This document shows, piece by piece, positions 1-64,000 of a stretch of DNA of 64,000 nucleotides; position 1 is the stretch's first letter, and the number at the start of each line of letters is the position of its first letter. The translations under genes and the position numbers were made by a program. The stretch is from Holophagaceae bacterium. Its GTDB lineage: Bacteria > Acidobacteriota > Holophagae > Holophagales > Holophagaceae. The DNA is taken from positions 22,959 through 86,958 of the forward strand of contig JANYAS010000156.1 in assembly GCA_025361205.1 (NCBI GenBank), read 5' to 3'. The notes under the pieces are model-generated. The model saw only the letters and a program-made list of their open reading frames with translations. It made no database searches and was not told the DNA's origin.

Positions 1-1
1 C

Positions 2-1045
2 ACCAAGGCGCTTCAGGTCATCACGGACGGCAACCAGGACTCCGTGCAACTGGCCAACTCCCTGCTCGCGTCGGCCATCGAGCTCGAGCCCGACTATGCG
101 CCGGCCCGGGCTGAGTATTCCTGGACTCTGGCGGAACTGGGCGCCACCACCGCCCTCAGCCGGGGTCGGTACGACGAGGCTCAAGGCCTGCTTCGCCAGG
201 GGAAGATCGCCGCGGAGAAGGCGATTGCGCTGGATCCCAGTGCCTCGCAGGCCTACCGTGCGCTGGGTTCCATCCTCCTCAGGATGGGCGATCTGGAGGG
301 CGCCAGCCGATCCGCGCTCCAATCGGTGCGTCTGGATCCCGCCGATCACAAGGCTTACAACCTCTTGGCCGATGTCTTCGCGGGGCTGGAGGGTGAGGAC
401 AACCACCAGGCGGCCCGCCGCTACTTCGAGAAGTCCCTCAGCCTGTTTCCAGAGGGCTGGCAGACCCACCATCGGCTGGGTGTGTTTCTCCAGAACGAAG
501 GCGAGCTGCCCGCGGCCCTCGAGCATGCGGATCGTGCCATCGCCCTGCGCCCGGCCGCCGAGTTCGCCTACGTCACCGCCGCGGACGCCCTCCTCTGGAT
601 GGGTCGTCCTCAGGAGGCCGAGGCGCGCCTGCGGGCTGGGCTGAGGGAGGTTCCGAGGTCGAATGTGCTTCGCAGCCTCATGGCCTACACGGCCTGGGAC
701 CGGAATGACCGGGCCGCTGCGGAAACCCACCTCAAGGAACTCGAAGGCGTGTGGCCTCCCGACCATTCGAACACCGTCCTGCTGGCGGGCGTGAAACAGG
801 CCGTGGAGGGGGATGGCGCAGGGGCCCGCGCCCGTTTCGAGGCGTTCCGGCAGCAGGTTGCAGCCTCGGATCTGGCCTCCAAGAAGCACAACGAGCGCCG
901 GGTGTTATCGGTGAACCTCTATTTCATGGCGCGGATGGTGGCCCGCCTGGGTGATCGGCCCGCGGCCCAGGCCATGGTGGCACTGGCCGACCAGCTTCAC
1001 CCGGGCAAGCTCCGGGTGGCGCAGCATGATCCGGCGTTGCGGTAG
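2..1045 (+). CDS. TPR-repeat protein, C-terminal part (cut by window start)
   Basis: The reading frame is open to the left edge, so the GTG at 44 in the ORF track is probably internal and the gene starts outside the window. The visible ~347 residues are almost all tetratricopeptide-type helical repeats, with recurring 'A..LDP' and 'A..LRP' boundaries such as 'AIALDPSASQAYRALG' and 'ALRPAAEFAYV'. No enzymatic domain, signal peptide or membrane segment is visible. TPR arrays mediate protein-protein contacts. In bacteria of this type such a tail often follows a Ser/Thr kinase or adenylate cyclase domain, and the kinase at 38608 has a comparable C-terminus, but the N-terminal half is not available here. 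Repeat family confident, function unknown. Confidence 0.75.
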   Translation, partial: TKALQVITDGNQDSVQLANSLLASAIELEPDYAPARAEYSWTLAELGATTALSRGRYDEAQGLLRQGKIAAEKAIALDPSASQAYRALGSILLRMGDLEGASRSALQSVRLDPADHKAYNLLADVFAGLEGEDNHQAARRYFEKSLSLFPEGWQTHHRLGVFLQNEGELPAALEHADRAIALRPAAEFAYVTAADALLWMGRPQEAEARLRAGLREVPRSNVLRSLMAYTAWDRNDRAAAETHLKELEGVWPPDHSNTVLLAGVKQAVEGDGAGARARFEAFRQQVAASDLASKKHNERRVLSVNLYFMARMVARLGDRPAAQAMVALADQLHPGKLRVAQHDPALR

Positions 1046-1072
1046 GAGCGGTCCGCATCATCGATGGGTGTG

Positions 1073-1350
1073 CTAAGTATTCTGAATGCGCGCTTCCACC
1101 ACCAGGGCCCCCGAAGCGGCGCCGGACTTCCACGGCAAGGGCTTCCCGGTCGCGATATTGGGCGGGAAGCACGGGGTCGCCCATGAGGATGGTGAAGCGC
1201 CCAGGGCGGCGATCAGGATGGGCGCGGCAAGCAGGGTCGAAGTGACCGTCATCGGAACCATCGCCAGGGCCCCGACCGCCATCACATCCCAGCCGAATCA
1301 CGGGTCCCGCCAGTTGGCCAAGCCGGCCTCCCGTGCTATTCAAGCTATCA
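1073..1350 (-). pseudogene. Decayed 3' remnant of a PlsC-like acyltransferase
   Basis: Three short minus-strand segments in different frames line up in order with the C-terminal part of 1-acyl-glycerol-3-phosphate acyltransferases: 'GGRLGQLAGPVIRLG', then 'ALAMVPMTVTSTLLAAP', then 'GRFTILMGDPVLPAQYRDR'. The family normally has these in one frame (the 'vPvvPv' strand followed by 'G..tv.iGdPi'). Here at least two frame changes separate them, and the N-terminal catalytic HX4D part is absent. It fills most of the 321-bp gap after the TPR gene. Assignment is by motif memory only, so moderate to low confidence. Confidence 0.4.
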
Positions 1351-1366
1351 GTTCTGGAGGTCACCA

Positions 1367-1585
1367 ATGGGCATTACTGAGCAGATCCTGGCCGATCACG
1401 AGACCCGCAAGGGCCCGGATGGCATCACCTGGTTCACGGCCGAGGACATGGCGCGCCTGGGCCTTCACGACCACCTCTTCACCGTCATGCAGACAGTGCA
1501 GCACACGCTGCGTTTGAGGAAGGCCCATCAGGTGGTGGAAAGCGAGGGCTGCACGGACCGATGGAGCCTCCAAGACGCGCACTGA
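1367..1585 (+). CDS. Small hypothetical protein (72 aa)
   Basis: A 72-residue ORF with a strong ribosome-binding site (GGAGG about 6 nt before the ATG). The sequence is acidic/basic mixed and soluble, with 'ITWFTAEDMARLGLHDHLFTVMQTVQ', plausibly a short helical domain. No family is recognised. The overlapping minus-strand ORF (1361-1594) lacks comparable initiation signals and was rejected. It stands alone between the acyltransferase remnant and the convergent RIC gene. Real gene probable, function unknown. Confidence 0.5.
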   Translation: MGITEQILADHETRKGPDGITWFTAEDMARLGLHDHLFTVMQTVQHTLRLRKAHQVVESEGCTDRWSLQDAH

Positions 1586-1668
1586 TACACCCAACGGAAA
1601 GGGAATAGGGAATCGCCCCGCGCCCCGCTTGGTGCGGGACCCGGGGCGACGCTCGATGATGAGCTGAA

Positions 1669-2409
1669 TCAGGCCTGAACGGCAGCTTCCATGGCCGTGG
1701 CGCGGGGATGGAGGATCTGGTTCTCCAGGTAGATGTGCAGGTGCAGGTCCCGTTCCAGGGTCTCGAAGCCATCGTAGAGGGCCCGGAAGGTGGCACAGCC
1801 GTCCGCGGGGGTGGTGTAGGCGCCGGTGAGTTCGTGCAGCTCAACGAGCAGCGCGCCCACGGCCTCGTGCTCCAGCTCCATGACGCGGATGGGGCTTTGC
1901 ACTGTGCCGAAGCAGGACGAGCCCGTCTGCCCCGCATCCATCTGCCGGATGAAGGGGAAGAGGATCTGTTCCTCCTTCATCATGTGCGGCATGAGGTCAG
2001 CCACCAGGGATTGGTAGAGCTCGCCCACGCGGCCCAGTTCGGGGTGATGTTCGCCATGAGCCTTGAGGACTTTCCCCAGCAACAGGTCCAGGCGGGGAAG
2101 CTCCTCGCGGAGAAAATCGTGGTGGGTGGTCACGATGTACTGGATGAGGTCGGTGAGGGAGGCCTGCTGCCAGTCCTGGAGGGAGGGGACGCCAGCGCTT
2201 GGAGGTTCGAGGGTCGCCAAGCCGTTGAGCACCTCGACGGGGTCCTGCTTCGCGAGCTGGCAGGCCTCCGCGAGGGTGTGATGGCCGCCACAGCAGTAGT
2301 CGATGCCCAGTCGTTCGAAGTAGCGCATGGTCTCGGGCCGCGCCATCACCAGTTCGCCCACCTTCGTGTTCAGTTCCGCAGTCATGTTGGCTCCATCGGT
2401 GGGGACCAT
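1669..2409 (-). CDS. ric: Iron-sulfur cluster repair di-iron protein (RIC/ScdA/YtfE family)
   Basis: This 246-aa protein has the two-part RIC layout. The N-terminal ScdA_N/DUF542 segment carries the signature Cys pair ('LGIDYCCGGHHTLAEAC', residues ~34-50). A hemerythrin-like four-helix domain (~80-240) follows with spaced His/Glu ligands ('TTHHDFLREELP', 'HGEHHPEL', 'MMKEEQILFPFI', 'LEHEAVG', 'HLHIYLENQILHP'). Members repair Fe-S clusters damaged by nitric oxide or oxidative stress in the cytoplasm. Two starts are possible: the ATG at 2409 (GGAGG upstream) and the ATG eight codons later at 2385 (GGAG upstream). It is monocistronic, downstream of an AT-rich promoter-like region. A second hemerythrin-type protein lies at 56467. 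Confidence 0.9.
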   Translation of the reverse strand: MVPTDGANMTAELNTKVGELVMARPETMRYFERLGIDYCCGGHHTLAEACQLAKQDPVEVLNGLATLEPPSAGVPSLQDWQQASLTDLIQYIVTTHHDFLREELPRLDLLLGKVLKAHGEHHPELGRVGELYQSLVADLMPHMMKEEQILFPFIRQMDAGQTGSSCFGTVQSPIRVMELEHEAVGALLVELHELTGAYTTPADGCATFRALYDGFETLERDLHLHIYLENQILHPRATAMEAAVQA

Positions 2410-2525
2410 CCCCTGACCTCCAAGGTGGGGTCTTCAATCTGTGGCGGGGGTCACATCACGACTAAAAAGGTATGGTTTTCTTTAATATTCTGATGCTGAG
2501 CGACAACAGGTTGATTCTGTTTATT
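2410..2525. promoter_or_regulatory. AT-rich gap: 3' end of long GlmS-like gene and ric promoter region
   Basis: These 116 bp are conspicuously AT-rich for the window (runs such as TTTCTTTAATATTC and TTTATTTTAA). They lie between the glmS-like stop and the ric start on the same strand. The composition suits a ric promoter and a rho-independent stop for the upstream gene, but no clean hairpin or canonical -35/-10 pair is visible. An NO-sensing operator might be expected; I could not identify one with confidence. Confidence 0.35.
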
Positions 2526-4985
2526 TTAATCTACCGTGATCGACTTGGAGACGTTCTTGGGCGCATCCGGATGGACGCCGTGGTCGGTCACGGTGAGCCG
2601 GTCGAGGTACTCCATCTTCAGCACGGACATGCAGAAGGCCAGTCGCTGTAGGACCACCGTGGCGGCGAACACGAAGAGGTTGGGATCCCCGCTGAAGGGC
2701 ACCTCAATGTACTTCGACCAGTAGCGGTCCTGGCCCGTGGGTTTGCCTGCCACGGCCGCCGCCAGCTCGGGATGCTTCTCGGCAATGATGAGGATGTCCG
2801 CCCCACGGATCTTGTGGGTGTGGATCTGGCTGATGGTGATGCGGATATCCCGCTCTTCGCTGGGGCAGACGAACAGCAAGGGGTAGTTCGAGAAGCGCGT
2901 TTCCACCAGCTCCGGCCAGGCCTGGAGGGCTTCGATGCCGCCGCCGAAGGGCCGTCCGTCCCGGTGCTGTTCGTAGACCTCCAGCAGGTTCGCCAGATCC
3001 TGGATGGAAAACAGGGTGTTCTTGCCGAGGATGGTGTTGGGACCGTGCTTGAACTCGGCGGCATCGTAGCCTTCGGCGTGGTTGAGCACCACCTCGCGGA
3101 TCTTCAAGGCGCCTTCCCGGGCCACCCCGATCAGCCCCGTGCCCAGGATGTGCAGCGAGGGCTCGAGGTAGAGGCGCTTGGCCGCCTCCTCCACGTCGCC
3201 TTCGCAGTGGCGGAGGGTTTCGGCGATGAGGTCCTTGGTCCGCTCCAGGTTCGCGGCGATCTTGCGCTCGGGGAGGGAGAAGGAGGCCGCCAGCAGGTAG
3301 AGGATGGCCACCTGGTTGATGAAACTCTTGGTGGCGGCCACGGCGATCTCGGGACCACAGAGGATGGGCAGGTAGAACTCGGACAGTTCCTGGGGGATCC
3401 GGCTGTTCTCGTTGTTTACGAGGGAGATCCGCCGCAGGCCCGGCACGCGCGAACGCACGTCCTGGAAGACATCCACCAGGTCCTTCGTTTCGCCGGATTG
3501 CGTGATGCCGACGAGGAGATCCCCGGCCTTGAGCGTGTTCAGGTACATGGATCGGAACATGCCGGGGTTGCAGGGAAAGACCGCCACGCCCGCGAGGTTG
3601 TTGAAGAAGGTGGCCGCCACCAGGGCCGCGTGGTAGGACGTGCCGGAGGCCACCAGGAAGACCCGTCCGCCCTCCTTCTGAGTCTCGCGGATGGCCTGTA
3701 CCAGATCGAGGAGGTGGTGGGTGACCCGGCGGCGCTTTTTCCAGATGAAGAGCAGGTCAAAGAGAGCCAGCGTCTCCTGGGCCTGGGGGTGGAGACGGCC
3801 CAGGTCGGCCAGCAGCTGGCGCTCATCGGAGACCGGCTGCTCCCCGTGGGCACGCAGCACGTCCGAATGGGGCTGCACCCGGGTGGCCAGCTCCAGCTGG
3901 GTGGGATCGACGAGGAGGGTCGCGAAGGCCGAGGCCAGGGCGGCCTCGTGAGGCTCATTGTAGAGGGCCAGCACCTTGTCCAGGAGGGCCTTGCAGAGAT
4001 CCTTCCGGTCCTCGAAGGCGGCGAACAGGCCCTCGGTCTCCGGGGCGCGGAAGTAGTAGCGAATCACCTCGTCGAGGTTGTCCGGCGCCGAGGCGATCTC
4101 CTGTTCCATGAAGTAGCGGTAGTTGGCCCGGAGGCCCGTGTCCCGGACATTCAGCTTGGACCGCTTGGGATGCGGTACCGAGAAGGCGAGGTCCGTGCCC
4201 AGGGAAAAGACCAGATACTCCCGCTCCGTGAACCAGATGCCCTCGCCTTCGCACAGGGGGATGAGCAGCCGGGTCTTGGAGAGCACGGAGGTCAGGTCGC
4301 TGGAGACCACCACGAACTCACCGTGGGCATCGCTGCCGATACCTGCGTACAGGGAGGATCCCGATTTTACGGCCACCACGCCTGGCACGCGGGGATCGGC
4401 GAAGGCTGCGGCATAGGAGCCGTCCGCCCGGTTACCCGCCTTGCGGGCTGCATCCATCAGGAGAAAGGCTCCCTCCGGGATGACGCCCTTCGGGCCGCTG
4501 GCCATGTAGGCGCTGTGGCAGAGGGCCAGGGCCGGGCCCGGATCGGCCAAGTTGGCCGCGTAGGCATCCTCGGCCAAATGCGTGAGCATCTCGCCATCGT
4601 TGTCGGAGACCACGGCATGGCCCTGGCTGGTGAGGGCGGGCTTGAGGGCATCGGTGTTGGAGATGTTGCCGTTGTGGGCGCCCACCATCTCCACCTTGCA
4701 GCGCACATGGTGGGGCTGGCTGTTCGCGTCCGTGACGGCGCCATAGGTGGCCCATCGCACCTGGCCGATGAACCGCTGGCCGGACTGCTGGTCGATGCCC
4801 AGCTCGGGCACCACGCGGCTGGGGGCGCCGACTTTCTTGAGGAGCCGAATGGCGCCGTCGTCCCCGATGAAGGCGCCGCCGGTGGAGTCGTAGCCCCGGT
4901 ACTCCAGCCGCTTCAGGAGCTCACCGGCCTCGCGCCCCAGGGCGGCGATGTCTGATCCATAGCAGAGCGACACGATTCCACACAC
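2526..4985 (-). CDS. Long GlmS-like protein (class II amidotransferase + two SIS domains, 819 aa)
   Basis: It starts with GTG after an AAAGGAG site and gives the MCGIV N-terminus whose Cys2 is the class II glutaminase nucleophile. Residues ~2-290 are the amidotransferase domain ('RLEYRGYDS', 'QVRWATYG', 'GAHNGNISN'). Two SIS sugar-isomerase domains follow ('VASGTSYHAALV', 'GITQSGETKDL', 'ATKSFINQVA', 'HGPNTIL') and it ends 'NVSKSITVD'. It is ~210 residues longer than normal GlmS. Much of the excess is a helical insertion of ~120 residues between 'YFMEQEIASAP' and the first SIS domain, plus expansions in the glutaminase part. A canonical 610-aa glmS lies at 23320, so this is a diverged paralogue. 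GlmS makes glucosamine-6-phosphate from fructose-6-phosphate and glutamine; whether this form does the same or aminates another keto-sugar is not shown by sequence. Confidence 0.85.
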   Translation of the reverse strand: MCGIVSLCYGSDIAALGREAGELLKRLEYRGYDSTGGAFIGDDGAIRLLKKVGAPSRVVPELGIDQQSGQRFIGQVRWATYGAVTDANSQPHHVRCKVEMVGAHNGNISNTDALKPALTSQGHAVVSDNDGEMLTHLAEDAYAANLADPGPALALCHSAYMASGPKGVIPEGAFLLMDAARKAGNRADGSYAAAFADPRVPGVVAVKSGSSLYAGIGSDAHGEFVVVSSDLTSVLSKTRLLIPLCEGEGIWFTEREYLVFSLGTDLAFSVPHPKRSKLNVRDTGLRANYRYFMEQEIASAPDNLDEVIRYYFRAPETEGLFAAFEDRKDLCKALLDKVLALYNEPHEAALASAFATLLVDPTQLELATRVQPHSDVLRAHGEQPVSDERQLLADLGRLHPQAQETLALFDLLFIWKKRRRVTHHLLDLVQAIRETQKEGGRVFLVASGTSYHAALVAATFFNNLAGVAVFPCNPGMFRSMYLNTLKAGDLLVGITQSGETKDLVDVFQDVRSRVPGLRRISLVNNENSRIPQELSEFYLPILCGPEIAVAATKSFINQVAILYLLAASFSLPERKIAANLERTKDLIAETLRHCEGDVEEAAKRLYLEPSLHILGTGLIGVAREGALKIREVVLNHAEGYDAAEFKHGPNTILGKNTLFSIQDLANLLEVYEQHRDGRPFGGGIEALQAWPELVETRFSNYPLLFVCPSEERDIRITISQIHTHKIRGADILIIAEKHPELAAAVAGKPTGQDRYWSKYIEVPFSGDPNLFVFAATVVLQRLAFCMSVLKMEYLDRLTVTDHGVHPDAPKNVSKSITVD

Positions 4986-5105
4986 CGGCAGACTCCTTTT
5001 AATCCGACTCAGGCATTCCCTTGTTCAGGCCGGAGAACCCTTCATCTTAAGGGCCTTCCGGACCATCAGGGAAGGATGCAGAACCACCGAAAGAAAGAAG
5101 GATTG

Positions 5106-5167
5106 GCCACGGATGAACACGGATGAAAAAGGATTCTGATCTTTGTTCATCCGTGTTCATCCGTGGC
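5106..5167. repeat. Intergenic inverted repeat, 22-bp perfect arms
   Basis: GCCACGGATGAACACGGATGAA (5106-5127) is matched by its exact reverse complement at 5146-5167 across an 18-nt loop. Each arm is itself an internal repeat of ACGGATGAA. It lies between the divergently placed glmS-like promoter side and the yidD stop (12 nt away). Similar 'ACGGATGAACACGGATG' intergenic repeats are, to my knowledge, widespread in several phyla. It could act as a strong terminator for yidD. Confidence 0.8.
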
Positions 5168-5178
5168 AAGAGACCTGT

Positions 5179-5475
5179 TCAAGGTACCGGATCGGTTCCG
5201 CCATTCGTCAATGGCGAGCAGCGGAGCAGCCGCCAGGTGGTGAGCAGGCCGCCGCGCAGGGTGCCGTATTTCTGGATACAGCCCAGGCCGTAGTGGCTGC
5301 AGGTGGGGGTGAACTTGCACTGGGTGGGGAGGTGGCTCGAAAGGGTCGCCTGGTAGGTCCGGATGGCGCCCCGGCACACCCAGGCCGTGGGCTGGAAACG
5401 GACGGGCAGGAAGGCCTCCAGCACCAGGAGCAGTCCCAGAGTCGCGAAGGGATGGGCCAGCAGCCAGTCGGCCAT
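5179..5475 (-). CDS. yidD: Membrane protein insertion efficiency factor YidD
   Basis: The ATG at 5475 lies one base after the ispG stop (TAGGATG), so the ORF-track start at 5496 inside ispG is unlikely; this gives ~98 aa. The core matches the small YidD family: 'AIRTYQATLSSHLPTQCKFTPTCSHYG', with the conserved Cys residues, then 'GCIQKYGTLRGGLLTTWRLLRCSP'. An N-terminal hydrophobic stretch ('FATLGLLLVLEAFL') precedes it. YidD sits at the inner membrane and assists YidC-dependent insertion. It usually neighbours rpmH-rnpA-yidC, so location behind ispG is atypical. Co-transcription with ispG is likely. Confidence 0.9.
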   Translation of the reverse strand: MADWLLAHPFATLGLLLVLEAFLPVRFQPTAWVCRGAIRTYQATLSSHLPTQCKFTPTCSHYGLGCIQKYGTLRGGLLTTWRLLRCSPLTNGGTDPVP

Positions 5476-5476
5476 C

Positions 5477-6586
5477 CTAAGCCTTGGCGGCGGCATCAGC
5501 CTCGGCCTTGACTTTGCGCGCCTCTTCCAGGAACGCGGGGACCAGATCCTCCTCCTTTACCTTCCGGATGAGCTCACCCTTGCGGTAGATGAGCCCCTCG
5601 CCTGCGCCACCCGCCACGCCGAGGTCGGCATCTCGGGCCTCGCCCGGTCCATTCACCACGCAGCCCATAACGGCGTAGGTGATGTTCTCGTGGTTGATCA
5701 GCTTGAGGCCTTCCTCGATCTCGTTCGCCACGCGGTTGAGGTCGATCTGCACGCGGCCGCAGCTGGGGCAGCTCACCATGCGGAAGCCGCCGGACCGCAG
5801 GGCCAGGGCGCGCAGCATCTCATGGCCCACGCGGCACTCGTCCTCGCCTTCGCCGGTGAGGGACACGCGAACGGTGTCACCGATGCCCTCGGCCAGGAGG
5901 ATGCCCATGCCCACGCTGGAGCGGATGGTGCCGCCGAAAGGCGTTCCAGCCTCGGTAATTCCAAGGTGAAAGGGGTAGTCCACCTGCTTCGCCAGCAGGC
6001 GGTAGGCCTGCACGGTGCGGACCACGTCGCTGGCCTTGAGGCTGATCTTGATGTCGCGAAAGCCCTCGCGCTCCAGTACCTCGATGTGGCGCAGGGCGCT
6101 CTCCACCATGGCCTCGGGCGTGGCGGTGCCGAACTTTTCCAGCAGGTCCTTCTCGAGGCTGCCGCCGTTCACGCCGATACGGATGGGGATGCCCAGGGCT
6201 CCGGCCTTGTCCACCACGGCCTTCACGCGATCCTGGCCGCCGATGTTGCCGGGATTGATGCGCAGGCAGGCGGCGCCGCCATCTGCAGCCACCAGGGCCA
6301 GGCGGTAATCGAAGTGGATATCGGCCACCACAGGGATGGGGCTGCGGTCGCAGATTTCGTGGAAGACCTCGCCCGCCTTCTTGGTGGGAACGCTCACCCG
6401 CACGATCTCGCAGCCGGCGTTGGCGTAGGCGTAGATCTGGTTGATGGTGGCGTCCACGTCCCGGGTGTCCGTCTTGGTCATGCTCTGGACGGAGATGGGT
6501 GCGTCCCCGCCCACGGCAACCTTGCCCACCAGAATCTGACGGGTCCGGCGGCGGGGTGCGAGGGGCTGGAGTTCCTGATCGGACAT
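5477..6586 (-). CDS. ispG: 4-hydroxy-3-methylbut-2-enyl diphosphate synthase (IspG/GcpE)
   Basis: 369 aa, normal for the short bacterial form. The N-terminal TIM-barrel part carries 'VGKVAVGGDAPISVQSMTKTDT' and 'ADIHFDYRLAL'. The C-terminal [4Fe-4S] domain has 'SCPSCGRVQIDL' and 'GCVVNGPGEARDADLG', which supply the three Cys and one Glu cluster ligands. It catalyses the reductive ring-opening of methylerythritol cyclodiphosphate in the cytosolic MEP isoprenoid pathway. yidD follows immediately. Upstream, a repeat and a hairpin separate it from flgE. Confidence 0.97.
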   Translation of the reverse strand: MSDQELQPLAPRRRTRQILVGKVAVGGDAPISVQSMTKTDTRDVDATINQIYAYANAGCEIVRVSVPTKKAGEVFHEICDRSPIPVVADIHFDYRLALVAADGGAACLRINPGNIGGQDRVKAVVDKAGALGIPIRIGVNGGSLEKDLLEKFGTATPEAMVESALRHIEVLEREGFRDIKISLKASDVVRTVQAYRLLAKQVDYPFHLGITEAGTPFGGTIRSSVGMGILLAEGIGDTVRVSLTGEGEDECRVGHEMLRALALRSGGFRMVSCPSCGRVQIDLNRVANEIEEGLKLINHENITYAVMGCVVNGPGEARDADLGVAGGAGEGLIYRKGELIRKVKEEDLVPAFLEEARKVKAEADAAAKA

Positions 6587-6640
6587 GGGGCCTCAATCAA
6601 AGATGCCAGTTTACCCGTCAATGCAGCAGTCGGTACACAT

Positions 6641-6664
6641 CGCGCGGCCCCTAAGGGCCGCGCG
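6641..6664. terminator. GC-rich perfect hairpin between flgE and ispG
   Basis: CGCGCGGCCC and GGGCCGCGCG form a perfect 10-bp stem with a four-base CTAA loop. There is no T-run on either side, so it is not a textbook intrinsic terminator. It lies downstream of flgE and ~55 nt before the ispG start on the same strand. Confidence 0.45.
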
Positions 6665-6678
6665 CGGGGTCAGAGTGG

Positions 6679-6785
6679 GCTTAGGGGCCGTTACGGAATA
6701 ACCTTGGATGAATTCGCCATTCCGTTACGGCCCCTTATGCCGTTCACGCCATTTTCGAGAAGGGTTGTTTTATTACGACGGCCTA
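6679..6785 (-). repeat. Dispersed ~107-bp repeat, copy 1 (starts at the flgE stop codon)
   Basis: Read on the minus strand it begins with the flgE stop codon (TAGGCCGTCG...AATAAAACAACCC) and runs to ...CCTAAGCC. It contains an inverted repeat GGCCGTTACGGAAT / ATTCCGTTACGGCC around a 20-nt centre. A second copy with roughly 85-90% identity by eye is at 23003-23109, in the same orientation and again starting at a stop codon. Structure suggests a REP/MITE-like folded element. Confidence 0.75.
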
Positions 6786-8090
6786 CTGCTTGAGGTTGAG
6801 GGTCACCTGGAGCAGTTCGTCGGTGGTGGTGACGATCTTGGCGTTGGCCTGGTAGCCGCGCTGACTGACGATGAGTTTGGTGAACTCGGCGGCGACATCT
6901 ACGTTGGAAAGCTCGAGGTTGGACCCGAGGATTCCGCCGCGGCCGCTCTGGTTCGCCACGCCGGTGGTGGGGGCGCCCGAGGCCAGGGTCTGGGTCCAGT
7001 GGTTGTTGCCCGACTGCTGGAGGCCGTTGACGTTGGTGAAGGACGACATGGCCAACTGAGCCATGGGGAGGATCTGGCCATTGGTGAAGCTGCCTGAGAC
7101 CAGGCCATTCTGGTCCACCGTGAGGTCCCTCAGGGTGCCGGCCGGGAATCCGTCCTGGGAACTGCTGAGGTTGTTGTTGGGCGAACTGAGGCCCGTGAAA
7201 TTCTGGGTGCCGTCCACCGGATTGATGATGTTGAAGCTGATGTTGCTGCTGGTGCCGTTCAGCCAGGTGATGGACATCTGGGTGTTGCTTTTATTGGCCG
7301 CAGGCTGGCCGTTGAGGGTTTGGATGTTGCCGGTGCCGTTGAAATCGATGGTGCCTATGGCGGGCACGCTGGTGATGGTGGAGGGGGGAACCGCCGTGTC
7401 CGCCACGTCGTAGGTCCAGCTGTTGCTGCCGGCAACCTTGGTGTAGGTGACCATCAGGCTCTGAGCGTTGCCGAGGCTGTCATAGACCTGGATGGGGGTC
7501 TGAAAGGTGTCGGCCGGGATGGCCGGCGGACCCACCGAGCCCCCTTTGGCGGCCGCATTGAGGTTGACGCCCAGGCTGATGTTCTGGGTGGCCTGCGCGC
7601 CGGCGGTGGAGGAAGAAATCTGGATGGGGGCCACCGCGGTGTTGCTAAACACGCCGCTGACGCCCAGGGCATTGGTGCTGCGATTCCACCCCATGACGTT
7701 GGAGCCGTCACTGGCCACGAGGAAGCCGTTGCTGTTGCGGGTGAAATTGCCGGCGCGGCTGTAGACCTGGCCTCCACCTGGGGTTTGCAGCGTGAAGAAG
7801 CCGTTGCCCTGGATGGCCATGTCCAGGGCGTTGCCCGTGGACTGGAAGGATGACTGGGAGAAGTCCTGGTTCACGGAGTTGGTCTGCACCCCCAGGCCAA
7901 ACTGGATGGGATTCCCGTTGCCCTGGGTGGCCATGGCTCCGGCCGAGCTGAAGATGTCACGAAAGGTCGAACTGGAGCCCTTGAAGCCCACCGTGTTGAT
8001 GTTCGACAAGTTGTTGCCGATCACATTCAGGGCGCTGGCGTTGGTGCTGAGGCCCGAAAGGCCGGAGTAGAAGGCGGAGTAGAGGCTCAT
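6783..8090 (-). CDS. flgE: Flagellar hook protein FlgE
   Basis: 435 aa. The N-terminal axial-protein signature is clear ('SGLSGLSTNASALNVIGNNLSNINTVGFKGS'), and the matching C-terminal helix follows ('LSNVDVAAEFTKLIVSQRGYQANAKIVTTTDELLQ'). Between them is a serine/glycine/asparagine-rich surface domain. FlgE polymerises outside the cell into the hook joining the rod to the filament; it is exported by the flagellar type III system without a cleaved signal. It lies last in the operon, 30 bp after flgD, the scaffold that caps its assembly. Length and position exclude the rod proteins FlgF/FlgG. Confidence 0.95.
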   Translation of the reverse strand: MSLYSAFYSGLSGLSTNASALNVIGNNLSNINTVGFKGSSSTFRDIFSSAGAMATQGNGNPIQFGLGVQTNSVNQDFSQSSFQSTGNALDMAIQGNGFFTLQTPGGGQVYSRAGNFTRNSNGFLVASDGSNVMGWNRSTNALGVSGVFSNTAVAPIQISSSTAGAQATQNISLGVNLNAAAKGGSVGPPAIPADTFQTPIQVYDSLGNAQSLMVTYTKVAGSNSWTYDVADTAVPPSTITSVPAIGTIDFNGTGNIQTLNGQPAANKSNTQMSITWLNGTSSNISFNIINPVDGTQNFTGLSSPNNNLSSSQDGFPAGTLRDLTVDQNGLVSGSFTNGQILPMAQLAMSSFTNVNGLQQSGNNHWTQTLASGAPTTGVANQSGRGGILGSNLELSNVDVAAEFTKLIVSQRGYQANAKIVTTTDELLQVTLNLKQ

Positions 8091-8120
8091 GAGAGCTCCT
8101 TGGGGTGAGAGTGGACGGGA

Positions 8121-8780
8121 TCAGGCGGAAATTTCGAGGACATCGGCCAAGGAGAAAATGTTGCTTCCGGAAGCGAGGTAGATACCGCCGCCCTTGAAGG
8201 TCACGGCGTCCACTTTCATGCTCAGGCTCGTTTTGAAGGCCGCGGCCTTGCCGTCATCGGCAATGGCGCTCACGCCCACCGTGTAGGCCCCGTCGGGCAG
8301 GGTGGCTCCGTTGGTGCCCTTGCCGTCCCAGGTCAGCGCTGTCGCGCCGCGATTCAGGTGTCCCTGGGGCAAGGTGGCGACCACATTTCCGACGGAATCC
8401 TTCACGGTGAGAGTGACGGTTGCAGCCGCTCCCAATTCGAGGTTCATGGAGGCGGTACCGGATTTCAGGTTGAACCCCGAGCCGTCTACCTTTACGGTCT
8501 TGCCCACCAGGCTGGCGGTCTGGGCCTGGAAGAGGCCCGCGGTCTGAGTCTGCAGCCCGGTAAGCAGCGTATTGGTCTGCTGGGCTTGCTCCAGGCTGGA
8601 AAAGCTGGTCAGCTGCTGGACCATCTGGGCAGGATCCTGCCCGGCGCCAGTGGGGTCCTGGTTCTTGAGCTGGGCCACCAACAGCTTAAGGAAGCCGTCC
8701 TTATCAATGGCGTTCTTTGCGGTCGCCGGGGTGGCGGTGGTGGCCGTGGCTGTGGCCGTACTGATCATGCCGGTTTCCAT
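8121..8780 (-). CDS. flgD: Flagellar hook assembly (capping) protein FlgD
   Basis: 219 aa, with the ATG preceded by GGAGG. The conserved N-terminal export/capping region is 'DKDGFLKLLVAQLKNQDPTGAGQDPAQMVQQLTSFSSLEQ'. It is followed by the FlgD Tudor/Ig-like part including 'GAAATVTLTVKDSVGNVVATLPQGHLNRGATALTWDGKG' and 'LPDGAYTVGVSA'. FlgD forms the temporary cap under which FlgE subunits add. Its placement between fliK and flgE fits hook construction. A Thr/Ala-rich stretch near the N-terminus is an oddity of little consequence. Confidence 0.95.
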   Translation of the reverse strand: METGMISTATATATTATPATAKNAIDKDGFLKLLVAQLKNQDPTGAGQDPAQMVQQLTSFSSLEQAQQTNTLLTGLQTQTAGLFQAQTASLVGKTVKVDGSGFNLKSGTASMNLELGAAATVTLTVKDSVGNVVATLPQGHLNRGATALTWDGKGTNGATLPDGAYTVGVSAIADDGKAAAFKTSLSMKVDAVTFKGGGIYLASGSNIFSLADVLEISA

Positions 8781-8820
8781 AGGGTCCTCCAGGGTTGGGA
8801 CAGAACACGAAGCGTGCCGA

Positions 8821-11004
8821 TCATGCGTAGAGCTCGACGTGGTGGGCGTTCAGGATGGGCGTAGGGATGGCCGCGGGTGCTTCTTGCCGAGCGGGCATCG
8901 CGTTCGCCTCAGGGCGTTCGCGGAAGCTCGGGGTTGAAGGCGCCTCCTGGAAGGGGCGGTGGCCCTGCTGCAGATCAAAACTGCCCAGATGGAGTCCCTG
9001 GTCCTTCAGGGCCAGCTCCAGGTAAGAGCGTCCTTCCGCGACCGCCTTGACAGAGGCCGGTTCCATGATCCACAGGCGGGCGTGGACCTCGCCTCCTTCC
9101 ACCTTGAGATGGATGGTGATTTGTCCGAGCGCTTCGGGATGGAGTTGCAGCTGCGCTTCCTGGGCACCCGACTTCAGCATCCAGCGCAGACCTCCCACCA
9201 CTTGAACCACAGCGGCAGAAGGTGGCGCGGCTGCCAATGGGGGCGGGACCGCCGTTGGCGATGCGGCCCCCGTCGCCCTGGGGATGGCATTCAGCGCTGC
9301 CAGGGACGTTCCATCCGAGGCATGAGGAAGAATGGGCTGCGTCTCAGGCGTGGACTTCTCGGCCAAGGCTTCGGGTGCCGAGGGGGCGGAGGGGGAGGAG
9401 GACAGCTGGGACAGGCTCTGGACGGCGGGTTCTTCGGTGGCGGCTGGATGCGTCTGAGGTGAGGGTGCCTTCGCCGGGATCTGGAGTGGTTCCCGAAAGG
9501 GGATCGGGGCCTCGATCCCCTTCGTGACCTTCTCCGCAGGAAGGGTCGGATCGACCTTCGCGGCATTGAGGTCAGCGGTCGGATGCTCGACCCTTGCCGC
9601 TTCCGTCAGGTTGGATCCAAGTTCGGCAAGGACTGCCTGGACCATGGCCGGGGCCGAAGCAGGAATGGGATCGGTCCCGGGTGTCGGTACTGGGGCGGGC
9701 ATCGGTACCGCAGCTGGCGGCGCTGAAAGGGATGCCAGCAAGGGAGCGCTCAGTGGGGTCGGGATCGGTTCAAATGCCATCGGTCGATGGGAGGCGGCAG
9801 GGGCGACGTCCCCCGGGTGGGCCAGGTTGTGCCAGCTGGAGGGGCTAGGCAGGGAGGGGGGAGCGGGGATCTCCAGAACCGCGCTCCACCCGGATCCCGC
9901 CCCTGGGCCGGGATGCGCTGGAGGGGCCGCACTCGGGCCAACCGCAACGCCAGTGGCTTGGGGGCTCGAAGGGGCCGGCCCAGGTCCAGTCGCAGCCATC
10001 GGTGCGGGGGGGAGTGCTCCGGCAACCGGGATCAGGTTTTCAGGGTCGCCCAGGACCCTGGCCTGGAGGCCAACCTGCAGTGGGGCCGCTGGGACGGGGG
10101 GGGCAGAGGGTTTCCCGGGATCCATCCTGGGAACGGGCCGAGGAGCAGGGCTTTGGATCGTCGTGTGCATCTCCGGCACGGGAGTCGGAGTCGCTGCCGG
10201 TGAAGCCGGGTCGCGAGGGGCTGGTGCGGGCTCCCCTTCGGCCTCCGGGCGGGGTGCCAAGCGGGTCTCGTCCCCGGGGCCGGGGGGGGTGGTTGCCGAG
10301 GGAGAGACCAGAGGTATTGCCGACTGGGCCATGGTCGGCAACGCCGATGGGGCCGGTGCCGCCACGTCCAGGGATGGGGCCGCGACCTGGGAGGGGGGGA
10401 CCGCCGTGCCAGCCGGGATCGGGGTTCCTTCCAGGTGCGAGGGGAGCGCCGTGGGCCCAGCGGTGGCTCCAGGGGCACCTTGGGGCCCTTGGATGACCAG
10501 GAGGGGAGCCCCGGAGGTGGTGAGGGTGATGGCGATGGGCAGGGGGCCGCCCTGCCCGGGCAGGTCCCGTTTCGGAAGGGAGGGGGCAGGCTGGGTTGGG
10601 AGCGGGACCTCCGAAGGGGACGCGGTAGATGGGGTGGAAGCGGGTGGGTTGGGGAGTGCGTTCCCCTGCGGCTCCGCCGCTACGGGGGCCGGACTCCCTG
10701 GGATCGGTTGGGAGACCACGGGGGTCGCCGGGGGTGGGGCGAGCGAGGTCATCAGGTCGTTGGGGGCATCGGAAGGCTTGGGTTCCGGTCGTTTGGCCGT
10801 GGGGCGTTCCCGGGTCATTTTGGCCGACCGACCCGCGGAGGCTGTGGAGGCTGCGGGGACCACTGGTGCCGCCGAGGGCTGGCTGAATCGGGCTACCAAA
10901 CCTGCGAATCGGCCATCGGAGCTATCAGGGATCTTGGTCTCCAACCGCTCCGCCAGGGGCCGATCAGAGATCGCCAGGACGGTGGTTGGGCTGGCTGAAG
11001 GCAC
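8821..11004 (-). CDS. fliK: Flagellar hook-length control protein FliK
   Basis: 727 aa starting at GTG with GAGG a few bases upstream. Residues ~30-600 are a Pro/Ala/Ser-rich disordered ruler. The C-terminal ~100 residues form the Flg_hook domain ('KSGAQEAQLQLHPEALGQITIHLKVEGGEVHARLWI...LKDQGLHLGSFDLQQG'). FliK measures hook length and makes the FlhB switch change export specificity from hook to filament. It is long for the family, which generally means a long or Pro-rich ruler; hook length cannot be deduced. Extreme Pro/Ala bias generates a long antisense ORF at 9524-11068. A sigma-54-like site precedes it. Confidence 0.9.
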   Translation of the reverse strand: MPSASPTTVLAISDRPLAERLETKIPDSSDGRFAGLVARFSQPSAAPVVPAASTASAGRSAKMTRERPTAKRPEPKPSDAPNDLMTSLAPPPATPVVSQPIPGSPAPVAAEPQGNALPNPPASTPSTASPSEVPLPTQPAPSLPKRDLPGQGGPLPIAITLTTSGAPLLVIQGPQGAPGATAGPTALPSHLEGTPIPAGTAVPPSQVAAPSLDVAAPAPSALPTMAQSAIPLVSPSATTPPGPGDETRLAPRPEAEGEPAPAPRDPASPAATPTPVPEMHTTIQSPAPRPVPRMDPGKPSAPPVPAAPLQVGLQARVLGDPENLIPVAGALPPAPMAATGPGPAPSSPQATGVAVGPSAAPPAHPGPGAGSGWSAVLEIPAPPSLPSPSSWHNLAHPGDVAPAASHRPMAFEPIPTPLSAPLLASLSAPPAAVPMPAPVPTPGTDPIPASAPAMVQAVLAELGSNLTEAARVEHPTADLNAAKVDPTLPAEKVTKGIEAPIPFREPLQIPAKAPSPQTHPAATEEPAVQSLSQLSSSPSAPSAPEALAEKSTPETQPILPHASDGTSLAALNAIPRATGAASPTAVPPPLAAAPPSAAVVQVVGGLRWMLKSGAQEAQLQLHPEALGQITIHLKVEGGEVHARLWIMEPASVKAVAEGRSYLELALKDQGLHLGSFDLQQGHRPFQEAPSTPSFRERPEANAMPARQEAPAAIPTPILNAHHVELYA

Positions 11005-11042
11005 GGGAACCTCGCATCCGAATCATCCGGATAAGTTCCCAG

Positions 11043-11058
11043 GGCCAGGACCGTGCCG
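11043..11058 (-). promoter_or_regulatory. Candidate sigma-54 promoter for fliK-flgD-flgE
   Basis: On the minus strand CGGCACGGTCCTGGCC has GG and GC with the -24/-12 spacing of sigma-54 sites (consensus TGGCAC-N5-TTGC). It matches at GGCAC, the following GG and the final GC, and deviates at the first T and one T of the -12 box. The predicted transcript start is about 27 nt before the fliK GTG. It sits in the 74-bp gap after motE, so it could start a separate hook transcript. Confidence 0.5.
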
Positions 11059-11078
11059 AGGTCGTTAGGCAGAAAGGT

Positions 11079-11624
11079 TCAGGCTGCCGGATCCTTGGGC
11101 CTCGACATCCCCACCCGTTCGGAGAGGCGCCCCGCCAGCTTGGCGTCCAGGGGGGCCAGCTGGTCCATCAGCTTCCCGGCCTTTTTGGGCGTCATGCCCG
11201 CCAGCAGCGCCACGGCGACTTCCATGTTCTGGGCCGCGAGCTCCTTCATGGCCTGGGCCCCGGCGGTGGGGTCCATGGCCTCGTAGGTGCGGATGATCTG
11301 CGGATCGATGGCGGGCCGGACCTTCAGGTTCTCCACCCTCGCCAGGGCTTCCTGGACGGCCTTCTCCCGGGCTGCCATCTCGCCCCGATCCTTGTCGAGG
11401 GTGGCCTGGAGGGTCGTGAGGCGCTGTTCCAGCTGTCGCAGCTCCGCCTCCTTCTGGGCGAGGGCCTTTTCCCGGTTCTGGAGCCGGGAGGCCAGATCGG
11501 CGACCTTCACCCCTTCGGCGGCAGCCGCCTTGTTTTCGCCCTTGGGTTCCTGGGCCGATAGCCAAAGGACGCCCGCGGACAGCGCCACGGGCGCCGAGAT
11601 CCAAAGCAGGTAGCGGGCATTCAT
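11079..11624 (-). CDS. motE: MotE-type flagellar protein (MgtE_N-like)
   Basis: 181 aa. There is an N-terminal hydrophobic anchor ('YLLWISAPVALSAGVLWLSA'), then a long coiled coil (~35-105, 'NREKALAQKEAELRQLEQRLTTLQ'). The C-terminal MgtE_N-like module follows ('TYEAMDPTAGAQAMKELAAQNMEVAVALLAGMTPKKAGKLMDQL', with 'A..L..M....A..L'). MotE-family proteins sit in the inner membrane next to the basal body and are encoded between fliJ and fliK in many flagellates. Stator-chaperone function is known for some members; here it is inferred from architecture and position. Confidence 0.8.
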   Translation of the reverse strand: MNARYLLWISAPVALSAGVLWLSAQEPKGENKAAAAEGVKVADLASRLQNREKALAQKEAELRQLEQRLTTLQATLDKDRGEMAAREKAVQEALARVENLKVRPAIDPQIIRTYEAMDPTAGAQAMKELAAQNMEVAVALLAGMTPKKAGKLMDQLAPLDAKLAGRLSERVGMSRPKDPAA

Positions 11625-11632
11625 GGGTACTC

Positions 11633-12088
11633 CTACTGATCTGCGCTGGGTCGGTGGTGGCGCAGGACTGCCAGTTCGTCCATTTCCAGGGCCTCGCGGA
11701 GCTGCTGCTCCTTCGCGTGCTGGAGGGCCCGGCGCTCCTTGAGGCGGACGAGCATCAGGTGGTTCCGGTGGGCGAGGGTGAGGGCTTCCCGCAGGACGGC
11801 GACCTGGGCGGAGGCCACGCGGAGCTGCTCGAAGGCTTCGATCTGACGGCGCTCCAGGACGACCAGGAAGCGTTCACCGGCGCGCCAGAGGTCTAGATCG
11901 AGCGTCTGCCCCAAGGTGAGGCGACGGGCTTCGAAGATGGCGTTGCGCTGCGCGGCCAGCGCCTCAATATGGGCGCGGATGTCGCGCTCAGCCTGGAGGG
12001 CCCGGGCCAGGGCGCGCTGGGCTTCGCGTTCCAGGGCCTCCCGCAGTTTGCGCAGGGGTTCGAGGCGGAAGCGGAAGCGGGCGGCCAT
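11633..12088 (-). CDS. fliJ: Flagellar export protein FliJ
   Basis: 151 aa, almost entirely alpha-helical coiled coil rich in Arg, Glu, Ala and Leu ('RFRFRLEPLRKLREALEREAQRALARALQAERDIRAHIEAL'), starting with the FliJ-typical 'F.LE.L...R'. FliJ is the central stalk of the export ATPase, touching FliI and FlhA. The gene starts inside the fliI stop (1-base overlap, TGATG), implying translational coupling, and motE follows after 8 nt. Sequence conservation in this family is low, so synteny carries much of the weight. Confidence 0.9.
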   Translation of the reverse strand: MAARFRFRLEPLRKLREALEREAQRALARALQAERDIRAHIEALAAQRNAIFEARRLTLGQTLDLDLWRAGERFLVVLERRQIEAFEQLRVASAQVAVLREALTLAHRNHLMLVRLKERRALQHAKEQQLREALEMDELAVLRHHRPSADQ

Positions 12089-13449
12089 CAGCTTTGGGTC
12101 TTCAGGAAGGGCGCCAGGTCGATGCCAAAGATCTGGCCCATGGCCAACATAGCCTGGTGATGGTCAGAGGATTCCGCCGTGGCCTGGCGAAGGAAGGTTT
12201 GAATGGCGGGCTGGAATTGGATGGCCTGGTCGATGGCGGTGCTGGAGCCCTTGGTGTAGGCGCCGATCTGGATCAGGTCCTCGGCATCCTGGTAGGTGGC
12301 CATCAGGTCGCGCAGCTTGCTGGCCAGCTGCTTCTGCTCCGGTGGCGCCAGGGCACTGAAGAGCCGCGAGAGGCTGGCGAGGATGTCGATGGCGGGGAAG
12401 TGGTTCTTCGCGCCCAATTTTCGGGACAGCACGACGTGGCCGTCCAGGATGCCGCGCACGGAATCGCTGATGGGCTCGTTCAGGTCATCGCCCTCCACCA
12501 GCACCGTGTAGATGCCGGTGATGGACCCCATGCCCTCGAAGGTGCCGGCTCGTTCCATGAGGCGGGGCAGGAGGGCGAACACGGAAGGGGTGTAGCCGCG
12601 GGAGCTGGGGGGCTCGCCGGCGCTGAGGCCCACTTCCCGCTGGGCCATGGCAAAGCGCGTGACACTGTCCATCATGAGCAGGACATCTTTGCCCTGGCGC
12701 ATGAAGTACTCGGCCACGGTGGTGCCCGCCATGGCGCAGCGCAGGCGCAGCAGGGGCGTCTGGTCGCTGGTGGAGACCACTACCACGCTGCGGCGGAGGC
12801 CCTCCTCTCCTAGGTCGTTTTCGATGAACTCGCGGAGCTCGCGGCCCCGTTCCCCCACCAGCGTGATCACGTTCACTTCGGCCGAGGTGTTGCGCGCCAC
12901 CATCCCCAGCAGGGTGGACTTGCCCACGCCCGAACCGGAGAAGATGCCCACCCGCTGGCCTTTGCCCAGGGTGAGCAGGCCATCGATGGCCCGGACGCCG
13001 GTGGATAGCACCTGATCGATGCGCTTCCGCCGCATGGGGTTGGGGGGCGGGCCCTGGAGGGGCAGGTGGGCCAGGGCCTCGATGGGGGGGCCGCCGTCCA
13101 GGGGCCGCCCCAAGGGATCGATCACGCGGCCCAGCAAAGCGTCCGAAACGGGCAGTTCAGACTGGTGCCCGGTGCCTTCCACCCACAGGCCGGGACGGAT
13201 GCCTTCGGTCTCTTCGATGGGCATGAGCAGCACCCGGTGTCCGGCGAATCCCACCACTTCCGCGTGGATGAGGCGCGGCCGCCCGGAGGAGTCCGTGGCA
13301 TGAATGAGCATCTGCTCGCCCACGGAACACTCCGGACCGGTGGATTCCACCACCAGGCCCACGACTTTGGTGACGCGACCCATCCAATCGCCCTTCGGCA
13401 GTCCACGGATATGGGCCGCGAGGAGGGTGGGATCGACGGCGGTCTTCAC
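12088..13449 (-). CDS. fliI: Flagellum-specific export ATPase FliI
   Basis: 453 aa, standard length. It has a Walker A 'GIFSGSGVGKSTLLGM', Walker B-like 'KDVLLMMDSVTRFAMAQREVGLSAGEPP', the type III ATPase signature 'PPSSRGYTPSVFALLPRL', and the catalytic 'LVGERGRELREF'. FliI forms a hexamer under the export gate and works with FliH and FliJ to prepare substrates. The start overlaps the fliH stop by 4 nt (ATGA). F1-beta and Fli/Sct paralogues are distinguished here by context. Confidence 0.97.
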   Translation of the reverse strand: MKTAVDPTLLAAHIRGLPKGDWMGRVTKVVGLVVESTGPECSVGEQMLIHATDSSGRPRLIHAEVVGFAGHRVLLMPIEETEGIRPGLWVEGTGHQSELPVSDALLGRVIDPLGRPLDGGPPIEALAHLPLQGPPPNPMRRKRIDQVLSTGVRAIDGLLTLGKGQRVGIFSGSGVGKSTLLGMVARNTSAEVNVITLVGERGRELREFIENDLGEEGLRRSVVVVSTSDQTPLLRLRCAMAGTTVAEYFMRQGKDVLLMMDSVTRFAMAQREVGLSAGEPPSSRGYTPSVFALLPRLMERAGTFEGMGSITGIYTVLVEGDDLNEPISDSVRGILDGHVVLSRKLGAKNHFPAIDILASLSRLFSALAPPEQKQLASKLRDLMATYQDAEDLIQIGAYTKGSSTAIDQAIQFQPAIQTFLRQATAESSDHHQAMLAMGQIFGIDLAPFLKTQS

Positions 13450-14177
13450 GGCGCGTCGCCCTCTTGCATCCGGGCGATGAGCTGCATGAGGCGTTCGCGA
13501 CGGCGCTCCAGGGTGCCGTTGAGGATGCCCTGGGGGGCCTCGATCCGCAGGCTGCCGCGGGACAGACCGCTGTCGGCCGCCAGGGCCAAGCCGGGGTGGT
13601 CCACGAAATGGTCGCCCAGTTGTTCGAGATCGGCTGGATTGAGCAAGACCTGCATGGGCATCTCGCCCTCCCGGCGCCCCCGGGGCAGGGGAAAGGGCAG
13701 TTCCTCCAGAATCCGTTCCATGAGCGCCTTGACGGCGCCCGGCGTCTGTTCGATCTGCTGGACCGCGAGGTGTTCGCCAACGGCGAGGGCGAGGGCCACC
13801 AGTTCCTCGTCCAGGGCCTCTTTCAGGCTCAGCGAAACCGCAGCCAGCTCCGCCAGCTGTTCCTCCAGGCGCAGCATGTAGGACTTATACTGGCTTTCGC
13901 CGAAGGCGCGGCCTTCGGCCTCGCCGGAGGTGAAGCCCTCCTCGTAGGCCCGGCGGGCGACATCCTGGGCCTGCCGTTCCGCCTCCTGAAGCCGGTCCAC
14001 GAGCCGCTGCTCGATGGGGACATTGGTCGCCTCCAGATCACCGAGTTCGGAGGCCACGGAATCGAGGCTGCCATCGAAGGCGCCGCGGGCCAGCACGGTA
14101 TCGACGGGGAAATAGGGGAAGGCCTCCACGAGCGTGTTCTGGAGATCCTCGGCGCGAATGAACCCCTTACGTGACAT
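13446..14177 (-). CDS. fliH: Flagellar assembly protein FliH
   Basis: The start is placed at the ATG at 14177 (MSRKGFIRAEDLQ...), not at 14267, because the upstream 30 residues lie inside fliG; this gives 243 aa and an 11-nt overlap with fliG. The central part is a charged coiled coil ('RLVDRLQEAERQAQDVARRAYEEGFTSGEAEGRAFGE'), with the small-residue repeats typical of FliH/SctL. The C-terminal domain resembles V-type ATPase subunit E ('VLLNPADLEQL...LALAADSGLSRGSLRIEAPQGILNGTLERR'). FliH dimerises, binds FliI and holds it at the C-ring. Confidence 0.9.
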   Translation of the reverse strand: MSRKGFIRAEDLQNTLVEAFPYFPVDTVLARGAFDGSLDSVASELGDLEATNVPIEQRLVDRLQEAERQAQDVARRAYEEGFTSGEAEGRAFGESQYKSYMLRLEEQLAELAAVSLSLKEALDEELVALALAVGEHLAVQQIEQTPGAVKALMERILEELPFPLPRGRREGEMPMQVLLNPADLEQLGDHFVDHPGLALAADSGLSRGSLRIEAPQGILNGTLERRRERLMQLIARMQEGDAP

Positions 14178-15171
14178 AGTCCTCACCACCGCCACCACCG
14201 ATGCTGATAACGCCCTCTTCCTCCAACTGGCGGACGATCTCCACCACCTCATGCTGGGATTTTTCAACGTCCTTCAGCTTCACCGGGCCCATGAATTCCA
14301 TTTCTTCCTTCATGAGTTCGACGGCGCGGCTAGACATGTTCCGGAAGAACTGATTCTGGAGCTCCTCGCTGGTGCCCTTGAGGGCGATGGTGAGGGTCTT
14401 CTTATCCGCCCGCTTGAGGATCTCGGTGATGCCGCTGTCGTCGATGAGCAGGATGTCGTCGAAGACGAACATCAGGTCGCGGATGCTGGCGGCCAGCTGA
14501 GGATTCTCCGTCTCGATCTTCTCCAGCACGGCGCGACCGGTGTTGCGGTCCATGCGGTTGAACAGCTCAGCCACGGCCCGGACGCCGCCGTAGGCCTCGG
14601 TCGCGAAGGAGCCCAAGGCCTCCAGTTTCTGCTCAAGGATGAGGCTGATGCGCCGCACCACCTCGGGGCTGATCTCCTGGAGGCTGGCCATGCGCATGGC
14701 CACGTCGCTGCGCAGGACCTCGGGCAGGCTGGAAATGAGCTCCGCCGCCTGGGAGGCGTTCAGGTGGGCGAGGATCAAGGCGATGGTCTGGGGGTGTTCG
14801 TTCTGGATGAACTTGGAGAGCTGCTGGGGATTCGCGCGCTCCAGGCTGGTGAAGCCGGCGCTGGATTCCAGGGCCTTCACCAAGCGGTCGATGATCTTGC
14901 GGGCCACTTCCGGGCCCACGGACTTGATGAGCAGCTTCTTGGCGTATTCGATGCCGCCCTGGCTGATGTAGCTGCGGGCCTGGGTCATGGTGTGGAACTC
15001 TTCCATGACCTCCTCGGCCACCTCGGGCTGCACGTGCTTGGTGATGGCGATCTCGCGGGAGATCGTCTGGATCTCATCCTCCTCGAGGTATTTGAAGATG
15101 TTGGAGGCGGTTTCGTCCCCAAGGGTGACCATGAGCACCGCGGCCTTTTGCATGCCGGTCAGTTTGGACAT
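14167..15171 (-). CDS. fliG: Flagellar motor switch protein FliG
   Basis: 334 aa, normal length. N-domain 'GMQKAAVLMVTLGDETASNIFKYLEEDEIQTISREI', middle-domain EHPQ motif ('SKFIQNEHPQTIALILAHL'), and C-domain with the charged torque helix ('DIRDLMFVFDDILLIDDSGITEILKRADKKTL'-like region) are all present. It mounts on the FliF MS-ring and contacts MotA stators and FliM/FliN. The last coding base is 5 nt before fliF's neighbourhood on the other side: fliF stops 3 nt upstream of the fliG ATG, so the genes are tightly coupled. Confidence 0.97.
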   Translation of the reverse strand: MSKLTGMQKAAVLMVTLGDETASNIFKYLEEDEIQTISREIAITKHVQPEVAEEVMEEFHTMTQARSYISQGGIEYAKKLLIKSVGPEVARKIIDRLVKALESSAGFTSLERANPQQLSKFIQNEHPQTIALILAHLNASQAAELISSLPEVLRSDVAMRMASLQEISPEVVRRISLILEQKLEALGSFATEAYGGVRAVAELFNRMDRNTGRAVLEKIETENPQLAASIRDLMFVFDDILLIDDSGITEILKRADKKTLTIALKGTSEELQNQFFRNMSSRAVELMKEEMEFMGPVKLKDVEKSQHEVVEIVRQLEEEGVISIGGGGGEDYVT

Positions 15172-15174
15172 GGT

Positions 15175-16857
15175 CTACCGTCCTTCTTCCAGGAGCCAGG
15201 ATCGCACCAATGAGGCAATGGTTTCCGGATCCTCGTGCGAGCCTTCCTGGAGGCGCTTCTTGATGAGCTCGCGCCGGCGGGCTTCGGGAGCGCTGAAAGC
15301 CGCATCGGCGTTCAGTTCCGCCTCGATTTCGGCCTCGATCTCGGAGACGGATTTGACCTGGATGGGCTTGCGCGTGGAGCTGGGTCCGGCCAGTCCTATG
15401 TCCCCGCCTTCGCCGCTGGCGACCCGCATGGGGGTAGGCCGGTTGATGGCCGCCGACATGCGCTTGAGCATGGGCAGGAAGATCATGAAGAAGACCGCCA
15501 GTCCGATGATCCCGTAGATCACACCGGGCGCGAACTGACGGGCCAAATCAATCCAGAACTGGGTCTTGGCTTCAGCGGCTTCCCTGGGATTCACCTGGAG
15601 CGTGGCGAAGGCCATGTCCTCCACCATGAGCTCGTCGCCACGCTTGGGCTGGATGCCCACGGCCGCCGACACCTGATCACGGATCTTCTTCAGCTCATCC
15701 GTGGACCGGGGCGTCTGCTTCAGGAAGGGTTCGCCCTTGGCGTCCTTATCCCAGGTGCTGATGTGGTCCACGATGACTGCCAGGGTGACGCGTTTGACGG
15801 TGCCGGTGGCCTGATCGGTGGCCCGGACGGTCTTGGTGATCTCATAGTTGGTGGTGGTCTCCTTCTTTTCCAGGTTCTCAGTCACATTGGCCGAGGCGCC
15901 GCCGGTGGCGGGGGCCACATTGCTGGGCGTGCCTGGGACGCCGGCGCCGGCGTCGCGCTTCTGGGACTTCTCGTCCTTCTGCTGGACGCTGCGTTCCACC
16001 TGACCCTGGGGGTCGAACTTCTCCTCGTTGATCTTCACCTTGTCGAAATCCAGATCCACATGGGCCGTGGCGCGCACCTTGCCAATGCCGACGACGGGCT
16101 CAAGCAGGTCGGTGACGCGGCGAACCAGGTGATCCTCTTCTTCGCGAGCCACCTTCTTTTGGGAGTCGCTGGCGCCCACCATGGGATCTCGGCCGGTGCG
16201 TGAAAGGATCCGGCTGTACTGATCGATGATCACCACCTGGTCCGGCTTCAGTCCCTCCACGCTGGCGGCCACCAGGTTCACGATGGCCTGGGTGTTCTCG
16301 TCAGGCAGGATGCGGGCGCCGCGCAGCTTCAATAGCACGCTGGCCTTGGCGTCCTCCTTGTCGGTGAGGAAGGGGCTGTCGTTGGAAGGCGTGATGTGGA
16401 CGGTGGCCTCGGCCACCTGCTGGAGGCTCATGATGGTCTTGGCCAACGTGGCCTCCATGGCCCGTCGGTGGATCACCTTCTGGGAGAAATCCGTGGTGCC
16501 AAGGCCGGCGTTCTCGAGCTTCTCGAACCCCAGCTTATCGCCGGAAAGGGTGCCGTCGCCGGCAAACCTCAGGCGGAGGGAGCCCACCTTGCTTTCAGGC
16601 ACCAGGATGGTGCGCTGGTCCGAGCTGAGCTCAAAGGGCACCTGCATCTTGTCCAGCTGGGCCACGATCGAACTGGCCTCCTGGGGGGAGATATTGGCGG
16701 CGAGGACCCCCTTGGTCTCTTGGCCGGCCCAGATGCCGAGGCCGGCCAAGGCCAGAAGCACTGTCATGGAAATGGCGACGACCATGACGCGCTGGGTGGC
16801 GCTCATGCCCTTGAAGGCGCTGGTCAGTTGTTCCGCGAGGTTCGTTTCCCCGGCCAT
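15175..16857 (-). CDS. fliF: Flagellar MS-ring protein FliF
   Basis: 560 aa. The N-terminal membrane segment is 'VMVVAISMTVLLALAGLGIWAG'. The YscJ/FliF ring-building region follows ('SSIVAQLDKMQVPFEL', 'IHRRAMEATLAKTIMSLQQVAEATVHITPS', 'ASVLLKLRGARILPDENTQAIVNLVAASVEGLKPDQVVIID'). A large periplasmic domain with a low-complexity insertion comes next, then a C-terminal membrane segment 'GVIYGIIGLAVFFMIFLPML'. The cytoplasmic tail that binds FliG ends the protein. FliF forms the MS ring in the inner membrane and is the foundation of the basal body. Confidence 0.97.
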   Translation of the reverse strand: MAGETNLAEQLTSAFKGMSATQRVMVVAISMTVLLALAGLGIWAGQETKGVLAANISPQEASSIVAQLDKMQVPFELSSDQRTILVPESKVGSLRLRFAGDGTLSGDKLGFEKLENAGLGTTDFSQKVIHRRAMEATLAKTIMSLQQVAEATVHITPSNDSPFLTDKEDAKASVLLKLRGARILPDENTQAIVNLVAASVEGLKPDQVVIIDQYSRILSRTGRDPMVGASDSQKKVAREEEDHLVRRVTDLLEPVVGIGKVRATAHVDLDFDKVKINEEKFDPQGQVERSVQQKDEKSQKRDAGAGVPGTPSNVAPATGGASANVTENLEKKETTTNYEITKTVRATDQATGTVKRVTLAVIVDHISTWDKDAKGEPFLKQTPRSTDELKKIRDQVSAAVGIQPKRGDELMVEDMAFATLQVNPREAAEAKTQFWIDLARQFAPGVIYGIIGLAVFFMIFLPMLKRMSAAINRPTPMRVASGEGGDIGLAGPSSTRKPIQVKSVSEIEAEIEAELNADAAFSAPEARRRELIKKRLQEGSHEDPETIASLVRSWLLEEGR

Positions 16858-16906
16858 AGGCGTTCCTCAGTCAGGGGTGAGGCCGCGCCGGGAAGCTCGG
16901 CCTGCG

Positions 16907-17227
16907 CTACATCTGCATGCGCATGACCTCGCGGTAGGCATCGATCAACTTGGATCGGACGGCCATCATCATCTGGAAGCTTAAATCGGCCTTCTGGACA
17001 GCCAGCATGGCCGAGTGCATGTCTGCACTCTCTCCTGTCATCAAGTTCCGTGCCTCACCCTCGGCCTGGGCAGAAACCTGGTTCACTTCCTGGAGGGCCT
17101 GCTTGAGGAGGTCACCAAAGGCCACTCCCCCTTCAGTGCCCGGAGCGCCGCTGTCCAGGCCGGGCTTCGAGGTTCCGGACAGGGGGCTGAGCGGGGAGAA
17201 CTGGGGGATGTTCTGGAGTGGGTCCAT
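16907..17227 (-). CDS. fliE: Flagellar hook-basal body complex protein FliE
   Basis: 106 aa. The conserved second half reads 'FGDLLKQALQEVNQVSAQAEGEARNLMTGESADMHSAMLAVQKADLSFQMMMAVRSKLIDAYREVMRMQM', ending with the family's 'AY.E.M.M..'. FliE joins the MS ring to the rod and is one of the first exported rod subunits. It lies in the usual order flgC-fliE-fliF. The N-terminal 30 residues are Pro/Ser/Gly-rich and poorly conserved. Confidence 0.95.
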   Translation of the reverse strand: MDPLQNIPQFSPLSPLSGTSKPGLDSGAPGTEGGVAFGDLLKQALQEVNQVSAQAEGEARNLMTGESADMHSAMLAVQKADLSFQMMMAVRSKLIDAYREVMRMQM

Positions 17228-17299
17228 GGGGTCAACTCGGAAAGGTCTTTCACACGATCGGTCAGGGGCGGGGCGGGGGCAAGTCGAAATTCCGACAGG

Positions 17300-17719
17300 T
17301 TACGAGACTCGGAGGATCTCCAGGGCGGAAGTGGCCATGGCCTTGGCGGCGCGGACCACGGCAATGTTGGCTTCATAGGCGCGGCTGGCCTCGGTGAGGT
17401 TCACCATCTCCTCCACGGGGTTCACATTGGGGTAGCTCACCACGCCGTCGGCGTTGGCGTCGGGGTGGCTGGGCTCGTACCGGGTGAGGAAGGGCTCCTG
17501 GCTGGTCTGGATGCCGACCACCCGCACCCCTGCGTTGGCCAGGGCCCCCGAGAAGCCAAGGTCCTGGGCCTGGAAGATCGCGTCCTTGCGCCGGTAGGGG
17601 CCGCCCTCTCGGGTGCGGGTGGTCTCGCTGTTGGCGACGTTGGAGGCGATGAGCTGCACGCGAAGCCGCTGGGCGGCCATGCCGGTGCTGGCGATGTCGA
17701 GAATCTGGGAGATGCTCAT
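17300..17719 (-). CDS. flgC: Flagellar basal-body rod protein FlgC
   Basis: 139 aa. The N-terminal rod motif is 'LDIASTGMAAQRLRVQLIASNVANSETTRT', and the C-terminal axial motif 'NVNPVEEMVNLTEASRAYEANIAVVRAAKAMATSALEI' follows. The 'EGGPYRRKDAIFQ' segment is typical of FlgC. It builds the proximal rod with FlgB and FliE. The start overlaps the flgB stop by one base, so the two are translationally coupled. Confidence 0.96.
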   Translation of the reverse strand: MSISQILDIASTGMAAQRLRVQLIASNVANSETTRTREGGPYRRKDAIFQAQDLGFSGALANAGVRVVGIQTSQEPFLTRYEPSHPDANADGVVSYPNVNPVEEMVNLTEASRAYEANIAVVRAAKAMATSALEILRVS

Positions 17720-18138
17720 CAGTGCGCCACCGAATCTCGGATGAGGGAATAGAGCTTCCGGAGCTCGACCTGCATGAAGGTGGAAGCCATCTGGTAGTTG
17801 GTTTGGGTGCGGGTGAGTAGCATGTTCTCCCGATCCAGGCTCACGTCGTTGCCGTCGTTGCGCTCGGCGCTGGGGCGCAGTAGGTCCGAGGACGGCGGCA
17901 GCGAGTCTGTGGAAGTGCCCTGGAGATGCATGGGGTGGGTGGTGCGAAGGCCATTGGGCAAGGATTGCTCGGCTAGCGCCACCTTCATGGCTCCCTCGAA
18001 GCTGAAGTCCCGGGTCCGGTAGCCCGGCGTATCCAGGTTGGCCAGGTTGGACGCGATGAGGGTCTGCCGCTTGGAAGCCAGCGTCAGGCCACGGTCCATG
18101 GCCTGGATCATCCCGTTACCGCTGGTGAGGTCAAACAT
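17719..18138 (-). CDS. flgB: Flagellar basal-body rod protein FlgB
   Basis: The ORF-track start at 18339 adds 67 residues of non-family sequence. The ATG at 18138 (MFDLTSGNGMIQAMDRGL) gives 139 aa and the normal FlgB N-terminus. Key motifs are 'ASKRQTLIASNLANLDTPGYRTRDFSFEGAM' and the C-terminal 'SLDRENMLLTRTQTNYQMASTFMQVELRKLYSLIRDS'. It forms the cell-proximal rod. It is first in the operon, with ~250 bp to the divergent STAS gene holding the promoter. Confidence 0.95.
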   Translation of the reverse strand: MFDLTSGNGMIQAMDRGLTLASKRQTLIASNLANLDTPGYRTRDFSFEGAMKVALAEQSLPNGLRTTHPMHLQGTSTDSLPPSSDLLRPSAERNDGNDVSLDRENMLLTRTQTNYQMASTFMQVELRKLYSLIRDSVAH

Positions 18139-18268
18139 GAAGCACCCTGCAAAATGGGCCGAGTGAGCCCGGCGGCCAGAGGAAGGATGCAGAGCCCGTG
18201 CCGGAAGATCTGTCCTGAAAGGCAACAGCTGAAGGAACCCGTGAAATCTAGGGACTAGGTCCCTTTTC

Positions 18269-18284
18269 TGCGTCGTCCGCGCCA
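18269..18284 (-). promoter_or_regulatory. Candidate sigma-54 promoter for the flgB operon
   Basis: The minus-strand TGGCGCGGACGACGCA fits TGGCAC-N5-TTGC with the invariant GG and GC at correct spacing; mismatches are the fifth base and the two T of the -12 box. The preceding C and the following A-rich bases also fit. Predicted start is ~120 nt before the flgB ATG. Sigma-54 control of rod/hook operons is common in other flagellates. Confidence 0.5.
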
Positions 18285-18390
18285 GCTTTGGTTTCGGGCT
18301 TTCAGTTCTTACGGTGCCCTGGGGGGACACACACGCCATTGTCGAGTCTTGTCAGACGCTCTAGACTGGCCCCTCACCCCGAGGCCCGCC

Positions 18391-18726
18391 ATGATCCTGA
18401 ACACACGCAAACACAACGAGGTGCTGATCCTCTACCCCGAAGGAAAGGTCACCCTAGGGGACGGCGACCAGGAACTGGGCGAGGCCGTTCGCACGGCCCT
18501 CCTCGACGGCTCCCGGAAGATCGTCATCAACTTCAGCAAAGTGAGCTACCTGGATTCCTCGGGTGTGGGCGAGCTGGTGGGCTGCTACACCTCCATCAAG
18601 GGGAAGGGCGGCGAGCTGCGCATCTGCGGCATGAATTCCAAGATCTTCAGCCTCATTAAGATGACCAGCCTGCACTCGGTCTTCGAGGTGAAGGACACTG
18701 AGGAAGAGGCCCTCGCGGGCTTCTAG
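18391..18726 (+). CDS. STAS-domain anti-sigma factor antagonist
   Basis: The start is chosen at the ATG at 18391, after CGAGG and matching the domain start (MILNTRKHNE), not the ATG at 18349; this gives 111 aa. It is a single STAS domain of SpoIIAA type with the phosphorylatable serine motif 'KVSYLDSSGVGELVGCYTSIKGKGGELRI' and a hydrophobic C-terminal helix. Such proteins bind and release serine-kinase anti-sigma factors. No partner kinase or phosphatase gene is adjacent. The Omp85 gene starts 4 bp downstream on the same strand, suggesting co-transcription. Divergent from flgB. Confidence 0.9.
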   Translation: MILNTRKHNEVLILYPEGKVTLGDGDQELGEAVRTALLDGSRKIVINFSKVSYLDSSGVGELVGCYTSIKGKGGELRICGMNSKIFSLIKMTSLHSVFEVKDTEEEALAGF

Positions 18727-18730
18727 GGCG

Positions 18731-21700
18731 GTGCGCTTCCGCGCCGTCCTGGCCCTCGGCCTCCTGGCGCTGGCTTCGGCGAGCGCCAGGGGTGCCGGTG
18801 CTGCGCGTGTCCTGACGGGGGTCCGAATCGCGGGTGGAACGGAGGATGACCGCCGCTTTGCTTTGGCTGCGCTGGGACTCCGGGTGGGACAGTCCCTGGA
18901 CGAGGCCCTCTTTCAGCAGGCGCTGACGGCCGTGCGCCTCGTGGACCGGTACCGTTCGGTGGAGGGGGTTCTCGAGGCGGACGGATCCGTGTCCTTGCGC
19001 CTGGAGTCGCTGCAACCTCTCGTCTCCTGGCGGTGGGAAGGCGACGCAATCCCCAAACCCCTTCGAAAGACCCTGCTGCCCGAACTCCGGAAGGGCCAGC
19101 GGATCGGGGCCCAACGAAGCGCCGTCCTCACAGATGCCGCAGAAGGGCGGTTGCGCGAGTATGGCTACCCTGACGTCAAGGTTCTGGCGATCTTGGAAAG
19201 GGAGGGTCGGGTCCTTCGCTTGGTGTTGAAGCTCGGTCCGCCGACCCTAATCCGGGAGGTTCGCTTCGAGGGGAATCCGGCTCCTTATACCCGGGAAGCC
19301 CTGCTGAAGGTGGCCGGTCTGCGCCCAGGCCAAACCTTCTGGACGCCTTCGACCCTCCGCGATGTCCATTGGCGTTTGCGGCAGCGCCTCATCAAGGACG
19401 ACCGCCTCGAAGGTTCCGTGCGACTGGAGCCCCTGGGCGAAGCCGGCGTGTTGGTGCTCGAGGTCCATGCGGGTCCGAAGGTGGCCCTGAAGGCCAAGGG
19501 GCTGAACGTGCTGGGTTTTCTCTGGAACCAGCCCCGGCTTTCGGAGTTCGTGCCCCTGGCCCGGGCCGAGCGCTATTCGCCCAGCATCCTCGATGAGGGG
19601 GCGGGCCGCATCACGACCTACTTCCGCAATCAGGGCTTCCCCGAGGCCAAAGTCCGCTACGAGCAGGTGGTGACCGCCGGGCCGGCCGACCAGCCCGAGG
19701 CCGTGACCCTCACCTACACCGTTGAGCCCGGTCAGAGGCGCCTTCTCAGTCGGGTGCAACTTGAGGGCAATCGCGAACTGTCTGAAGCAGACCTCCGCCC
19801 CGTGGTTGCCCTGCCCAAGCGCTTCTTGATCCTGCGGCCCCACGCCAAGGCTGAGGCCGTCAAGGCGCTGGAAGACCGGGTCACGGCCTTCTATCTTCAT
19901 CATGGTTTCCCCGAAGTGCGCGTTCGGCGCCACGTGGACACGGCCCCAGACGGCTCTGTGGAGGTCCACCTGATCATCCGGGAAGGGCAGCGTCGCTTTC
20001 TGGACGCGCTGCTGCTGGAGCTGCCTGCGGACCCCGGCTTCCGGCGCGAAAGCCTCTCACAGAGCCTCTTGCGGGCCCTTTCGGATCGTCCTATGTTGGT
20101 TCCTGGAACCACCCGCTACCGCTCGGACCGTCGGCATCTCCAGGGCATCGAGGCCACGATGGCCTTTACGGCTCAGGGGGCCCGCCTCAGCTTCAATCCG
20201 CCCCTTCCACTCGTCCGGAACGACCTCGCCCTGGTGGTCTCGGACCTCCGCCAACGCCTCTCCTCTGCCGGGGCCGCCAATCCCCAGGTGAAACTCGCCT
20301 TCGAGGATGACGAAACCCGCCCCATCGTCCGCATCCGGATACCCTCGCAACCCCTGGATCAGGTCCGGCGCCTGGTGGTCCAGGGAAGCGACCGCACCCG
20401 GGCGGAAGCGGTCTTGCGGGAGATGGAACTTCCACCGGGTGCTCCCCTGGATCCGGCCAAGCTGGACGAAGGGCAGACCCAACTTGGCGGCCTGGGCGCG
20501 TTCCAGCGGGTGGACCTGCTGACGCTGAAGGACCTCCCGGGGCAGGATAAGGAACCCTGGCGGCGCGGGGATCTGGCCTTGCGCCTGGAGGAACGCCCAC
20601 CCTGGGTGTTTACGGAATCCTTCGGCTATGACGACACGCAGGGCTACCACTTTGGCTTGAACGCCCAGAGGCTGAATGTGGGCGGCATGGGGCGAACGAT
20701 CGATTACGGCCTGCGCGCCGGAGACCAGACGCTCAACAGCCCCTGGTTGCGCCGGGCCTTCCCCACCGGCAATACCAAGCGATCGGTGGACAGCTACAGC
20801 ATCGGCTACACCGACCCCTGGTTCCTGCCCGGCTCCCTTGATTCCTGGCTGGCCTCCCGGACGCAATTTCACATGGAAGCGGCCTATATCGAAGAAGCCC
20901 AGGCAGCGTTCTCAGCGCGTCGTCGGCGCCTCACGCCGAGCCTGGAATGGAAGATCAGTCCAACTCAGTCTCTGCAGCTAGGCTACCGCTTCGAGCGAGT
21001 CGAGGTGGCTGCCAACACCGACAGTAATCACAACCCACTCTATGACCGGAACGACCTGCTCCTGATCACCAAGAGTCAGGGGCGCAGCATCATTTCCGCC
21101 CCCTACCTGCAGGTGGTCGTGGATCGCCGGGATCGACCCTACGATCCCACCCAGGGCGCCTACTTCATGGGGCGATTGGAATTGGCAAGCCAGCTGTTCG
21201 GGACCTCCGCCAACAGCAGTTTCGTAAAGCTGGATCTGCGAAAACAATGGAACTGGCCCATGGGTTTTCACGCGGAAAACGGAGTGGTAATGGTCAACCT
21301 CCGGCTCGGCCTGGCACGCCCCACGGCCCATTCCGCCGATAAGCTGCCCCTTTCCGAGCGTTTCTTCGGTGGCGGGTCCTTCACCGTGCGCGGCGTGGAG
21401 CCGGACATGCTCGGAGAACTTGGCACTGTGCCATTGAAGGATCCCAAAACGGGCCTGCCAACAGGCGGCTCATTGACCATTCCTCTGGGTGGTCAGGCTC
21501 TTGCTGTGGTGAACCTGGAATATCGTTTCCCGCTGTTCGGCATGCAGAGCGTCTGGGGGGAAGTGTTCGCCGATTCCGGCCAAGTCTACTCCAGCCTGAG
21601 TCCCGACGCCGGAGGGGTGTCGACCTTTCCGCCTCTGCGCACCACCCTGGGCATGGGCCTGATCTTCAAGCTGGGCTTCCCCCTCAAGGTCGAATACGCC

Positions 21701-21796
21701 GCCGACTGGAAGCGCATCCTTGGCCGGCCCCGCACCCAGCAGGAGCGGGATACCCAGCTGAAGAGCCTGCTCATCTCCGCCGGGTTCCAGTTCTAG
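18731..21796 (+). CDS. Outer membrane Omp85/BamA-family assembly protein
   Basis: 1021 aa from GTG, beginning with a signal peptide ('VLALGLLALASASARGAGA'). The periplasmic part, ~25-640, contains several POTRA repeats ('VRFEGNPAPYTREALLKVAGLRPGQTF', 'VQLEGNRELSEADLRPVVALP', 'LVVQGSDRTRAEAVLREMELPPGAPLD'). The C-terminal Omp85 16-strand barrel follows, with 'RFFGGGSFTVRGVEPDMLG' and ending in 'LISAGFQF', a C-terminal aromatic typical of BAM substrates. It is longer than E. coli BamA (810 aa) and may have extra POTRA domains. It could be BamA itself or a TamA-like paralogue; no skp, lpxD or other bam neighbours are present, so a paralogue is quite possible. Confidence 0.85.
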   Translation: MRFRAVLALGLLALASASARGAGAARVLTGVRIAGGTEDDRRFALAALGLRVGQSLDEALFQQALTAVRLVDRYRSVEGVLEADGSVSLRLESLQPLVSWRWEGDAIPKPLRKTLLPELRKGQRIGAQRSAVLTDAAEGRLREYGYPDVKVLAILEREGRVLRLVLKLGPPTLIREVRFEGNPAPYTREALLKVAGLRPGQTFWTPSTLRDVHWRLRQRLIKDDRLEGSVRLEPLGEAGVLVLEVHAGPKVALKAKGLNVLGFLWNQPRLSEFVPLARAERYSPSILDEGAGRITTYFRNQGFPEAKVRYEQVVTAGPADQPEAVTLTYTVEPGQRRLLSRVQLEGNRELSEADLRPVVALPKRFLILRPHAKAEAVKALEDRVTAFYLHHGFPEVRVRRHVDTAPDGSVEVHLIIREGQRRFLDALLLELPADPGFRRESLSQSLLRALSDRPMLVPGTTRYRSDRRHLQGIEATMAFTAQGARLSFNPPLPLVRNDLALVVSDLRQRLSSAGAANPQVKLAFEDDETRPIVRIRIPSQPLDQVRRLVVQGSDRTRAEAVLREMELPPGAPLDPAKLDEGQTQLGGLGAFQRVDLLTLKDLPGQDKEPWRRGDLALRLEERPPWVFTESFGYDDTQGYHFGLNAQRLNVGGMGRTIDYGLRAGDQTLNSPWLRRAFPTGNTKRSVDSYSIGYTDPWFLPGSLDSWLASRTQFHMEAAYIEEAQAAFSARRRRLTPSLEWKISPTQSLQLGYRFERVEVAANTDSNHNPLYDRNDLLLITKSQGRSIISAPYLQVVVDRRDRPYDPTQGAYFMGRLELASQLFGTSANSSFVKLDLRKQWNWPMGFHAENGVVMVNLRLGLARPTAHSADKLPLSERFFGGGSFTVRGVEPDMLGELGTVPLKDPKTGLPTGGSLTIPLGGQALAVVNLEYRFPLFGMQSVWGEVFADSGQVYSSLSPDAGGVSTFPPLRTTLGMGLIFKLGFPLKVEYAADWKRILGRPRTQQERDTQLKSLLISAGFQF

Positions 21797-21802
21797 ACCG
21801 AC

Positions 21803-22228
21803 ATGGGCAAGGAAACGGCCCGCAATAGAAGCCTTTGGCTGTTTGGCATGACGGCCATGGACCTCGAAGAACTGGAGCGCATGCTTCGGGAAGCGGGTTT
21901 AGGAAACGAGGAAGAGCTGGAGAAAGCCAAACAGGAAAGCCATGGCTTGGGGCTTTTCGTGCGCTCCCTTGTGGGCCTGGATCGAGCGGCGGCCAAGGCA
22001 GCCTTCGCCGAGTTTCTTCAGGGCTCGACCCTCAATGCCAGTCAGATCGATTTCCTTGGAATGGTGATTGACCATCTCACGGAGCATGGCGCCATGGACC
22101 CAGCGCTGCTCTACGAATCGCCGTATACAGACATCAGCCCTTTGGGTGTGGAGGGTGTGTTCAACCCACCTCAGGTCGAGCTACTGCTTGGGGTACTGGC
22201 GAATGTACGGCAGAGGGCTGTGGCCTAG
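21803..22228 (+). pseudogene. C-terminal fragment of a type I restriction R subunit (HsdR, EcoEI type)
   Basis: The ~125 residues from 'MTAMDLEELERMLREAG' to the stop match the C-terminal region of EcoEI-type HsdR subunits: 'GLGLFVRSLVGLDRAAAKAAFAEFL', 'LNASQIDFLGMVIDHLTEHGAMDPALLYESP', 'GVEGVFNPPQVELLLGVL'. The ~800 residues carrying the nuclease and helicase domains are absent. No hsdM or hsdS is nearby, and no ribosome-binding site precedes the ATG. It lies directly after the Omp85 gene and ~145 bp before a tRNA-Glu 3' fragment, as expected of a relic of a lost restriction island. Confidence 0.75.
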
Positions 22229-22335
22229 AACGATCCAATTGTTCGGCGGAGTTCGCTGAATTGCGCCCGGATTCGAGGAGGACTCTTTCCGATAATTTTC
22301 CGATGGATCAATTTGTGACGAGCGCGAGGTCGTTT

Positions 22336-22371
22336 TTAAACAAGAACACCCTAGATTTCTCTAAGGTGTTT
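22336..22371 (-). terminator. Terminator copy 1 (36-nt direct repeat), behind the tRNA-Glu fragment
   Basis: AACACC-TAGA / TCTA-GGTGTT forms a hairpin with a TTTC loop. On the minus strand it directly follows the tRNA-Glu CCA. The 36-nt block from TTAAACAAG to GGTGTTT is repeated without change at 22604-22639. Confidence 0.7.
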
Positions 22372-22373
22372 TT

Positions 22374-22419
22374 TGGTAGGGCTAACGGGATTTGAACCCG
22401 TGTTACCGCCGTGAAAGGG
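22374..22419 (-). pseudogene. 3' half of tRNA-Glu(TTC), truncated at the anticodon stem
   Basis: The minus strand carries an intact anticodon loop (CTTTCAC, anticodon TTC), 3' anticodon stem, variable loop, T-arm (ACGGG/CCCGT), acceptor 3' strand TAGCCCT, discriminator A and CCA. The 5' half is replaced by unrelated sequence: the expected partners of the GGCGG anticodon stem and an AGGGCTA acceptor strand are missing. A 3' half beginning at the anticodon loop is what tRNA-targeting tyrosine integrases leave behind as an attachment site. No integrase is in the window. Confidence 0.75.
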
Positions 22420-22603
22420 TCTTGTGTCGATTCAACTGCCTGTATGGGCCCCGCGACATCGGCGGCTCTGGTGATTCAACTCAAACCGGGGTGGCGCTGG
22501 TCCCAGAAAAATGGTTTTGTCCCGCCTTGACCCGTGCCGTCCCACACCGTTCATACAAGTCATATGCAATACGGGCGATCTTACATGGGCCAAAGTGACG
22601 GAA

Positions 22604-22639
22604 TTAAACAAGAACACCCTAGATTTCTCTAAGGTGTTT
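22604..22639 (-). terminator. Terminator copy 2 (36-nt direct repeat), behind tRNA-Val
   Basis: Identical 36-nt block to 22336-22371, forming the same AACACC...GGTGTT hairpin. It begins 1-2 nt after the CCA of tRNA-Val on the minus strand. The 232 bp between the two copies carry no recognisable gene apart from the tRNA-Glu fragment. Confidence 0.7.
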
Positions 22640-22640
22640 G

Positions 22641-22715
<75 letters not shown>

Positions 22716-22782
22716 GTGCGAAGCTCTATTCTAGCGGAACGGGGGCGGCTGTCGAGTGTCTGGGGGGGAGGGCCTGGTCTGG

Positions 22783-22914
22783 CTACGAATTCCCGAACCA
22801 GAGCAGGAGCGCAGCCAGGGTCACGGCCGTCAGCAGGAGCCAGTCCGGGGCGTAGGGATGCTCCAGGGCGAAACGGCTGAGGGGATGAGGGGCATGGTGG
22901 ACATGGAGGGCCAT
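22783..22914 (-). CDS. Small single-pass membrane protein, 43 aa (paralogue 1)
   Basis: Too short for the ORF track. A near-ideal AAAGGAG sits 6-7 nt before the ATG (AAAGGAGATTGCC-ATG). The peptide has a His/Pro-rich N-terminus ('MALHVHHAPHPLSRFALEHP') and one transmembrane helix ('DWLLLTAVTLAALLLWFG'), ending at TAG. A sister gene at 23107-23229 shares 'DWLL', a same-length helix, and an almost identical translation start region (AAAGGAG..TGCC-ATG-GC). Small helices of this kind often serve as subunits of respiratory oxidases or transporters, but no partner is visible, so the role is unknown. Confidence 0.65.
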   Translation of the reverse strand: MALHVHHAPHPLSRFALEHPYAPDWLLLTAVTLAALLLWFGNS

Positions 22915-23002
22915 GGCAATCTCCTTTCCTGGGCACCACAATCCACACCAAGGATGGGTCGCCGGGGTGGCTCACGCCGCTCTTTTCCGGGATCGGGATC
23001 CA

Positions 23003-23109
23003 GGCTAGGGGTCGATACGGAATAGCCTGGGTTGAATTCGCCATTCCGTTACGGCCGCTGATGCCGTTCTCGCGATTTCCGAGGCGGGTTGTTTTATTTC
23101 GACGGCCTA
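23003..23109 (-). repeat. Dispersed ~107-bp repeat, copy 2 (starts at the small-protein stop codon)
   Basis: Read on the minus strand it starts TAGGCCGTCGAAATAAAAC, where TAG is the stop of the 40-aa membrane protein. It matches copy 1 (6679-6785) along the whole length, with a few substitutions and a short gap near the distal end. The distal inverted-repeat arm is less perfect here (GATACGGAAT against ATTCCGTTACGGCC). Confidence 0.75.
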
Positions 23110-23229
23110 GTGGAGCATCGCCGTGGCGGGCCAGAAGAGCCAGGCGACAAGGGCGCCCACCAGGATCAGCAGCCAATCCAGCGCAGTGGATTGGCCGAGA
23201 TCAAGGTCGCGTCGGGAATGGGCGGCCAT
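23107..23229 (-). CDS. Small single-pass membrane protein, 40 aa (paralogue 2)
   Basis: Absent from the ORF track. AAAGGAGG lies ~6 nt before the ATG (AAAGGAGGCTGCC-ATG). The peptide has a polar N-terminus ('MAAHSRRDLDLGQSTAL'), a transmembrane helix ('DWLLILVGALVAWLFWPA'), and a short C-terminus ('TAMLH'). Similarity to the 43-aa protein upstream is limited to the DWLL motif, helix length and initiation region, but the tandem arrangement supports duplication. Its stop codon is the first triplet of the dispersed repeat. Function unknown. Confidence 0.65.
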   Translation of the reverse strand: MAAHSRRDLDLGQSTALDWLLILVGALVAWLFWPATAMLH

Positions 23230-23319
23230 GGCAGCCTCCTTTGGGGAGCCCCTGTCCACCTTTCAGCTTCGTCCGCGATGGACCTCCCGCTGTGAATTCT
23301 TAGAAAATTCGGCTCCCCG

Positions 23320-25152
23320 CTATTCCACGGTCACCGATTTCGCCAGGTTGCGGGGCTGGTCCACATCGCAGCCGCGCAGGACTGCGATGTGGTAGGCCAG
23401 CAGCTGCAGGGGGACGGCGTAGACGATGGGGGTGAGCCAGGGATGAACGGCGGGGAGCTCCAGCACATCCTCGGCGATGCTGGACAAGCCCGTGTCCCCC
23501 TCGGTGACCAGGGCCAGGATGCGGCCATCCCGGGCGGCGGCTTCCTGGAGGTTGCTGAGGGTCTTTTCCCGGTGGGCATCGCGGGGCATGAGGGCCACCA
23601 CGGGCAGGGTCTGGTCGATGAGGGCGATGGGGCCGTGTTTCATTTCGCCGGCCGGGTAACCCTCGGCGTGGATGTACGAAATTTCCTTCAGTTTCAGGGC
23701 GCCTTCCAGGGCGATGGGGTAGCAGGGGCCCCGGCCCAGGTACAGGAAATCTGTAGCGTCCTTCCAGCGGTGGGCCCACTGGATGATCTTCGGTTCGAGG
23801 GCATTGAGCCGTTCCAGGTGGGCCGGAAGCTCGCGCAGCCCCTGCAGCAGCTCTTCCTTGAGGACCGGGTCCACCGTGCCTTTGGCTTCGCCCAGTTTGA
23901 GGGCCAGCAGAGTGAGCACGGCCAGCTGGGTGGTGAAGGCCTTGGTGGAGGCCACCCCGATTTCCGGTCCGGCGTGGGTGAACAGCGTGGCCTCGCACTG
24001 CCGGGTGGCGGTGGAGCCCATGACGTTGCAGATGGCGAGGGTGCGTGCGCCCCGCGCGGCGGCTTCCTTCATGGCGGCCAGGGTGTCCGCGGTTTCGCCG
24101 CTCTGGGTGATGCCGATGATGAGGGTGCCGGGTTGGATCACCGGTTCGCGGTAACGGTACTCGCTGGCATAGTCCACTTCCACGGGCACCCGGCTCAACT
24201 GCTCGATGAGAAACTTGCCCACCAGGCCGGCGTGCCAGCTGGTGCCACAGGCCACGATATGGATGCGCGTCAGGTCCGCGAGCTCCTGCGCGGTGAAGGG
24301 CAGGTCCAGGGGAATGGCTTCACCGTCCAGGGGGAGCCGGTTCAGCAGCGTATTGGACAAGGCCTGGGGCTGCTCGAAGATTTCCTTCTGCATGAAGTGC
24401 TTGTAGCCCCGCTTTTCCACCGCCACGGGATCATAGGGGATGGTGTGGACCGTCCGCTGCACTTCGCTACCGTTCATGCGGAAGATTCGGGCGCCCTCGC
24501 GAGTGAGTTCGGCCAGGTCCCCGTCCTCCAGGAAGATCACGCGGCGGGTGTGGGGCAGGAGGGGCACCACATCCGAAGCCAGGAACGTCTCGCCCTCTCC
24601 CAGGCCCAGCACCATGGGGGGGCCGCTGCGGGCGGCCAGGATGCGGTTGGGGTCCTTGGCATGCAGGCAGGCCAGGGCGTAGATGCCCTTCATGCGGCCC
24701 ACGGCCTCGCGGAAGGCCTCGGAGAAGGTGCGTCCCCCCTTCATCAAGTGGGCCACCATGACGGGGAAGCATTCGGTGTCCGTCTCGGATTGGAAGGTTT
24801 CGCCAGCAGCCTTCAGCTCGGCACGCAGTTCGAGAAAATTCTCGAAGATGCCGTTGTGGACGGCCACCACCTGGCCATCGGCGCTGCAATGGGGGTGGGC
24901 ATTCTCCTCCGTGGGTCGACCATGGGTGGCCCAGCGGGTGTGGCCGATCCCCAGGGGACTGGGGTCCGAAAGGTCCACCTTGGCGGCCAGGTTCGCCAGC
25001 TTGCCTGAGGCGCGGATGATGCTGAACACCCCGGAGCCAGAGGCGAGAGCCACTCCCGCGCTGTCGTAGCCCCGGTACTCCAGGCTCTTCAGCCCATCCA
25101 CCAGGATGCCCACGGCACCCTGCTGTCCGATGTATCCGACGATTCCACACAT
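23320..25152 (-). CDS. glmS: Glutamine--fructose-6-phosphate aminotransferase (canonical)
   Basis: 610 aa from the ATG at 25152, so that Cys2 is exposed ('MCGIVGYIGQQGAV'); the ORF-track start eight codons earlier would bury it. Glutaminase domain: 'LEYRGYDSAGVAL', 'GHTRWATHGRPTEENAHPH', 'VHNGIFENFLELR'. Linker: 'YKHFMQKEIFEQP'. SIS domains: 'IVACGTSWHAGLV', 'GITQSGETADTLAAM', 'IGVASTKAFTTQL'. It ends 'PRNLAKSVTVE'. It provides glucosamine-6-phosphate for peptidoglycan and LPS. No glmS-ribozyme-like leader is recognisable in the ~150 bp upstream. It sits between the tRNA region and the second flagellar operon. Confidence 0.97.
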   Translation of the reverse strand: MCGIVGYIGQQGAVGILVDGLKSLEYRGYDSAGVALASGSGVFSIIRASGKLANLAAKVDLSDPSPLGIGHTRWATHGRPTEENAHPHCSADGQVVAVHNGIFENFLELRAELKAAGETFQSETDTECFPVMVAHLMKGGRTFSEAFREAVGRMKGIYALACLHAKDPNRILAARSGPPMVLGLGEGETFLASDVVPLLPHTRRVIFLEDGDLAELTREGARIFRMNGSEVQRTVHTIPYDPVAVEKRGYKHFMQKEIFEQPQALSNTLLNRLPLDGEAIPLDLPFTAQELADLTRIHIVACGTSWHAGLVGKFLIEQLSRVPVEVDYASEYRYREPVIQPGTLIIGITQSGETADTLAAMKEAAARGARTLAICNVMGSTATRQCEATLFTHAGPEIGVASTKAFTTQLAVLTLLALKLGEAKGTVDPVLKEELLQGLRELPAHLERLNALEPKIIQWAHRWKDATDFLYLGRGPCYPIALEGALKLKEISYIHAEGYPAGEMKHGPIALIDQTLPVVALMPRDAHREKTLSNLQEAAARDGRILALVTEGDTGLSSIAEDVLELPAVHPWLTPIVYAVPLQLLAYHIAVLRGCDVDQPRNLAKSVTVE

Positions 25153-25300
25153 GGGAGGCTCCCGATGACTGCTCACAACTTAGCGCGGAGTTCGGCAGGA
25201 TCCAATGTGGTGTCTGCCACCCACCCTGCGGCGGGGAGGCGCCCACACCCTGTGGCGGATTAGCCTCGCCCCAGCCTAAAGGCCCGCCGCAGTTGCTTCT

Positions 25301-25414
25301 TGAACCGCGAAAACTGGAAACCGCGAAATATGCGAACGGACGCGAAAAAGAATCCAAGAGGCACCTGGTTCTCCTTTCGCGAGGCCGAAGGCCTTTCGCG
25401 CGTTTCGCGGTTCA
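25301..25414. repeat. GCGAAA-type intergenic inverted repeat abutting the fliN stop
   Basis: TGAACCGCGAAA (25301-25312) pairs with TTTCGCGGTTCA (25403-25414), whose last three bases are the fliN stop codon on the minus strand. The space between is dense in further CGCGAAA units on both strands (CCGCGAAATATGCGAACGGACGCGAAAAAG; CTTTCGCGAGG; CCTTTCGCGCG). It occupies much of the 259-bp gap between fliN and glmS, the remainder of which must hold the glmS promoter. Confidence 0.6.
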
Positions 25415-26341
25415 CCCCAGGCTGCGGATCCGGGCGGCTCGGGTGTCGATCTCGGTGATGCGGAAGGCGAAGTTGCCGTCCACCACCACGACCTCGCCCT
25501 TGGCGATGAGCTTGCCATTTACGAGCAGTTCCACGGGTGCATCGGCGCTGCGGTTCAGTTCGAGGATGGACCCGGGCGTGAGCTTCAGCAATTCGCCCAT
25601 CTGCATCTCGGTCTGGCCCATGCGCACGACCACGGGCAGCTGGATGTCCAACAGCAGTTCAAGGTTGCCGGCGTCGTGGGTGGGACCGGTGGCCACCGGA
25701 GCCTGGCGAGTCGGGGCGGGGGCGGTGGGGGTGGTGGCCGGGGCCGCCGCCTGGGCGGGGACGGCGGGCACCTCGCCGAAGCCCAGCTTCCGCTTGAGCT
25801 GCTGGAGCAGGAGATCGGGGAACAGGATGTGGATGGTGGTACTGAGGGTGTCCTGGGTGGTGGCCAGGGCAATGTCTTGGAAGGAACCCTGGCCCAGGTG
25901 CTCGGCGAAGGCGGCCGCTTCGGGCGCGACGGCCAGGATCTCCACATTGGCGATGGCGAAGGTCTCGCCCGCGAGGTCGGACAGGGTCTGGTTGGCGCTG
26001 CCCATAACCTGGTTGAAGGTCTCCGCCAGGGCATCCTTGGAATCGCCCACCAATTCATCCGCAGAGGCGCCCTCACCACCCAGCATGAGGTCCACAAGCA
26101 TGGTGCCTTCCTTCAGGGGGAGGCTGAAGATGAGAGTCCCGCTCAGGCCCTTCTGGTAGTTCGCCTTCACGAGCACGGCCGTGCCCTCGTGGAGGGCGGC
26201 GACGGCGGCGGGTTCCAGTAGCTCACCCGGGGCGGATTTGAGCTGGAATTCGCGACCGGTGAGCATGGAGAAGACCGAGGCCATGCTTTCGGCGAAAGCG
26301 CTGCCGGTCTTCTGGAAGAATTCTGTGTCTCGGGCATCCAT
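25412..26341 (-). CDS. fliN: Flagellar motor switch protein FliN (FliY-like architecture)
   Basis: 309 aa, much longer than classical FliN (~135 aa). The C-terminal ~85 residues are the SpoA/C-ring domain ('LELLLDIQLPVVVRMGQTEMQMGELLKLTPGSILELNRSADAPVELLVNGKLIAKGEVVVVDGNFAFRITEI'). The N-terminal ~190 residues resemble the CheC-like middle domain of FliY, with 'DALAETFNQVMGSANQTLSD' fitting the ExxN phosphatase motif; a Pro/Ala/Thr linker separates them. It sits in the C-ring with FliM and FliG. CheY-P phosphatase activity is possible but unproven. fliM precedes it by 3 nt. Confidence 0.9.
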   Translation of the reverse strand: MDARDTEFFQKTGSAFAESMASVFSMLTGREFQLKSAPGELLEPAAVAALHEGTAVLVKANYQKGLSGTLIFSLPLKEGTMLVDLMLGGEGASADELVGDSKDALAETFNQVMGSANQTLSDLAGETFAIANVEILAVAPEAAAFAEHLGQGSFQDIALATTQDTLSTTIHILFPDLLLQQLKRKLGFGEVPAVPAQAAAPATTPTAPAPTRQAPVATGPTHDAGNLELLLDIQLPVVVRMGQTEMQMGELLKLTPGSILELNRSADAPVELLVNGKLIAKGEVVVVDGNFAFRITEIDTRAARIRSLG

Positions 26342-26344
26342 GAT

Positions 26345-27361
26345 TCACCCTTCCGACCGGCTGCCGGTCACTTGGAATACGCGTTTCCCGTTGGGGTTCA
26401 GGGCCACCAGGCCCAGGAAGCGAGGAATGCCGTCCACGCACAGGTCAAGCTCGGCGTCGAAGCGCTTGGTCAGCGGGATGAGGTCGCCTGCCTTGAGCTG
26501 GAGCAACTCCTCCATGCTGAGGCTAGTGCCCTGGATCTCGGCCGCGGCCTCCATGGGGCAGCGTTTGAGGCTGGCCATGAGCAGGCGGGCTTCCTCGTAG
26601 GTGGAGGACTTCTTATAGCCCGTGAACATTTCCTGGTCGAACTTGTTGGAGATGGGCTCGAGGATGATGCTCGGGATGGCCAGGTTGATCATGCCGCTCA
26701 CGGGGCCCATCTTCACCTCGAACACCACCAGGAGGACCACCTCGTTGGGCGCCACGATCTGGATGAGCTGGGGGCTCGTTTCCCGGGCCTGAATGCGGAA
26801 GTCCAGGTCCACGATGCCCCGCCAGGATTCCCGCATGTCCTCCAGCAGCAGCTTGAGGATGCCGTCGAAGATGCTCTGCTCGATGTCGGTCATGGTCCGC
26901 AGGACCTTCAGTGGCTCGCCGGGACCGCCCAGCATCTTGTCGATGATGGGGAACACCAGGGTGGGGTTGACCTCCAGGGCCAGGGCCCCTTCCAGGGGCT
27001 TGATGGAGATGGCGTTGAAGCAGGTGGGATCGGGCACGGACAGCAGGAATTCCTGGTAGCTGAGCTGCTCGACGCTCACCAGGTTCACTTCCGTGATGGT
27101 CCGCAGGTAGGCGCTCAGGGAACTGGAGAAATTCCGGGCGAAGCGGTCGTGCATGAAGTGAAGCGACCGCATCTGCTCGCGGCTGACCCGGTCGGGACGG
27201 CGGAAGTTGTAGAGGGTGACCTTGCGCTGAACCTGGGCTTTTTTTGCCTGGGATGTTGCTCCGCTTCGCTCCCCCGCCCCGGTGGCCGAGGGCTTCCCGG
27301 CCGGCTTGGTGTGGGACTTAAGTAGCGCGTCTACTTCCTCTTGGCTCAGGATTTTGGCCAT
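26345..27361 (-). CDS. fliM: Flagellar motor switch protein FliM
   Basis: 338 aa. The N-terminus carries the CheY-P binding peptide region ('ILSQEEVDALLKS'). The CheC-like middle domain follows ('YNFRRPDRVSREQMRSLHFMHDRFARNFSSSLSAYLR...GGPGEPLKVLRTMTDIEQSIFDGILKLLLEDM'). The C-terminal SpoA domain is 'MEAAAEIQGTSLSMEELLQLKAGDLIPLTKRFDAELDLCVDGIPRFLGLVALNPNGKRVFQVT'. It is the core of the switch that reverses rotation on CheY-P binding. fliA lies 3 nt upstream, so it is co-transcribed. Confidence 0.97.
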   Translation of the reverse strand: MAKILSQEEVDALLKSHTKPAGKPSATGAGERSGATSQAKKAQVQRKVTLYNFRRPDRVSREQMRSLHFMHDRFARNFSSSLSAYLRTITEVNLVSVEQLSYQEFLLSVPDPTCFNAISIKPLEGALALEVNPTLVFPIIDKMLGGPGEPLKVLRTMTDIEQSIFDGILKLLLEDMRESWRGIVDLDFRIQARETSPQLIQIVAPNEVVLLVVFEVKMGPVSGMINLAIPSIILEPISNKFDQEMFTGYKKSSTYEEARLLMASLKRCPMEAAAEIQGTSLSMEELLQLKAGDLIPLTKRFDAELDLCVDGIPRFLGLVALNPNGKRVFQVTGSRSEG

Positions 27362-27364
27362 GGC

Positions 27365-28288
27365 TTATCCTTCGATGTGCTTCTCCGAGAGCTTGCCCCG
27401 GAGTCGCAGCATGGCCTTGGTATGCAATTGGGATACCCGGGACTCGGTAATGTTCAGGAGCGTCCCGATTTCCTTCATGGTCAGCTCGTCGAAATAGTAG
27501 AGCTGGACGACGAATTTCTCCTTCTTCGGCAGCATTTCCATTGCGATGCGGAGGATGTCCTTGATCTCGGAGGCCTGGAAGAGCTGGTGGGGATCCTCCG
27601 CGTCCGGGTCGGCAACGAAGCTGATGATGCTCTCGCCTTCGCCATCCTCGCCCACCTCGATGAAGGTGCCGAGGGTGACGCCTTTCAGGTCATCCAGATT
27701 CTTATGCAGTTCCTCCAAGGGAATGCCCAGGTGCCCCGCCACTTCCTCGTCCGTGGCGGCTCGGCCCATCTGCTGCTCGAGCTGGTGGTAGGAGCCCTCG
27801 ATGTCCTTCTTCTTGCGGCGCAGGCTGCGGGGCACCCAGTCCAGATCCCTCAGGCCGTCGAGGATGGCCCCCTTGACCCGGAGTTCGGCATAGGTCTTGA
27901 ACTTGATGTTGCGCGCGGGCTCGAATTTCTCGATGGCATCCATGAGGCCCAGGATGCCGCTGTTGATGAGGTCGTCCAGCTCCACGTGGGCGGGCAGCCG
28001 CGACGCGATGCGGTGGGCCACGAACTTCACCAGGGGCACATAATCCTTGATGATCTGCTCGCGGTTGTTGCGGTCGAAGGGTTCCGGCGGTTCGGCGGAT
28101 GCCGTGGCCGAGGGAGGGGTTTGCAATGTGGGAGGCGCAAGAAAAGGCAGGGGAGCTTTTCCGTAGGCTTTCGCCGCTGCGAGGGCGGCCCAGGGTCGAA
28201 GCGCCACCGGCGCCGACTCGACGACCCGAAGAGCCTCGCCGCTGAGGGGAAGGCCGGGGACGGGGGGGTGATCCGGATTGAAGGGCAT
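27365..28288 (-). CDS. fliA: Flagellar sigma factor FliA (sigma-28)
   Basis: 307 aa; sigma domains begin near residue 75. Region 2 reads 'DYVPLVKFVAHRIASRLPAHVELDDLINSGILGLMDAIEKFEPARNIKFKTYAELRVKGAILDGLRDLDWVPRSLRRKKKDIE', characteristic of the FliA/WhiG group. Region 4 reads 'PKKEKFVVQLYYFDELTMKEIGTLLNITESRVSQLHTKAMLRLR'. The first ~75 residues are a Pro/Ala-rich, non-conserved extension; an internal start is possible but I see no better one. It directs late flagellar genes such as flagellin, none of which is in the window. No flgM is visible nearby. Confidence 0.93.
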   Translation of the reverse strand: MPFNPDHPPVPGLPLSGEALRVVESAPVALRPWAALAAAKAYGKAPLPFLAPPTLQTPPSATASAEPPEPFDRNNREQIIKDYVPLVKFVAHRIASRLPAHVELDDLINSGILGLMDAIEKFEPARNIKFKTYAELRVKGAILDGLRDLDWVPRSLRRKKKDIEGSYHQLEQQMGRAATDEEVAGHLGIPLEELHKNLDDLKGVTLGTFIEVGEDGEGESIISFVADPDAEDPHQLFQASEIKDILRIAMEMLPKKEKFVVQLYYFDELTMKEIGTLLNITESRVSQLHTKAMLRLRGKLSEKHIEG

Positions 28289-28296
28289 CCTGGTTC

Positions 28297-29166
28297 CTAG
28301 ATGGGGTCTTCAGAGGCGAGCTGCCTCCAGAATGACGCAAAGCCGTCAGGCTGCAAGGATACGCGACTCAGCAATTGGCGGGCGAGGGCCTGGAAGGCCA
28401 GCGTGGCCGGGCACCGGGGGTAGAGGTCCACCACCCCCCGCTGCTGGCGCACGGCCTGCAGGATGTGGGGATCGTTGGGAATCAACCCCAGCACGTTGAG
28501 TCGTTTCCCCAGGAAGCGTTCCGTGGCGGCCTGCAGCTGGTCCACGGTCTCTTGGGCCTCGTCTGGGTTCTGGCCGTTATTCACCAGCAGCCACAGCGGC
28601 TTCGACGCCTCGCGGAGGTGCAGGATCTTCACCATGGCATAGGCGTCCACCAGGCTCGTGGGTTCCGGGGTGGTCACCAGGATGACCTCCTGGGCCGCCA
28701 TCAGTAGCTTCAGGACGGAATCGTGGATGCCCGCGGCGGTGTCGATGAGCAGCCAGTCGGCCGTTTCCGCCACGCGCTGCAGCCCCTGGATCAGCCGCAG
28801 TTCGCTCATGGTATCGAGGCGGGTCAACTCCTGGATGCCGCTGCTGGCGGGGATGATGCGGATGCCCATGGGGCCATCCAGCAAGATTTCCTCCAATACC
28901 TTCTCGCCCCGCAGCACGTGCTCCAGGGTGAACTGCGGGGACAGGCCGAGGAGGATGTCCAGGTTGGCCAGCCCGAAGTCCGCATCCATGACCACCACCC
29001 GCTCGCCCAACTGGGCCAGAGAGAGGGCGAGACCCGCCACGACGTTCGTCTTGCCGACGCCCCCCTTGCCAGAGGTGATGGCCAGCACCCGGGCGGCGAA
29101 CAGGGGGGCTTCGGGGCGCTGACCCTGGGCCAGGGTGCGGAGCCGGGCTGCCTGATCGTTATTCAT
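28297..29166 (-). CDS. flhG: Flagellar number regulator FlhG (FleN), MinD-like ATPase
   Basis: 289 aa. Deviant Walker A 'AITSGKGGVGKTNVVAGLALSLAQLGERVVVMDADFGLANLDILLG', plus 'DWLLIDTAAGIHDSVLKLLMAAQEVILVTTPEPTSLVDAYAMVKIL'. A basic N-terminal segment ('QAARLRTLAQG') resembles the DQAxxLR activator motif of FlhG, which stimulates the FlhF GTPase. It controls flagellar number and placement at the inner membrane. It starts inside the end of flhF (4-nt overlap) and fliA follows after 8 nt. Confidence 0.95.
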   Translation of the reverse strand: MNNDQAARLRTLAQGQRPEAPLFAARVLAITSGKGGVGKTNVVAGLALSLAQLGERVVVMDADFGLANLDILLGLSPQFTLEHVLRGEKVLEEILLDGPMGIRIIPASSGIQELTRLDTMSELRLIQGLQRVAETADWLLIDTAAGIHDSVLKLLMAAQEVILVTTPEPTSLVDAYAMVKILHLREASKPLWLLVNNGQNPDEAQETVDQLQAATERFLGKRLNVLGLIPNDPHILQAVRQQRGVVDLYPRCPATLAFQALARQLLSRVSLQPDGFASFWRQLASEDPI

Positions 29167-30437
29167 TCGGCCTCCTTCAGGGTGGCGGGGAGGATGAGGT
29201 CGGCCACCCGCCGGCTGGTGGCCAGTTCCAGGGCGTCGGGCACTTCCTGGCCCGTGCCCAGGTAGCTGAGGGGCCGTTTGACGCGGGCGAGGGTGCTGAG
29301 GATGGGGCCGTAGGTGGAGGTCTCGTCAAGCTTGGTGAAGAGCAGGCGGGTGGGGTGCAGTGGCTCGTATCGGGCCGCGATCTCGGTCAGGTCGCGGGGC
29401 TTGGTGGTGGCGGACAGCACCAGGTGGGTCTCCACGTCCGGCAGTTCCTCCAGCAGGAGCCGCAGCTGGCCCAGGGTTTCCGTGTCCTTTGGGCTGTGGC
29501 CGGGGGTGTCGATGAGGACCAGCGTGCGGTCCTGGTAGAAGCGCAGGGCGCTGCGGAGATCCTCCACCGTGAGGGCCACGTGCAGGGGCACCTGGAGGAT
29601 CTGCGCGTACTGCTGGAGCTGGTCCACGGCCGCCATGCGATAGGTGTCCAGGGTGACCAGGGCCACCTTCTGGTGGAGCTTCAGCTGGGCGTAGGCGGCC
29701 AGCTTGGCGATGGTGGTGGTCTTGCCCACGCCCGTGGGCCCCACCAGGGCAGCCACCCGCAGCTTGCCGGGATCGAGCTGGATGGGTGGGGCCACGGGGA
29801 TGAAGTCGGCGATGACGCGGCGCAGGAAGAGGCGGGCCCGCTCCGGATCCACGGCCCCGGCGGCGCCGTCGCCGTCCTGGTCTGTGAGGGCGCGCTGGGC
29901 GTACTCGCAAAGCCTCAGCGCGATGAGGGGCTCCACGTCGTTGGCGACGAGATCGCCGTACATTTCCAGCAGGCTCGGCGGCAGGTGGAGCTGGGCGGGG
30001 GGCATGCCCTGGCGCTGGATGCGGCTCAGCAGCGCCTTCATCTGATCCAGCTCTTTCAGGATCGAGGCGTTGCGCGAGTCATTGTCTTTCAAGGCCGCCA
30101 CGGCCCCCTTGATCTCCAGCAGTTCCCGGCGCAGCGGCTGGAGGTCCATGGGCGGCGCGGGAGGCGTGGGTGGGCCAGGCACCCGGGCGGGCCGGGGGGC
30201 CGGTGGGACGCCCAAGGGGGCCCGCAGGCCGTACGTGAGGGGAGGCCCGCCCGCGGCCATGGGCAGGGCTTCGTCCACGGCAGCCGTGACCTCGATGATG
30301 GCTTCCTCGCCCAGGCCCAGGGCTGCGGGGCGGCGCCGGGTCCGCGTGGATAAGATGAAGGCCTCTTCGCCCATCTCCTTCTTCACGATGTCCAAGGCGT
30401 CCTGCATGGATCCGGCTTCGAAGGTCTTCACGCGCAT
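29163..30437 (-). CDS. flhF: Flagellar biosynthesis GTPase FlhF
   Basis: 424 aa. N-terminal B-domain 'VKTFEAGSMQDALDIVKKEMGEEAFILSTRTRR', then a Pro/Gly-rich linker. The NG GTPase of the SRP family follows: G1 'ALVGPTGVGKTTTIAKLAAYAQL', 'VALVTLDTYRMAAVDQLQQYAQIL', G3 'LVLIDTPGHSPKD', G4-like 'LLFTKLDETSTYG', and 'PLSYLGTGQEVPDALELA'. FlhF recruits the first basal-body components to the pole or chosen site. Presence with FlhG implies regulated, usually polar, flagellation. Upstream flhA is 10 nt away. Confidence 0.96.
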   Translation of the reverse strand: MRVKTFEAGSMQDALDIVKKEMGEEAFILSTRTRRRPAALGLGEEAIIEVTAAVDEALPMAAGGPPLTYGLRAPLGVPPAPRPARVPGPPTPPAPPMDLQPLRRELLEIKGAVAALKDNDSRNASILKELDQMKALLSRIQRQGMPPAQLHLPPSLLEMYGDLVANDVEPLIALRLCEYAQRALTDQDGDGAAGAVDPERARLFLRRVIADFIPVAPPIQLDPGKLRVAALVGPTGVGKTTTIAKLAAYAQLKLHQKVALVTLDTYRMAAVDQLQQYAQILQVPLHVALTVEDLRSALRFYQDRTLVLIDTPGHSPKDTETLGQLRLLLEELPDVETHLVLSATTKPRDLTEIAARYEPLHPTRLLFTKLDETSTYGPILSTLARVKRPLSYLGTGQEVPDALELATSRRVADLILPATLKEAE

Positions 30438-30447
30438 ACAGCATCCT

Positions 30448-32547
30448 TCATGAGACGGTTCCGAGGTTCACGACGCGGACATCCATGGGTACCTCGCTGT
30501 GGCTCAGCACCACCAGGTGGGGCAGGGCCCGCTCCAGGAGGCGCCGGAGGTGAGGGCGCACCACCGGGTTGGTGAGCAGCACGGGCTGGGCCCCGGGCAG
30601 CAGGGACGCGATGCCGTTGACGATGCGGGTGAGCAGTTCCTGGGTGCGGCCCGGTTCCAGCGCCAGGAAGCTGCCCCGGTCCGTCTGCTCGATGCCGCCC
30701 TGGAGGGTCTGCTCCAGGGATGGATCCAGGACCAGGACTCCCAGATCGCCGTTCTCGGACAGGTGGGGGCCGGTGAGCACCCGGCCCATGGCCTGGCGCA
30801 CGTACTCAGTGATGAAGCCGATGTCCTTGGTCATGGTGGCCGCGTCGGCGGTGGCTTCTAGGATGCGCCCCAGGTCCCGCACGGGCACCCGTTCCCGCAG
30901 GAGGTTGTGCAGAACCTTCTGCAGCATCGCCACGCTGAGGACGTTGGGAATGAGGTCGTCCACCAGGCGCGGGGAGGTCTCCTTGAGGGTGTCCAGCAGG
31001 TGCTGGACCTCGGGCCGTCCCAGCAGGTCCGGGGCGTGCTGCTTGATGAGTTCAGAAAGGTGCGTGGTGAGCACCGTCGCCGGCTCCACCACCGTGTAAC
31101 CCAGCATCTGGGCCCGGTCCCGCATGGCATCGGGAATCCAGTAGGCCGGCAGGCCGAAGGCGGGCTCGGAGGTGGGGGTGCCGGCGAGTTCCTCCGTGGC
31201 GGTGCCGGGGTTCATGGCCATGAACTGGGCGGGCTGAAGCTCTGCCCGGGCGATCTCCTCGCCCCGAAGCAGGATGCGGTAGGTGTGGGGTGGGAGCTGC
31301 AGGTTGTCCCGGATGCGCACGGGGGGCACCACGATGCCCAGTTCCTGGGCCATCTGGCGCCGCACGGCCTTGATGCGCTCCAGCACCGTGCCGCCCTGGT
31401 TCACGTCCAGCAAGGGAATGAGGCTGTAGCCCACCTCCAGGCCCAGGGGATCCACCTTGAGCAGGCCCTCCACCCGGTCACCGGCCTCCGTCGTGGCCGC
31501 CTTGGCCTTCTCGGCAGCGGCCAAATCCTCGGCGGCCTCGTGGGTCACGGATGGCAGTTTCCAGGCCGCATAGGCCATCACACCGAAGATGGCACCCATC
31601 ACCCAGAAGGGGAACAGGGGCAGGCCCGGCACGGCGCCAAAGAGAAAGAGTACGGCGGTGGCGATGGCCAGGGGCCGGGGGTCCGCCCCCATCTGCCCCA
31701 GGACCTGGCTGCCCAGGCCCGTGGCGTCGCTGCCGCTGCGGGTGGTCAGGATGGCGCCGCCCACGCTGATGAGCAGGCTGGGGATCACCGTCACCAGGCC
31801 GTCGCCCACCGTGAGGAGGGTATAGACCTCCAGGGCCTGCGTCACCGGCATGTTGTAGCGCACCACGCCCAGGATGATGCCCGCCACGATGTTGACGGCC
31901 AGGATGATCAGGGCGGCCACGGAGTCCCGCTGGGTGAACTTCACGGCACCGTCCATGGCCCCGTAGAACCCGGCCTCCTCCTGAAGGTCCTTCCGGCGCC
32001 GGCGGGCCTCGTGTTCGTCGATGTAGCCCGCATTCAGATCGGCGTCGATGGCCATCTGCTTGCCCGGCATGGCGTCCAGGGTGAAGCGGGCGGTCACTTC
32101 AGCGATGCGGCCCGCGCCGTGGTTGATGACCAGGAACTGGATGGCCAGCAGGATCAGGAACACCACCAGGCCGATGACATAGCTGCCGCCCACCACGAAC
32201 TGGCCAAAGGCCTTCACCATGTTGCCGGCGGCGTCCGCGCCCTGGTCTCCGGCATAGAGCAGAATCCGCCGGGTGGTGGCCACATTGATGGCCAGACGGA
32301 AAAGCGTCACCACCAGCAGCACCGAAGGGTAGGAACTGAACTCCTTGGGACGGGGCACATACATGCCCACCATCAGGATCACCAGGCTCAGGGTGATGTT
32401 GAGGACGATGAGCAGATCCACCATGAAGGCGGGCATGGGCAGGACCATCACCACCAGCACGATCATCACGAAGATGGGCGCAGCGAGATCCGACCGCTTG
32501 GCCAGGCGGCCCATAAATGGAAGCAGACGATCCAGCAAGGTCAACAT
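30448..32547 (-). CDS. flhA: Flagellar export gate protein FlhA
   Basis: 699 aa, normal. The N-terminal half has 7-8 membrane helices ('APIFVMIVLVVMVLPMPAFMVDLLIVLNITLSLVILMVGMYV', 'YVIGLVVFLILLAIQFLVI'). The FHIPEP loop is present ('VINHGAGRIAEVTARFTLDAMPGKQMAIDADLNAGYIDEHEARRRR'). The C-terminal cytoplasmic ring domain docks chaperone-substrate complexes ('LSELIKQHAPDLLGRPEVQHLLDTLKE'). FlhA is the ion-conducting part of the export gate. flhB and fliPQR are not in the window. It heads the second flagellar operon behind a sigma-54-like site. Confidence 0.97.
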   Translation of the reverse strand: MLTLLDRLLPFMGRLAKRSDLAAPIFVMIVLVVMVLPMPAFMVDLLIVLNITLSLVILMVGMYVPRPKEFSSYPSVLLVVTLFRLAINVATTRRILLYAGDQGADAAGNMVKAFGQFVVGGSYVIGLVVFLILLAIQFLVINHGAGRIAEVTARFTLDAMPGKQMAIDADLNAGYIDEHEARRRRKDLQEEAGFYGAMDGAVKFTQRDSVAALIILAVNIVAGIILGVVRYNMPVTQALEVYTLLTVGDGLVTVIPSLLISVGGAILTTRSGSDATGLGSQVLGQMGADPRPLAIATAVLFLFGAVPGLPLFPFWVMGAIFGVMAYAAWKLPSVTHEAAEDLAAAEKAKAATTEAGDRVEGLLKVDPLGLEVGYSLIPLLDVNQGGTVLERIKAVRRQMAQELGIVVPPVRIRDNLQLPPHTYRILLRGEEIARAELQPAQFMAMNPGTATEELAGTPTSEPAFGLPAYWIPDAMRDRAQMLGYTVVEPATVLTTHLSELIKQHAPDLLGRPEVQHLLDTLKETSPRLVDDLIPNVLSVAMLQKVLHNLLRERVPVRDLGRILEATADAATMTKDIGFITEYVRQAMGRVLTGPHLSENGDLGVLVLDPSLEQTLQGGIEQTDRGSFLALEPGRTQELLTRIVNGIASLLPGAQPVLLTNPVVRPHLRRLLERALPHLVVLSHSEVPMDVRVVNLGTVS

Positions 32548-32568
32548 ACCGACACCCGGTGGATTGGG

Positions 32569-32584
32569 GGCGAGGCTTGTGCCA
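32569..32584 (-). promoter_or_regulatory. Candidate sigma-54 promoter for flhA-flhF-flhG-fliA-fliM-fliN
   Basis: The minus-strand TGGCACAAGCCTCGCC has a perfect TGGCAC -24 box and T-GC at the -12 position with exact spacing; one base of the -12 box differs. This is the best of the three flagellar sigma-54-like sites. The predicted start is only ~11 nt before the flhA ATG, so the leader would be short. Confidence 0.6.
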
Positions 32585-32617
32585 GATGGGCTATGGGCTG
32601 TGGGTTGTGGGCTGAGG
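32585..32617 (+). repeat. GGGCTGTGGG-type repeat, copy A
   Basis: AGATGGGCTATGGGCTGTGGGTTGTGGGCTGAGG-type sequence, itself made of degenerate GGGCTGT units. A related copy in the opposite orientation is at 33590-33623. The two bracket yraN and the membrane-protein gene. This copy lies directly upstream of the flhA promoter candidate. Confidence 0.5.
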
Positions 32618-32628
32618 TGCGGCCGAAC

Positions 32629-33012
32629 CTATCCCGTTTGAATCTTTAGTCCGTCCCACCGCTCCGGCGGATGGCATTTCCAGCGCCAGCCCGCCCAGCT
32701 CACTCGTTGGAAGCTGACGTCCCCGGGCCAGGGGACGCGGTCAAGCCAGCTCCGCAGGGCTCGCTGGAGGCGCAGGCGCTGCTCGGGCTCCAGGGCCGTG
32801 TCGGCGCCCACCCAGGCCCCGGGGCGCCGAGCTTTCACCTCCAGCAGGCGCAGCTCCGGCCCGCGGCTGAGGAGCAGGTCCAGTTCCCACCGGCCCAGCT
32901 TCTGACGCCAGGCCACCAGATCCCAGCCCTGGGCCCAGAACAGCCAGAGCGTCAGCCGTTCGGTGCGGAGGCCTAGGCGGCGGGCGGCCTCACCGCGCCG
33001 CGAATGGGTCAC
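32629..33012 (-). CDS. YraN/UPF0102-family endonuclease-fold protein
   Basis: 127 aa from GTG at 33012, overlapping the stop of the preceding gene (GTGA). It shows the family order 'GEAARRLGLRTERLTLWLFWAQGWDLVAWRQKLGRWELDLLLSRGPELRLLEVKARR'. The ELDLL aspartate and the EVK glutamate/lysine correspond to the PD-(D/E)XK-like catalytic core. C-terminal 'LRLQRALRSWL' is also typical. Members are small cytosolic proteins of uncertain physiological role, with nuclease activity suspected. Confidence 0.85.
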   Translation of the reverse strand: MTHSRRGEAARRLGLRTERLTLWLFWAQGWDLVAWRQKLGRWELDLLLSRGPELRLLEVKARRPGAWVGADTALEPEQRLRLQRALRSWLDRVPWPGDVSFQRVSWAGWRWKCHPPERWDGLKIQTG

Positions 33013-33578
33013 TCGTCTCGCCTGGGCAGCAGCAGGCTGCGTTGGACGCGCTCAAGGTTGCCGTGGATGCGGACGATCTTCCAGGCCAGGATCATGGCGT
33101 AGCCCAACCAGACCCAGAGCAGGCGCGGATCCACGGGCGTGCGCTTGAGGACGTCGGTGCCCAGGTCCAGGCGCAGGCCCTGAAGGTACCAAACCACGGC
33201 CCCGAAGGCGATCAGCAGGTAGCCCCAGCGGAACCAGTAGGGGCGCAGGCCCTCCTTTACCTTCCAGCGCAGCAGCAGCCAGCGGTCGAAGCGGTCGCTC
33301 TTCTCCTCGGTGAAGTGCAGGACCAGCAGTTGATCCACCAGGGGGGCGTAGCGGTGCACTTTCAGTTCCTGGAGCTCTTCGTCCCCGTTGACCTTGCGCA
33401 GGAAAGCTGACCGGATCTTCCCGATGCACTCCTCCCAGGGCGCTTCTTCGCGCTGAAGGGACAGGTGCAGCCGCAAAAGCCCCACCCACAGCAGGGCCTG
33501 GGCCAGCAGCACCGCCCACAGGGACATGCCCTGCCAGCCTTGGGTGCGGACGAGTTCGAGGAAGCGGGATAGATCCAT
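33009..33578 (-). CDS. Membrane protein of unknown function (189 aa)
   Basis: It begins 'MDLSRFLELVRTQGWQGMSLWAVLLAQALLWVGLLRLHLSL' with a first membrane helix. A charged cytoplasmic stretch follows ('EEAPWEECIGKIRSAFLRKVNGDEELQELKVHRY'), then two further hydrophobic segments ('RWGYLLIAFGAVVWYLQGL', 'LLWVWLGYAMILAWKIV'). No catalytic motif or family is recognised. It overlaps yraN by 4 nt and follows the DnaQ-like gene after a repeat, so it belongs to this small operon. It is well-coded and has an ordinary start; real gene, unknown role. Confidence 0.75.
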   Translation of the reverse strand: MDLSRFLELVRTQGWQGMSLWAVLLAQALLWVGLLRLHLSLQREEAPWEECIGKIRSAFLRKVNGDEELQELKVHRYAPLVDQLLVLHFTEEKSDRFDRWLLLRWKVKEGLRPYWFRWGYLLIAFGAVVWYLQGLRLDLGTDVLKRTPVDPRLLWVWLGYAMILAWKIVRIHGNLERVQRSLLLPRRDE

Positions 33579-33589
33579 GGGGGAGGGCC

Positions 33590-33623
33590 CTCAGCCTACA
33601 GCCTACAGCCCACGGCCCATCAG
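33590..33623 (-). repeat. GGGCTGTAGG-type repeat, copy B (starts at the exonuclease stop codon)
   Basis: On the minus strand the repeat begins with the TGA stop of the DnaQ-like gene: TGATGGGCCGTGGGCTGTAGGCTGTAGGCTGAGG. It is made of 9-10-nt GGGCTGTAG units and resembles copy A (32585-32617) in inverted orientation. Confidence 0.55.
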
Positions 33624-34309
33624 ACCTTGTTCCAGGGTACTTCCCCCGCGGAGAGGAAGGCCTCCCCGTCCATTCCCATGCTCTCGGCGCGCTGAAAGAG
33701 GTGCTGGAGGGCTTCGGCCGTGGCTTCGGCATCCTGAAGAGCGCGGTGGGCCCGGGTATTGGTGATGCCAAGGAAGTCGCACAGCTCGGCCAGGCTGCGC
33801 CGGGGCAATTCGGGGATGAGCTTCTTGGCCAGCAGGCGGGTGCAGATGAGGCGATGCCGGCGCCAGACCCCTTCAGGCAGCCAGGCCTTGAGAAAGCTGC
33901 CGTCATAGGGTGCGTGATGGGCCACCCAGACGCGGCCCTCCAGCTTCGGGGCCAGCTTCAGGGCCACCTGCTCCCAGGGCGGAGCTCCCGCCAGCATGGG
34001 CAGGCTGATGCCCGTGAGCCGCTGGATCTCCTCCGGCAGGAAGCCCTGGATGGAGGCCAGGCTGGAGAAGCGGTCCTCCACCACCAGGCCAGACAGCCTT
34101 ACCAAGCCAACTTCGGTGATCTCCGAAGGCTGGAGGAACCGCCCATCCTTGCCCCATCGGGCCTTCGGGCTGCCGCCGGTGGTCTCCAGGTCCAACACCG
34201 CGAACCGCAGTTCCCGCAGGGCGGGAGAGCTGGGTTCGAGGAGCCTCCCCAGGTCATCGCGGGGCACTCGGAGACCTGGGGAGGCTCCCGGGAGTGGCGG
34301 CTGGGTCAT
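33620..34309 (-). CDS. DnaQ-like 3'-5' exonuclease (DEDDh)
   Basis: 229 aa. ExoI motif 'FAVLDLETTGGSP' gives the D-E pair. ExoII is likely 'VAHHAPYDGSFLKAWL', and ExoIII-epsilon is 'TNTRAHRALQDAEATAEALQHLF' with the H and D. This is the DNA polymerase III epsilon-type fold. Without a polymerase or PHP domain it could be a stand-alone proofreading/repair exonuclease or an RNase T-like enzyme. It overlaps the zinc-ribbon gene upstream by 4 nt (ATGA), implying coupling. Context gives no substrate. Confidence 0.88.
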   Translation of the reverse strand: MTQPPLPGASPGLRVPRDDLGRLLEPSSPALRELRFAVLDLETTGGSPKARWGKDGRFLQPSEITEVGLVRLSGLVVEDRFSSLASIQGFLPEEIQRLTGISLPMLAGAPPWEQVALKLAPKLEGRVWVAHHAPYDGSFLKAWLPEGVWRRHRLICTRLLAKKLIPELPRRSLAELCDFLGITNTRAHRALQDAEATAEALQHLFQRAESMGMDGEAFLSAGEVPWNKV

Positions 34310-34728
34310 GCGCTGACCAGGGTCTTGAGGCCGTTCCGGAATAGCACGTCCACTTTCTTGCCCATTCTCCGCTGAATCCGGCCGAGGCCGAAGGAGGGAT
34401 GGTCCATCCAGGCACCCTCCTCCCAGTGTTCGGCCACGCTGTAGGGCCGTGCCTTCGCGCCACCCCCCTCGCGGGTTAGGGCCTCCTGGAATTGGGAGAC
34501 CAGCGACCCGGGGCGTGGGCCCCCAGCCTTGGCGGCGGGGGCAATGCGCGGGGCCCGGGGCAGAGGTTCGGGCTTGGCCGCGCGGAATTTATGCACAGAG
34601 CGGCAGTTCCCGCAGATGAGCTTGTCCGGCGTGCCATTGGTGGCCGTCAGCACCTGGTGCCGGGTCTCGCCGCCGCAGCGCCCGCAGGGCGCGTCCACAT
34701 CCTGGCCTGCATAGTAGAGCTTCGTCAT
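34306..34728 (-). CDS. Zinc-ribbon protein with C-terminal nucleic-acid-type SH3-like domain
   Basis: The start is put at the ATG at 34728 (MTKLYYAGQDVDAPC) rather than 34827, because the extra N-terminal 33 residues are low-complexity; this gives 140 aa. A CxxC-x22-CxxC zinc ribbon is visible ('PCGRCGGETRHQVLTATNGTPDKLICGNCRSVHKF'). A basic linker precedes the C-terminal 'WEEGAWMDHPSFGLGRIQRRMGKKVDVLFRNGLKTLVSA', which resembles the 'hp.fG.G.v......v.v.F..g.k.L' module seen at the end of DNA-repair helicases. A nucleic-acid-binding role fits its coupling to an exonuclease, but is inference. Confidence 0.7.
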   Translation of the reverse strand: MTKLYYAGQDVDAPCGRCGGETRHQVLTATNGTPDKLICGNCRSVHKFRAAKPEPLPRAPRIAPAAKAGGPRPGSLVSQFQEALTREGGGAKARPYSVAEHWEEGAWMDHPSFGLGRIQRRMGKKVDVLFRNGLKTLVSA

Positions 34729-34872
34729 GCCATCCAGCCTACCATCCGTCAGGTCAGGCGCCCTTCTGGGGTTGGACATTCCATCGGGAGGAAAAGGATG
34801 GGCGTCAGGTTCGGGACGGGACAGCAAGGGGGGCGGGAGTCGTGTGGCCCCCGCCCCCGTCAGGTCCCGTCA

Positions 34873-37011
34873 TCACTGCTTGGTATGGTCCAACAGGCCG
34901 GTGGTCATGAAATCGAACCCATCGTTCCGGCTGCGGAGCACGTTCGCATAGGGGAAGCTGAGCTCAGTGTGGGCGTGGATCCCCGGGGTCATGACCGCCT
35001 GGCTGACTAGCGTCTGCTTGTCCACGCCGTAGTAGTTGGTGACGTGGCTCGTGCAGTTGAAGACGAGCTGGTTGACCGTATTGGTGAAGGTGCCGACGTG
35101 GACGCCTTCGACTTTGCCGTAGGGCCCAGGGGAGTTGCCGAAATCATGGGTGATGAAGTAAGTGAACGTGCCGTCCGAGTTCAAGACGTACTGGGTGGCG
35201 TTATTGGAGTAATCAAAGGGATTCGGAAACCCGATGAACAGCCACGTGCCGATCAGGCTGGGATCGAACGGATCACTGACGGTGATGGTGCAGGCGGCGG
35301 AGAGCCCGTTCTTGCTGGCGCTGATGAGGGCTGTGCCCCGCCACACGGCGGTGACCAGCCCCGCGGAGGTCACGGTGGCCACCCCTGAGGCGTTGGAGGC
35401 CCATGCCACCTGGGCGTCGTAAGGGGTCACGGTGGACCCGTCGGAGAAGTGGCCGGTCGCCGTGAGGTCCATGGTCTGGCCCCGGGTGCCCGTGGCGGTC
35501 GTGGTGTTCAAGGTGATGCTGGTGAGGATGGGGGCGGCGGTGCTGACGGTGATGGCCGCCGTGGCGGACTTCCCGGAGGCGCTGGCCGTGATGGTGGCGG
35601 TGCCTGCGGCCACGCCGGTCACCACACCGCCGGCGTTGACGGTGGCCACGGAGGGCGCGGAGCTGGTCCAGGTGACACTGGAGTCGTAGGGCACGGTGCT
35701 GGTGCCGTTGGACCAGTTGGCGGTCGAGGTGATGTCGACGGTCTGGCCCACGTTCATGGTGGCGTTCGTCGGGTTGAGGGTGATGGAGCTCAGGGTGGGA
35801 CCGCTGGTGACGGTGATGGTCGCCGTGGCGGATTTCCCGGCGGCGCTGGCCGTGATGGTGGCGGTGCCCCCCGCTACGGCGGTAACCACGCCGCCGGCGT
35901 TGACGGTGGCCACGGAGGACGCGGAGCTGGTCCAGGTGACATTGGAGTCGTAGGGCACGGTGCTGGTGCCGTTGGACCAGTTGGCGGTCGAGGTGATGTC
36001 GACGGTCTGGCTCACGTTCAAGGTGGCGGTCGTCGGGTTGAGGGTGATGGAGCTCAATGTGGGGCTCGTCGCGCTCACGGTGATGGCAGCGGTGGTGTTC
36101 ACCCCGTTGGCTGAGGCCGTGAGGACCGCGGACCCCGCGGCCAGGGCCGTGACCAGGCCAGCCGCGTTCACGGTGGCCACGCTGGGGTTGTTGGTGCCCC
36201 AGGTGACGTTGGCATCGTAGGGCGTGGTGGACGTGCCGTTGGACCAGTTGGCGGTGGCGGTGAAATCGGCGGTCTGGCCGATGTTCAAGGTGACCCCGGC
36301 GGCCGGGTTGAGGGTGAGGGAGGAAAGGGTCGGGCTCGAGGCGTTGACGGTGATGGCGGCGGTGGTGTTGAGGCCGTTGGCCGAGGCGGTGAGGATGGCG
36401 GATCCGGCCGCCACGGCCGTGACGACGCCCGCGGCATTCACGGTGGCCACGCTGGGAAGGTTGGTGGTCCAGGTGGCAGTGCTGTCATAGGGGGTCGTGG
36501 TGGTGCCGTTGGACCAGTGGGCGGTGGCGGTGAAGTCGGCGGTCTGGCCGATGTTCAAGGTGACGCCCGAGGCCGGGGCCAGGGTGATGGAGGTGAGGGT
36601 GACGGCACCCGCATTCACGGTCACCGTGGCCGTGGCCTGGACAGCATTCTTGGCCGCCGTGATGGTCGCCGTGCCCATCGAGATGCCCGTGACCAGGCCG
36701 ATGGCCGAGACTGAGGCCGTTCCGGGGGCGCTGGAAGTCCAGGTCACCTGGCTGTCGTAGGGCGTTACCGTGGAGCCATCGGAGAAGGTTCCTGTCGCCT
36801 GGAGATCCGCCGAGCCGCCGACGGCGAGGGTGGGACCCGACGGCGACAGGCTGATGGACATCAAGGTGGCCGTGGCCGTGGGCGCGGGTGGGGGGACGGG
36901 GGCCGGCGAGCTTCCACCCCCACCGCCACAGGCGCTGATCACCAAGGACAGGGCCATCGCGAACAGGAGTCGGGCGGGGTGCAGGCTGGTGCGGTGCGGT
37001 GCCAGGTACAT
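34873..37011 (-). CDS. Lipoprotein with six tandem bacterial Ig-like (Big_2) repeats
   Basis: The start is set at 37011 (GGAGG upstream, MYLAPHRTS...), giving 712 aa. The signal peptide ends in a lipobox 'LSLVISACGGGGG', so the mature protein is a surface/outer-membrane lipoprotein. From ~residue 45 come about six units of ~88 aa, each with 'L.P....L.VGQT.D.TAT..WSNGT.T.PYD..VTW.S..PSVATVNA.GVVTAVA.GTA.ITAS..G..ATA.ITV'. The last ~125 residues are a different domain ('LIGTWLFIGFPNPFDYSNNATQYVLNSDGTFTYFIT'), lipocalin-like in look. The DNA repeats with a ~264-bp period. Adhesion is a usual role for such stalks. Upstream lies the shared dyad element. Confidence 0.88.
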   Translation of the reverse strand: MYLAPHRTSLHPARLLFAMALSLVISACGGGGGSSPAPVPPPAPTATATLMSISLSPSGPTLAVGGSADLQATGTFSDGSTVTPYDSQVTWTSSAPGTASVSAIGLVTGISMGTATITAAKNAVQATATVTVNAGAVTLTSITLAPASGVTLNIGQTADFTATAHWSNGTTTTPYDSTATWTTNLPSVATVNAAGVVTAVAAGSAILTASANGLNTTAAITVNASSPTLSSLTLNPAAGVTLNIGQTADFTATANWSNGTSTTPYDANVTWGTNNPSVATVNAAGLVTALAAGSAVLTASANGVNTTAAITVSATSPTLSSITLNPTTATLNVSQTVDITSTANWSNGTSTVPYDSNVTWTSSASSVATVNAGGVVTAVAGGTATITASAAGKSATATITVTSGPTLSSITLNPTNATMNVGQTVDITSTANWSNGTSTVPYDSSVTWTSSAPSVATVNAGGVVTGVAAGTATITASASGKSATAAITVSTAAPILTSITLNTTTATGTRGQTMDLTATGHFSDGSTVTPYDAQVAWASNASGVATVTSAGLVTAVWRGTALISASKNGLSAACTITVSDPFDPSLIGTWLFIGFPNPFDYSNNATQYVLNSDGTFTYFITHDFGNSPGPYGKVEGVHVGTFTNTVNQLVFNCTSHVTNYYGVDKQTLVSQAVMTPGIHAHTELSFPYANVLRSRNDGFDFMTTGLLDHTKQ

Positions 37012-37063
37012 GGAACTCCTCCAGGTGAGAAACCCCAGGGTCAGGTCCCGCCATCGAGTGGGG

Positions 37064-37096
37064 GAGGTACGCTTTTGCGAAGTCGGTTGGGCCACT
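37064..37096 (-). promoter_or_regulatory. Surface-regulon element, copy 1 (upstream of the Ig-repeat lipoprotein)
   Basis: GTGGCCCA-N16-CGTACC on the minus strand, 83 bp before the lipoprotein ATG. The N16 contains the conserved CTTC and AAAAG. This is the only copy on the minus strand, and it also lies in the 5' region of the divergent MocR gene. The dyad is the weakest of the six (3 of 6 pairs). Confidence 0.6.
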
Positions 37097-37156
37097 CCCG
37101 CCATTTACGGGTTTGGTCATTTACTCGCAAACTGGTCGTCCTCCCCGGAGCCAGAC

Positions 37157-38611
37157 CTGAGCGCAAGGACGCCTACCGTATTTCTCGATCCCAAGAGCCG
37201 GGAGCCGGTCTATCTGCAGATCGCCACCTCCCTCATGGGGGAGATCCAGCGGGGCCGCCTCCATCCCGGCGACCCGCTCCCTGGTTATCGGACCCTTGGC
37301 GAAAGCCTCGGTGTCAGCCGCAACACCGTCATGGCCGCCTACCGGGAACTACAGGCGGAGGGCTGGGTGGTCTCCACCCAGGGCGTGGGCAGCGTCGTCG
37401 CCCCGGATCCACCGACGCGACTCCCCGGCAAGGCCAACCCCAGCGCTGACGCCGCCATGGGTTTCGACCTGGCCGCGGGGAGCCATGAGGAAGCCCCCAA
37501 GGGCGCCCCGGGCTTGCTCAAGGTGGCCAGCGGGCTTCCGGATCCCCGCCTGATGCCCGGGGCTGAACTGGCCCGGGCCTATCGCCGGGCCATGGTACTG
37601 AACCGCCAGCACAACCTTGAGCTCGAGGACTCCCAGGGCCACCCCATGCTGCGCCAATCCCTGGCGCGGATGCTCAGCGAGTCCCGGGGCATCGCCGCTT
37701 CGCCCGACAACATCCTCGTCACCCGCGGCAGCCAGATGGCCCTGTTCCTGGCCGGCCAGGCCCTGATGACCCCGGGGGACGCCGTGGCCGTGGAGGCCCT
37801 GGGCCATCCCGGTGTCTGGGAGGCCTTTGCGAGTGCGGGCGCCCGGTGCCTGCCGGTACCCGTCGATGAGGAAGGCATGCGCGTCGGCGCCCTGACCCAG
37901 CTGGCGGAATCCGAGCGCCTCCGGGCCGTCTTCGTCACGCCCCTGCGCCAGTACCCCACCCTGGTGCCTCTTTCCACCGAGCGGCGTATCCGTTTGCTGG
38001 CCATGGCCCAGGAGCATCGCTTTGCCATCATCGAGAACGACCAAGACAGCGAGTTCCTGTTCGGCGGCCGTCCGCGCCCCCCCCTGGCGGCGGAAGATCG
38101 TGCCGGGGTGGTCATCCACGTGGGCACCCTCAGCAAGATCTTCAGCCCCAACCTGCGCCTGGGCTACGTGCATGGCCCCGCCCCCCTCATCGCCCGCATG
38201 CGGGCCCTCCGGCAGGCCCTCGATCGCCAGGGCGACATGGTGCTGGAGCGGGCCTTTGCCGAGTTGCTGGACGACGGCGCCATCCATCGCCACCTCAACC
38301 GCATGCAGCAGACCTACCGGCTGCGCCGCGACGCCCTGTGCCTGGCCCTGGGGAAGGCCCTGGGGGACCGGCTGAGCTTTCAGGTGCCCGATGGGGGCCT
38401 GGCCCTGTGGGCCCACGTGGCCGAGGGCGTGGACGTGGATCGCTGGGCCGCCCGGGCCCTGGAGCAGGGCGTGGCCTTCCAGCCGGGACGGCGATTTGCC
38501 TTCGACGGCAGTGCCGTGCAGGCCCTGCGCCTGGGCTTCTCCAACTACCCGGAATCCGATTTGGAAGAGGTGGCCGTCCGCATGCGTGATTCCATCGTGG
38601 AGGCGCGATGA
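37157..38611 (+). CDS. MocR-type transcription factor (GntR wHTH + aminotransferase-like)
   Basis: The ORF track begins at 36770 inside the divergent lipoprotein, which cannot be right. The conserved part starts near 37170 ('FLDPKSREPVYLQIATSLMGEIQRG'). In-frame candidates are a CTG at 37157 with GGAG six bases upstream, or a GTG at 37058; the start is uncertain. GntR helix-turn-helix: 'LPGYRTLGESLGVSRNTVMAAYRELQAEGWV'. The type I aminotransferase fold follows, with PLP lysine in 'HVGTLSKIFSPNLRLGYVHGP' and 'ENDQDSEF' near the cofactor. PdxR and GabR are known members. Its target may be adjacent: it shares an intergenic region with the Ig lipoprotein and overlaps a kinase gene. Confidence 0.88.
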   Translation: MSARTPTVFLDPKSREPVYLQIATSLMGEIQRGRLHPGDPLPGYRTLGESLGVSRNTVMAAYRELQAEGWVVSTQGVGSVVAPDPPTRLPGKANPSADAAMGFDLAAGSHEEAPKGAPGLLKVASGLPDPRLMPGAELARAYRRAMVLNRQHNLELEDSQGHPMLRQSLARMLSESRGIAASPDNILVTRGSQMALFLAGQALMTPGDAVAVEALGHPGVWEAFASAGARCLPVPVDEEGMRVGALTQLAESERLRAVFVTPLRQYPTLVPLSTERRIRLLAMAQEHRFAIIENDQDSEFLFGGRPRPPLAAEDRAGVVIHVGTLSKIFSPNLRLGYVHGPAPLIARMRALRQALDRQGDMVLERAFAELLDDGAIHRHLNRMQQTYRLRRDALCLALGKALGDRLSFQVPDGGLALWAHVAEGVDVDRWAARALEQGVAFQPGRRFAFDGSAVQALRLGFSNYPESDLEEVAVRMRDSIVEAR

Positions 38612-41600
38612 GCCTGCTGCTGACCGTTCTGGATGGCCGCATCACCCTCAAAGGAATCCTCGGCATGGGCGGTATGGGCGAGGTGCACCGGGCCTGGGAC
38701 GCAGGGCTGGAGCGGCCCGTGGCCGTGAAGTTCGTGCGGGGCGGTGATCCCAAGGAGGCCGATCGGCTGCTGCTGGAAGCGCGCCTCCAGGCCCGGGTGG
38801 AGCATCCCCACGTGGTGCGCGTGCACGATACGGGCACCCTCGAAGGTCGGCCCTGCATCGTGTTCCAGCTGGTGGAGGGGCAGACCTACGCGGATCTTCG
38901 CACGGAGGTGGGCTGGCGGGCCAAGGTCGAGCTGGCCGTCGAGGCCGCCCGCGGCCTGGGCGCCGCCCATCGCATGGGTCTCGTCCACCGCGACGTGAAG
39001 CCCGCCAACATCCTCGTGGAGAACACCGAAACGGGCCTCAAGGCTCTGCTCTCGGACTTTGGCTTGGCGAGAGATGAGGAAGGTGGGCTCACCCGGTCCG
39101 GCCTGTTGATGGGCACCGTGGATTTCATGGCGCCCGAGCAGGTGACGGGGGCCGCGCCCGTGGATTACCGCGCCGACATCTACGGCTTGGGGGCCACCCT
39201 CTATGCCGTGTTGGCGGGCCGTCCGCCCTTTCGGGATTCGGCGCGTTCGACAGCGCCAGGTCGCAACACCGAAGGCCTGGAACCCGTCACCGAAGCGGCG
39301 GAGGTGCATCCAGGCGACCTGCTGCGGCGGGTGCTGGAAGAGGACCCCAAACCCCTGTCGACCGAGGTGCCGGGCCTGCCCAAGGATCTGAGCGTGGTCA
39401 TCGCCAAGGCCATGGAGAAGGAACCAGCCCAGCGCTACGCCACCGCGGATGCCCTGGCGGATGACCTCAACCGGGTGTTGCAGGGCGAGCCGGTCCTAGC
39501 CCGGTCCGTGAGCTGGCTGGAGCGGGGCGCCCGCTGGACGCAGCGCAATCCCATTCCCGCGCGGGTCGTGGGGGCGGGCCTCCTTACCATCATGGCCGCC
39601 ACCGGCTTCGGCTTCTGGAACAGTCGCCGGAGCACCCTGGCGGCCCTGGATGCGGCCCAGATGGGCGGCGAGGCCAAGGCCCTGGAACTGCGCTTGCGCA
39701 CGGCCTATCTGGCGCCGGCCCACGATCTTGGATCGGTAATGGCCGAGCTTCGCCAGGGGGTCATCCGGCTCGAGGGGCATGCGGGCGCGGCGGGGGCCGC
39801 TTCGAACTATGCGCGAGGGCGGGTCTTTCTGCTGCTAGATGAACTGCGCGAGGCTCGCATGGCCCTGGAAACCGCCCGCGCCCAGGGTTTCCAAGGCCAA
39901 GGGCTGGAAGAAGCCCTCGGCCTAGTGTACGGGCGGCTCTATGACCAGGACTTGCCCAAGGCGGAGGCCCTGCAGGACGACTCGCTTCGAGCCGAGCGTC
40001 TGGCAGAACTGGACCATGACCTCAAGAACCCCGCCTTGGCCCATCTCCGATCCGCCGGGTTTACGTTGTATCAGCAGGCCTTTTCGAGTCTCCTTCAGCA
40101 GCGCTTCGAAGAGGCCCGGTCCCTGGCTCGCGGGGCCCGGGACCGGGATCCAGAAATGGCGGAGGCCACCCTGCTGGAAGTGCAAACCTGGCTCCGAGAA
40201 GGGCGATCCGCCCTGAACCTGCAGGATCTGGATCGGGCTCAAGTCTGCGCCTCCCAGGGTTGGATCCGGGGTCAAGGGCTGTTAGGGGATCTGCGCAGTG
40301 ACCCGGCCGTCCCCGTGGTTCTTGCCCAATTAAAAGGGCTGCAAGCGGGGGTGTCCGTGCGGCGGGGGATGGACGCCTCCAGGGACTTTGGCGAAGGGCA
40401 AGTGCTGGTGAACCTGGCCCTCGCCTTGGATCGGGATTCGTATCCGGCCCTCCTGGCCAGGGCCCTCCTGCTGGAGAAAGAGTCGAGCGTGAGCGTCGAT
40501 GCTTTCCGGGAGGATTCGCCCCGCAAGGCGGAGGCCCTGGTGGTGGCCTGCCAGCACCTTGTCACCCTGGCGCCTCGTCGTGCCGAAGGGCATGTCCTGC
40601 TCGCTGCGGCCTACCACCACCGGGGATTCAATGAAGCCCGGTTGGGCTTGGATCCCACGGGGGCCTACCGCAAGGGACGCCAGGAGGGCGAGGCGGCCTA
40701 TGCGCTGGAGCCCTGGAACCCCGAAGGCCTTCGGCATGCCTGCCTGAATGCCATGGCAGAAGCGACGTTCCGTGTGGAAAACGCGAAGGAGTCTGGTGAG
40801 GCCATGGGGGCGGCTGAAACCCTTTTCCAGCACCTGTCGGTGGCCAGGGGGCTCAATCCCTTGTCTCAGAAGGAGCTGCAAGCCGAACTCCTCTTCCTCC
40901 AGGGCAGGTCTGCCTGGTTCCAGGGAAAGGACCCAGATCCCTTCATGGAGCAGGGGTTTGCCCTTTATGAAGCGTTGTTGGGGGCCGCGCCGGATGCCCC
41001 AGTGCCCTTGGTGAACCTGGCTCATGCGGCCGGGGATTGGGCCGCGCTCAGGTGGACCTCCGGCCGCGACATCTCCCCGGTCCTGGGACGAACCATGCCA
41101 GCCCTCGAACGGGGGATCCTGCGGTGGCCCAGTCACCGGGCCCTGTTGCTGATCAACCGCTGTCAGTTGCTGGTGCTCGAGGCCTTTGGGCCCTCGGAGG
41201 AGCCCGTCACCCTGCAGGGCAATCGTGCGATGGTCGAGGCGCGAAGCGCTGTGCACCAGGCCATGGCTGCGGCCAGACATCCCCTCCTTCCAATGGCCTT
41301 GGGTTACATCCATCTGGCCCAGGGGCTGCAGGGCCTGCCTGGAGCGGGGGACAGGGCCTGCGTCCTGGTGGAACCCGTCTTCAAGACCTTTCCCTCGGGG
41401 GCTTCCCCCCGGTTTGCCCTGGCCGTGGCCCTGCGCCTGCGGGGGCGCCCCGGAGATCTGGCCCGGGCCCTGGGCCTTCTGGACGACGCCCAGGAAACGG
41501 CCCGGTTGGATCCCGAGTGGGGCGTCTACCGGGCCATGATCCTGGCGGCCATGGGTCGAATGGAGGAAGCCACGCGCCAGCGCGAGAAGGCTTTGGCACG

Positions 41601-41685
41601 CCAACCCCTGCTGGCGGGTCATCCGGTGTGGGCCATCTGGCCCAGGGGCTCTGAGCGGGGGGTGGGGAATCACCCCGGCCCGTAG
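38608..41685 (+). CDS. Serine/threonine protein kinase with transmembrane segment and helical-repeat C-terminus
   Basis: 1025 aa, overlapping the MocR stop by 4 nt (ATGA). Residues ~10-290 are a Hanks-type kinase: glycine loop 'GILGMGGMGEVHRAWD', lysine in 'RPVAVKFVRGG', catalytic loop 'HRDVKPANIL', 'SDFGLARD', and 'GTVDFMAPEQV'. One transmembrane helix follows ('VVGAGLLTIMAATGFGFW', ~315-332). The outer ~690 residues are Ala/Leu/Arg-rich helical repeats of TPR-like type ('ARSLARGARDRDPEMAEATLLEVQTWL', 'AQETARLDPEWGVYRAMILAAMGRMEEATRQREKAL'), presumably periplasmic. This is the PknB-like sensor layout. Translational coupling to MocR suggests shared regulation; substrate unknown. Confidence 0.92.
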   Translation: MSLLLTVLDGRITLKGILGMGGMGEVHRAWDAGLERPVAVKFVRGGDPKEADRLLLEARLQARVEHPHVVRVHDTGTLEGRPCIVFQLVEGQTYADLRTEVGWRAKVELAVEAARGLGAAHRMGLVHRDVKPANILVENTETGLKALLSDFGLARDEEGGLTRSGLLMGTVDFMAPEQVTGAAPVDYRADIYGLGATLYAVLAGRPPFRDSARSTAPGRNTEGLEPVTEAAEVHPGDLLRRVLEEDPKPLSTEVPGLPKDLSVVIAKAMEKEPAQRYATADALADDLNRVLQGEPVLARSVSWLERGARWTQRNPIPARVVGAGLLTIMAATGFGFWNSRRSTLAALDAAQMGGEAKALELRLRTAYLAPAHDLGSVMAELRQGVIRLEGHAGAAGAASNYARGRVFLLLDELREARMALETARAQGFQGQGLEEALGLVYGRLYDQDLPKAEALQDDSLRAERLAELDHDLKNPALAHLRSAGFTLYQQAFSSLLQQRFEEARSLARGARDRDPEMAEATLLEVQTWLREGRSALNLQDLDRAQVCASQGWIRGQGLLGDLRSDPAVPVVLAQLKGLQAGVSVRRGMDASRDFGEGQVLVNLALALDRDSYPALLARALLLEKESSVSVDAFREDSPRKAEALVVACQHLVTLAPRRAEGHVLLAAAYHHRGFNEARLGLDPTGAYRKGRQEGEAAYALEPWNPEGLRHACLNAMAEATFRVENAKESGEAMGAAETLFQHLSVARGLNPLSQKELQAELLFLQGRSAWFQGKDPDPFMEQGFALYEALLGAAPDAPVPLVNLAHAAGDWAALRWTSGRDISPVLGRTMPALERGILRWPSHRALLLINRCQLLVLEAFGPSEEPVTLQGNRAMVEARSAVHQAMAAARHPLLPMALGYIHLAQGLQGLPGAGDRACVLVEPVFKTFPSGASPRFALAVALRLRGRPGDLARALGLLDDAQETARLDPEWGVYRAMILAAMGRMEEATRQREKALARQPLLAGHPVWAIWPRGSERGVGNHPGP

Positions 41686-41845
41686 GTCACAGTCAATATC
41701 ACCCCCTCCGCCTGGGGCAGCCTTCCTTCGAGCGGCTTGAGCTTCAGGTGGAACCCGTTCCGCTCGTCCCGGGGCCGGTGGGTTCGGACATCCGCTGTCC
41801 ATTCCCCGGGATACCCGGGTGTGGCACCCACGGTTTGCGTGTGTC
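41670..41845 (-). pseudogene. Possible minus-strand C-terminal gene fragment
   Basis: One minus-strand frame between a TGA near 41850 and a TGA at 41670 reads like folded protein: 'VGATPGYPGEWTADVRTHRPRDERNGF' then 'LKLKPLEGRLPQAEGVILTVTYGPG'. It has no credible start and would be only ~50 residues, overlapping the kinase gene tail-to-tail by 16 bp. It may be the 3' remnant of a deleted gene. No family recognised; low confidence. Confidence 0.3.
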
Positions 41846-41896
41846 CGTCCCGGTCCCTTCAGGAGGCCCATCCGGAGCGTGATAGAGGTCTGGACC

Positions 41897-42127
41897 ATGC
41901 GTCAGGATAAGAACACCCTGCCGGACCAGCTGAAGGCGACCCAGCCCTACCCCCACAGCCCCATCCGCTACCGCGCGGCCTGGCACTAGCGGGCAGGCCA
42001 GCGGGAGTGGAATCTGGTGCTGATGGCCAATCAGGAGACCCTCCGGGACGGCCGTTTCAGCACCATGGCCGCCTTTCCCATCGCCTGGTAATACAAGCCC
42101 GTGGGGTCCGATGCCACGGCGGAGTAG
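41897..42127 (+). pseudogene. Plus-strand ORF remnant with in-frame stops
   Basis: Starting at the ATG at 41897 one frame reads 'MRQDKNTLPDQLKATQPYPHSPIRYRAAWH', TAG, 'RAGQREWNLVLMANQETLRDGRFSTMAAFPIAW', TAA, 'YKPVGSDATAE', TAG. The pieces look protein-like and stay in one frame across two stops, so this is probably a decayed gene. I do not recognise the family. With the fragment at 41670 it accounts for most of the 541-bp gap after the kinase. The copy-2 regulatory element begins immediately after it. Confidence 0.4.
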
Positions 42128-42128
42128 G

Positions 42129-42162
42129 GTGGCCCAGCCCCTTTCGCGGAAGTGTGCCTGGG
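42129..42162 (+). promoter_or_regulatory. Surface-regulon element, copy 2
   Basis: GTGGCCCA-N16-TGTGCCTGGG with inner CCTTTC/GGAAG. Outer arms pair at 5 of 6 positions. It lies 97 bp before the ATG of the secreted-protein gene at 42227, which heads a three-gene unit. Confidence 0.65.
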
Positions 42163-42226
42163 CAGAGGTCGGGCCGCTTCGCAACCTGATGACACGCGGT
42201 GGACGCCGCGCTGTCCCGGAGACGCC

Positions 42227-42754
42227 ATGTACAAGCCCCTCGCCATCACCGTCCTGCTGCTCGCCTCGCCCCTCTGCGCCCAGGGCCGGCATCCCACTCC
42301 GCCCCTGACGCACCTTGGCGTGCCCGCCGCGAACCTGCTGACCGTGGATTTGAGCACCCGCTCCGACCTCAGCACCGGCGTGGTGACCACGGACGTGGGG
42401 ACCTTCGAGAACGGCGTGTGGACCTGGAACTACGGCGCGAAGGGCTTCGAGGTCGCCAAGGGGCGCACCTTCATCGTTACCGACGCCCAGGCCTGGGTGC
42501 TCCATGAAGGGGGCACGGGCACACCGGCCTCTCTGGAGTTGATGCTCGACTATCCCGCCGGCGGCTTTGCAGGCTCCATGGCCCTTTTCGCCTTCCGCGA
42601 AGTGCCGGCCAATGCCAGCGGCGTGCAGCGCCAGACCTGGACCAGCGGCTTCGCCCTCACGGAGGGTCTGCGCCTGCACATCTGGGTCCAGAACTTCTAT
42701 CCGGCGAGCCTCATGTCCATGGCCCGGATCATCGTCCACGGCTACTACCTGTAG
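42227..42754 (+). CDS. Secreted protein of unknown function (175 aa)
   Basis: The ATG at 42227 (after CCGGAG) begins a clean signal peptide 'MYKPLAITVLLLASPLCAQG'; the ORF-track start at 42152 would mask it. The mature ~155 residues look like a beta-rich domain: 'LSTRSDLSTGVVTTDVGTFENGVWTWNYGAKGFEVAKGRTFIVTDAQAWVLHEGG', then 'GFALTEGLRLHIWVQNFYPASLMSMARIIVHGYYL'. No family is recognised. The metalloprotease lipoprotein follows after 39 bp, so the two and the next gene probably form one transcript behind element copy 2. Periplasmic or exported. Confidence 0.75.
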   Translation: MYKPLAITVLLLASPLCAQGRHPTPPLTHLGVPAANLLTVDLSTRSDLSTGVVTTDVGTFENGVWTWNYGAKGFEVAKGRTFIVTDAQAWVLHEGGTGTPASLELMLDYPAGGFAGSMALFAFREVPANASGVQRQTWTSGFALTEGLRLHIWVQNFYPASLMSMARIIVHGYYL

Positions 42755-42793
42755 TCCCCTGCACCCCTGTGCTGCTCCTTCCTCAGGTGCCCC

Positions 42794-44386
42794 ATGCCCA
42801 TGCGAACGCCCCTTCCTGTCTCTGCAGCCCTGCTGGCGGGCCTGCTGCTGTCGGCCTGCGGCGGCGGAGGAGGGTCCAGCAGCAGCGCTCCAGCACCCGC
42901 CACCCCGCCATCCGGTGCTCGCACCCTCTCCGGGAAGGTCACCTATGATTTCGTCCCGGCGGTCTACAACGTCGCGACCCGGGTGGGGGGTCTGGATTTC
43001 GCCGCGGCCTCGGCGCGGCCCGTGCGGAATGGCCGCGTGCTGATCCTGGAGGGAACCACGGAACTGGCGACCACCACCACGGACGCAGCCGGGAACTACA
43101 GCACAAGCTACGTGCCCAAGGGCACCGGGGCGCTCCAGGTGGTGGCCCTGGCCACCTCCGCCGCCCCTTCGATCATCGTGCAGGACAACACGGACGGGGG
43201 CTCGCCCTGGGGCATCTCGGCCGCCGTGGGCACCGGCCTCACAACGGTTGACCTCCATGCAGGCCATGGCTGGACGGGCAGCGCCTACAACGCCGCAGCC
43301 CGTGGCGCGGCGCCCTTTGCCGTGCTCGATTCGATGTACACCGCCGCCAGGGCCTTTCTATCGGTACGGCCCGCCGCGGTCTTCCCCGCCCTGAAGGTGA
43401 ACTGGAGCCCGAACAACGTCCCCCAGGCCGGCAACAAGGCCCTGGGCCAGATCGGGACTTCCCACTTCTCGCCTGCGGAAAACCAGATCTATGTCCTGGG
43501 CAAGGAGGGGGCGGATTCGGACGAGTTCGACAGCCACGTCATCGTCCACGAGTGGGCCCATTACTTCGAAAGCAACCTGTCCCGCTCTGATAGTCCGGGC
43601 GGATCCCACGGGCCAGGCGATGTGCTGGACCCCCGCCTGGCTTTCGGGGAAGGCTACGGCAACGGCCTGGCGGCCATCCTGCTGCCGGAATCCGTCTACG
43701 TGGACACCACCTGGAGCGGCGGCACGCTGCGGGCCTTTGGCTTCGATGCGGAAGCGGAACCCAGTCCCACCGACGATCCGCAACCCAGTGTCTTTTCCGA
43801 AACCACCATCATGCGGGTGCTGTACGACCTCTATGACGGCGGAGCAAACGAAGGCTTCGACGGTGTCCAAGTGGGCCTTGGTGTTTTCTACGACGTGCTG
43901 GTCGGTCCAGAAAAAACCACCTCCGCCCTGACTACCCTGGGCTCCTTCATCACAGGGCTGAAGGCCCAGGCAGGGGTGAACACTGCCGCCGTGAACACCC
44001 TCCTGGCCCACTACCAGGTCGGTCCCATCTCCAGCCCCTACGGCGACGGGGACCCGGACCTCCGCGCCATGTACTTGCCCGTCGCTCCGCCCTTCAGCGG
44101 AACGCTGTCCTTCGATGGTGGCGCCGATTCCAACAAGTGGGCCCAGAACCAGTATTTCGTCGTCACCGGCAACGGTAGCCCGATCACGGTACGGTCCACC
44201 TGCTCCCAGGATGTGGACCTGTTCGTGTTCAAGGCCGGAGAACGGGTGGCTGCGGCCACCACGACCAGCGGCAACGAATCGCTCTCCTTCAACGCCACGG
44301 CCTCTGCGGACTATGTGGTGGTGGTCACCGGTTTCGGGGCCACCCCAGGGGCCTATGCGGTGCAACTCCAGATCACGACGCCCTGA
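42794..44386 (+). CDS. Lipoprotein with zinc-metalloprotease (HExxH) and PPC-like domains
   Basis: 530 aa. Lipobox in 'SAALLAGLLLSACGGGGG'. Residues ~50-150 resemble a carboxypeptidase-regulatory-like beta domain ('GRVLILEGTTELATTTTDAAGNYSTSYVPKGTGALQVVAL'). A gluzincin-like core follows: 'FDSHVIVHEWAHYFESNLSRS', with HEWAH supplying two zinc ligands and the catalytic Glu, and 'LAFGEGYGNGLAAILLPES' offering a downstream Glu. The C-terminal ~90 residues look like a pre-peptidase (PPC) domain ('CSQDVDLFVFKAGERVAAATTTSGNESLSFNATASADYVVVVTGF'). It should act at the cell surface or periplasm; substrate unknown. Near-adjacent to the lipoprotein at 44414. Confidence 0.82.
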   Translation: MPMRTPLPVSAALLAGLLLSACGGGGGSSSSAPAPATPPSGARTLSGKVTYDFVPAVYNVATRVGGLDFAAASARPVRNGRVLILEGTTELATTTTDAAGNYSTSYVPKGTGALQVVALATSAAPSIIVQDNTDGGSPWGISAAVGTGLTTVDLHAGHGWTGSAYNAAARGAAPFAVLDSMYTAARAFLSVRPAAVFPALKVNWSPNNVPQAGNKALGQIGTSHFSPAENQIYVLGKEGADSDEFDSHVIVHEWAHYFESNLSRSDSPGGSHGPGDVLDPRLAFGEGYGNGLAAILLPESVYVDTTWSGGTLRAFGFDAEAEPSPTDDPQPSVFSETTIMRVLYDLYDGGANEGFDGVQVGLGVFYDVLVGPEKTTSALTTLGSFITGLKAQAGVNTAAVNTLLAHYQVGPISSPYGDGDPDLRAMYLPVAPPFSGTLSFDGGADSNKWAQNQYFVVTGNGSPITVRSTCSQDVDLFVFKAGERVAAATTTSGNESLSFNATASADYVVVVTGFGATPGAYAVQLQITTP

Positions 44387-44413
44387 ATGTCCCTGTCCTT
44401 GGAAAGGTGTCCC

Positions 44414-44899
44414 ATGCCGATACTCTTACCCATGCTCCTGCTCGCTATCGCCCTGCCTTGCGCCGGATGCGAACCGCCCCAAAAAAAGGCGCCCCCGCCG
44501 CGCACCGTCAGCCATAAAACCAAGACCCCAGTGGCCGTCTCAGCGGTCTTCGCCGAAGGCCGGGCGACGGTGACGCTAAGGTTCGAGCAGGCGGCCTCTG
44601 ACGTCTCGATCGGCTTTCGCGGCCTGGATGGACTCAGTGTCCAGAACCAGCCCGACCTGCCCAAGCAATCGTTCAAGCGGGGAGAGACCCTTAAGCTGGA
44701 AGTGGCCCTCACACCAGGGCCCGGGATGTCCCACTTGGCCCTGGACCTGGAAGGTACCTTTGCCGGCCAGCGCCGCCTGGATGTCCGAACCTTTGCCGTG
44801 GGAGAGCCCACGCCGGCCCAACAGAAAGCCAAGGCGGACCAGACCTTCCGCACCGAGGATGGACGCCGCCTCAAACTGCTGCCCGCGAAGACACCCTGA
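44414..44899 (+). CDS. Small lipoprotein of unknown function (161 aa)
   Basis: The start is set at the ATG at 44414 (GAAAGGTG upstream) rather than 44387, giving signal peptide 'MPILLPMLLLAIALPCAGC' with lipobox 'LPCAGC'. The mature part starts with a Pro/Lys linker and one beta-sandwich-like domain ('AVSAVFAEGRATVTLRFEQAASDVSIGFRGLDGLSV', 'KRGETLKLEVALTPGPGMSHLALDLEGTFAGQRRLDVRTFAVG'). No family recognised. It lies 27 bp after the metalloprotease gene and is likely its operon partner, so it could be an accessory or inhibitor protein; that is inference only. Confidence 0.75.
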   Translation: MPILLPMLLLAIALPCAGCEPPQKKAPPPRTVSHKTKTPVAVSAVFAEGRATVTLRFEQAASDVSIGFRGLDGLSVQNQPDLPKQSFKRGETLKLEVALTPGPGMSHLALDLEGTFAGQRRLDVRTFAVGEPTPAQQKAKADQTFRTEDGRRLKLLPAKTP

Positions 44900-45049
44900 T
44901 CCTCCTCTCCATGGAAAGTGCATGAGGCCGATGCAACCCTGCCTCGCGATTGGACCTGACCGGCGGCGGGCCTAACCCTGCGCCCGCCCATCGCATCCGC
45001 TGTCGAACGACCCTGCGAAAGCGAGTGCCTCCCAGCGTCCCCAAGCGGA

Positions 45050-45082
45050 GTGGCCCAAGCCCTTTCTGGAATCTGAACCTGA
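45050..45082 (+). promoter_or_regulatory. Surface-regulon element, copy 3
   Basis: GTGGCCCA-N16-TGAACCTGAA with CCTTTC and GGAA inside. It lies 80 bp before the ATG of the lipoprotein at 45131. Pairing between outer arms is 4 of 6. Confidence 0.6.
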
Positions 45083-45130
45083 ACCGACCCTGGCCCTGAT
45101 GCGAGATTCAGGACCTACCCGGAGTTCCCC

Positions 45131-45721
45131 ATGTCCACGCGATATCGATTTACCCTGGCCATGATGCTGCTATGCCTGCCGTTCGTGGCCTGCGGCGGCG
45201 GGGGCGGAGGTGGTGCCACGGCGCCGCCCCTCGCCTCGCCCACCTTCAGCCTGACCGTGAGCCCCGCAAGCCTGCAAATCCCCGCCGGGGGCAGCGGCTT
45301 CATGACGGTCACCGTCTCCCGTCTCAATGGGTTCCAGGGCACCATCGCCGTGGCCGGGATCGGCTTTCCTACCGGGGTATCGGCCTCGGGCACCGTGGCC
45401 GATGGCGTCAGCACGCTGCAGCTTCCCATCGTCGTGGGAGCCGGCGTCACCCCGACCACCTTCGCCAGCCTCCAGGTGGAGGGGCGCAGCGGCACCCTGG
45501 TGCAGACGGCCCCGTTCAGCCTCACGGTGAAGGCATCCCTGCCGCCAGGTCAGGTCAGCGTGGATGAGGCCCAGGCCGCGGGAGGCCGTCAACAGGCCGG
45601 CCAGGTGGTGAACCAGGTGGTGGCGCTTGAGCCCCTGCGTGCCACCAGCGCCGTCAATGCTTCCGGAACCGTGGAGATCCGCCATGGCTTCCTGCCTTCG
45701 GGCACTCCGATCAAACCCTGA
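45131..45721 (+). CDS. Lipoprotein with one Ig-like domain (196 aa)
   Basis: Signal peptide with lipobox 'MMLLCLPFVACGGGGGGG'; CGGAG precedes the ATG. Residues ~35-130 form a common bacterial Ig-like unit ('FSLTVSPASLQIPAGGSGFMTVTVSRLNGFQGTIAVAGIGFPTGVSASGTVADGVSTLQLPIVVGAGVTPTTFASLQVEGRSG'). The C-terminal ~65 residues are Gln/Ala-rich and unassigned ('DEAQAAGGRQQAGQVVNQVVAL'). The fibre-like gene follows after 31 bp, so a two-gene unit is likely, with this protein perhaps an anchor or partner of it. Function not known. Confidence 0.8.
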   Translation: MSTRYRFTLAMMLLCLPFVACGGGGGGGATAPPLASPTFSLTVSPASLQIPAGGSGFMTVTVSRLNGFQGTIAVAGIGFPTGVSASGTVADGVSTLQLPIVVGAGVTPTTFASLQVEGRSGTLVQTAPFSLTVKASLPPGQVSVDEAQAAGGRQQAGQVVNQVVALEPLRATSAVNASGTVEIRHGFLPSGTPIKP

Positions 45722-45752
45722 ACCCTTCGTACTCACTTTTCCAGGAGGCTCC

Positions 45753-47804
45753 ATGCGCCCCTTCACCGCCCTCTCCCTTCTGCTCGTGGCTGCACCGGCC
45801 CTCGTCGCCCAGGCGCCCGACGCGCCGCCACCGCCCATGCTGGCCTACCAGGGCCGCCTGATGGAAACCGGCCTGCCTGTGACAGGCTCGCGCGACTTCA
45901 CCTTCGCCCTGTTGGATGCGGCAAATGCGGAGCTTTGGAACTCCGGGTTCCAGAGCCTGCCCATCACCAACGGCCTGTACAGCGCCCTCCTGGGGGGCAC
46001 CGGGATGCCAGCCATCCCCACGAGCGTCCTGGCCAAGGCCCACCTGAAGCTGCGCGTCACGGTGGGCGGTGCCCTCATGACTCCCGATGTGGACCTCGTC
46101 GCCGCCCTGCAGGCCCGCTCCGCCTTCGAGGTGAGCGGTGCCTTCGCGGGGGATGTGGGCGGCACGCAGAACGCCACGACGCTGCTTCAGCTCCAGGGCA
46201 TCCCCCTGGACCTCACCACCAGCGCCCCGACCGCTGGCCAGGGCCTGGTCTACAACGGCGCCAAGTGGCTGCCGGGTACCGTGTCCGGCACCCCCGGGCC
46301 CACCGGCCCGAGCGGCGCCACGGGCGTGACAGGGCCCCAGGGGCCCTTGGGACCCATTGGACCCATCGGCGTTCCCGGCACCAGCGGGCCGGCCGGTCCC
46401 AGTGGCCCCACGGGTCCGGCCGGCGCGAGCCCCTTCACGCTGAGCAACGGCAACGCGGTGTTCACGGGCGGCATGGTGGGCATCGGGGTGGCCAGCCCCG
46501 CCTATGCCTTGGACGTGGGTGGCAACGTCAATCTGTCCGGGCTCCTGTGGATGAATGGCTGGCCCTTTCTCCACGGGTACCAGGGCTCGGGCACCCAGGG
46601 GGGCAATACGTTCCTAGGCCTGGGCTCCGGTAACCTCGCCCTCCCGGCCCAAACGGATTCCCAGTTGGGCTCGTACAACACCGGCACAGGGTTCCAATCC
46701 CTCCTTCGCCTGACCGGAGGTTCCTGGAACACGGCCGTCGGTGCCGCCAGTCTCGCCTATGCCACCTCGGCCCAGTTCAACACGGCCGTGGGCACCTCGA
46801 GCCTCCAGTACAACACCACGGGGGGGAAGAACACCGCCCTGGGTGCCAAGGCACTCCAGCTGCAATCCTTCTCCAACACCGGAACGCTTTGGGACGCATG
46901 GAACACGGCTGTGGGCTTCGAGGCCATGGCGGCCAACCAACCCACCAACACCAGCAACGGAGATCGCAACACGGCGGTGGGGGCCGTGGCCCTGCGCAAC
47001 AACACCACGGGCCGGATCAACACGGCCGTGGGCGTGGACAGCCTCCAGCAGAACACCATCGGGGAGGCCAATACGGCCCTGGGTTTCGAAAGCCTCCTGG
47101 CCAATTCGACGGGCTATTCCAATACCGGGTTGGGGATGGATGCCCTGAAGTTCAACAACACCGGGTTTGACAACACCGGGGCCGGGGCGGAAGCACTCCG
47201 GTCCCAGATGGATGGCAGCGCCAACACGGCCTTTGGGCGGGGCAGCCTCGGCGGGCTGACCACCGGCAGTCGCAACCTGGCCCTGGGCGCCTATGCGGGC
47301 AATGCGTTGTCGACGGGCAACGACAACATCTACCTGACCCACCCAGGTTCCATCACCGAGAGCGCCACCATCAGGATCGGCCGGAATTTCGTCCAGACCC
47401 GCGCCTTCATGGCCGGGGTCTTCGCGACGACTACGGGGCATCCCACCACCCTCCTCGTGCAGGTGGACCAGAATGGACAGCTCGGCACCGCCGCCTCCTC
47501 TCGCCGGTACAAGCAGGACATCGAGGACATGGGCCGCACCACGGATCGCATTTTCGACCTCCGGCCCGTCACATTCCGCTACAAGGCCCACCCTGAGGGC
47601 CCCACCCACTTCGGCCTCATCGCCGAGGAGGCGGATGAGGTGATGCCCGAGCTAGTAGTGCGCGGCGGGGATGGCCAGATCGAGACCGTGGCCTACCAGG
47701 AGCTGGCGCCCATGCTGCTCAACGAGCTGCAAAAGCAGCGGCGGGAGTTGTTGGCGCTGAAAGCTGAGCTCGCGGCCATCCGCGCGGCTCTGGCCCAGAA
47801 ATAG
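45753..47804 (+). CDS. Secreted collagen-like/YadA-head-like fibre protein with S74 chaperone domain
   Basis: 683 aa from the ATG at 45753 (GGAGG; signal peptide '[21 protein letters not shown]'). Domains in order: N-terminal beta region (~25-165); a collagen-like Gly-X-Y run of about 15 triplets ('[20 protein letters not shown]'); then beta-helix-like repeats with 'NTAVG..SL.....G..NTALG..AL' (~310-540), similar to YadA heads. The C-terminus is an intramolecular chaperone/peptidase S74 domain ('[13 protein letters not shown]...[38 protein letters not shown]') with the expected Ser...Lys pair, and a coiled coil at the end. S74 domains trimerise and self-cleave phage tail spikes. A trimeric surface fibre is the natural reading. 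Confidence 0.88.
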
Positions 47805-47821
47805 AGCCACACACCGCGGCA

Positions 47822-47855
47822 CTGGCCCAGCCGTTATCTGAAAAGTGTGCCTGGG
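47822..47855 (+). promoter_or_regulatory. Surface-regulon element, copy 4
   Basis: CTGGCCCA-N16-TGTGCCTGGG, with GTTATC/GAAAAG in the centre and 5 of 6 outer pairs. It is 81 bp before the ATG of the lipoprotein at 47904, immediately after the end of the S74 fibre gene. Confidence 0.65.
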
Positions 47856-47903
47856 GGAACCCGCCTCCCAGGGTGACCCTGGGATCTCCTTCTGAGGTGC
47901 CCC

Positions 47904-49310
47904 ATGTCCCGACGATGCGCTTTTCGCGTTGCCGTTCCGATCCTGATGCTCAGCCTCGCGATCCTCCCAGTGGCCTGTGGCGGGGGTGGCACCGGCCCCG
48001 TAGCCTCCGCCCCCGCCGTGCCTCCCCCCGCCTGGAGGCCCGCCGTGGATCTCGAAGCCACCGGCTATGTGTCCGGCGCGGCCCTGGCTGGGGACGGCAA
48101 GGGTGGCGTGATCGCGGCCTGGATCCGCACCGGCCTTGATGCGGGGGGAACGGCCTACTGGGAACAGGTGGCCACCCGCCTGCGTCCTGAGGGCACCTGG
48201 GAGAGTCTCCTGACTCTGGAGCGGACCTCGCTTTCCGATGTACTACAAGCGCCCGTCGCCGCCCTGGACGACCAGGGCAAGGGCCTGGTCGCCTGGTTCA
48301 GCGCGCTCCCCCGCAGCACCATCACCGCGCTTCGCACCATGCCGGTGGACCTCTCGGCGGCTTCCATCTTCGGGACGCGCGTCAACGGGCTCACCCTGGA
48401 TCTCCGGACTCCAGGCAACCTGGCCCTGGCGGTGGGGTCCGATGGCAGCGCCCTGGCCGCTTGGACGTTTACCCGCGACATCGGGTGGGGCGTCTTTACC
48501 CCGGCCGTTTTCGCCTCACGCCGAAATCCAACAGGAGGCTGGAGCGCTCCCCGTGGCTACCAACTGAACCAGTTGTCCCACCAGAACCTGCAGGGGGTGT
48601 CTGGGAATAACCGAGGGGCCTTCCTGCTGGAGTTCTCCACCGGCGACGATGCCTGGGAGGAGAACCAGGTCGCCTCCTTCGCCTCAGGCAGTGATGTCGG
48701 CGTGGCCGTACCAGGCTGGATGCCCACCACCCAGATCGCGCTTCCCGCAGGCCGGATCTCCGCGATCGCCAGAGATGGGTTGGGTGGCCTGGAAACCTTC
48801 CTGCTCTATTCCATGAGCGGCGAGGGGGATGCGCAGCGCCAGGCCTGGCCTCGAAGCTGCCCCTCGACCGGGCAGTGGGCCGTGGGTGGCAAGGTGGCGC
48901 TGCCTCTACCCACCAACAACCTGGTGCCCTTCCGCGAAGCGACCGGCACGGGCTGGCTCGCCGGCTTGGGCTCCCAGGGCCTGTGGGTGGCCCCGCTGAC
49001 AGGCGTAACACCTGGTCCGCCCCGGGCGCTGCTTCCCACCACGACCACCACCGAGGTGCTGATCGGGGCCAGGGATTCGGCTGGACGACCCGCCCTGCTG
49101 TGGGTGCAGCGGGGCACCGGCGGAACTGATGAAGGTATCGGGTTCTCCCGTTGGGATGGCGCGGCCTGGACGGCGCCCGTGATTCTCCCGGGTACCGAAG
49201 GCCGTTCGATCCAGCGCCTCTTCGCCACAGCCGGACCTTCCGGGCTTGTGGCCGGGTGGGTGGATGCCACCACCAGCACCTTGCGCTTCAGGACGGCGCT
49301 CTGGAAGTGA
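47904..49310 (+). CDS. Lipoprotein with beta-propeller-like repeats (468 aa)
   Basis: GAGG precedes the ATG; signal peptide ends 'SLAILPVACGGGG' (lipobox). The mature protein has spaced repeats ending in a 'AAW' or 'AWF' strand: 'GKGGVIAAWIRTG', 'DDQGKGLVAWFSA', 'GSDGSALAAWTFTRD', 'GLVAGWVDATTSTLRF'. This suggests a propeller of ~60-aa blades. No enzymatic motif is visible. The broken gene at 49399 encodes a related sequence, so this is a small local paralogue family. A cell-surface binding role is possible but unproven. Confidence 0.78.
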   Translation: MSRRCAFRVAVPILMLSLAILPVACGGGGTGPVASAPAVPPPAWRPAVDLEATGYVSGAALAGDGKGGVIAAWIRTGLDAGGTAYWEQVATRLRPEGTWESLLTLERTSLSDVLQAPVAALDDQGKGLVAWFSALPRSTITALRTMPVDLSAASIFGTRVNGLTLDLRTPGNLALAVGSDGSALAAWTFTRDIGWGVFTPAVFASRRNPTGGWSAPRGYQLNQLSHQNLQGVSGNNRGAFLLEFSTGDDAWEENQVASFASGSDVGVAVPGWMPTTQIALPAGRISAIARDGLGGLETFLLYSMSGEGDAQRQAWPRSCPSTGQWAVGGKVALPLPTNNLVPFREATGTGWLAGLGSQGLWVAPLTGVTPGPPRALLPTTTTTEVLIGARDSAGRPALLWVQRGTGGTDEGIGFSRWDGAAWTAPVILPGTEGRSIQRLFATAGPSGLVAGWVDATTSTLRFRTALWK

Positions 49311-49336
49311 GGGCCTTCCCCACAGTCTGCTCCGAA

Positions 49337-49370
49337 GTGACTCAGCCCCGTTCTCAAAAGTGGATCTAGG
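49337..49370 (+). promoter_or_regulatory. Surface-regulon element, copy 5 (covarying arm)
   Basis: GTGACTCA-N16-TGGATC. The second base pair of the dyad changes from G-C to A-T on both arms together (GG...CC to GA...TC). It lies 61 bp before the start of the broken lipoprotein gene at 49399. Confidence 0.6.
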
Positions 49371-49398
49371 GCCCAACCCCCCGGGACCCCAGCCTGGA

Positions 49399-49865
49399 AT
49401 GTCTTTCATGAGTTGCGTCATGTCGGTGGTCTTCCCGCGTTGCTGGCAAATCCTGCTTTCTTTCCTGGTGCTGCTGCTCGCCGCCTGTGGCGGCAGCGCC
49501 CCTGTTCCAGTCGTCAAGGCCTGGGTGCGGCTGCGCTGATCGAGGCCGCCAGCGGCGGGGATGCCGAATCGCCCCAGATCGCATTCGATGCCAGCGACAA
49601 CGCGCTCGCCGTATGGTCCAAATGCGACGGCATCCGCAATGACATCTGGGCCAATCGCTACACAGTCGGGAGCGGGTGGGGCACGGCGACACTCCTCCAG
49701 GCGGGGACCACGGGCATGGCCTCCCACAACCTTCTCGCGACCGACCCCAGCGGCAACGCCCTGTCTCCCCGGATTGCTTTCGACGGCCGCGGCCATGCCC
49801 AGGCGTTATGGACGCAAACCGACGCCATGGGCGGCAACAGCCTCGTGGCCTGTCCCTACAAGTAG
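49399..49865 (+). pseudogene. Frameshifted/truncated lipoprotein related to the gene at 47904
   Basis: From the ATG at 49399 the N-terminus is an intact lipobox signal ('SFLVLLLAACGGSAPVPV') that runs into a stop at 49539. In another frame the protein continues 'GLGAAALIEAASGGDAESPQIAFDASDNALAVWSKCDG', 'IWANRYTVGSGWGTATLL', 'SPRIAFDGRGHAQALWTQTD', ending early at 49865. A frameshift near 49515 therefore separates signal from body, and the body has only two blades. The gene keeps its upstream element, implying recent decay. It could alternatively be a sequencing error, though the shortness argues for real decay. Confidence 0.7.
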
Positions 49866-49898
49866 GCGCCGAAAATTTAGACCGAGGCTAGAACGAAG

Positions 49899-49932
49899 TG
49901 GCCCAGCCCCTTTCTTGGAAGTGGGCCTGCCC
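49899..49932 (+). promoter_or_regulatory. Surface-regulon element, copy 6 (perfect dyad)
   Basis: GTGGCCCA-N16-TGGGCC: all six outer positions pair, and the inner CTTTC/GGAAG also pairs. It is 89 bp before the ATG of the RCC1-type lipoprotein at 49989 and is the best example of the element. Confidence 0.7.
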
Positions 49933-49988
49933 CGGAACCCCCTGGGGGCTGAGGCTGAAGGTGCACCTAACTCACCCCAGGAGTCTCT

Positions 49989-51518
49989 ATGACCATCCGC
50001 TCGCAGCGTGCATCCCTGATCTCTGTGCTCCTCCTGGGCGGCTTCTTCGCCTGTGGCGGGGGAGGTGGCTCCAGTCCCACCGTCCCGCCCGCGCCCGCGC
50101 CCACAGGCCCGCGGCTGACGACACCTCCTGTGGCTCAGGCAGGCTATGTCGGCGACCAGGTCACCTACCGCGTGTTGGCCGAGGGTTCGGGCAACAGCTA
50201 CCAGTGGCTACGCAACGGCACGGCCATTTCCGGGGCAACGACGGATTCCTACGTGCTGCCGGTCAAGGCGGTGGACGACCAGACCCGCTACAGCGTCCGC
50301 GTGACGGCCTCCGCGGGGGGCGTCACCACCAGCCCCGAGGCCCTGCTGGACGTGTTGTATGCGGACCCGGCCGTGCTGGCCGGCCACGACCACACCCTGG
50401 CCATCACCACGAAGGGGAAGGTCTACGCCTGGGGCGTGGGCGGCAACGGGCAGCTGGGCCTCGGCGACAACCAGGCCCGCCTGACACCCACCGCCGTGCC
50501 CCTGCCCGGACCGGCGGTCCAGGTCGCGGCTGGCTGGGGGCACTCGCTGGCCCTGCTGGCCGATGGCCGGGTCTTCGCCTGGGGGACCAACACCACCGGG
50601 CAGCTGGGGGATGGCACCACGACCATGCGGAACACCCCGGCCGCCGTGCCCGGGCTCACCAACGCGGTCTACATCACCTGCGGCTACAACCACAACCTGG
50701 TGGGGAAATCGGATCAGTCCGTCTGGCTGTGGGGCTACAACTCCCATGGGCAGTTGGGCCAGGGCGACAAGGTGAACCGCCTGAGCCCCGTGTCGATTCC
50801 AGTCGCCTCCTCCCAGCTGGCCAGCGTCGCCCTCGGTGAGCTCCACACGCTGTTGGTGGACACTGCAGGCAACCTCTATGGCTGCGGCGACAACGGCTAC
50901 GGCCAGCTGGGCTTGCCCTACTCGCCCACGACCGAGCACCTGAGCATCACCCCGCTTCTTACCGGCGGCGTGAAGGCGGCCAGGGCCTTTTCCCTGAATT
51001 CAATCATCCTCGGCTTCGATGGTCTGCCCAAGGGCAGCGGCGAGAACGTCTATGGCCAGCTGGGAGACGGAAGCCGGACCACCCGGTACGGATGGGTGTC
51101 CATGAGCACGGCGGCCCTGCCCGCCGGCACCACCCTCGACAGCGTAGTACCGGGCCAGTACCACACCCTCTTCCTGGGGAGCCAGGGGGCCGTGACCTCA
51201 GTGGGCTACAACTGGTACGGGCAGCTGGGATTGGGGGCGGCCTCGACTACTTCAAACACCACACCCCAAGCCATCAGCGGGCTCCTTGCGGCCCAGGTCA
51301 GCGGGGGTTCCTCCTCCTCCTACGCAATGCTGCCGGACCTCTCCGTGAAGGCCTGGGGCTACAACAACAATGGCCGGTTGGGGGATGGCACCTCCACCGA
51401 CCGGCCGGCGCCCACGACGGTCCCCGGGCTCTTCCTGGGGCCCATCCCCACGGGCGTCACCCCACCGGCGCCGATCGCACCGGAGGGCCTGTTCACCAAG
51501 GCCCTTGCCAGGTTCTGA
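49989..51518 (+). CDS. Lipoprotein with an Ig-like domain and RCC1-type beta-propeller
   Basis: 509 aa. Lipobox 'SVLLLGGFFACGGGGG', with AGGAGT before the ATG. Residues ~35-125 are Ig-like ('AQAGYVGDQVTYRVLAEGSGNSYQWLRNGTAISGATTDSYVL'). From ~130 come about seven RCC1 blades with 'H.LA...G.VYAWG.N..GQLG.G', e.g. 'GHDHTLAITTKGKVYAWGVGGNGQLGLGD', 'GWGHSLALLADGRVFAWGTNTTGQLGDG', 'KAWGYNNNGRLGDG'. RCC1 propellers are protein-interaction scaffolds; in exported bacterial proteins the partner is usually unknown. It lies just before convergent valS. Confidence 0.88.
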   Translation: MTIRSQRASLISVLLLGGFFACGGGGGSSPTVPPAPAPTGPRLTTPPVAQAGYVGDQVTYRVLAEGSGNSYQWLRNGTAISGATTDSYVLPVKAVDDQTRYSVRVTASAGGVTTSPEALLDVLYADPAVLAGHDHTLAITTKGKVYAWGVGGNGQLGLGDNQARLTPTAVPLPGPAVQVAAGWGHSLALLADGRVFAWGTNTTGQLGDGTTTMRNTPAAVPGLTNAVYITCGYNHNLVGKSDQSVWLWGYNSHGQLGQGDKVNRLSPVSIPVASSQLASVALGELHTLLVDTAGNLYGCGDNGYGQLGLPYSPTTEHLSITPLLTGGVKAARAFSLNSIILGFDGLPKGSGENVYGQLGDGSRTTRYGWVSMSTAALPAGTTLDSVVPGQYHTLFLGSQGAVTSVGYNWYGQLGLGAASTTSNTTPQAISGLLAAQVSGGSSSSYAMLPDLSVKAWGYNNNGRLGDGTSTDRPAPTTVPGLFLGPIPTGVTPPAPIAPEGLFTKALARF

Positions 51519-51528
51519 GGGAATCTGA

Positions 51529-54144
<2,616 letters not shown>

Positions 54145-54219
54145 GGGAATCCTTGGGAATGCCTGGTCGCTGTCTGTCCGGGCTCAGGATCGACTGCGTC
54201 GCCCCTGAGGTAGAAAACC

Positions 54220-54252
54220 CCAACGAACCCGATCCGTACGCGGGTTCGTTGG
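54220..54252 (-). terminator. Perfect 12-bp stem-loop with U-run upstream of valS
   Basis: CCAACGAACCCG and CGGGTTCGTTGG pair perfectly across a 9-nt loop. On the minus strand the stem is followed by GGTTTTC, so it could terminate transcripts from the chemotaxis receptor gene or act as an attenuator ~75 nt ahead of valS. Confidence 0.55.
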
Positions 54253-54274
54253 CGCCCAATGGGTCAGTTTACCC

Positions 54275-54475
54275 ATGGCGGGAGGCGGCTTCCAGCTCTG
54301 GGCTCCTGCCGGCCCCCACACCAAGGCCAATCCGATCGGCCACGACTCCCATCAAAAAGAGGATCCCACCTCGATCGAGCGCGTCCGGGAGGCTGTTGCC
54401 GCGATGGATCATGTCCTGGGTCGGGAAGCGTGGTTCGAGTTGCTGGAGGCGGCCATGGGGCATCCAGTGGCCTAG
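54275..54475 (+). CDS. Possible small hypothetical protein (66 aa)
   Basis: The frame reads 'MAGGGFQLWAPAGPHTKANPIGHDSHQ', then an amphipathic-helix segment 'SIERVREAVAAMDHVLGREAWFELLEAAMGHPVA'. The latter looks like real protein and better than the antisense alternative. There is no obvious ribosome-binding site and the gene would be convergent with the mcp transcript and divergent from valS. It may be the C-terminal remnant of something larger. Low confidence. Confidence 0.35.
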   Translation: MAGGGFQLWAPAGPHTKANPIGHDSHQKEDPTSIERVREAVAAMDHVLGREAWFELLEAAMGHPVA

Positions 54476-54499
54476 CTGACGGCCCTGACGGGGTGGGGT

Positions 54500-56278
54500 T
54501 CAGGGCTGGAGGAACCGGTCGGGGTTGAAGCCGGTCACCATGGCGCCCCAGTGCCGTCCCTCGATGTGGATGGGCATGGAGAGGTCGTTCAGGATTTCTC
54601 CGGTGTCGCGCATGTAGGTCTGGAAGAGGAAGGATTCGGTGTTGCGAGATCGCCGCTTCTCCGTTTCGACATTGAAGTAGATCCTCTGGTGGCGGCTGTT
54701 CACGACATCCAATTGGGGGTCCCCGGTCAGGGGTTCGGATACGCCGGAGTGGTGAATGGCCAGGTATCCGTTGACGTCCAGGGCGACGGCATAGATGGAT
54801 CCGAGGTCCTTCCGGGCTTCATCAAACACCGCCTGAAGTTCGTTCCCGAAGGCCGTCGCATAGGAGGTCATGAACTTCTGGGGATTGGTCCCGGCCACGG
54901 GACGGTATTCCCGGTCGAAGACATTGAGGCCCCGAGCAGCGAGGGTCTGGATCCGGGTCTGCATGGCGTCCCGCCAGCGGATGGCCCGTTGGATGACGGC
55001 TTCCAGCTCCCCGGTTCCGGTCCGGAACCGGGAGACCTGTTCCAGCAATTTCTCCGTGGAACGGTTCATGTCGCTGGAGTAGCGGGTCGATTCCTGGAGC
55101 CGCCGGTCTGCCTCCTGGCTGAGGTTCAAAATGTCTTTGGCCTGATGGTGGATCTCGGCGCTTGTGCCTGAGATGTTGCCCACTGCGGTCGTGGCGTCAT
55201 TGAGCTGGGAGGCGTTTTCCTCGAAGTCCTTGACGAGTCTCGCGAAGTGTTCCGAGGCCCGGCCCAGGGTGGTCGATGTCCCCTGGAAATCCCGGGTGAT
55301 CGCCTGAATTCCGTTGGAGGACGCCTCCATGTCCTGAACCATTCCGCCCAGGTTCTGGGCGATCTCTTCGGCGGCTGCGCCGACGCTTTCCGAAAGCTTC
55401 CTGACCTCGTCGGCCACGACAGCGAACCCGCGCCCCGCCTCGCCCGCATGGGCTGCCTCGATGGCCGCGTTGAGGGCCAGGAGCTTCGTGCGGCCGGACA
55501 CATCCTCGATGAGCTGGACCACATCGCTGATGCGTGCGGACTTCTCGTTCAACCTGGCGACGAGTTCCGCGAAGTCGCCAAGCCGGCGGTTGGTCGCGGT
55601 CATGCCGGTGTCCGCCTCCATCAACTCGTCGTGGGTCCTCCGGGCCGATTCAAGGTTCTCCTGGGTGGTGCCGGTGATGTGGCCGGTCACCCGGGCGACG
55701 TCGCCGATGGCCGCGGCCACTTCCTGGCTCGTGCGCGTGATGCGCTCCGACAACTCGCCTTGCCGCCGGGCATCCACGGCTGAATCCGAGGCGAGTTTCG
55801 TGGTGCGGGTGGATCCCACGGCGATGGACAGCCCCAGGCGTTTTGAGGTGTCGAGGATGTCCCGGATCTCGCCGGCAAACCGGTTGAAGCCCTCGGCCAG
55901 CCCACGGATCTCATCGTGGGTGTCGAGGGCGATGTCGCTCGAAAAATCGCCGCCCTGGATGGTCGTCGAGATCTTCCGCAGGGGTACGGCCACGGACAGG
56001 TGGAACGTGATGAAGGCCCCTGCGCCAAGCACCAGCGCCAGGATGGGAATGGCCATGGCCAGGGTCTCGGCCCGCGCCAGGAGTTCGAGGGAGGCGGCAG
56101 CCCCCGCGCTTGTTTGGGCCAGGAGGCCGGGTCTAAGGGTGCGGACGAGGTGAAGGATGTAGCCGCTGATAACCACCAGCATCACAAAGGTGGGGACCAT
56201 GCAGCCGAGGAGCTTCCGGAGGAGGGAGTTGAACAGGGTCCGTTCCATGAATTGATAGAGGGCCTTAATCAGTTGCAT
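54500..56278 (-). CDS. Methyl-accepting chemotaxis protein with C-terminal sensor-like domain
   Basis: 592 aa from the ATG at 56278 (MQLIKALYQFMERT). The ORF-track extension to 56371 is probably non-coding. TM1 ('MVPTFVMLVVISGYILHLV'), a short outer loop, TM2 ('LAMAIPILALVLGAGAFITFHLSV'), then HAMP (~100-150). The signalling domain has the hairpin 'ALNAAIEAAHAGEAGRGFAVVADEVRKLSESVGAAAEEI'. After the coiled coil is a ~150-residue C-terminal domain ('AFGNELQAVFDEARKDLGSIYAVALDVNGYLAIHHSG...QTYMRDTGEILNDLSMPIHIEGRHWGAMVTGF'), a type seen at the end of other MCPs. Sensing may thus be cytoplasmic. No che genes are nearby. A micro-ORF overlaps the start. Confidence 0.92.
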   Translation of the reverse strand: MQLIKALYQFMERTLFNSLLRKLLGCMVPTFVMLVVISGYILHLVRTLRPGLLAQTSAGAAASLELLARAETLAMAIPILALVLGAGAFITFHLSVAVPLRKISTTIQGGDFSSDIALDTHDEIRGLAEGFNRFAGEIRDILDTSKRLGLSIAVGSTRTTKLASDSAVDARRQGELSERITRTSQEVAAAIGDVARVTGHITGTTQENLESARRTHDELMEADTGMTATNRRLGDFAELVARLNEKSARISDVVQLIEDVSGRTKLLALNAAIEAAHAGEAGRGFAVVADEVRKLSESVGAAAEEIAQNLGGMVQDMEASSNGIQAITRDFQGTSTTLGRASEHFARLVKDFEENASQLNDATTAVGNISGTSAEIHHQAKDILNLSQEADRRLQESTRYSSDMNRSTEKLLEQVSRFRTGTGELEAVIQRAIRWRDAMQTRIQTLAARGLNVFDREYRPVAGTNPQKFMTSYATAFGNELQAVFDEARKDLGSIYAVALDVNGYLAIHHSGVSEPLTGDPQLDVVNSRHQRIYFNVETEKRRSRNTESFLFQTYMRDTGEILNDLSMPIHIEGRHWGAMVTGFNPDRFLQP

Positions 56279-56319
56279 CGGGCGCCCCCGCTTCCGATGT
56301 AAGGGCCGTGCCGTTCCAT
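56269..56319 (-). CDS. Candidate 16-aa upstream ORF overlapping the mcp start
   Basis: ATG at 56319 has the strongest ribosome-binding site in the region (GGAAGGAGCTGAGC-ATG). It is out of frame with the mcp gene and stops with TGA at 56269-56271, just inside the mcp start (ATGCAACTGA). The mcp ATG itself has no clear Shine-Dalgarno, so translation of this leader may couple to the receptor. The peptide is 'MERHGPYIGSGGARCN'. Confidence 0.35.
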   Translation of the reverse strand: MERHGPYIGSGGARCN

Positions 56320-56466
56320 GCTCAGCTCCTTCCAACACCGGCCGATCCGGGAGCGGGCAAGGCGATCCCAATGGCAGCTGTCATCCCTCGCATCGGACCA
56401 AGGCCCCTTTGGAATGAATCCGGGACCAGCGGGTAGAGCCCAGCCTGGATCAGTCGGGGGCTGGCG

Positions 56467-57129
56467 CTAGTCGCCCTGCCTGCGTTCCCACATGTCTTCC
56501 CACTCCAGGTCCGTCCACCACTCGCGCTCCAACCCATCACAAGTGGTGCCGTAGGAGGGGCAGGCGATGCAACCGTCGCCGCGGTGGACCTCGGGGTCGT
56601 GCTGGGGCGGGTAGATGGAGACCAGGGCCAGGCCGGCTGCGTGGGCGGCCCGCTCCTCGCCGGTCATGGGGCGGGACGGCAGCTTCCGGACGTGACAGCG
56701 CCGCAAGCGCTCCTCGCTTTCGGGGAACAGGACGGAGTTCTCGGCGTCGATGTGGCGCCAGAGGGAGCGGCTGTAGTCCACGGCCAGGCCCTGGAGGCGG
56801 AGGCAGTCCTCCTCAGCGACCAGGGGGCCGCTCAGCAGGCCCCCCATGGCTTCCAGAAGCGTGCCCAGGTGCCGGTGCTGGCCGGTGAGGGCGGGGATGG
56901 GGCCGTGGTCCGCAGGGAGTTCCGCCTGGTCCGTCAGGGCCCGGAAGAGGACGGTCTCCTCCTTGTCATGGTGGAAGTCGCCCGCGAAGAGGCGGAAGAA
57001 GGCCAGGAACCGGGCCCCGTCCGCCGGATCACCCTGCCCGGCCAATCGGGCAGTCACGAAGGCCCGGAGAGAGCCGAGCACCTGCTCGATGAGGAGGTGC
57101 TCGGCCTGGAGGTCCTCAATGAGCTGCAT
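56467..57129 (-). CDS. Hemerythrin-like protein with Cys-containing C-terminal tail
   Basis: 220 aa. Residues ~1-150 are a hemerythrin-like four-helix bundle with ligand-like residues in 'LQAEHLLIEQVLGSL', 'FHHDKEETVLFRAL', 'LTGQHRHLGTLLEAM', and 'WRHIDAENSVLFPESEERL'. A ~60-residue tail has 'GDGCIACPSYGTTCDGLEREWWTDLEWEDMW', whose three Cys could bind metal or form a redox pair. It follows bioB by 5 bp, so the two are probably co-transcribed. Oxygen, NO or iron sensing/storage are options; family membership is good, function open. Confidence 0.82.
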   Translation of the reverse strand: MQLIEDLQAEHLLIEQVLGSLRAFVTARLAGQGDPADGARFLAFFRLFAGDFHHDKEETVLFRALTDQAELPADHGPIPALTGQHRHLGTLLEAMGGLLSGPLVAEEDCLRLQGLAVDYSRSLWRHIDAENSVLFPESEERLRRCHVRKLPSRPMTGEERAAHAAGLALVSIYPPQHDPEVHRGDGCIACPSYGTTCDGLEREWWTDLEWEDMWERRQGD

Positions 57130-57134
57130 GGCGT

Positions 57135-58085
57135 CTATACCTTGGCGGCAAAGCCTTCCACCCTCATGCCCAGGGATGCCAGCAGCCAGTGATCATGGTT
57201 GCCGCCGGGGTTGGGGGTGGTGAGCAGTTTCTCGCCCGTGAAGATGCTGTTGGCCCCCGCGAAGAAGCAGAGGGCCTGCAGTTCGTCGCTCATCTGGGTG
57301 CGCCCGGCGCTGAGGCGGATGCGGCTCTGGGGAAAGAGGATCCGCGCCGTGGCGATCATGCGCACCAGCTCCAGCGGGGGCAGGGGATCCACGTTGGCCA
57401 GGGGCGTGCCATCCACGGCCACGAACTGGTTGATGGGGATGCTCTCGGGCGGGGGCTGCAGTTCGGTCAGTTCCTGGAGGAAGTGGATGCGCTGATCCAC
57501 CGTTTCGCCCATGCCCACGATGCCGCCGGAGCAGACCTCCAGCCCCGCGGCGCGCACGGCTTGAATGGTCTCCAGACGCTCATCGAACTTGCGGGTGTGG
57601 ATGATGGTTTCGTAGAAGTCGCGGCTGCTGTCGATGTTGTGATTGTAGACCTGACAGCCGGCGGCTTTCAGGCGCTTGGCCTGGGGTTCGTTCAGCATGC
57701 CGAGGGTGACGCAGACCTCCATGCCCATGCCCGATACGCCGTTCACCATCTCCAGCACCGCCTCGAAGTTGGCGTCGTCCTTCACCTCGCGCCAGGCGGC
57801 ACCCATGCAGTAGCGGGTGGAACCGTTCGCCTTCGCCTCCGCGGCCCCGGCCAGGACCTTGTCGACGTCCTTGAGGGGCTCGACTTTCAGATCGGTCTGG
57901 TAGCGGGCGCTCTGGGGGCAGTAGGCGCAATCTTCAGGACAGGCCCCGGTCTTGATGGAATCCAGGGTGCAGAACTGGATCTCCTCGGCGTTCCAGTGCC
58001 CCCGGTGAGCCGTGGCCGCCCGGTAGAGCAGCTCGGGCACAGACAGGTCATGGATGGCGCGAATTTCAGCGGGGGATACGGACAT
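57135..58085 (-). CDS. bioB: Biotin synthase BioB
   Basis: 316 aa from the ATG at 58085 (MSVSPAEIRAIH), rather than 58142. The radical SAM cluster motif CxxxCxxC is 'TGACPEDCAYCPQSARY'. Other family motifs: 'RYCMGAAWREV', 'GLEVCSGGIVGMGE', 'INQFVAVDGTPLA', 'IRLSAGRTQM', and 'ANSIFTGEKLLTTPNPG'. It inserts sulfur into dethiobiotin, using a [4Fe-4S] and an auxiliary cluster, in the cytosol. No other bio genes are adjacent; a hemerythrin-like gene follows directly. Upstream 40 bp separate it from kdpE. Confidence 0.97.
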   Translation of the reverse strand: MSVSPAEIRAIHDLSVPELLYRAATAHRGHWNAEEIQFCTLDSIKTGACPEDCAYCPQSARYQTDLKVEPLKDVDKVLAGAAEAKANGSTRYCMGAAWREVKDDANFEAVLEMVNGVSGMGMEVCVTLGMLNEPQAKRLKAAGCQVYNHNIDSSRDFYETIIHTRKFDERLETIQAVRAAGLEVCSGGIVGMGETVDQRIHFLQELTELQPPPESIPINQFVAVDGTPLANVDPLPPLELVRMIATARILFPQSRIRLSAGRTQMSDELQALCFFAGANSIFTGEKLLTTPNPGGNHDHWLLASLGMRVEGFAAKV

Positions 58086-58125
58086 TGGACGCTCGCAAAG
58101 GCATCGATTGTACCTGAGAATCCGA

Positions 58126-58824
58126 TCAATCCTCCGGCGCATCCAGGTTCAGCCGGTAGCCGATGTTCGGTTCGGTGATGAAATGTCGGGGCCGGGTGGG
58201 ATCCCGTTCGATCTTACGGCGCAGCATGGCCATGTAGATACGCAGGTAATGGGTGTTTCCCGCGCCACCGGGCCCCCACACTTCCGCCAGCAACTGCGAG
58301 TGGGTGGCCACCTTGCCGTTCCGACGTGCGAGGGCTTCCAGCAGCCGATACTCCAGCACGGTGAGTTTCACCGGGACGCCACCTTGGCGCACCTCCCGGT
58401 GTTCCAGATCCATCCGGAGGGTTCCGCTGCAGACCAGGGGTTGGGGGACATCGGCCTGGAGGGTATGGCGCAGGGCCACTCGGATACGGGCCAGGAGTTC
58501 CGCGGCACCAAAGGGTTTGGCCAGGTAGTCGTCGGCGCCCTGGTCGAGGGCCCGGACCTTGTCCTTCTCCCGGTTGCGGGCGCTGAGGATGACCACAGGC
58601 TTGCGGCTCCAGGTGCGCAGCTCTCGCAGTACTTCCATGCCATCGAGGTCCGGCAGGCCCAGGTCCAACAGCACCAGATCTGGGTTGTGGCTGCGGGCCA
58701 TGGCCAGCCCCTCCGTGGCCGTGGCGGCGCTGAGCACCTGGTAGGCATGGCTGGAGAGGGTAGGAATCAGGAACCGGCGGAGGGCTTCCTCGTCTTCGAT
58801 AATCAGGATAAGGGGCTCGTTCAC
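58126..58824 (-). CDS. kdpE: KdpE-like OmpR-family response regulator
   Basis: 232 aa. Receiver domain: 'ILIIEDEEALRRFLIPTL', phospho-acceptor Asp in 'PDLVLLDLGLPDLDGMEV', Thr/Ser 'VVILSARN', Lys 'DDYLAKPFG'. OmpR/PhoB-type winged helix: 'LTVLEYRLLEALARRNGKVATHSQLLAEVWGPGGAGNTHYLRIYMAMLRRKIERDPTRPRHFITEPNIGYRL', of the KdpE subtype (the GxxN/HYLRIYM stretch). It overlaps the sensor kinase gene by 4 nt. There are no kdpFABC genes in the window, so the K+ target is not demonstrated; nearest divergent gene is amtB. Confidence 0.9.
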   Translation of the reverse strand: MNEPLILIIEDEEALRRFLIPTLSSHAYQVLSAATATEGLAMARSHNPDLVLLDLGLPDLDGMEVLRELRTWSRKPVVILSARNREKDKVRALDQGADDYLAKPFGAAELLARIRVALRHTLQADVPQPLVCSGTLRMDLEHREVRQGGVPVKLTVLEYRLLEALARRNGKVATHSQLLAEVWGPGGAGNTHYLRIYMAMLRRKIERDPTRPRHFITEPNIGYRLNLDAPED

Positions 58825-60734
58825 GGGGCCCCCTCGGGAGGGACGGGCGGCGTACCGTCCAGGGGCAGGGTGAGGTGGAAGATCGTCCCGCCACCGGCCC
58901 GGTCCTTCGCCAGAATCGCCCCACCATGGGCCTGCAGGATGGCCCGGCAGATGGCTAGACCCAGGCCCACACCGCCTTCGCCGGAGCCCGGAAGCCGGAA
59001 GAACTTGTCGAAGATCCGCTCCTGGAAGTCACTGGGGATGCCGGGGCCTCGGTCCGCCACTTCCACATGGAGCCAGCTGGCATCCCCCCAGGCCCGGAGG
59101 TCCACATCCTGCCCTGGTGCGTGGCGTTGCGCATTGGCGAGGAGGTTGATCAGCACTTGCTCCATGAGGGCGGCGTCGAAGGGGGCCAGGGGCAGGTCGT
59201 CGGGCAGCTCGACGTGGACGGGCATGGCACCCAGGCGGCGCTCCATTCGGCCCAGGGCGGCACCCACGACTTCCTCGAGGGGCTGCCACTCTTTCTGCAC
59301 CTGGATGGCGCCGCTCTCCAGCCGGGTCAGGTCCAGCAGGTTGCCCAGCAGGTGGGCCAGGCGTTCGCTCTCCTCCTGGATCATGGTCAACAGGTCGCGG
59401 CGGGTGGTTTCAGGAATTTCACCCGGCAGGAGCAGGCTGCTCGCGGCCCCGTGGATGGCGGCCAGGGGCGTTCGCAGGTCGTGCCCAATGGCTCCCAGCA
59501 GCGTGTTCCGCAGGCGCTCGGTCTCGTTCTCCACCTGGGCGCGCCGGGCCTCCTCCAGCCAGCGGAGGCGCTCCAGGGCCAAGGCGATCTGCACGGCGAA
59601 GGCCTTGAGGAGTTCCCAGGTCTGGGGGGGCAGCCCCTCGGCGTCGCCGGGGAGAATACGGAGCACGCCTTCGCTGCGGTCGGTCCCGGTGAGGGACAAG
59701 CACGTAGCCTCACCCAGCGGCAGGGGTTCGAGTGGGTCCCCCAGGCGCCCGCCCACGGCCAGGCGAGGGAGCAACTTGGCGGGGGAAGGCATGTCCGTTG
59801 CGGGGAAGGGAAGCGGCCGGACCAGCCAGCCCTCCCCTTCCGGGAACAGCAGCCAGGCTTGCGCCTTGAAGACCTGCCGGATGTGCTTGGCGGCGATGTC
59901 CGCCACGGCATCAGGAGTACGGCTCCGGGCCAGGGCACGGCCGAGGAGATCCAGCGAAACCGTGTGCAGTTCCCGGCGCTGCACCTCCCGCGCCTGCTGC
60001 CGCATCCGGCGCAGGAGGCCGATCACCAGCTGGGCCGAGAGGAGCATGAGCAGGAAGAACAGGAGGTTCGGCCAGTGGGCGGCGGCCTGCCGGAACCGCG
60101 GCGTCTCCAGGAGGAAATTGTAGAGGAGCGCGCTCATGGCCGAGGCGAGGATGCCCAGCCCGGATCCCCACCGGTGCGCAATGAAGGTCACCCCCAAGAG
60201 GTAGACGGGGAGCACCAGGGAGAGGTTCCCTTCCCGGGGTACCAGCCAGGCCAAGCCCGTGCAGGCGGCCAACACCAGAAAGGTGCCGACCATGGCGCCG
60301 AATGGGATGCCATCGGCACCTGCCCCTGGGGTTTCGCGGCGATCGTCCAGCACCACCAGTTCGGTATCCAGCCCCCGCCGCTGCAGTTCGTCCGCCGTGG
60401 AATGCCCCAGACGCGCCCAGGGCCAGCGGTCCCAGGACCGCCCCAGGACCAGTGCCTGAGCGCGGGAATTCCGCGTCAGTTCCGAAAGCCCCTGGGCCAG
60501 CGTGGGGGCTTCCACCCTCTGGACAGTGGCCCCCAGCCGTTGGGCCTCCTGCATCCATACCTGCACCTGCTCCGCGTCCTCTGCGGTCGCGCCGAGGCCG
60601 GTGTCCACGTAGACCGCGATCCAGGGGGCCGATCGCTCCCGCGCCAAGCGGAACCCCGCCTGGATCAGGCGAAGCGAGCGGGCCTCGGAACCGAGGGCTA
60701 CGAGGATGGGGCGGGCGGGAAGGGGACTATCCAT
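58821..60734 (-). CDS. kdpD: KdpD-type sensor histidine kinase lacking the N-terminal KdpD domain
   Basis: The ORF-track start at 62180 runs through amtB on the opposite strand. The ATG at 60734 (MDSPLPARPILVALG) gives 637 aa. Residues ~8-125 are a universal-stress (USP) domain. DUF4118 transmembrane helices follow ('FLVLAACTGLAWLV', 'LVLPVYLLGVTFIAHRWGSGLGILASAMSALLYNFLL'), then a GAF-like part. HisKA H-box 'AIGHDLRTPLAAIHG' and HATPase boxes 'LLANAQRH', 'VADRGPGIPSDFQERIFDKFFRL', 'GVGLGLAICRAI' complete it. E. coli KdpD (894 aa) has an extra ~230-residue N-terminal KdpD domain that is absent here. It phosphorylates KdpE. Gene name is by similarity only. Confidence 0.85.
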   Translation of the reverse strand: MDSPLPARPILVALGSEARSLRLIQAGFRLARERSAPWIAVYVDTGLGATAEDAEQVQVWMQEAQRLGATVQRVEAPTLAQGLSELTRNSRAQALVLGRSWDRWPWARLGHSTADELQRRGLDTELVVLDDRRETPGAGADGIPFGAMVGTFLVLAACTGLAWLVPREGNLSLVLPVYLLGVTFIAHRWGSGLGILASAMSALLYNFLLETPRFRQAAAHWPNLLFFLLMLLSAQLVIGLLRRMRQQAREVQRRELHTVSLDLLGRALARSRTPDAVADIAAKHIRQVFKAQAWLLFPEGEGWLVRPLPFPATDMPSPAKLLPRLAVGGRLGDPLEPLPLGEATCLSLTGTDRSEGVLRILPGDAEGLPPQTWELLKAFAVQIALALERLRWLEEARRAQVENETERLRNTLLGAIGHDLRTPLAAIHGAASSLLLPGEIPETTRRDLLTMIQEESERLAHLLGNLLDLTRLESGAIQVQKEWQPLEEVVGAALGRMERRLGAMPVHVELPDDLPLAPFDAALMEQVLINLLANAQRHAPGQDVDLRAWGDASWLHVEVADRGPGIPSDFQERIFDKFFRLPGSGEGGVGLGLAICRAILQAHGGAILAKDRAGGGTIFHLTLPLDGTPPVPPEGAP

Positions 60735-60857
60735 GAACCTCCAGAGTAAGGGTCCGCATAAAAAGGGCGTAAAAAGTCCGGGCCGGGAACCCGGATCACA
60801 GGACATTCTCGGCATACTTCCGCCGTTCGACCCATTCACGATGAGGAGGTAACTTCC
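60735..60857. promoter_or_regulatory. Divergent promoter region of kdpDE and amtB
   Basis: 123 bp hold both start regions. An A-rich stretch (AAAAAGGGCGTAAAAAG) and a GGGCCGGGAACCCGG-type dyad are visible. A GGCATACTTCCGC string resembles a sigma-54 site but is one base too short between GG and GC. The amtB ATG is preceded by GAGGAGG. Confidence 0.4.
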
Positions 60858-62096
60858 ATGACACCCATGCCGCTCAATGTCGGCAATACCGCGTTCATGC
60901 TGCTGTGCGCCAGTCTGGTGATGCTCATGACGCCGGGCCTGGCCTTCTTCTACGGCGGCCTGGTGGGCCGGAAGAACGTGCTGAGCATCATGACCCAAAG
61001 CTTCGTCAGCTTGGGCTGGACCACGGTGCTGTGGTTCGCCTTCGGCTATTCGATGTGCTTCGGCCCCACGTGGCACGGCATCGTGGGCAACCCTGCACAC
61101 TACGCCTTCCTGAAGGGCATCACCCTGCAGACCATGTTCACGGGCAACGACGCGGGCATCCCCCTCATTGTGCACGTGGCCTACCAGATGATGTTCGCCA
61201 TCATCACGCCGGCCCTCATCACGGGCGCCTTCGCCAATCGCGTGACCTTCAAGGCCTACTTCCTGTTCCTCACGGGCTGGCTGATCTTCGTCTACTTCCC
61301 CTTCGTTCACATGGTGTGGAGCCCCGAGGGCATCCTGGCCAAGTGGGGCGTCCTGGATTTCGCCGGCGGCATCGTGGTACACAACACCGCCGGCTTCGCC
61401 GCCCTGGCCGCGATCCTTTACGTGGGCCGCCGCAAGGTGGTGGAGAACGTGCCCCACAACATCCCCCTGATCGCCCTGGGCACGGGCCTGCTCTGGTTCG
61501 GCTGGTACGGCTTCAACGCCGGCTCCGAACTGCGGGTGGACAGCGTCACCGCCAGCGCTTTCCTGAACACCGATATCGCCGCCTCCTTCGCCGCCGCCAC
61601 CTGGCTCCTGGTGGAATGGATGAATGCCAAGCAGCCCAAGTTCGTGGGCCTGCTCACGGGCGCCGTGGCCGGTCTGGCCACCATCACGCCTGCTGCCGGA
61701 TATGTCTCCCTCAGCACCGCCGCCCTCATTGGCATCCTGGCGGGCGTCATCTGCTACTACGCCGTGGCCCTGAAGAACAAGCTGGGCTGGGACGATGCGT
61801 TGGATGTCTGGGGTGTGCACGGCGTGGGCGGCCTCATCGGCGTCATCTTCCTGGGCATCTTCGCCTCCAAGGCCTGGAACCCCGCGGGCTCTGATGGACT
61901 GCTGCTGGGCAACGTGGGCTTCTTCGGCAAGCAGTGCGCCGCTGTGGTGATCTCCTCCATTTGGGCCTTCGGCTTCACCTACGGGATGCTGTGGATCATC
62001 GACCGCATCACGCCCGTGCGCGTGGATTTGGTGGCCGAAGAAAAGGGCCTGGACAGCGAATTGCACGGGGAAGAGGCCTACCCTCAGGGGCTCTGA
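60858..62096 (+). CDS. amtB: Ammonium transporter AmtB
   Basis: 412 aa, about eleven membrane helices. Amt signatures: 'LMTPGLAFFYGGLVGRKNVLSIM', 'VYFPFVHMVWSPEGILAKWGVLDFAGGIVVHNTAGFAALAAI', 'LWFGWYGFNAGS', 'LVEWMNAKQP', 'GLATITPAAGYVS', 'DVWGVHGVGGLIGVI'. The twin histidines of the pore (VHNTAG and VHGVGG) are both present. GAGGAGG lies 8 nt before the ATG. No glnK or glnB gene follows, which is unusual; instead a TorF-type porin gene is next. Confidence 0.97.
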   Translation: MTPMPLNVGNTAFMLLCASLVMLMTPGLAFFYGGLVGRKNVLSIMTQSFVSLGWTTVLWFAFGYSMCFGPTWHGIVGNPAHYAFLKGITLQTMFTGNDAGIPLIVHVAYQMMFAIITPALITGAFANRVTFKAYFLFLTGWLIFVYFPFVHMVWSPEGILAKWGVLDFAGGIVVHNTAGFAALAAILYVGRRKVVENVPHNIPLIALGTGLLWFGWYGFNAGSELRVDSVTASAFLNTDIAASFAAATWLLVEWMNAKQPKFVGLLTGAVAGLATITPAAGYVSLSTAALIGILAGVICYYAVALKNKLGWDDALDVWGVHGVGGLIGVIFLGIFASKAWNPAGSDGLLLGNVGFFGKQCAAVVISSIWAFGFTYGMLWIIDRITPVRVDLVAEEKGLDSELHGEEAYPQGL

Positions 62097-62124
62097 GCCA
62101 CGTGGGCAAACTGAATTCCTGATC

Positions 62125-62168
62125 GAGGGGTGGGACGAAGGCATGCTGCCGGTCCCACCCCTCCTTTT
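62125..62168 (+). terminator. Hairpin between amtB and the porin gene
   Basis: GAGGGGTGGGAC pairs perfectly with GTCCCACCCCTC across a 15-nt loop and is followed by CTTTTCTC. It is the amtB terminator or a partial terminator that tunes read-through to the porin. Confidence 0.7.
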
Positions 62169-62182
62169 CTCGAGAGACACCC

Positions 62183-63106
62183 ATGCGCCCCCATCCCTTT
62201 CTGCCCTTCCTGTGCCTGGCCCTCCTCACCTCCGCGGCGGCCCAGACCCCCGCGCCCGAGGTCACGAAGCACAAGGAGGACCAGCACGTCATCCCCGCGT
62301 CCGAGCCTACGTTCACGGGGAACGTGGCCCTCGCCAGCCAGTACGTGTTCCGGGGGCTTTCCCAGACCAACGGCAAGCCCGCGTTGCAAGGGGGATTCGA
62401 CTATTCCCATGCCGGGGGGTTCTACCTCGGGACGTGGCTGTCGAACATCTCGTGGTACACCGACCAGAACGCGGGGACCGCCTCCGCTCCCACGGCGCTG
62501 GCTTCCCCCGCTGTGGTGGGTGCGCCGTACGTGCCTGGAAGGAGCAACAGCGCCAACCTGGAGTGGGACTTCTATGGCGGCTACAAGCGCACCTTCTCCA
62601 CCGGTTGGAGCCTGGATCTCGGATTGATCAAGTACTACTATCCGGGCATCTACGACAACATGGGTGCCTACCGGCAGCCGAATACCACCGAGGTCTACGG
62701 TCAGATCAGCTACGACTGGGCCTCCTTGAAATACTCCAAGGCCGTCAGCACAAACACCTTCGGCGTCCACGAATCCAAGGGTGCGGATTATGTGGACCTT
62801 TCTGCGGCCGTGCCCATCGGCGAATCCGGCTACAAGATCCAAGCCCACGTGGGCCGCCAGAGTTACCCCCACCATCGGAACCTGGGTTACTGGGGGACCT
62901 CCGGCGGTGACAACAGCTTCTTTTCCTACACCGACTACAAGTTGGGCTTCGTGAAGGAAGGGAAGAGCGTCACGGTCGGTCTCGCCTGGACTTATGCTGA
63001 TACAAAGGCCGCCGCCCCCGATGGCGATACCACCGCCTACCAGAACACGTTCGGGAACAACATCGGAAGAAACCGCGTCGCGTTGACGCTCACGCGGAAT
63101 TTCTAA
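62183..63106 (+). CDS. TorF-family putative outer membrane porin
   Basis: 307 aa with signal peptide 'MRPHPFLPFLCLALLTSAAAQ'. The mature part is a beta barrel with the family's opening 'FTGNVALASQYVFRGLSQTNGKPALQGGFDYSHAGGFYLGTWLSNISW' and paired Gly/aromatic strands. It ends 'NRVALTLTRNF' with a C-terminal Phe for BAM-dependent insertion. Members of this Gcw_chp/TorF family are repeatedly encoded beside glnK-amtB, and the same occurs here, 86 bp after amtB. A role in ammonium or other small-solute entry is inferred from that linkage. Confidence 0.88.
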   Translation: MRPHPFLPFLCLALLTSAAAQTPAPEVTKHKEDQHVIPASEPTFTGNVALASQYVFRGLSQTNGKPALQGGFDYSHAGGFYLGTWLSNISWYTDQNAGTASAPTALASPAVVGAPYVPGRSNSANLEWDFYGGYKRTFSTGWSLDLGLIKYYYPGIYDNMGAYRQPNTTEVYGQISYDWASLKYSKAVSTNTFGVHESKGADYVDLSAAVPIGESGYKIQAHVGRQSYPHHRNLGYWGTSGGDNSFFSYTDYKLGFVKEGKSVTVGLAWTYADTKAAAPDGDTTAYQNTFGNNIGRNRVALTLTRNF

Positions 63107-63122
63107 ATCGATCCCTGCCTTT

Positions 63123-63153
63123 GCGGCCCCGTGCCCCCACGGCGCGGGGCCGC
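63123..63153 (+). terminator. GC-rich terminator after the porin gene
   Basis: GCGGCCCCG and CGGGGCCGC form a stem around a short loop, followed by CCTTTCGGGCG. It closes the porin transcript. The ~200 bp from here to the E1 gene show nothing else convincing. Confidence 0.65.
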
Positions 63154-63357
63154 CCTTTCGGGCGTGACCAGAAGCGATACGCGCATCTTCAATCCATGAA
63201 TTCATTCGGCTTCCGATCTGTGCGGACCGCTGGAACCACCCCCGGGCGGGGGCCGGGGCACCAGTGGTCTGTGGGGGACTGCGTGAATGGGACTCGGAGC
63301 ATGGGGGGCATGTTAGGTTGATCGTGTTTAAACGCCGATCCAGTTCGAGGAGTCCCT

Positions 63358-64000
63358 GTGGCCGACAGCCCCGCCCTGACTGCGCCCGCCACGACCCTCA
63401 CCCGCGAACAGCGGGTGGAACTCTATCGCACGATCTACGCCGCCCGGCGCATCGACGACAAAGAGATCATGGGCAAACGGCAGAACAAGGTCTTCTTCCA
63501 GATCAACGGGGCGGGTCATGAGGCGATCCAGGCCGCGGCGGCCCTGGTGTTCCGGCCCAAACACGACTGGTTCTTCTTCTACTACCGCGACCGGGCCCTC
63601 GCCTACGGCCTGGGTTACACGGCCCGGGAGATGTTCCTTGGTTCCGTGGGGGCCCTGGCGGATCCCGCCAGCGGCGGCCGCCAGATGCCCAGTCACTGGG
63701 GGCACAAGGGCCTGAATATCTTTACGACCTCCAGCCCCACGGGCAGCCAGTTTCTCCAGGCCGTGGGCGCGGTGGAGGCCGTGATCCGGGCGGAACAGGG
63801 CGGCCTGCTGGAACAGCTGGGCATTACGTCCGACGAGGTGGCCCTGGTCACGACGGGCGACGGCACCTGCAGCCAGGGCGAGTTCTGGGAGGCCATCAGC
63901 AATGCCGTGAACCTGAAGGTGCCCGTGGTCGTCCTCGTGGAAGACAACGGCTACGCCATCAGCACCCCCAGCGAGGTGCAGTACCCGGGGGGCAACGTGG
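63358..64000 (+). CDS. 2-oxoacid dehydrogenase E1 component, alpha-type N-terminus (cut by window end)
   Basis: Not in the ORF track because it runs off the window. GTG at 63358 follows CGAGGAGT. The first ~214 residues show the E1-alpha pattern: 'REQRVELYRTIYAARRIDDKEIMGKRQNKVFFQINGAGHEA', 'WFFFYYRDRALAYGLG', 'GGRQMPSHWGHKGLNIFTTSSPTGSQFLQAVG', and the ThDP motif 'VALVTTGDGTCSQGEFWEAISNAVNLKVPVVVLVEDNGYAIS'. This is the pyruvate/branched-chain type. It may be a separate alpha subunit or an alpha-beta fusion; the rest is outside the window. Confidence 0.92.
   Translation, partial: MADSPALTAPATTLTREQRVELYRTIYAARRIDDKEIMGKRQNKVFFQINGAGHEAIQAAAALVFRPKHDWFFFYYRDRALAYGLGYTAREMFLGSVGALADPASGGRQMPSHWGHKGLNIFTTSSPTGSQFLQAVGAVEAVIRAEQGGLLEQLGITSDEVALVTTGDGTCSQGEFWEAISNAVNLKVPVVVLVEDNGYAISTPSEVQYPGGNV

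Follow-up and report, generated by a model that had tools for sequence, protein, structure and literature searches.

That small membrane proteins can form part of membrane complexes or regulate them is established for CydX and AcrZ (PMC4325964, PMC7267776), and an effect on the membrane has been reported for the Escherichia coli stress protein YohP (PMC12719787). The two short proteins described here, A and B, have points in common with each of these. Like the cytochrome bd small subunits CydX, CydY and CydZ (PMC4325964), they have about 30-50 aa, one helix, a strong ribosome-binding site and few invariant residues, but the genes for those subunits belong to cydAB operons, unlike the genes for A and B, and neither A nor B is recognised by any NCBIfam or Pfam model. 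AcrZ-type transporter regulators (PMC7267776) are also small single-helix proteins and bind a large membrane protein; for A and B we infer such a partner, and we found no sequence relation between them and AcrZ. YohP (PMC12719787) is likewise a tiny membrane protein without catalytic activity, although it has 27 aa compared with 40-43 aa for A and B, which moreover form a paralogous pair.

Within the window, that is, the whole 64,000-nucleotide stretch of DNA that was analysed, A and B both lie between glmS and tRNA-Val(GAC) and are read from the minus strand:

23320..25152, minus strand: glmS, upstream neighbour of A (open reading frame; start at the ATG of MCGIVGY)
23235..23242, minus strand: Shine-Dalgarno of A (AAAGGAGG), read from the sequence, GGAGG kept across genomes
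23107..23229, minus strand: CDS A, predicted single-helix membrane protein of 40 aa with its own Shine-Dalgarno, found in 37 Geothrix genomes (two more have divergent copies), pN<pS; product MAAHSRRDLDLGQSTALDWLLILVGALVAWLFWPATAMLH
22921..22927, minus strand: Shine-Dalgarno of B (AAAGGAG), read from the sequence, conserved
22783..22914, minus strand: CDS B, predicted single-helix membrane protein of 43 aa, conserved in 36 Geothrix genomes; product MALHVHHAPHPLSRFALEHPYAPDWLLLTAVTLAALLLWFGNS
22641..22715, minus strand: tRNA-Val(GAC), downstream neighbour of B, with its own sigma-70-type promoter at 22755..22728

The initiation regions of the two ORFs read AAAGGAGGCTGCC-ATG-GC and AAAGGAGATTGCC-ATG-GC, AAAGGAG and TGCCATGGC being present at both starts, and a strong Shine-Dalgarno precedes each. 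Both proteins contain DWLL followed by one hydrophobic helix. The near-identical initiation regions and the DWLL motif, to which the first-pass annotation had drawn attention, are thus plain in the sequence.

Could such short ORFs have arisen by chance? Geothrix is an iron-reducing genus of soils and sediments, and curated translated searches recovered A and/or B in 41 of 47 Geothrix genomes. A is read at the same place in 37 of the 47 and, as a divergent copy, in each of G011 and G020; B is read in 36 of the 47. The order glmS-A-B-tRNA-Val is kept wherever the contig allows, and glmS, about 90-95% identical in relatives, always adjoins A. Start codon, stop, Shine-Dalgarno and frame are all retained across the genus, and the changes in length (37-40 aa for A; 40-54 aa for B, with a few B orthologues >50 aa) are of whole codons, chiefly within the HxHxHP leader of B. 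In pairwise comparisons, which are not independent, pN<pS holds for 663/666 pairs in A and 596/630 in B; among unsaturated pairs the median dN/dS is 0.44 for A and 0.54 for B, and codon position 3 is the most variable. The conserved frame, start and Shine-Dalgarno, together with pN<pS, place the occurrence of these ORFs beyond chance, and it is near-certain from this signature that A and B are a real, coding protein pair. The earlier proposal had been staked on conservation of the frame among relatives, and this it passed.

The proteins have the general features of small bacterial membrane proteins of the single-pass kind, namely a length of up to about 50 aa and one hydrophobic helix. Their best 19-residue hydropathies are 2.07 (A) and 1.71 (B), and AlphaFold2 predicts helices at residues 3-38 of A and at residues 11-18 and 22-42 of B, with core pLDDT >90 in each. 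Together with the coding signature, these values bear out the description of two tandem single-helix proteins of 40-43 aa, and the observation made in the first-pass annotation is confirmed. The charge bias, small and opposite in sign in A and B, gives no clear membrane orientation, and the predicted single helix says little about function. Invariant residues are L21, L23, G25 and W33 in A, and F15, H19-P20, W25 and W39 in B, whose N-terminus is His-rich; we found no enzyme-like motif or conserved catalytic site among the conserved residues of either protein.

Profile comparison shows A and B to be homologous (30 columns aligned by hhalign, E 6e-9, a score of a kind that hydrophobic helices can inflate), and their alignment pairs DW with DW and the C-terminal Trp with Trp. 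Both proteins start with M-[AT]-x-H, a 44-nt direct repeat of 70% identity spans both starts, and the initiation region and upstream element that the two genes have in common agree with the profile homology. These similarities support an origin of A and B by tandem duplication, as had been suggested from the sequence at the outset.

How widely is the pair distributed? Among 93 genomes from the class, profile searches found clear matches in Geothrix only, bar one genome (G070). A and B occupy the same coordinates on a contig of that genome (G070:C246) and on one of G037 (G037:C53), the two genomes being assigned to different genera, and the G070 contig is probably misbinned. When 84,980 species genomes were scanned with the conserved core of B, the matches were confined to Geothrix and Holophagaceae bins, at least several of them being the same contigs as in the Geothrix genomes already counted. 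A few weak A-like matches occur in other genera (best E 1.7e-5), and neither the 93 class genomes nor the 84,980 species genomes yielded a convincing relative outside Geothrix. Pfam and NCBIfam gave no match at E values as high as 10, the one exception being an unrelated domain, below threshold, in a single B orthologue, and searches of Pfam, NCBIfam, PHROGs and PDB with A and B returned nothing but sub-threshold, chance-like hits. By these searches the family is an unnamed one, restricted to Geothrix, and A and B are a true small membrane protein pair with a predicted helix and no named family. An unnamed, validated pair is thereby added for this genus, one that shows tandem duplication and repeated loss and whose promoter-like elements point to a testable regulon.

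With respect to loss, A occurs without B in five genomes (G015, G032, G041, G011 and G020), B occurs without A only at contig ends (G026 and G033), and G019, G021, G022, G023 and G028 have neither. In the glmS tree, from which G020 is absent, the early branches have both genes and the A-only and empty genomes are nested, so that loss of B, or of both genes, in some lineages is the simpler reading. The order of losses is provisional because the rooting and several nodes are weakly supported, with low support near the genus root. De novo birth from the empty gap of 43-46 nt between glmS and the tRNA was considered and set aside, since the empty-gap genomes are nested inside clades bearing A and B and loss is more likely. 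In G019 the promoter element of A persists and the A ORF is gone.

Two elements upstream of the genes bear on their regulation:

23289..23310, minus strand: near-palindromic element upstream of A, then TCAC(A/G)GC (GAATTTTCTAAGAATTCACAGC), from the upstream alignment and a genome pattern search
22949..22978, minus strand: bipartite, promoter-like element in front of B, GGC-N17-CCCATCCTTG, an exact match with column conservation in 33 genomes

The pattern GG(C)-N17-CCCATNNT is conserved upstream of each gene, about 40 nt before the ATG and in a weaker version at A, and does not fit the sigma-70 consensus. In the 33 genomes the GG and C.AT..T columns of the B element are invariant or nearly so and the spacer has diverged. 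Aligned on CCCAT, G at -19, G at -2, C at +1, A/T at +3/+4 and T at +7 are invariant and G at -20 nearly so, an invariance that is partly by construction, the anchor pattern having been C[CG]AT..T. In front of A the same -10-like element is the best-scoring at the same distance before the ATG in 29/37 genomes and reaches p<0.05 against shuffles in only 21/37; in this genome the -10-like half is degenerate. The near-palindrome around TTCC-GGAA is an extra feature in front of A. A sigma-70-type promoter lies directly before tRNA-Val in 39/39 relatives, and in these 39 there is no other in the glmS-tRNA-Val interval on either strand. A search of eight genomes with GGC-N17-CCCATNNTTG found 18 sites, compared with none for the reversed pattern; four of the 18 precede orthologous YbaK/tRNA_edit genes, at exactly 27 nt to the ATG, a second pattern adds this genome's own copy (G000:C86:7258), and several of the remaining sites resemble coincidental matches or matches within coding sequence. 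We interpret GG(C)-N17-CCCATNNT as the putative promoter of an alternative sigma factor.

Several further observations were made upstream of other genes. In several Geothrix genomes a gene for a YbaK-like aminoacyl-tRNA deacylase carries the B-type GGC-N17-CCCATNNTTG element at an almost fixed spacing to the ATG (L124, L129, L131 and L133), and one such locus (L162) has just the -10-like half. The -10-like half was also considered as part of a sigma-32 promoter, a reading rejected because no CTTG-type -35 lies upstream of A or B; a sigma-32-like promoter with a -35 of this type (CTTGCGG...CCCCATCCT) precedes an Hsp20-like gene in G006 (L160). Six genomes have a 22-mer similar to the A element in front of a phosphate-binding-protein-like gene, and Pho-box-like repeats (GTTACA/GTCACA/GTAACA, spaced by 11 nt) precede such a gene at L178, L184, L185, L188, L189 and L173. 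A Pho-box reading of the A element itself, which matches well on the second half-repeat only, was left as weak.

What, then, might A and B do? We think it probable that they are paralogous, separately promoted, Geothrix-restricted single-pass membrane mini-proteins that modulate a membrane partner encoded elsewhere. They would be made from separate short transcripts, from dedicated promoters of non-sigma-70 consensus type, and each would put one Leu/Ala/Trp-rich helix into the inner membrane. Most likely as non-enzymatic helix partners, they would associate with one another and/or with a larger membrane complex whose genes lie elsewhere, and under some particular condition would thereby tune how stable or active that complex is. 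A may be the primary protein, able to act alone, and B an accessory and dispensable partner. We count in favor of this model that A occurs without B whereas B lacks A only at contig ends, as well as the coding signature, the A/B homology, the helices, the invariant residues, and the bipartite element at B, weaker at A and found also before the YbaK/tRNA_edit gene; the precedents of CydX, AcrZ and YohP count for it too. Counted against it are the lack of an adjacent partner gene, the small charge bias of opposite sign, the degenerate A element in this genome, and the weak support for the root and several nodes of the glmS tree. AcrZ is encoded away from its partner.

The first-pass annotation had likened the two proteins to accessory subunits of oxidases while remarking that no partner is nearby. 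The remark holds, in that A and B are always between glmS and tRNA-Val and no oxidase or other partner gene adjoins them, and the comparison itself now seems decidedly doubtful. A small respiratory oxidase subunit of the CydX or CcoQ type would be of similar size, with a single helix and Trp-rich helix ends, and both cytochrome bd and several enzymes of the COX1 family occur in Geothrix; however, A and B match neither CydX, CcoQ nor any other small-subunit family, and they have neither cydAB linkage nor co-occurrence with cydA. Genomes free of A and B (G021, G022, G028 and G019) still have COX1-family oxidases and cytochrome bd, several genomes bearing A and B, some of them incomplete, show no PF01654, and presence of A and B tracks neither PF00115 nor PF01654, so an oxidase link by phylogenetic profile was rejected. 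The interpretation given in the first-pass annotation is partly supported overall. Slightly less credible still is a type I toxin-antitoxin system in which A and B would be the hydrophobic toxins and an antisense RNA the antitoxin. In its favor, the genes are short, hydrophobic, tandem, lineage-restricted, intergenic and sometimes lost, but no sigma-70-type antisense promoter was found in the 39 relatives (a search confined to that promoter type), the strong, exposed Shine-Dalgarno lies near the upstream element rather than behind a long leader, Rfam returns for the region the tRNA and sub-threshold chance hits with no antitoxin, and most genomes keep both genes, at a single fixed chromosomal position.

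The main rival to a partner-modulating pair is that A and B are stress-induced proteins that alter the bilayer or the membrane potential without binding one partner, in the manner of YohP. The lack of a conserved catalytic site would suit it, as would dedicated non-sigma-70-type elements in common with the YbaK-like deacylase gene, but the invariant H19-P20 and Trp residues of B suggest a specific contact; we regard it as possible, if rather unlikely. A more speculative reading, to which we give somewhat less weight, would make A and B the membrane arm of a small Geothrix-specific stress regulon that is driven by an alternative sigma factor from GG(C)-N17-CCCATNNT and includes the YbaK-like deacylase, with the invariant His-Pro of B and its His-rich leader binding metal or haem at the membrane face. 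Least credible of all, and scarcely to be entertained, is that the ORFs are incidental to a regulatory RNA or DNA element which is the conserved entity: some stretches of the upstream DNA are indeed conserved, but so are frame, start, stop and Shine-Dalgarno, length changes are by whole codons, pN<pS, and apart from the tRNA there is no Rfam RNA in the region.

Downstream of tRNA-Val lies a degenerate tRNA-like sequence (22377-22451, minus strand) with an Rfam score under threshold, and a terminator hairpin is present twice (22336-22382 and 22604-22650, 89% identical), which suggests that 22336-22650 represents a duplicated, decayed tRNA-terminator unit.
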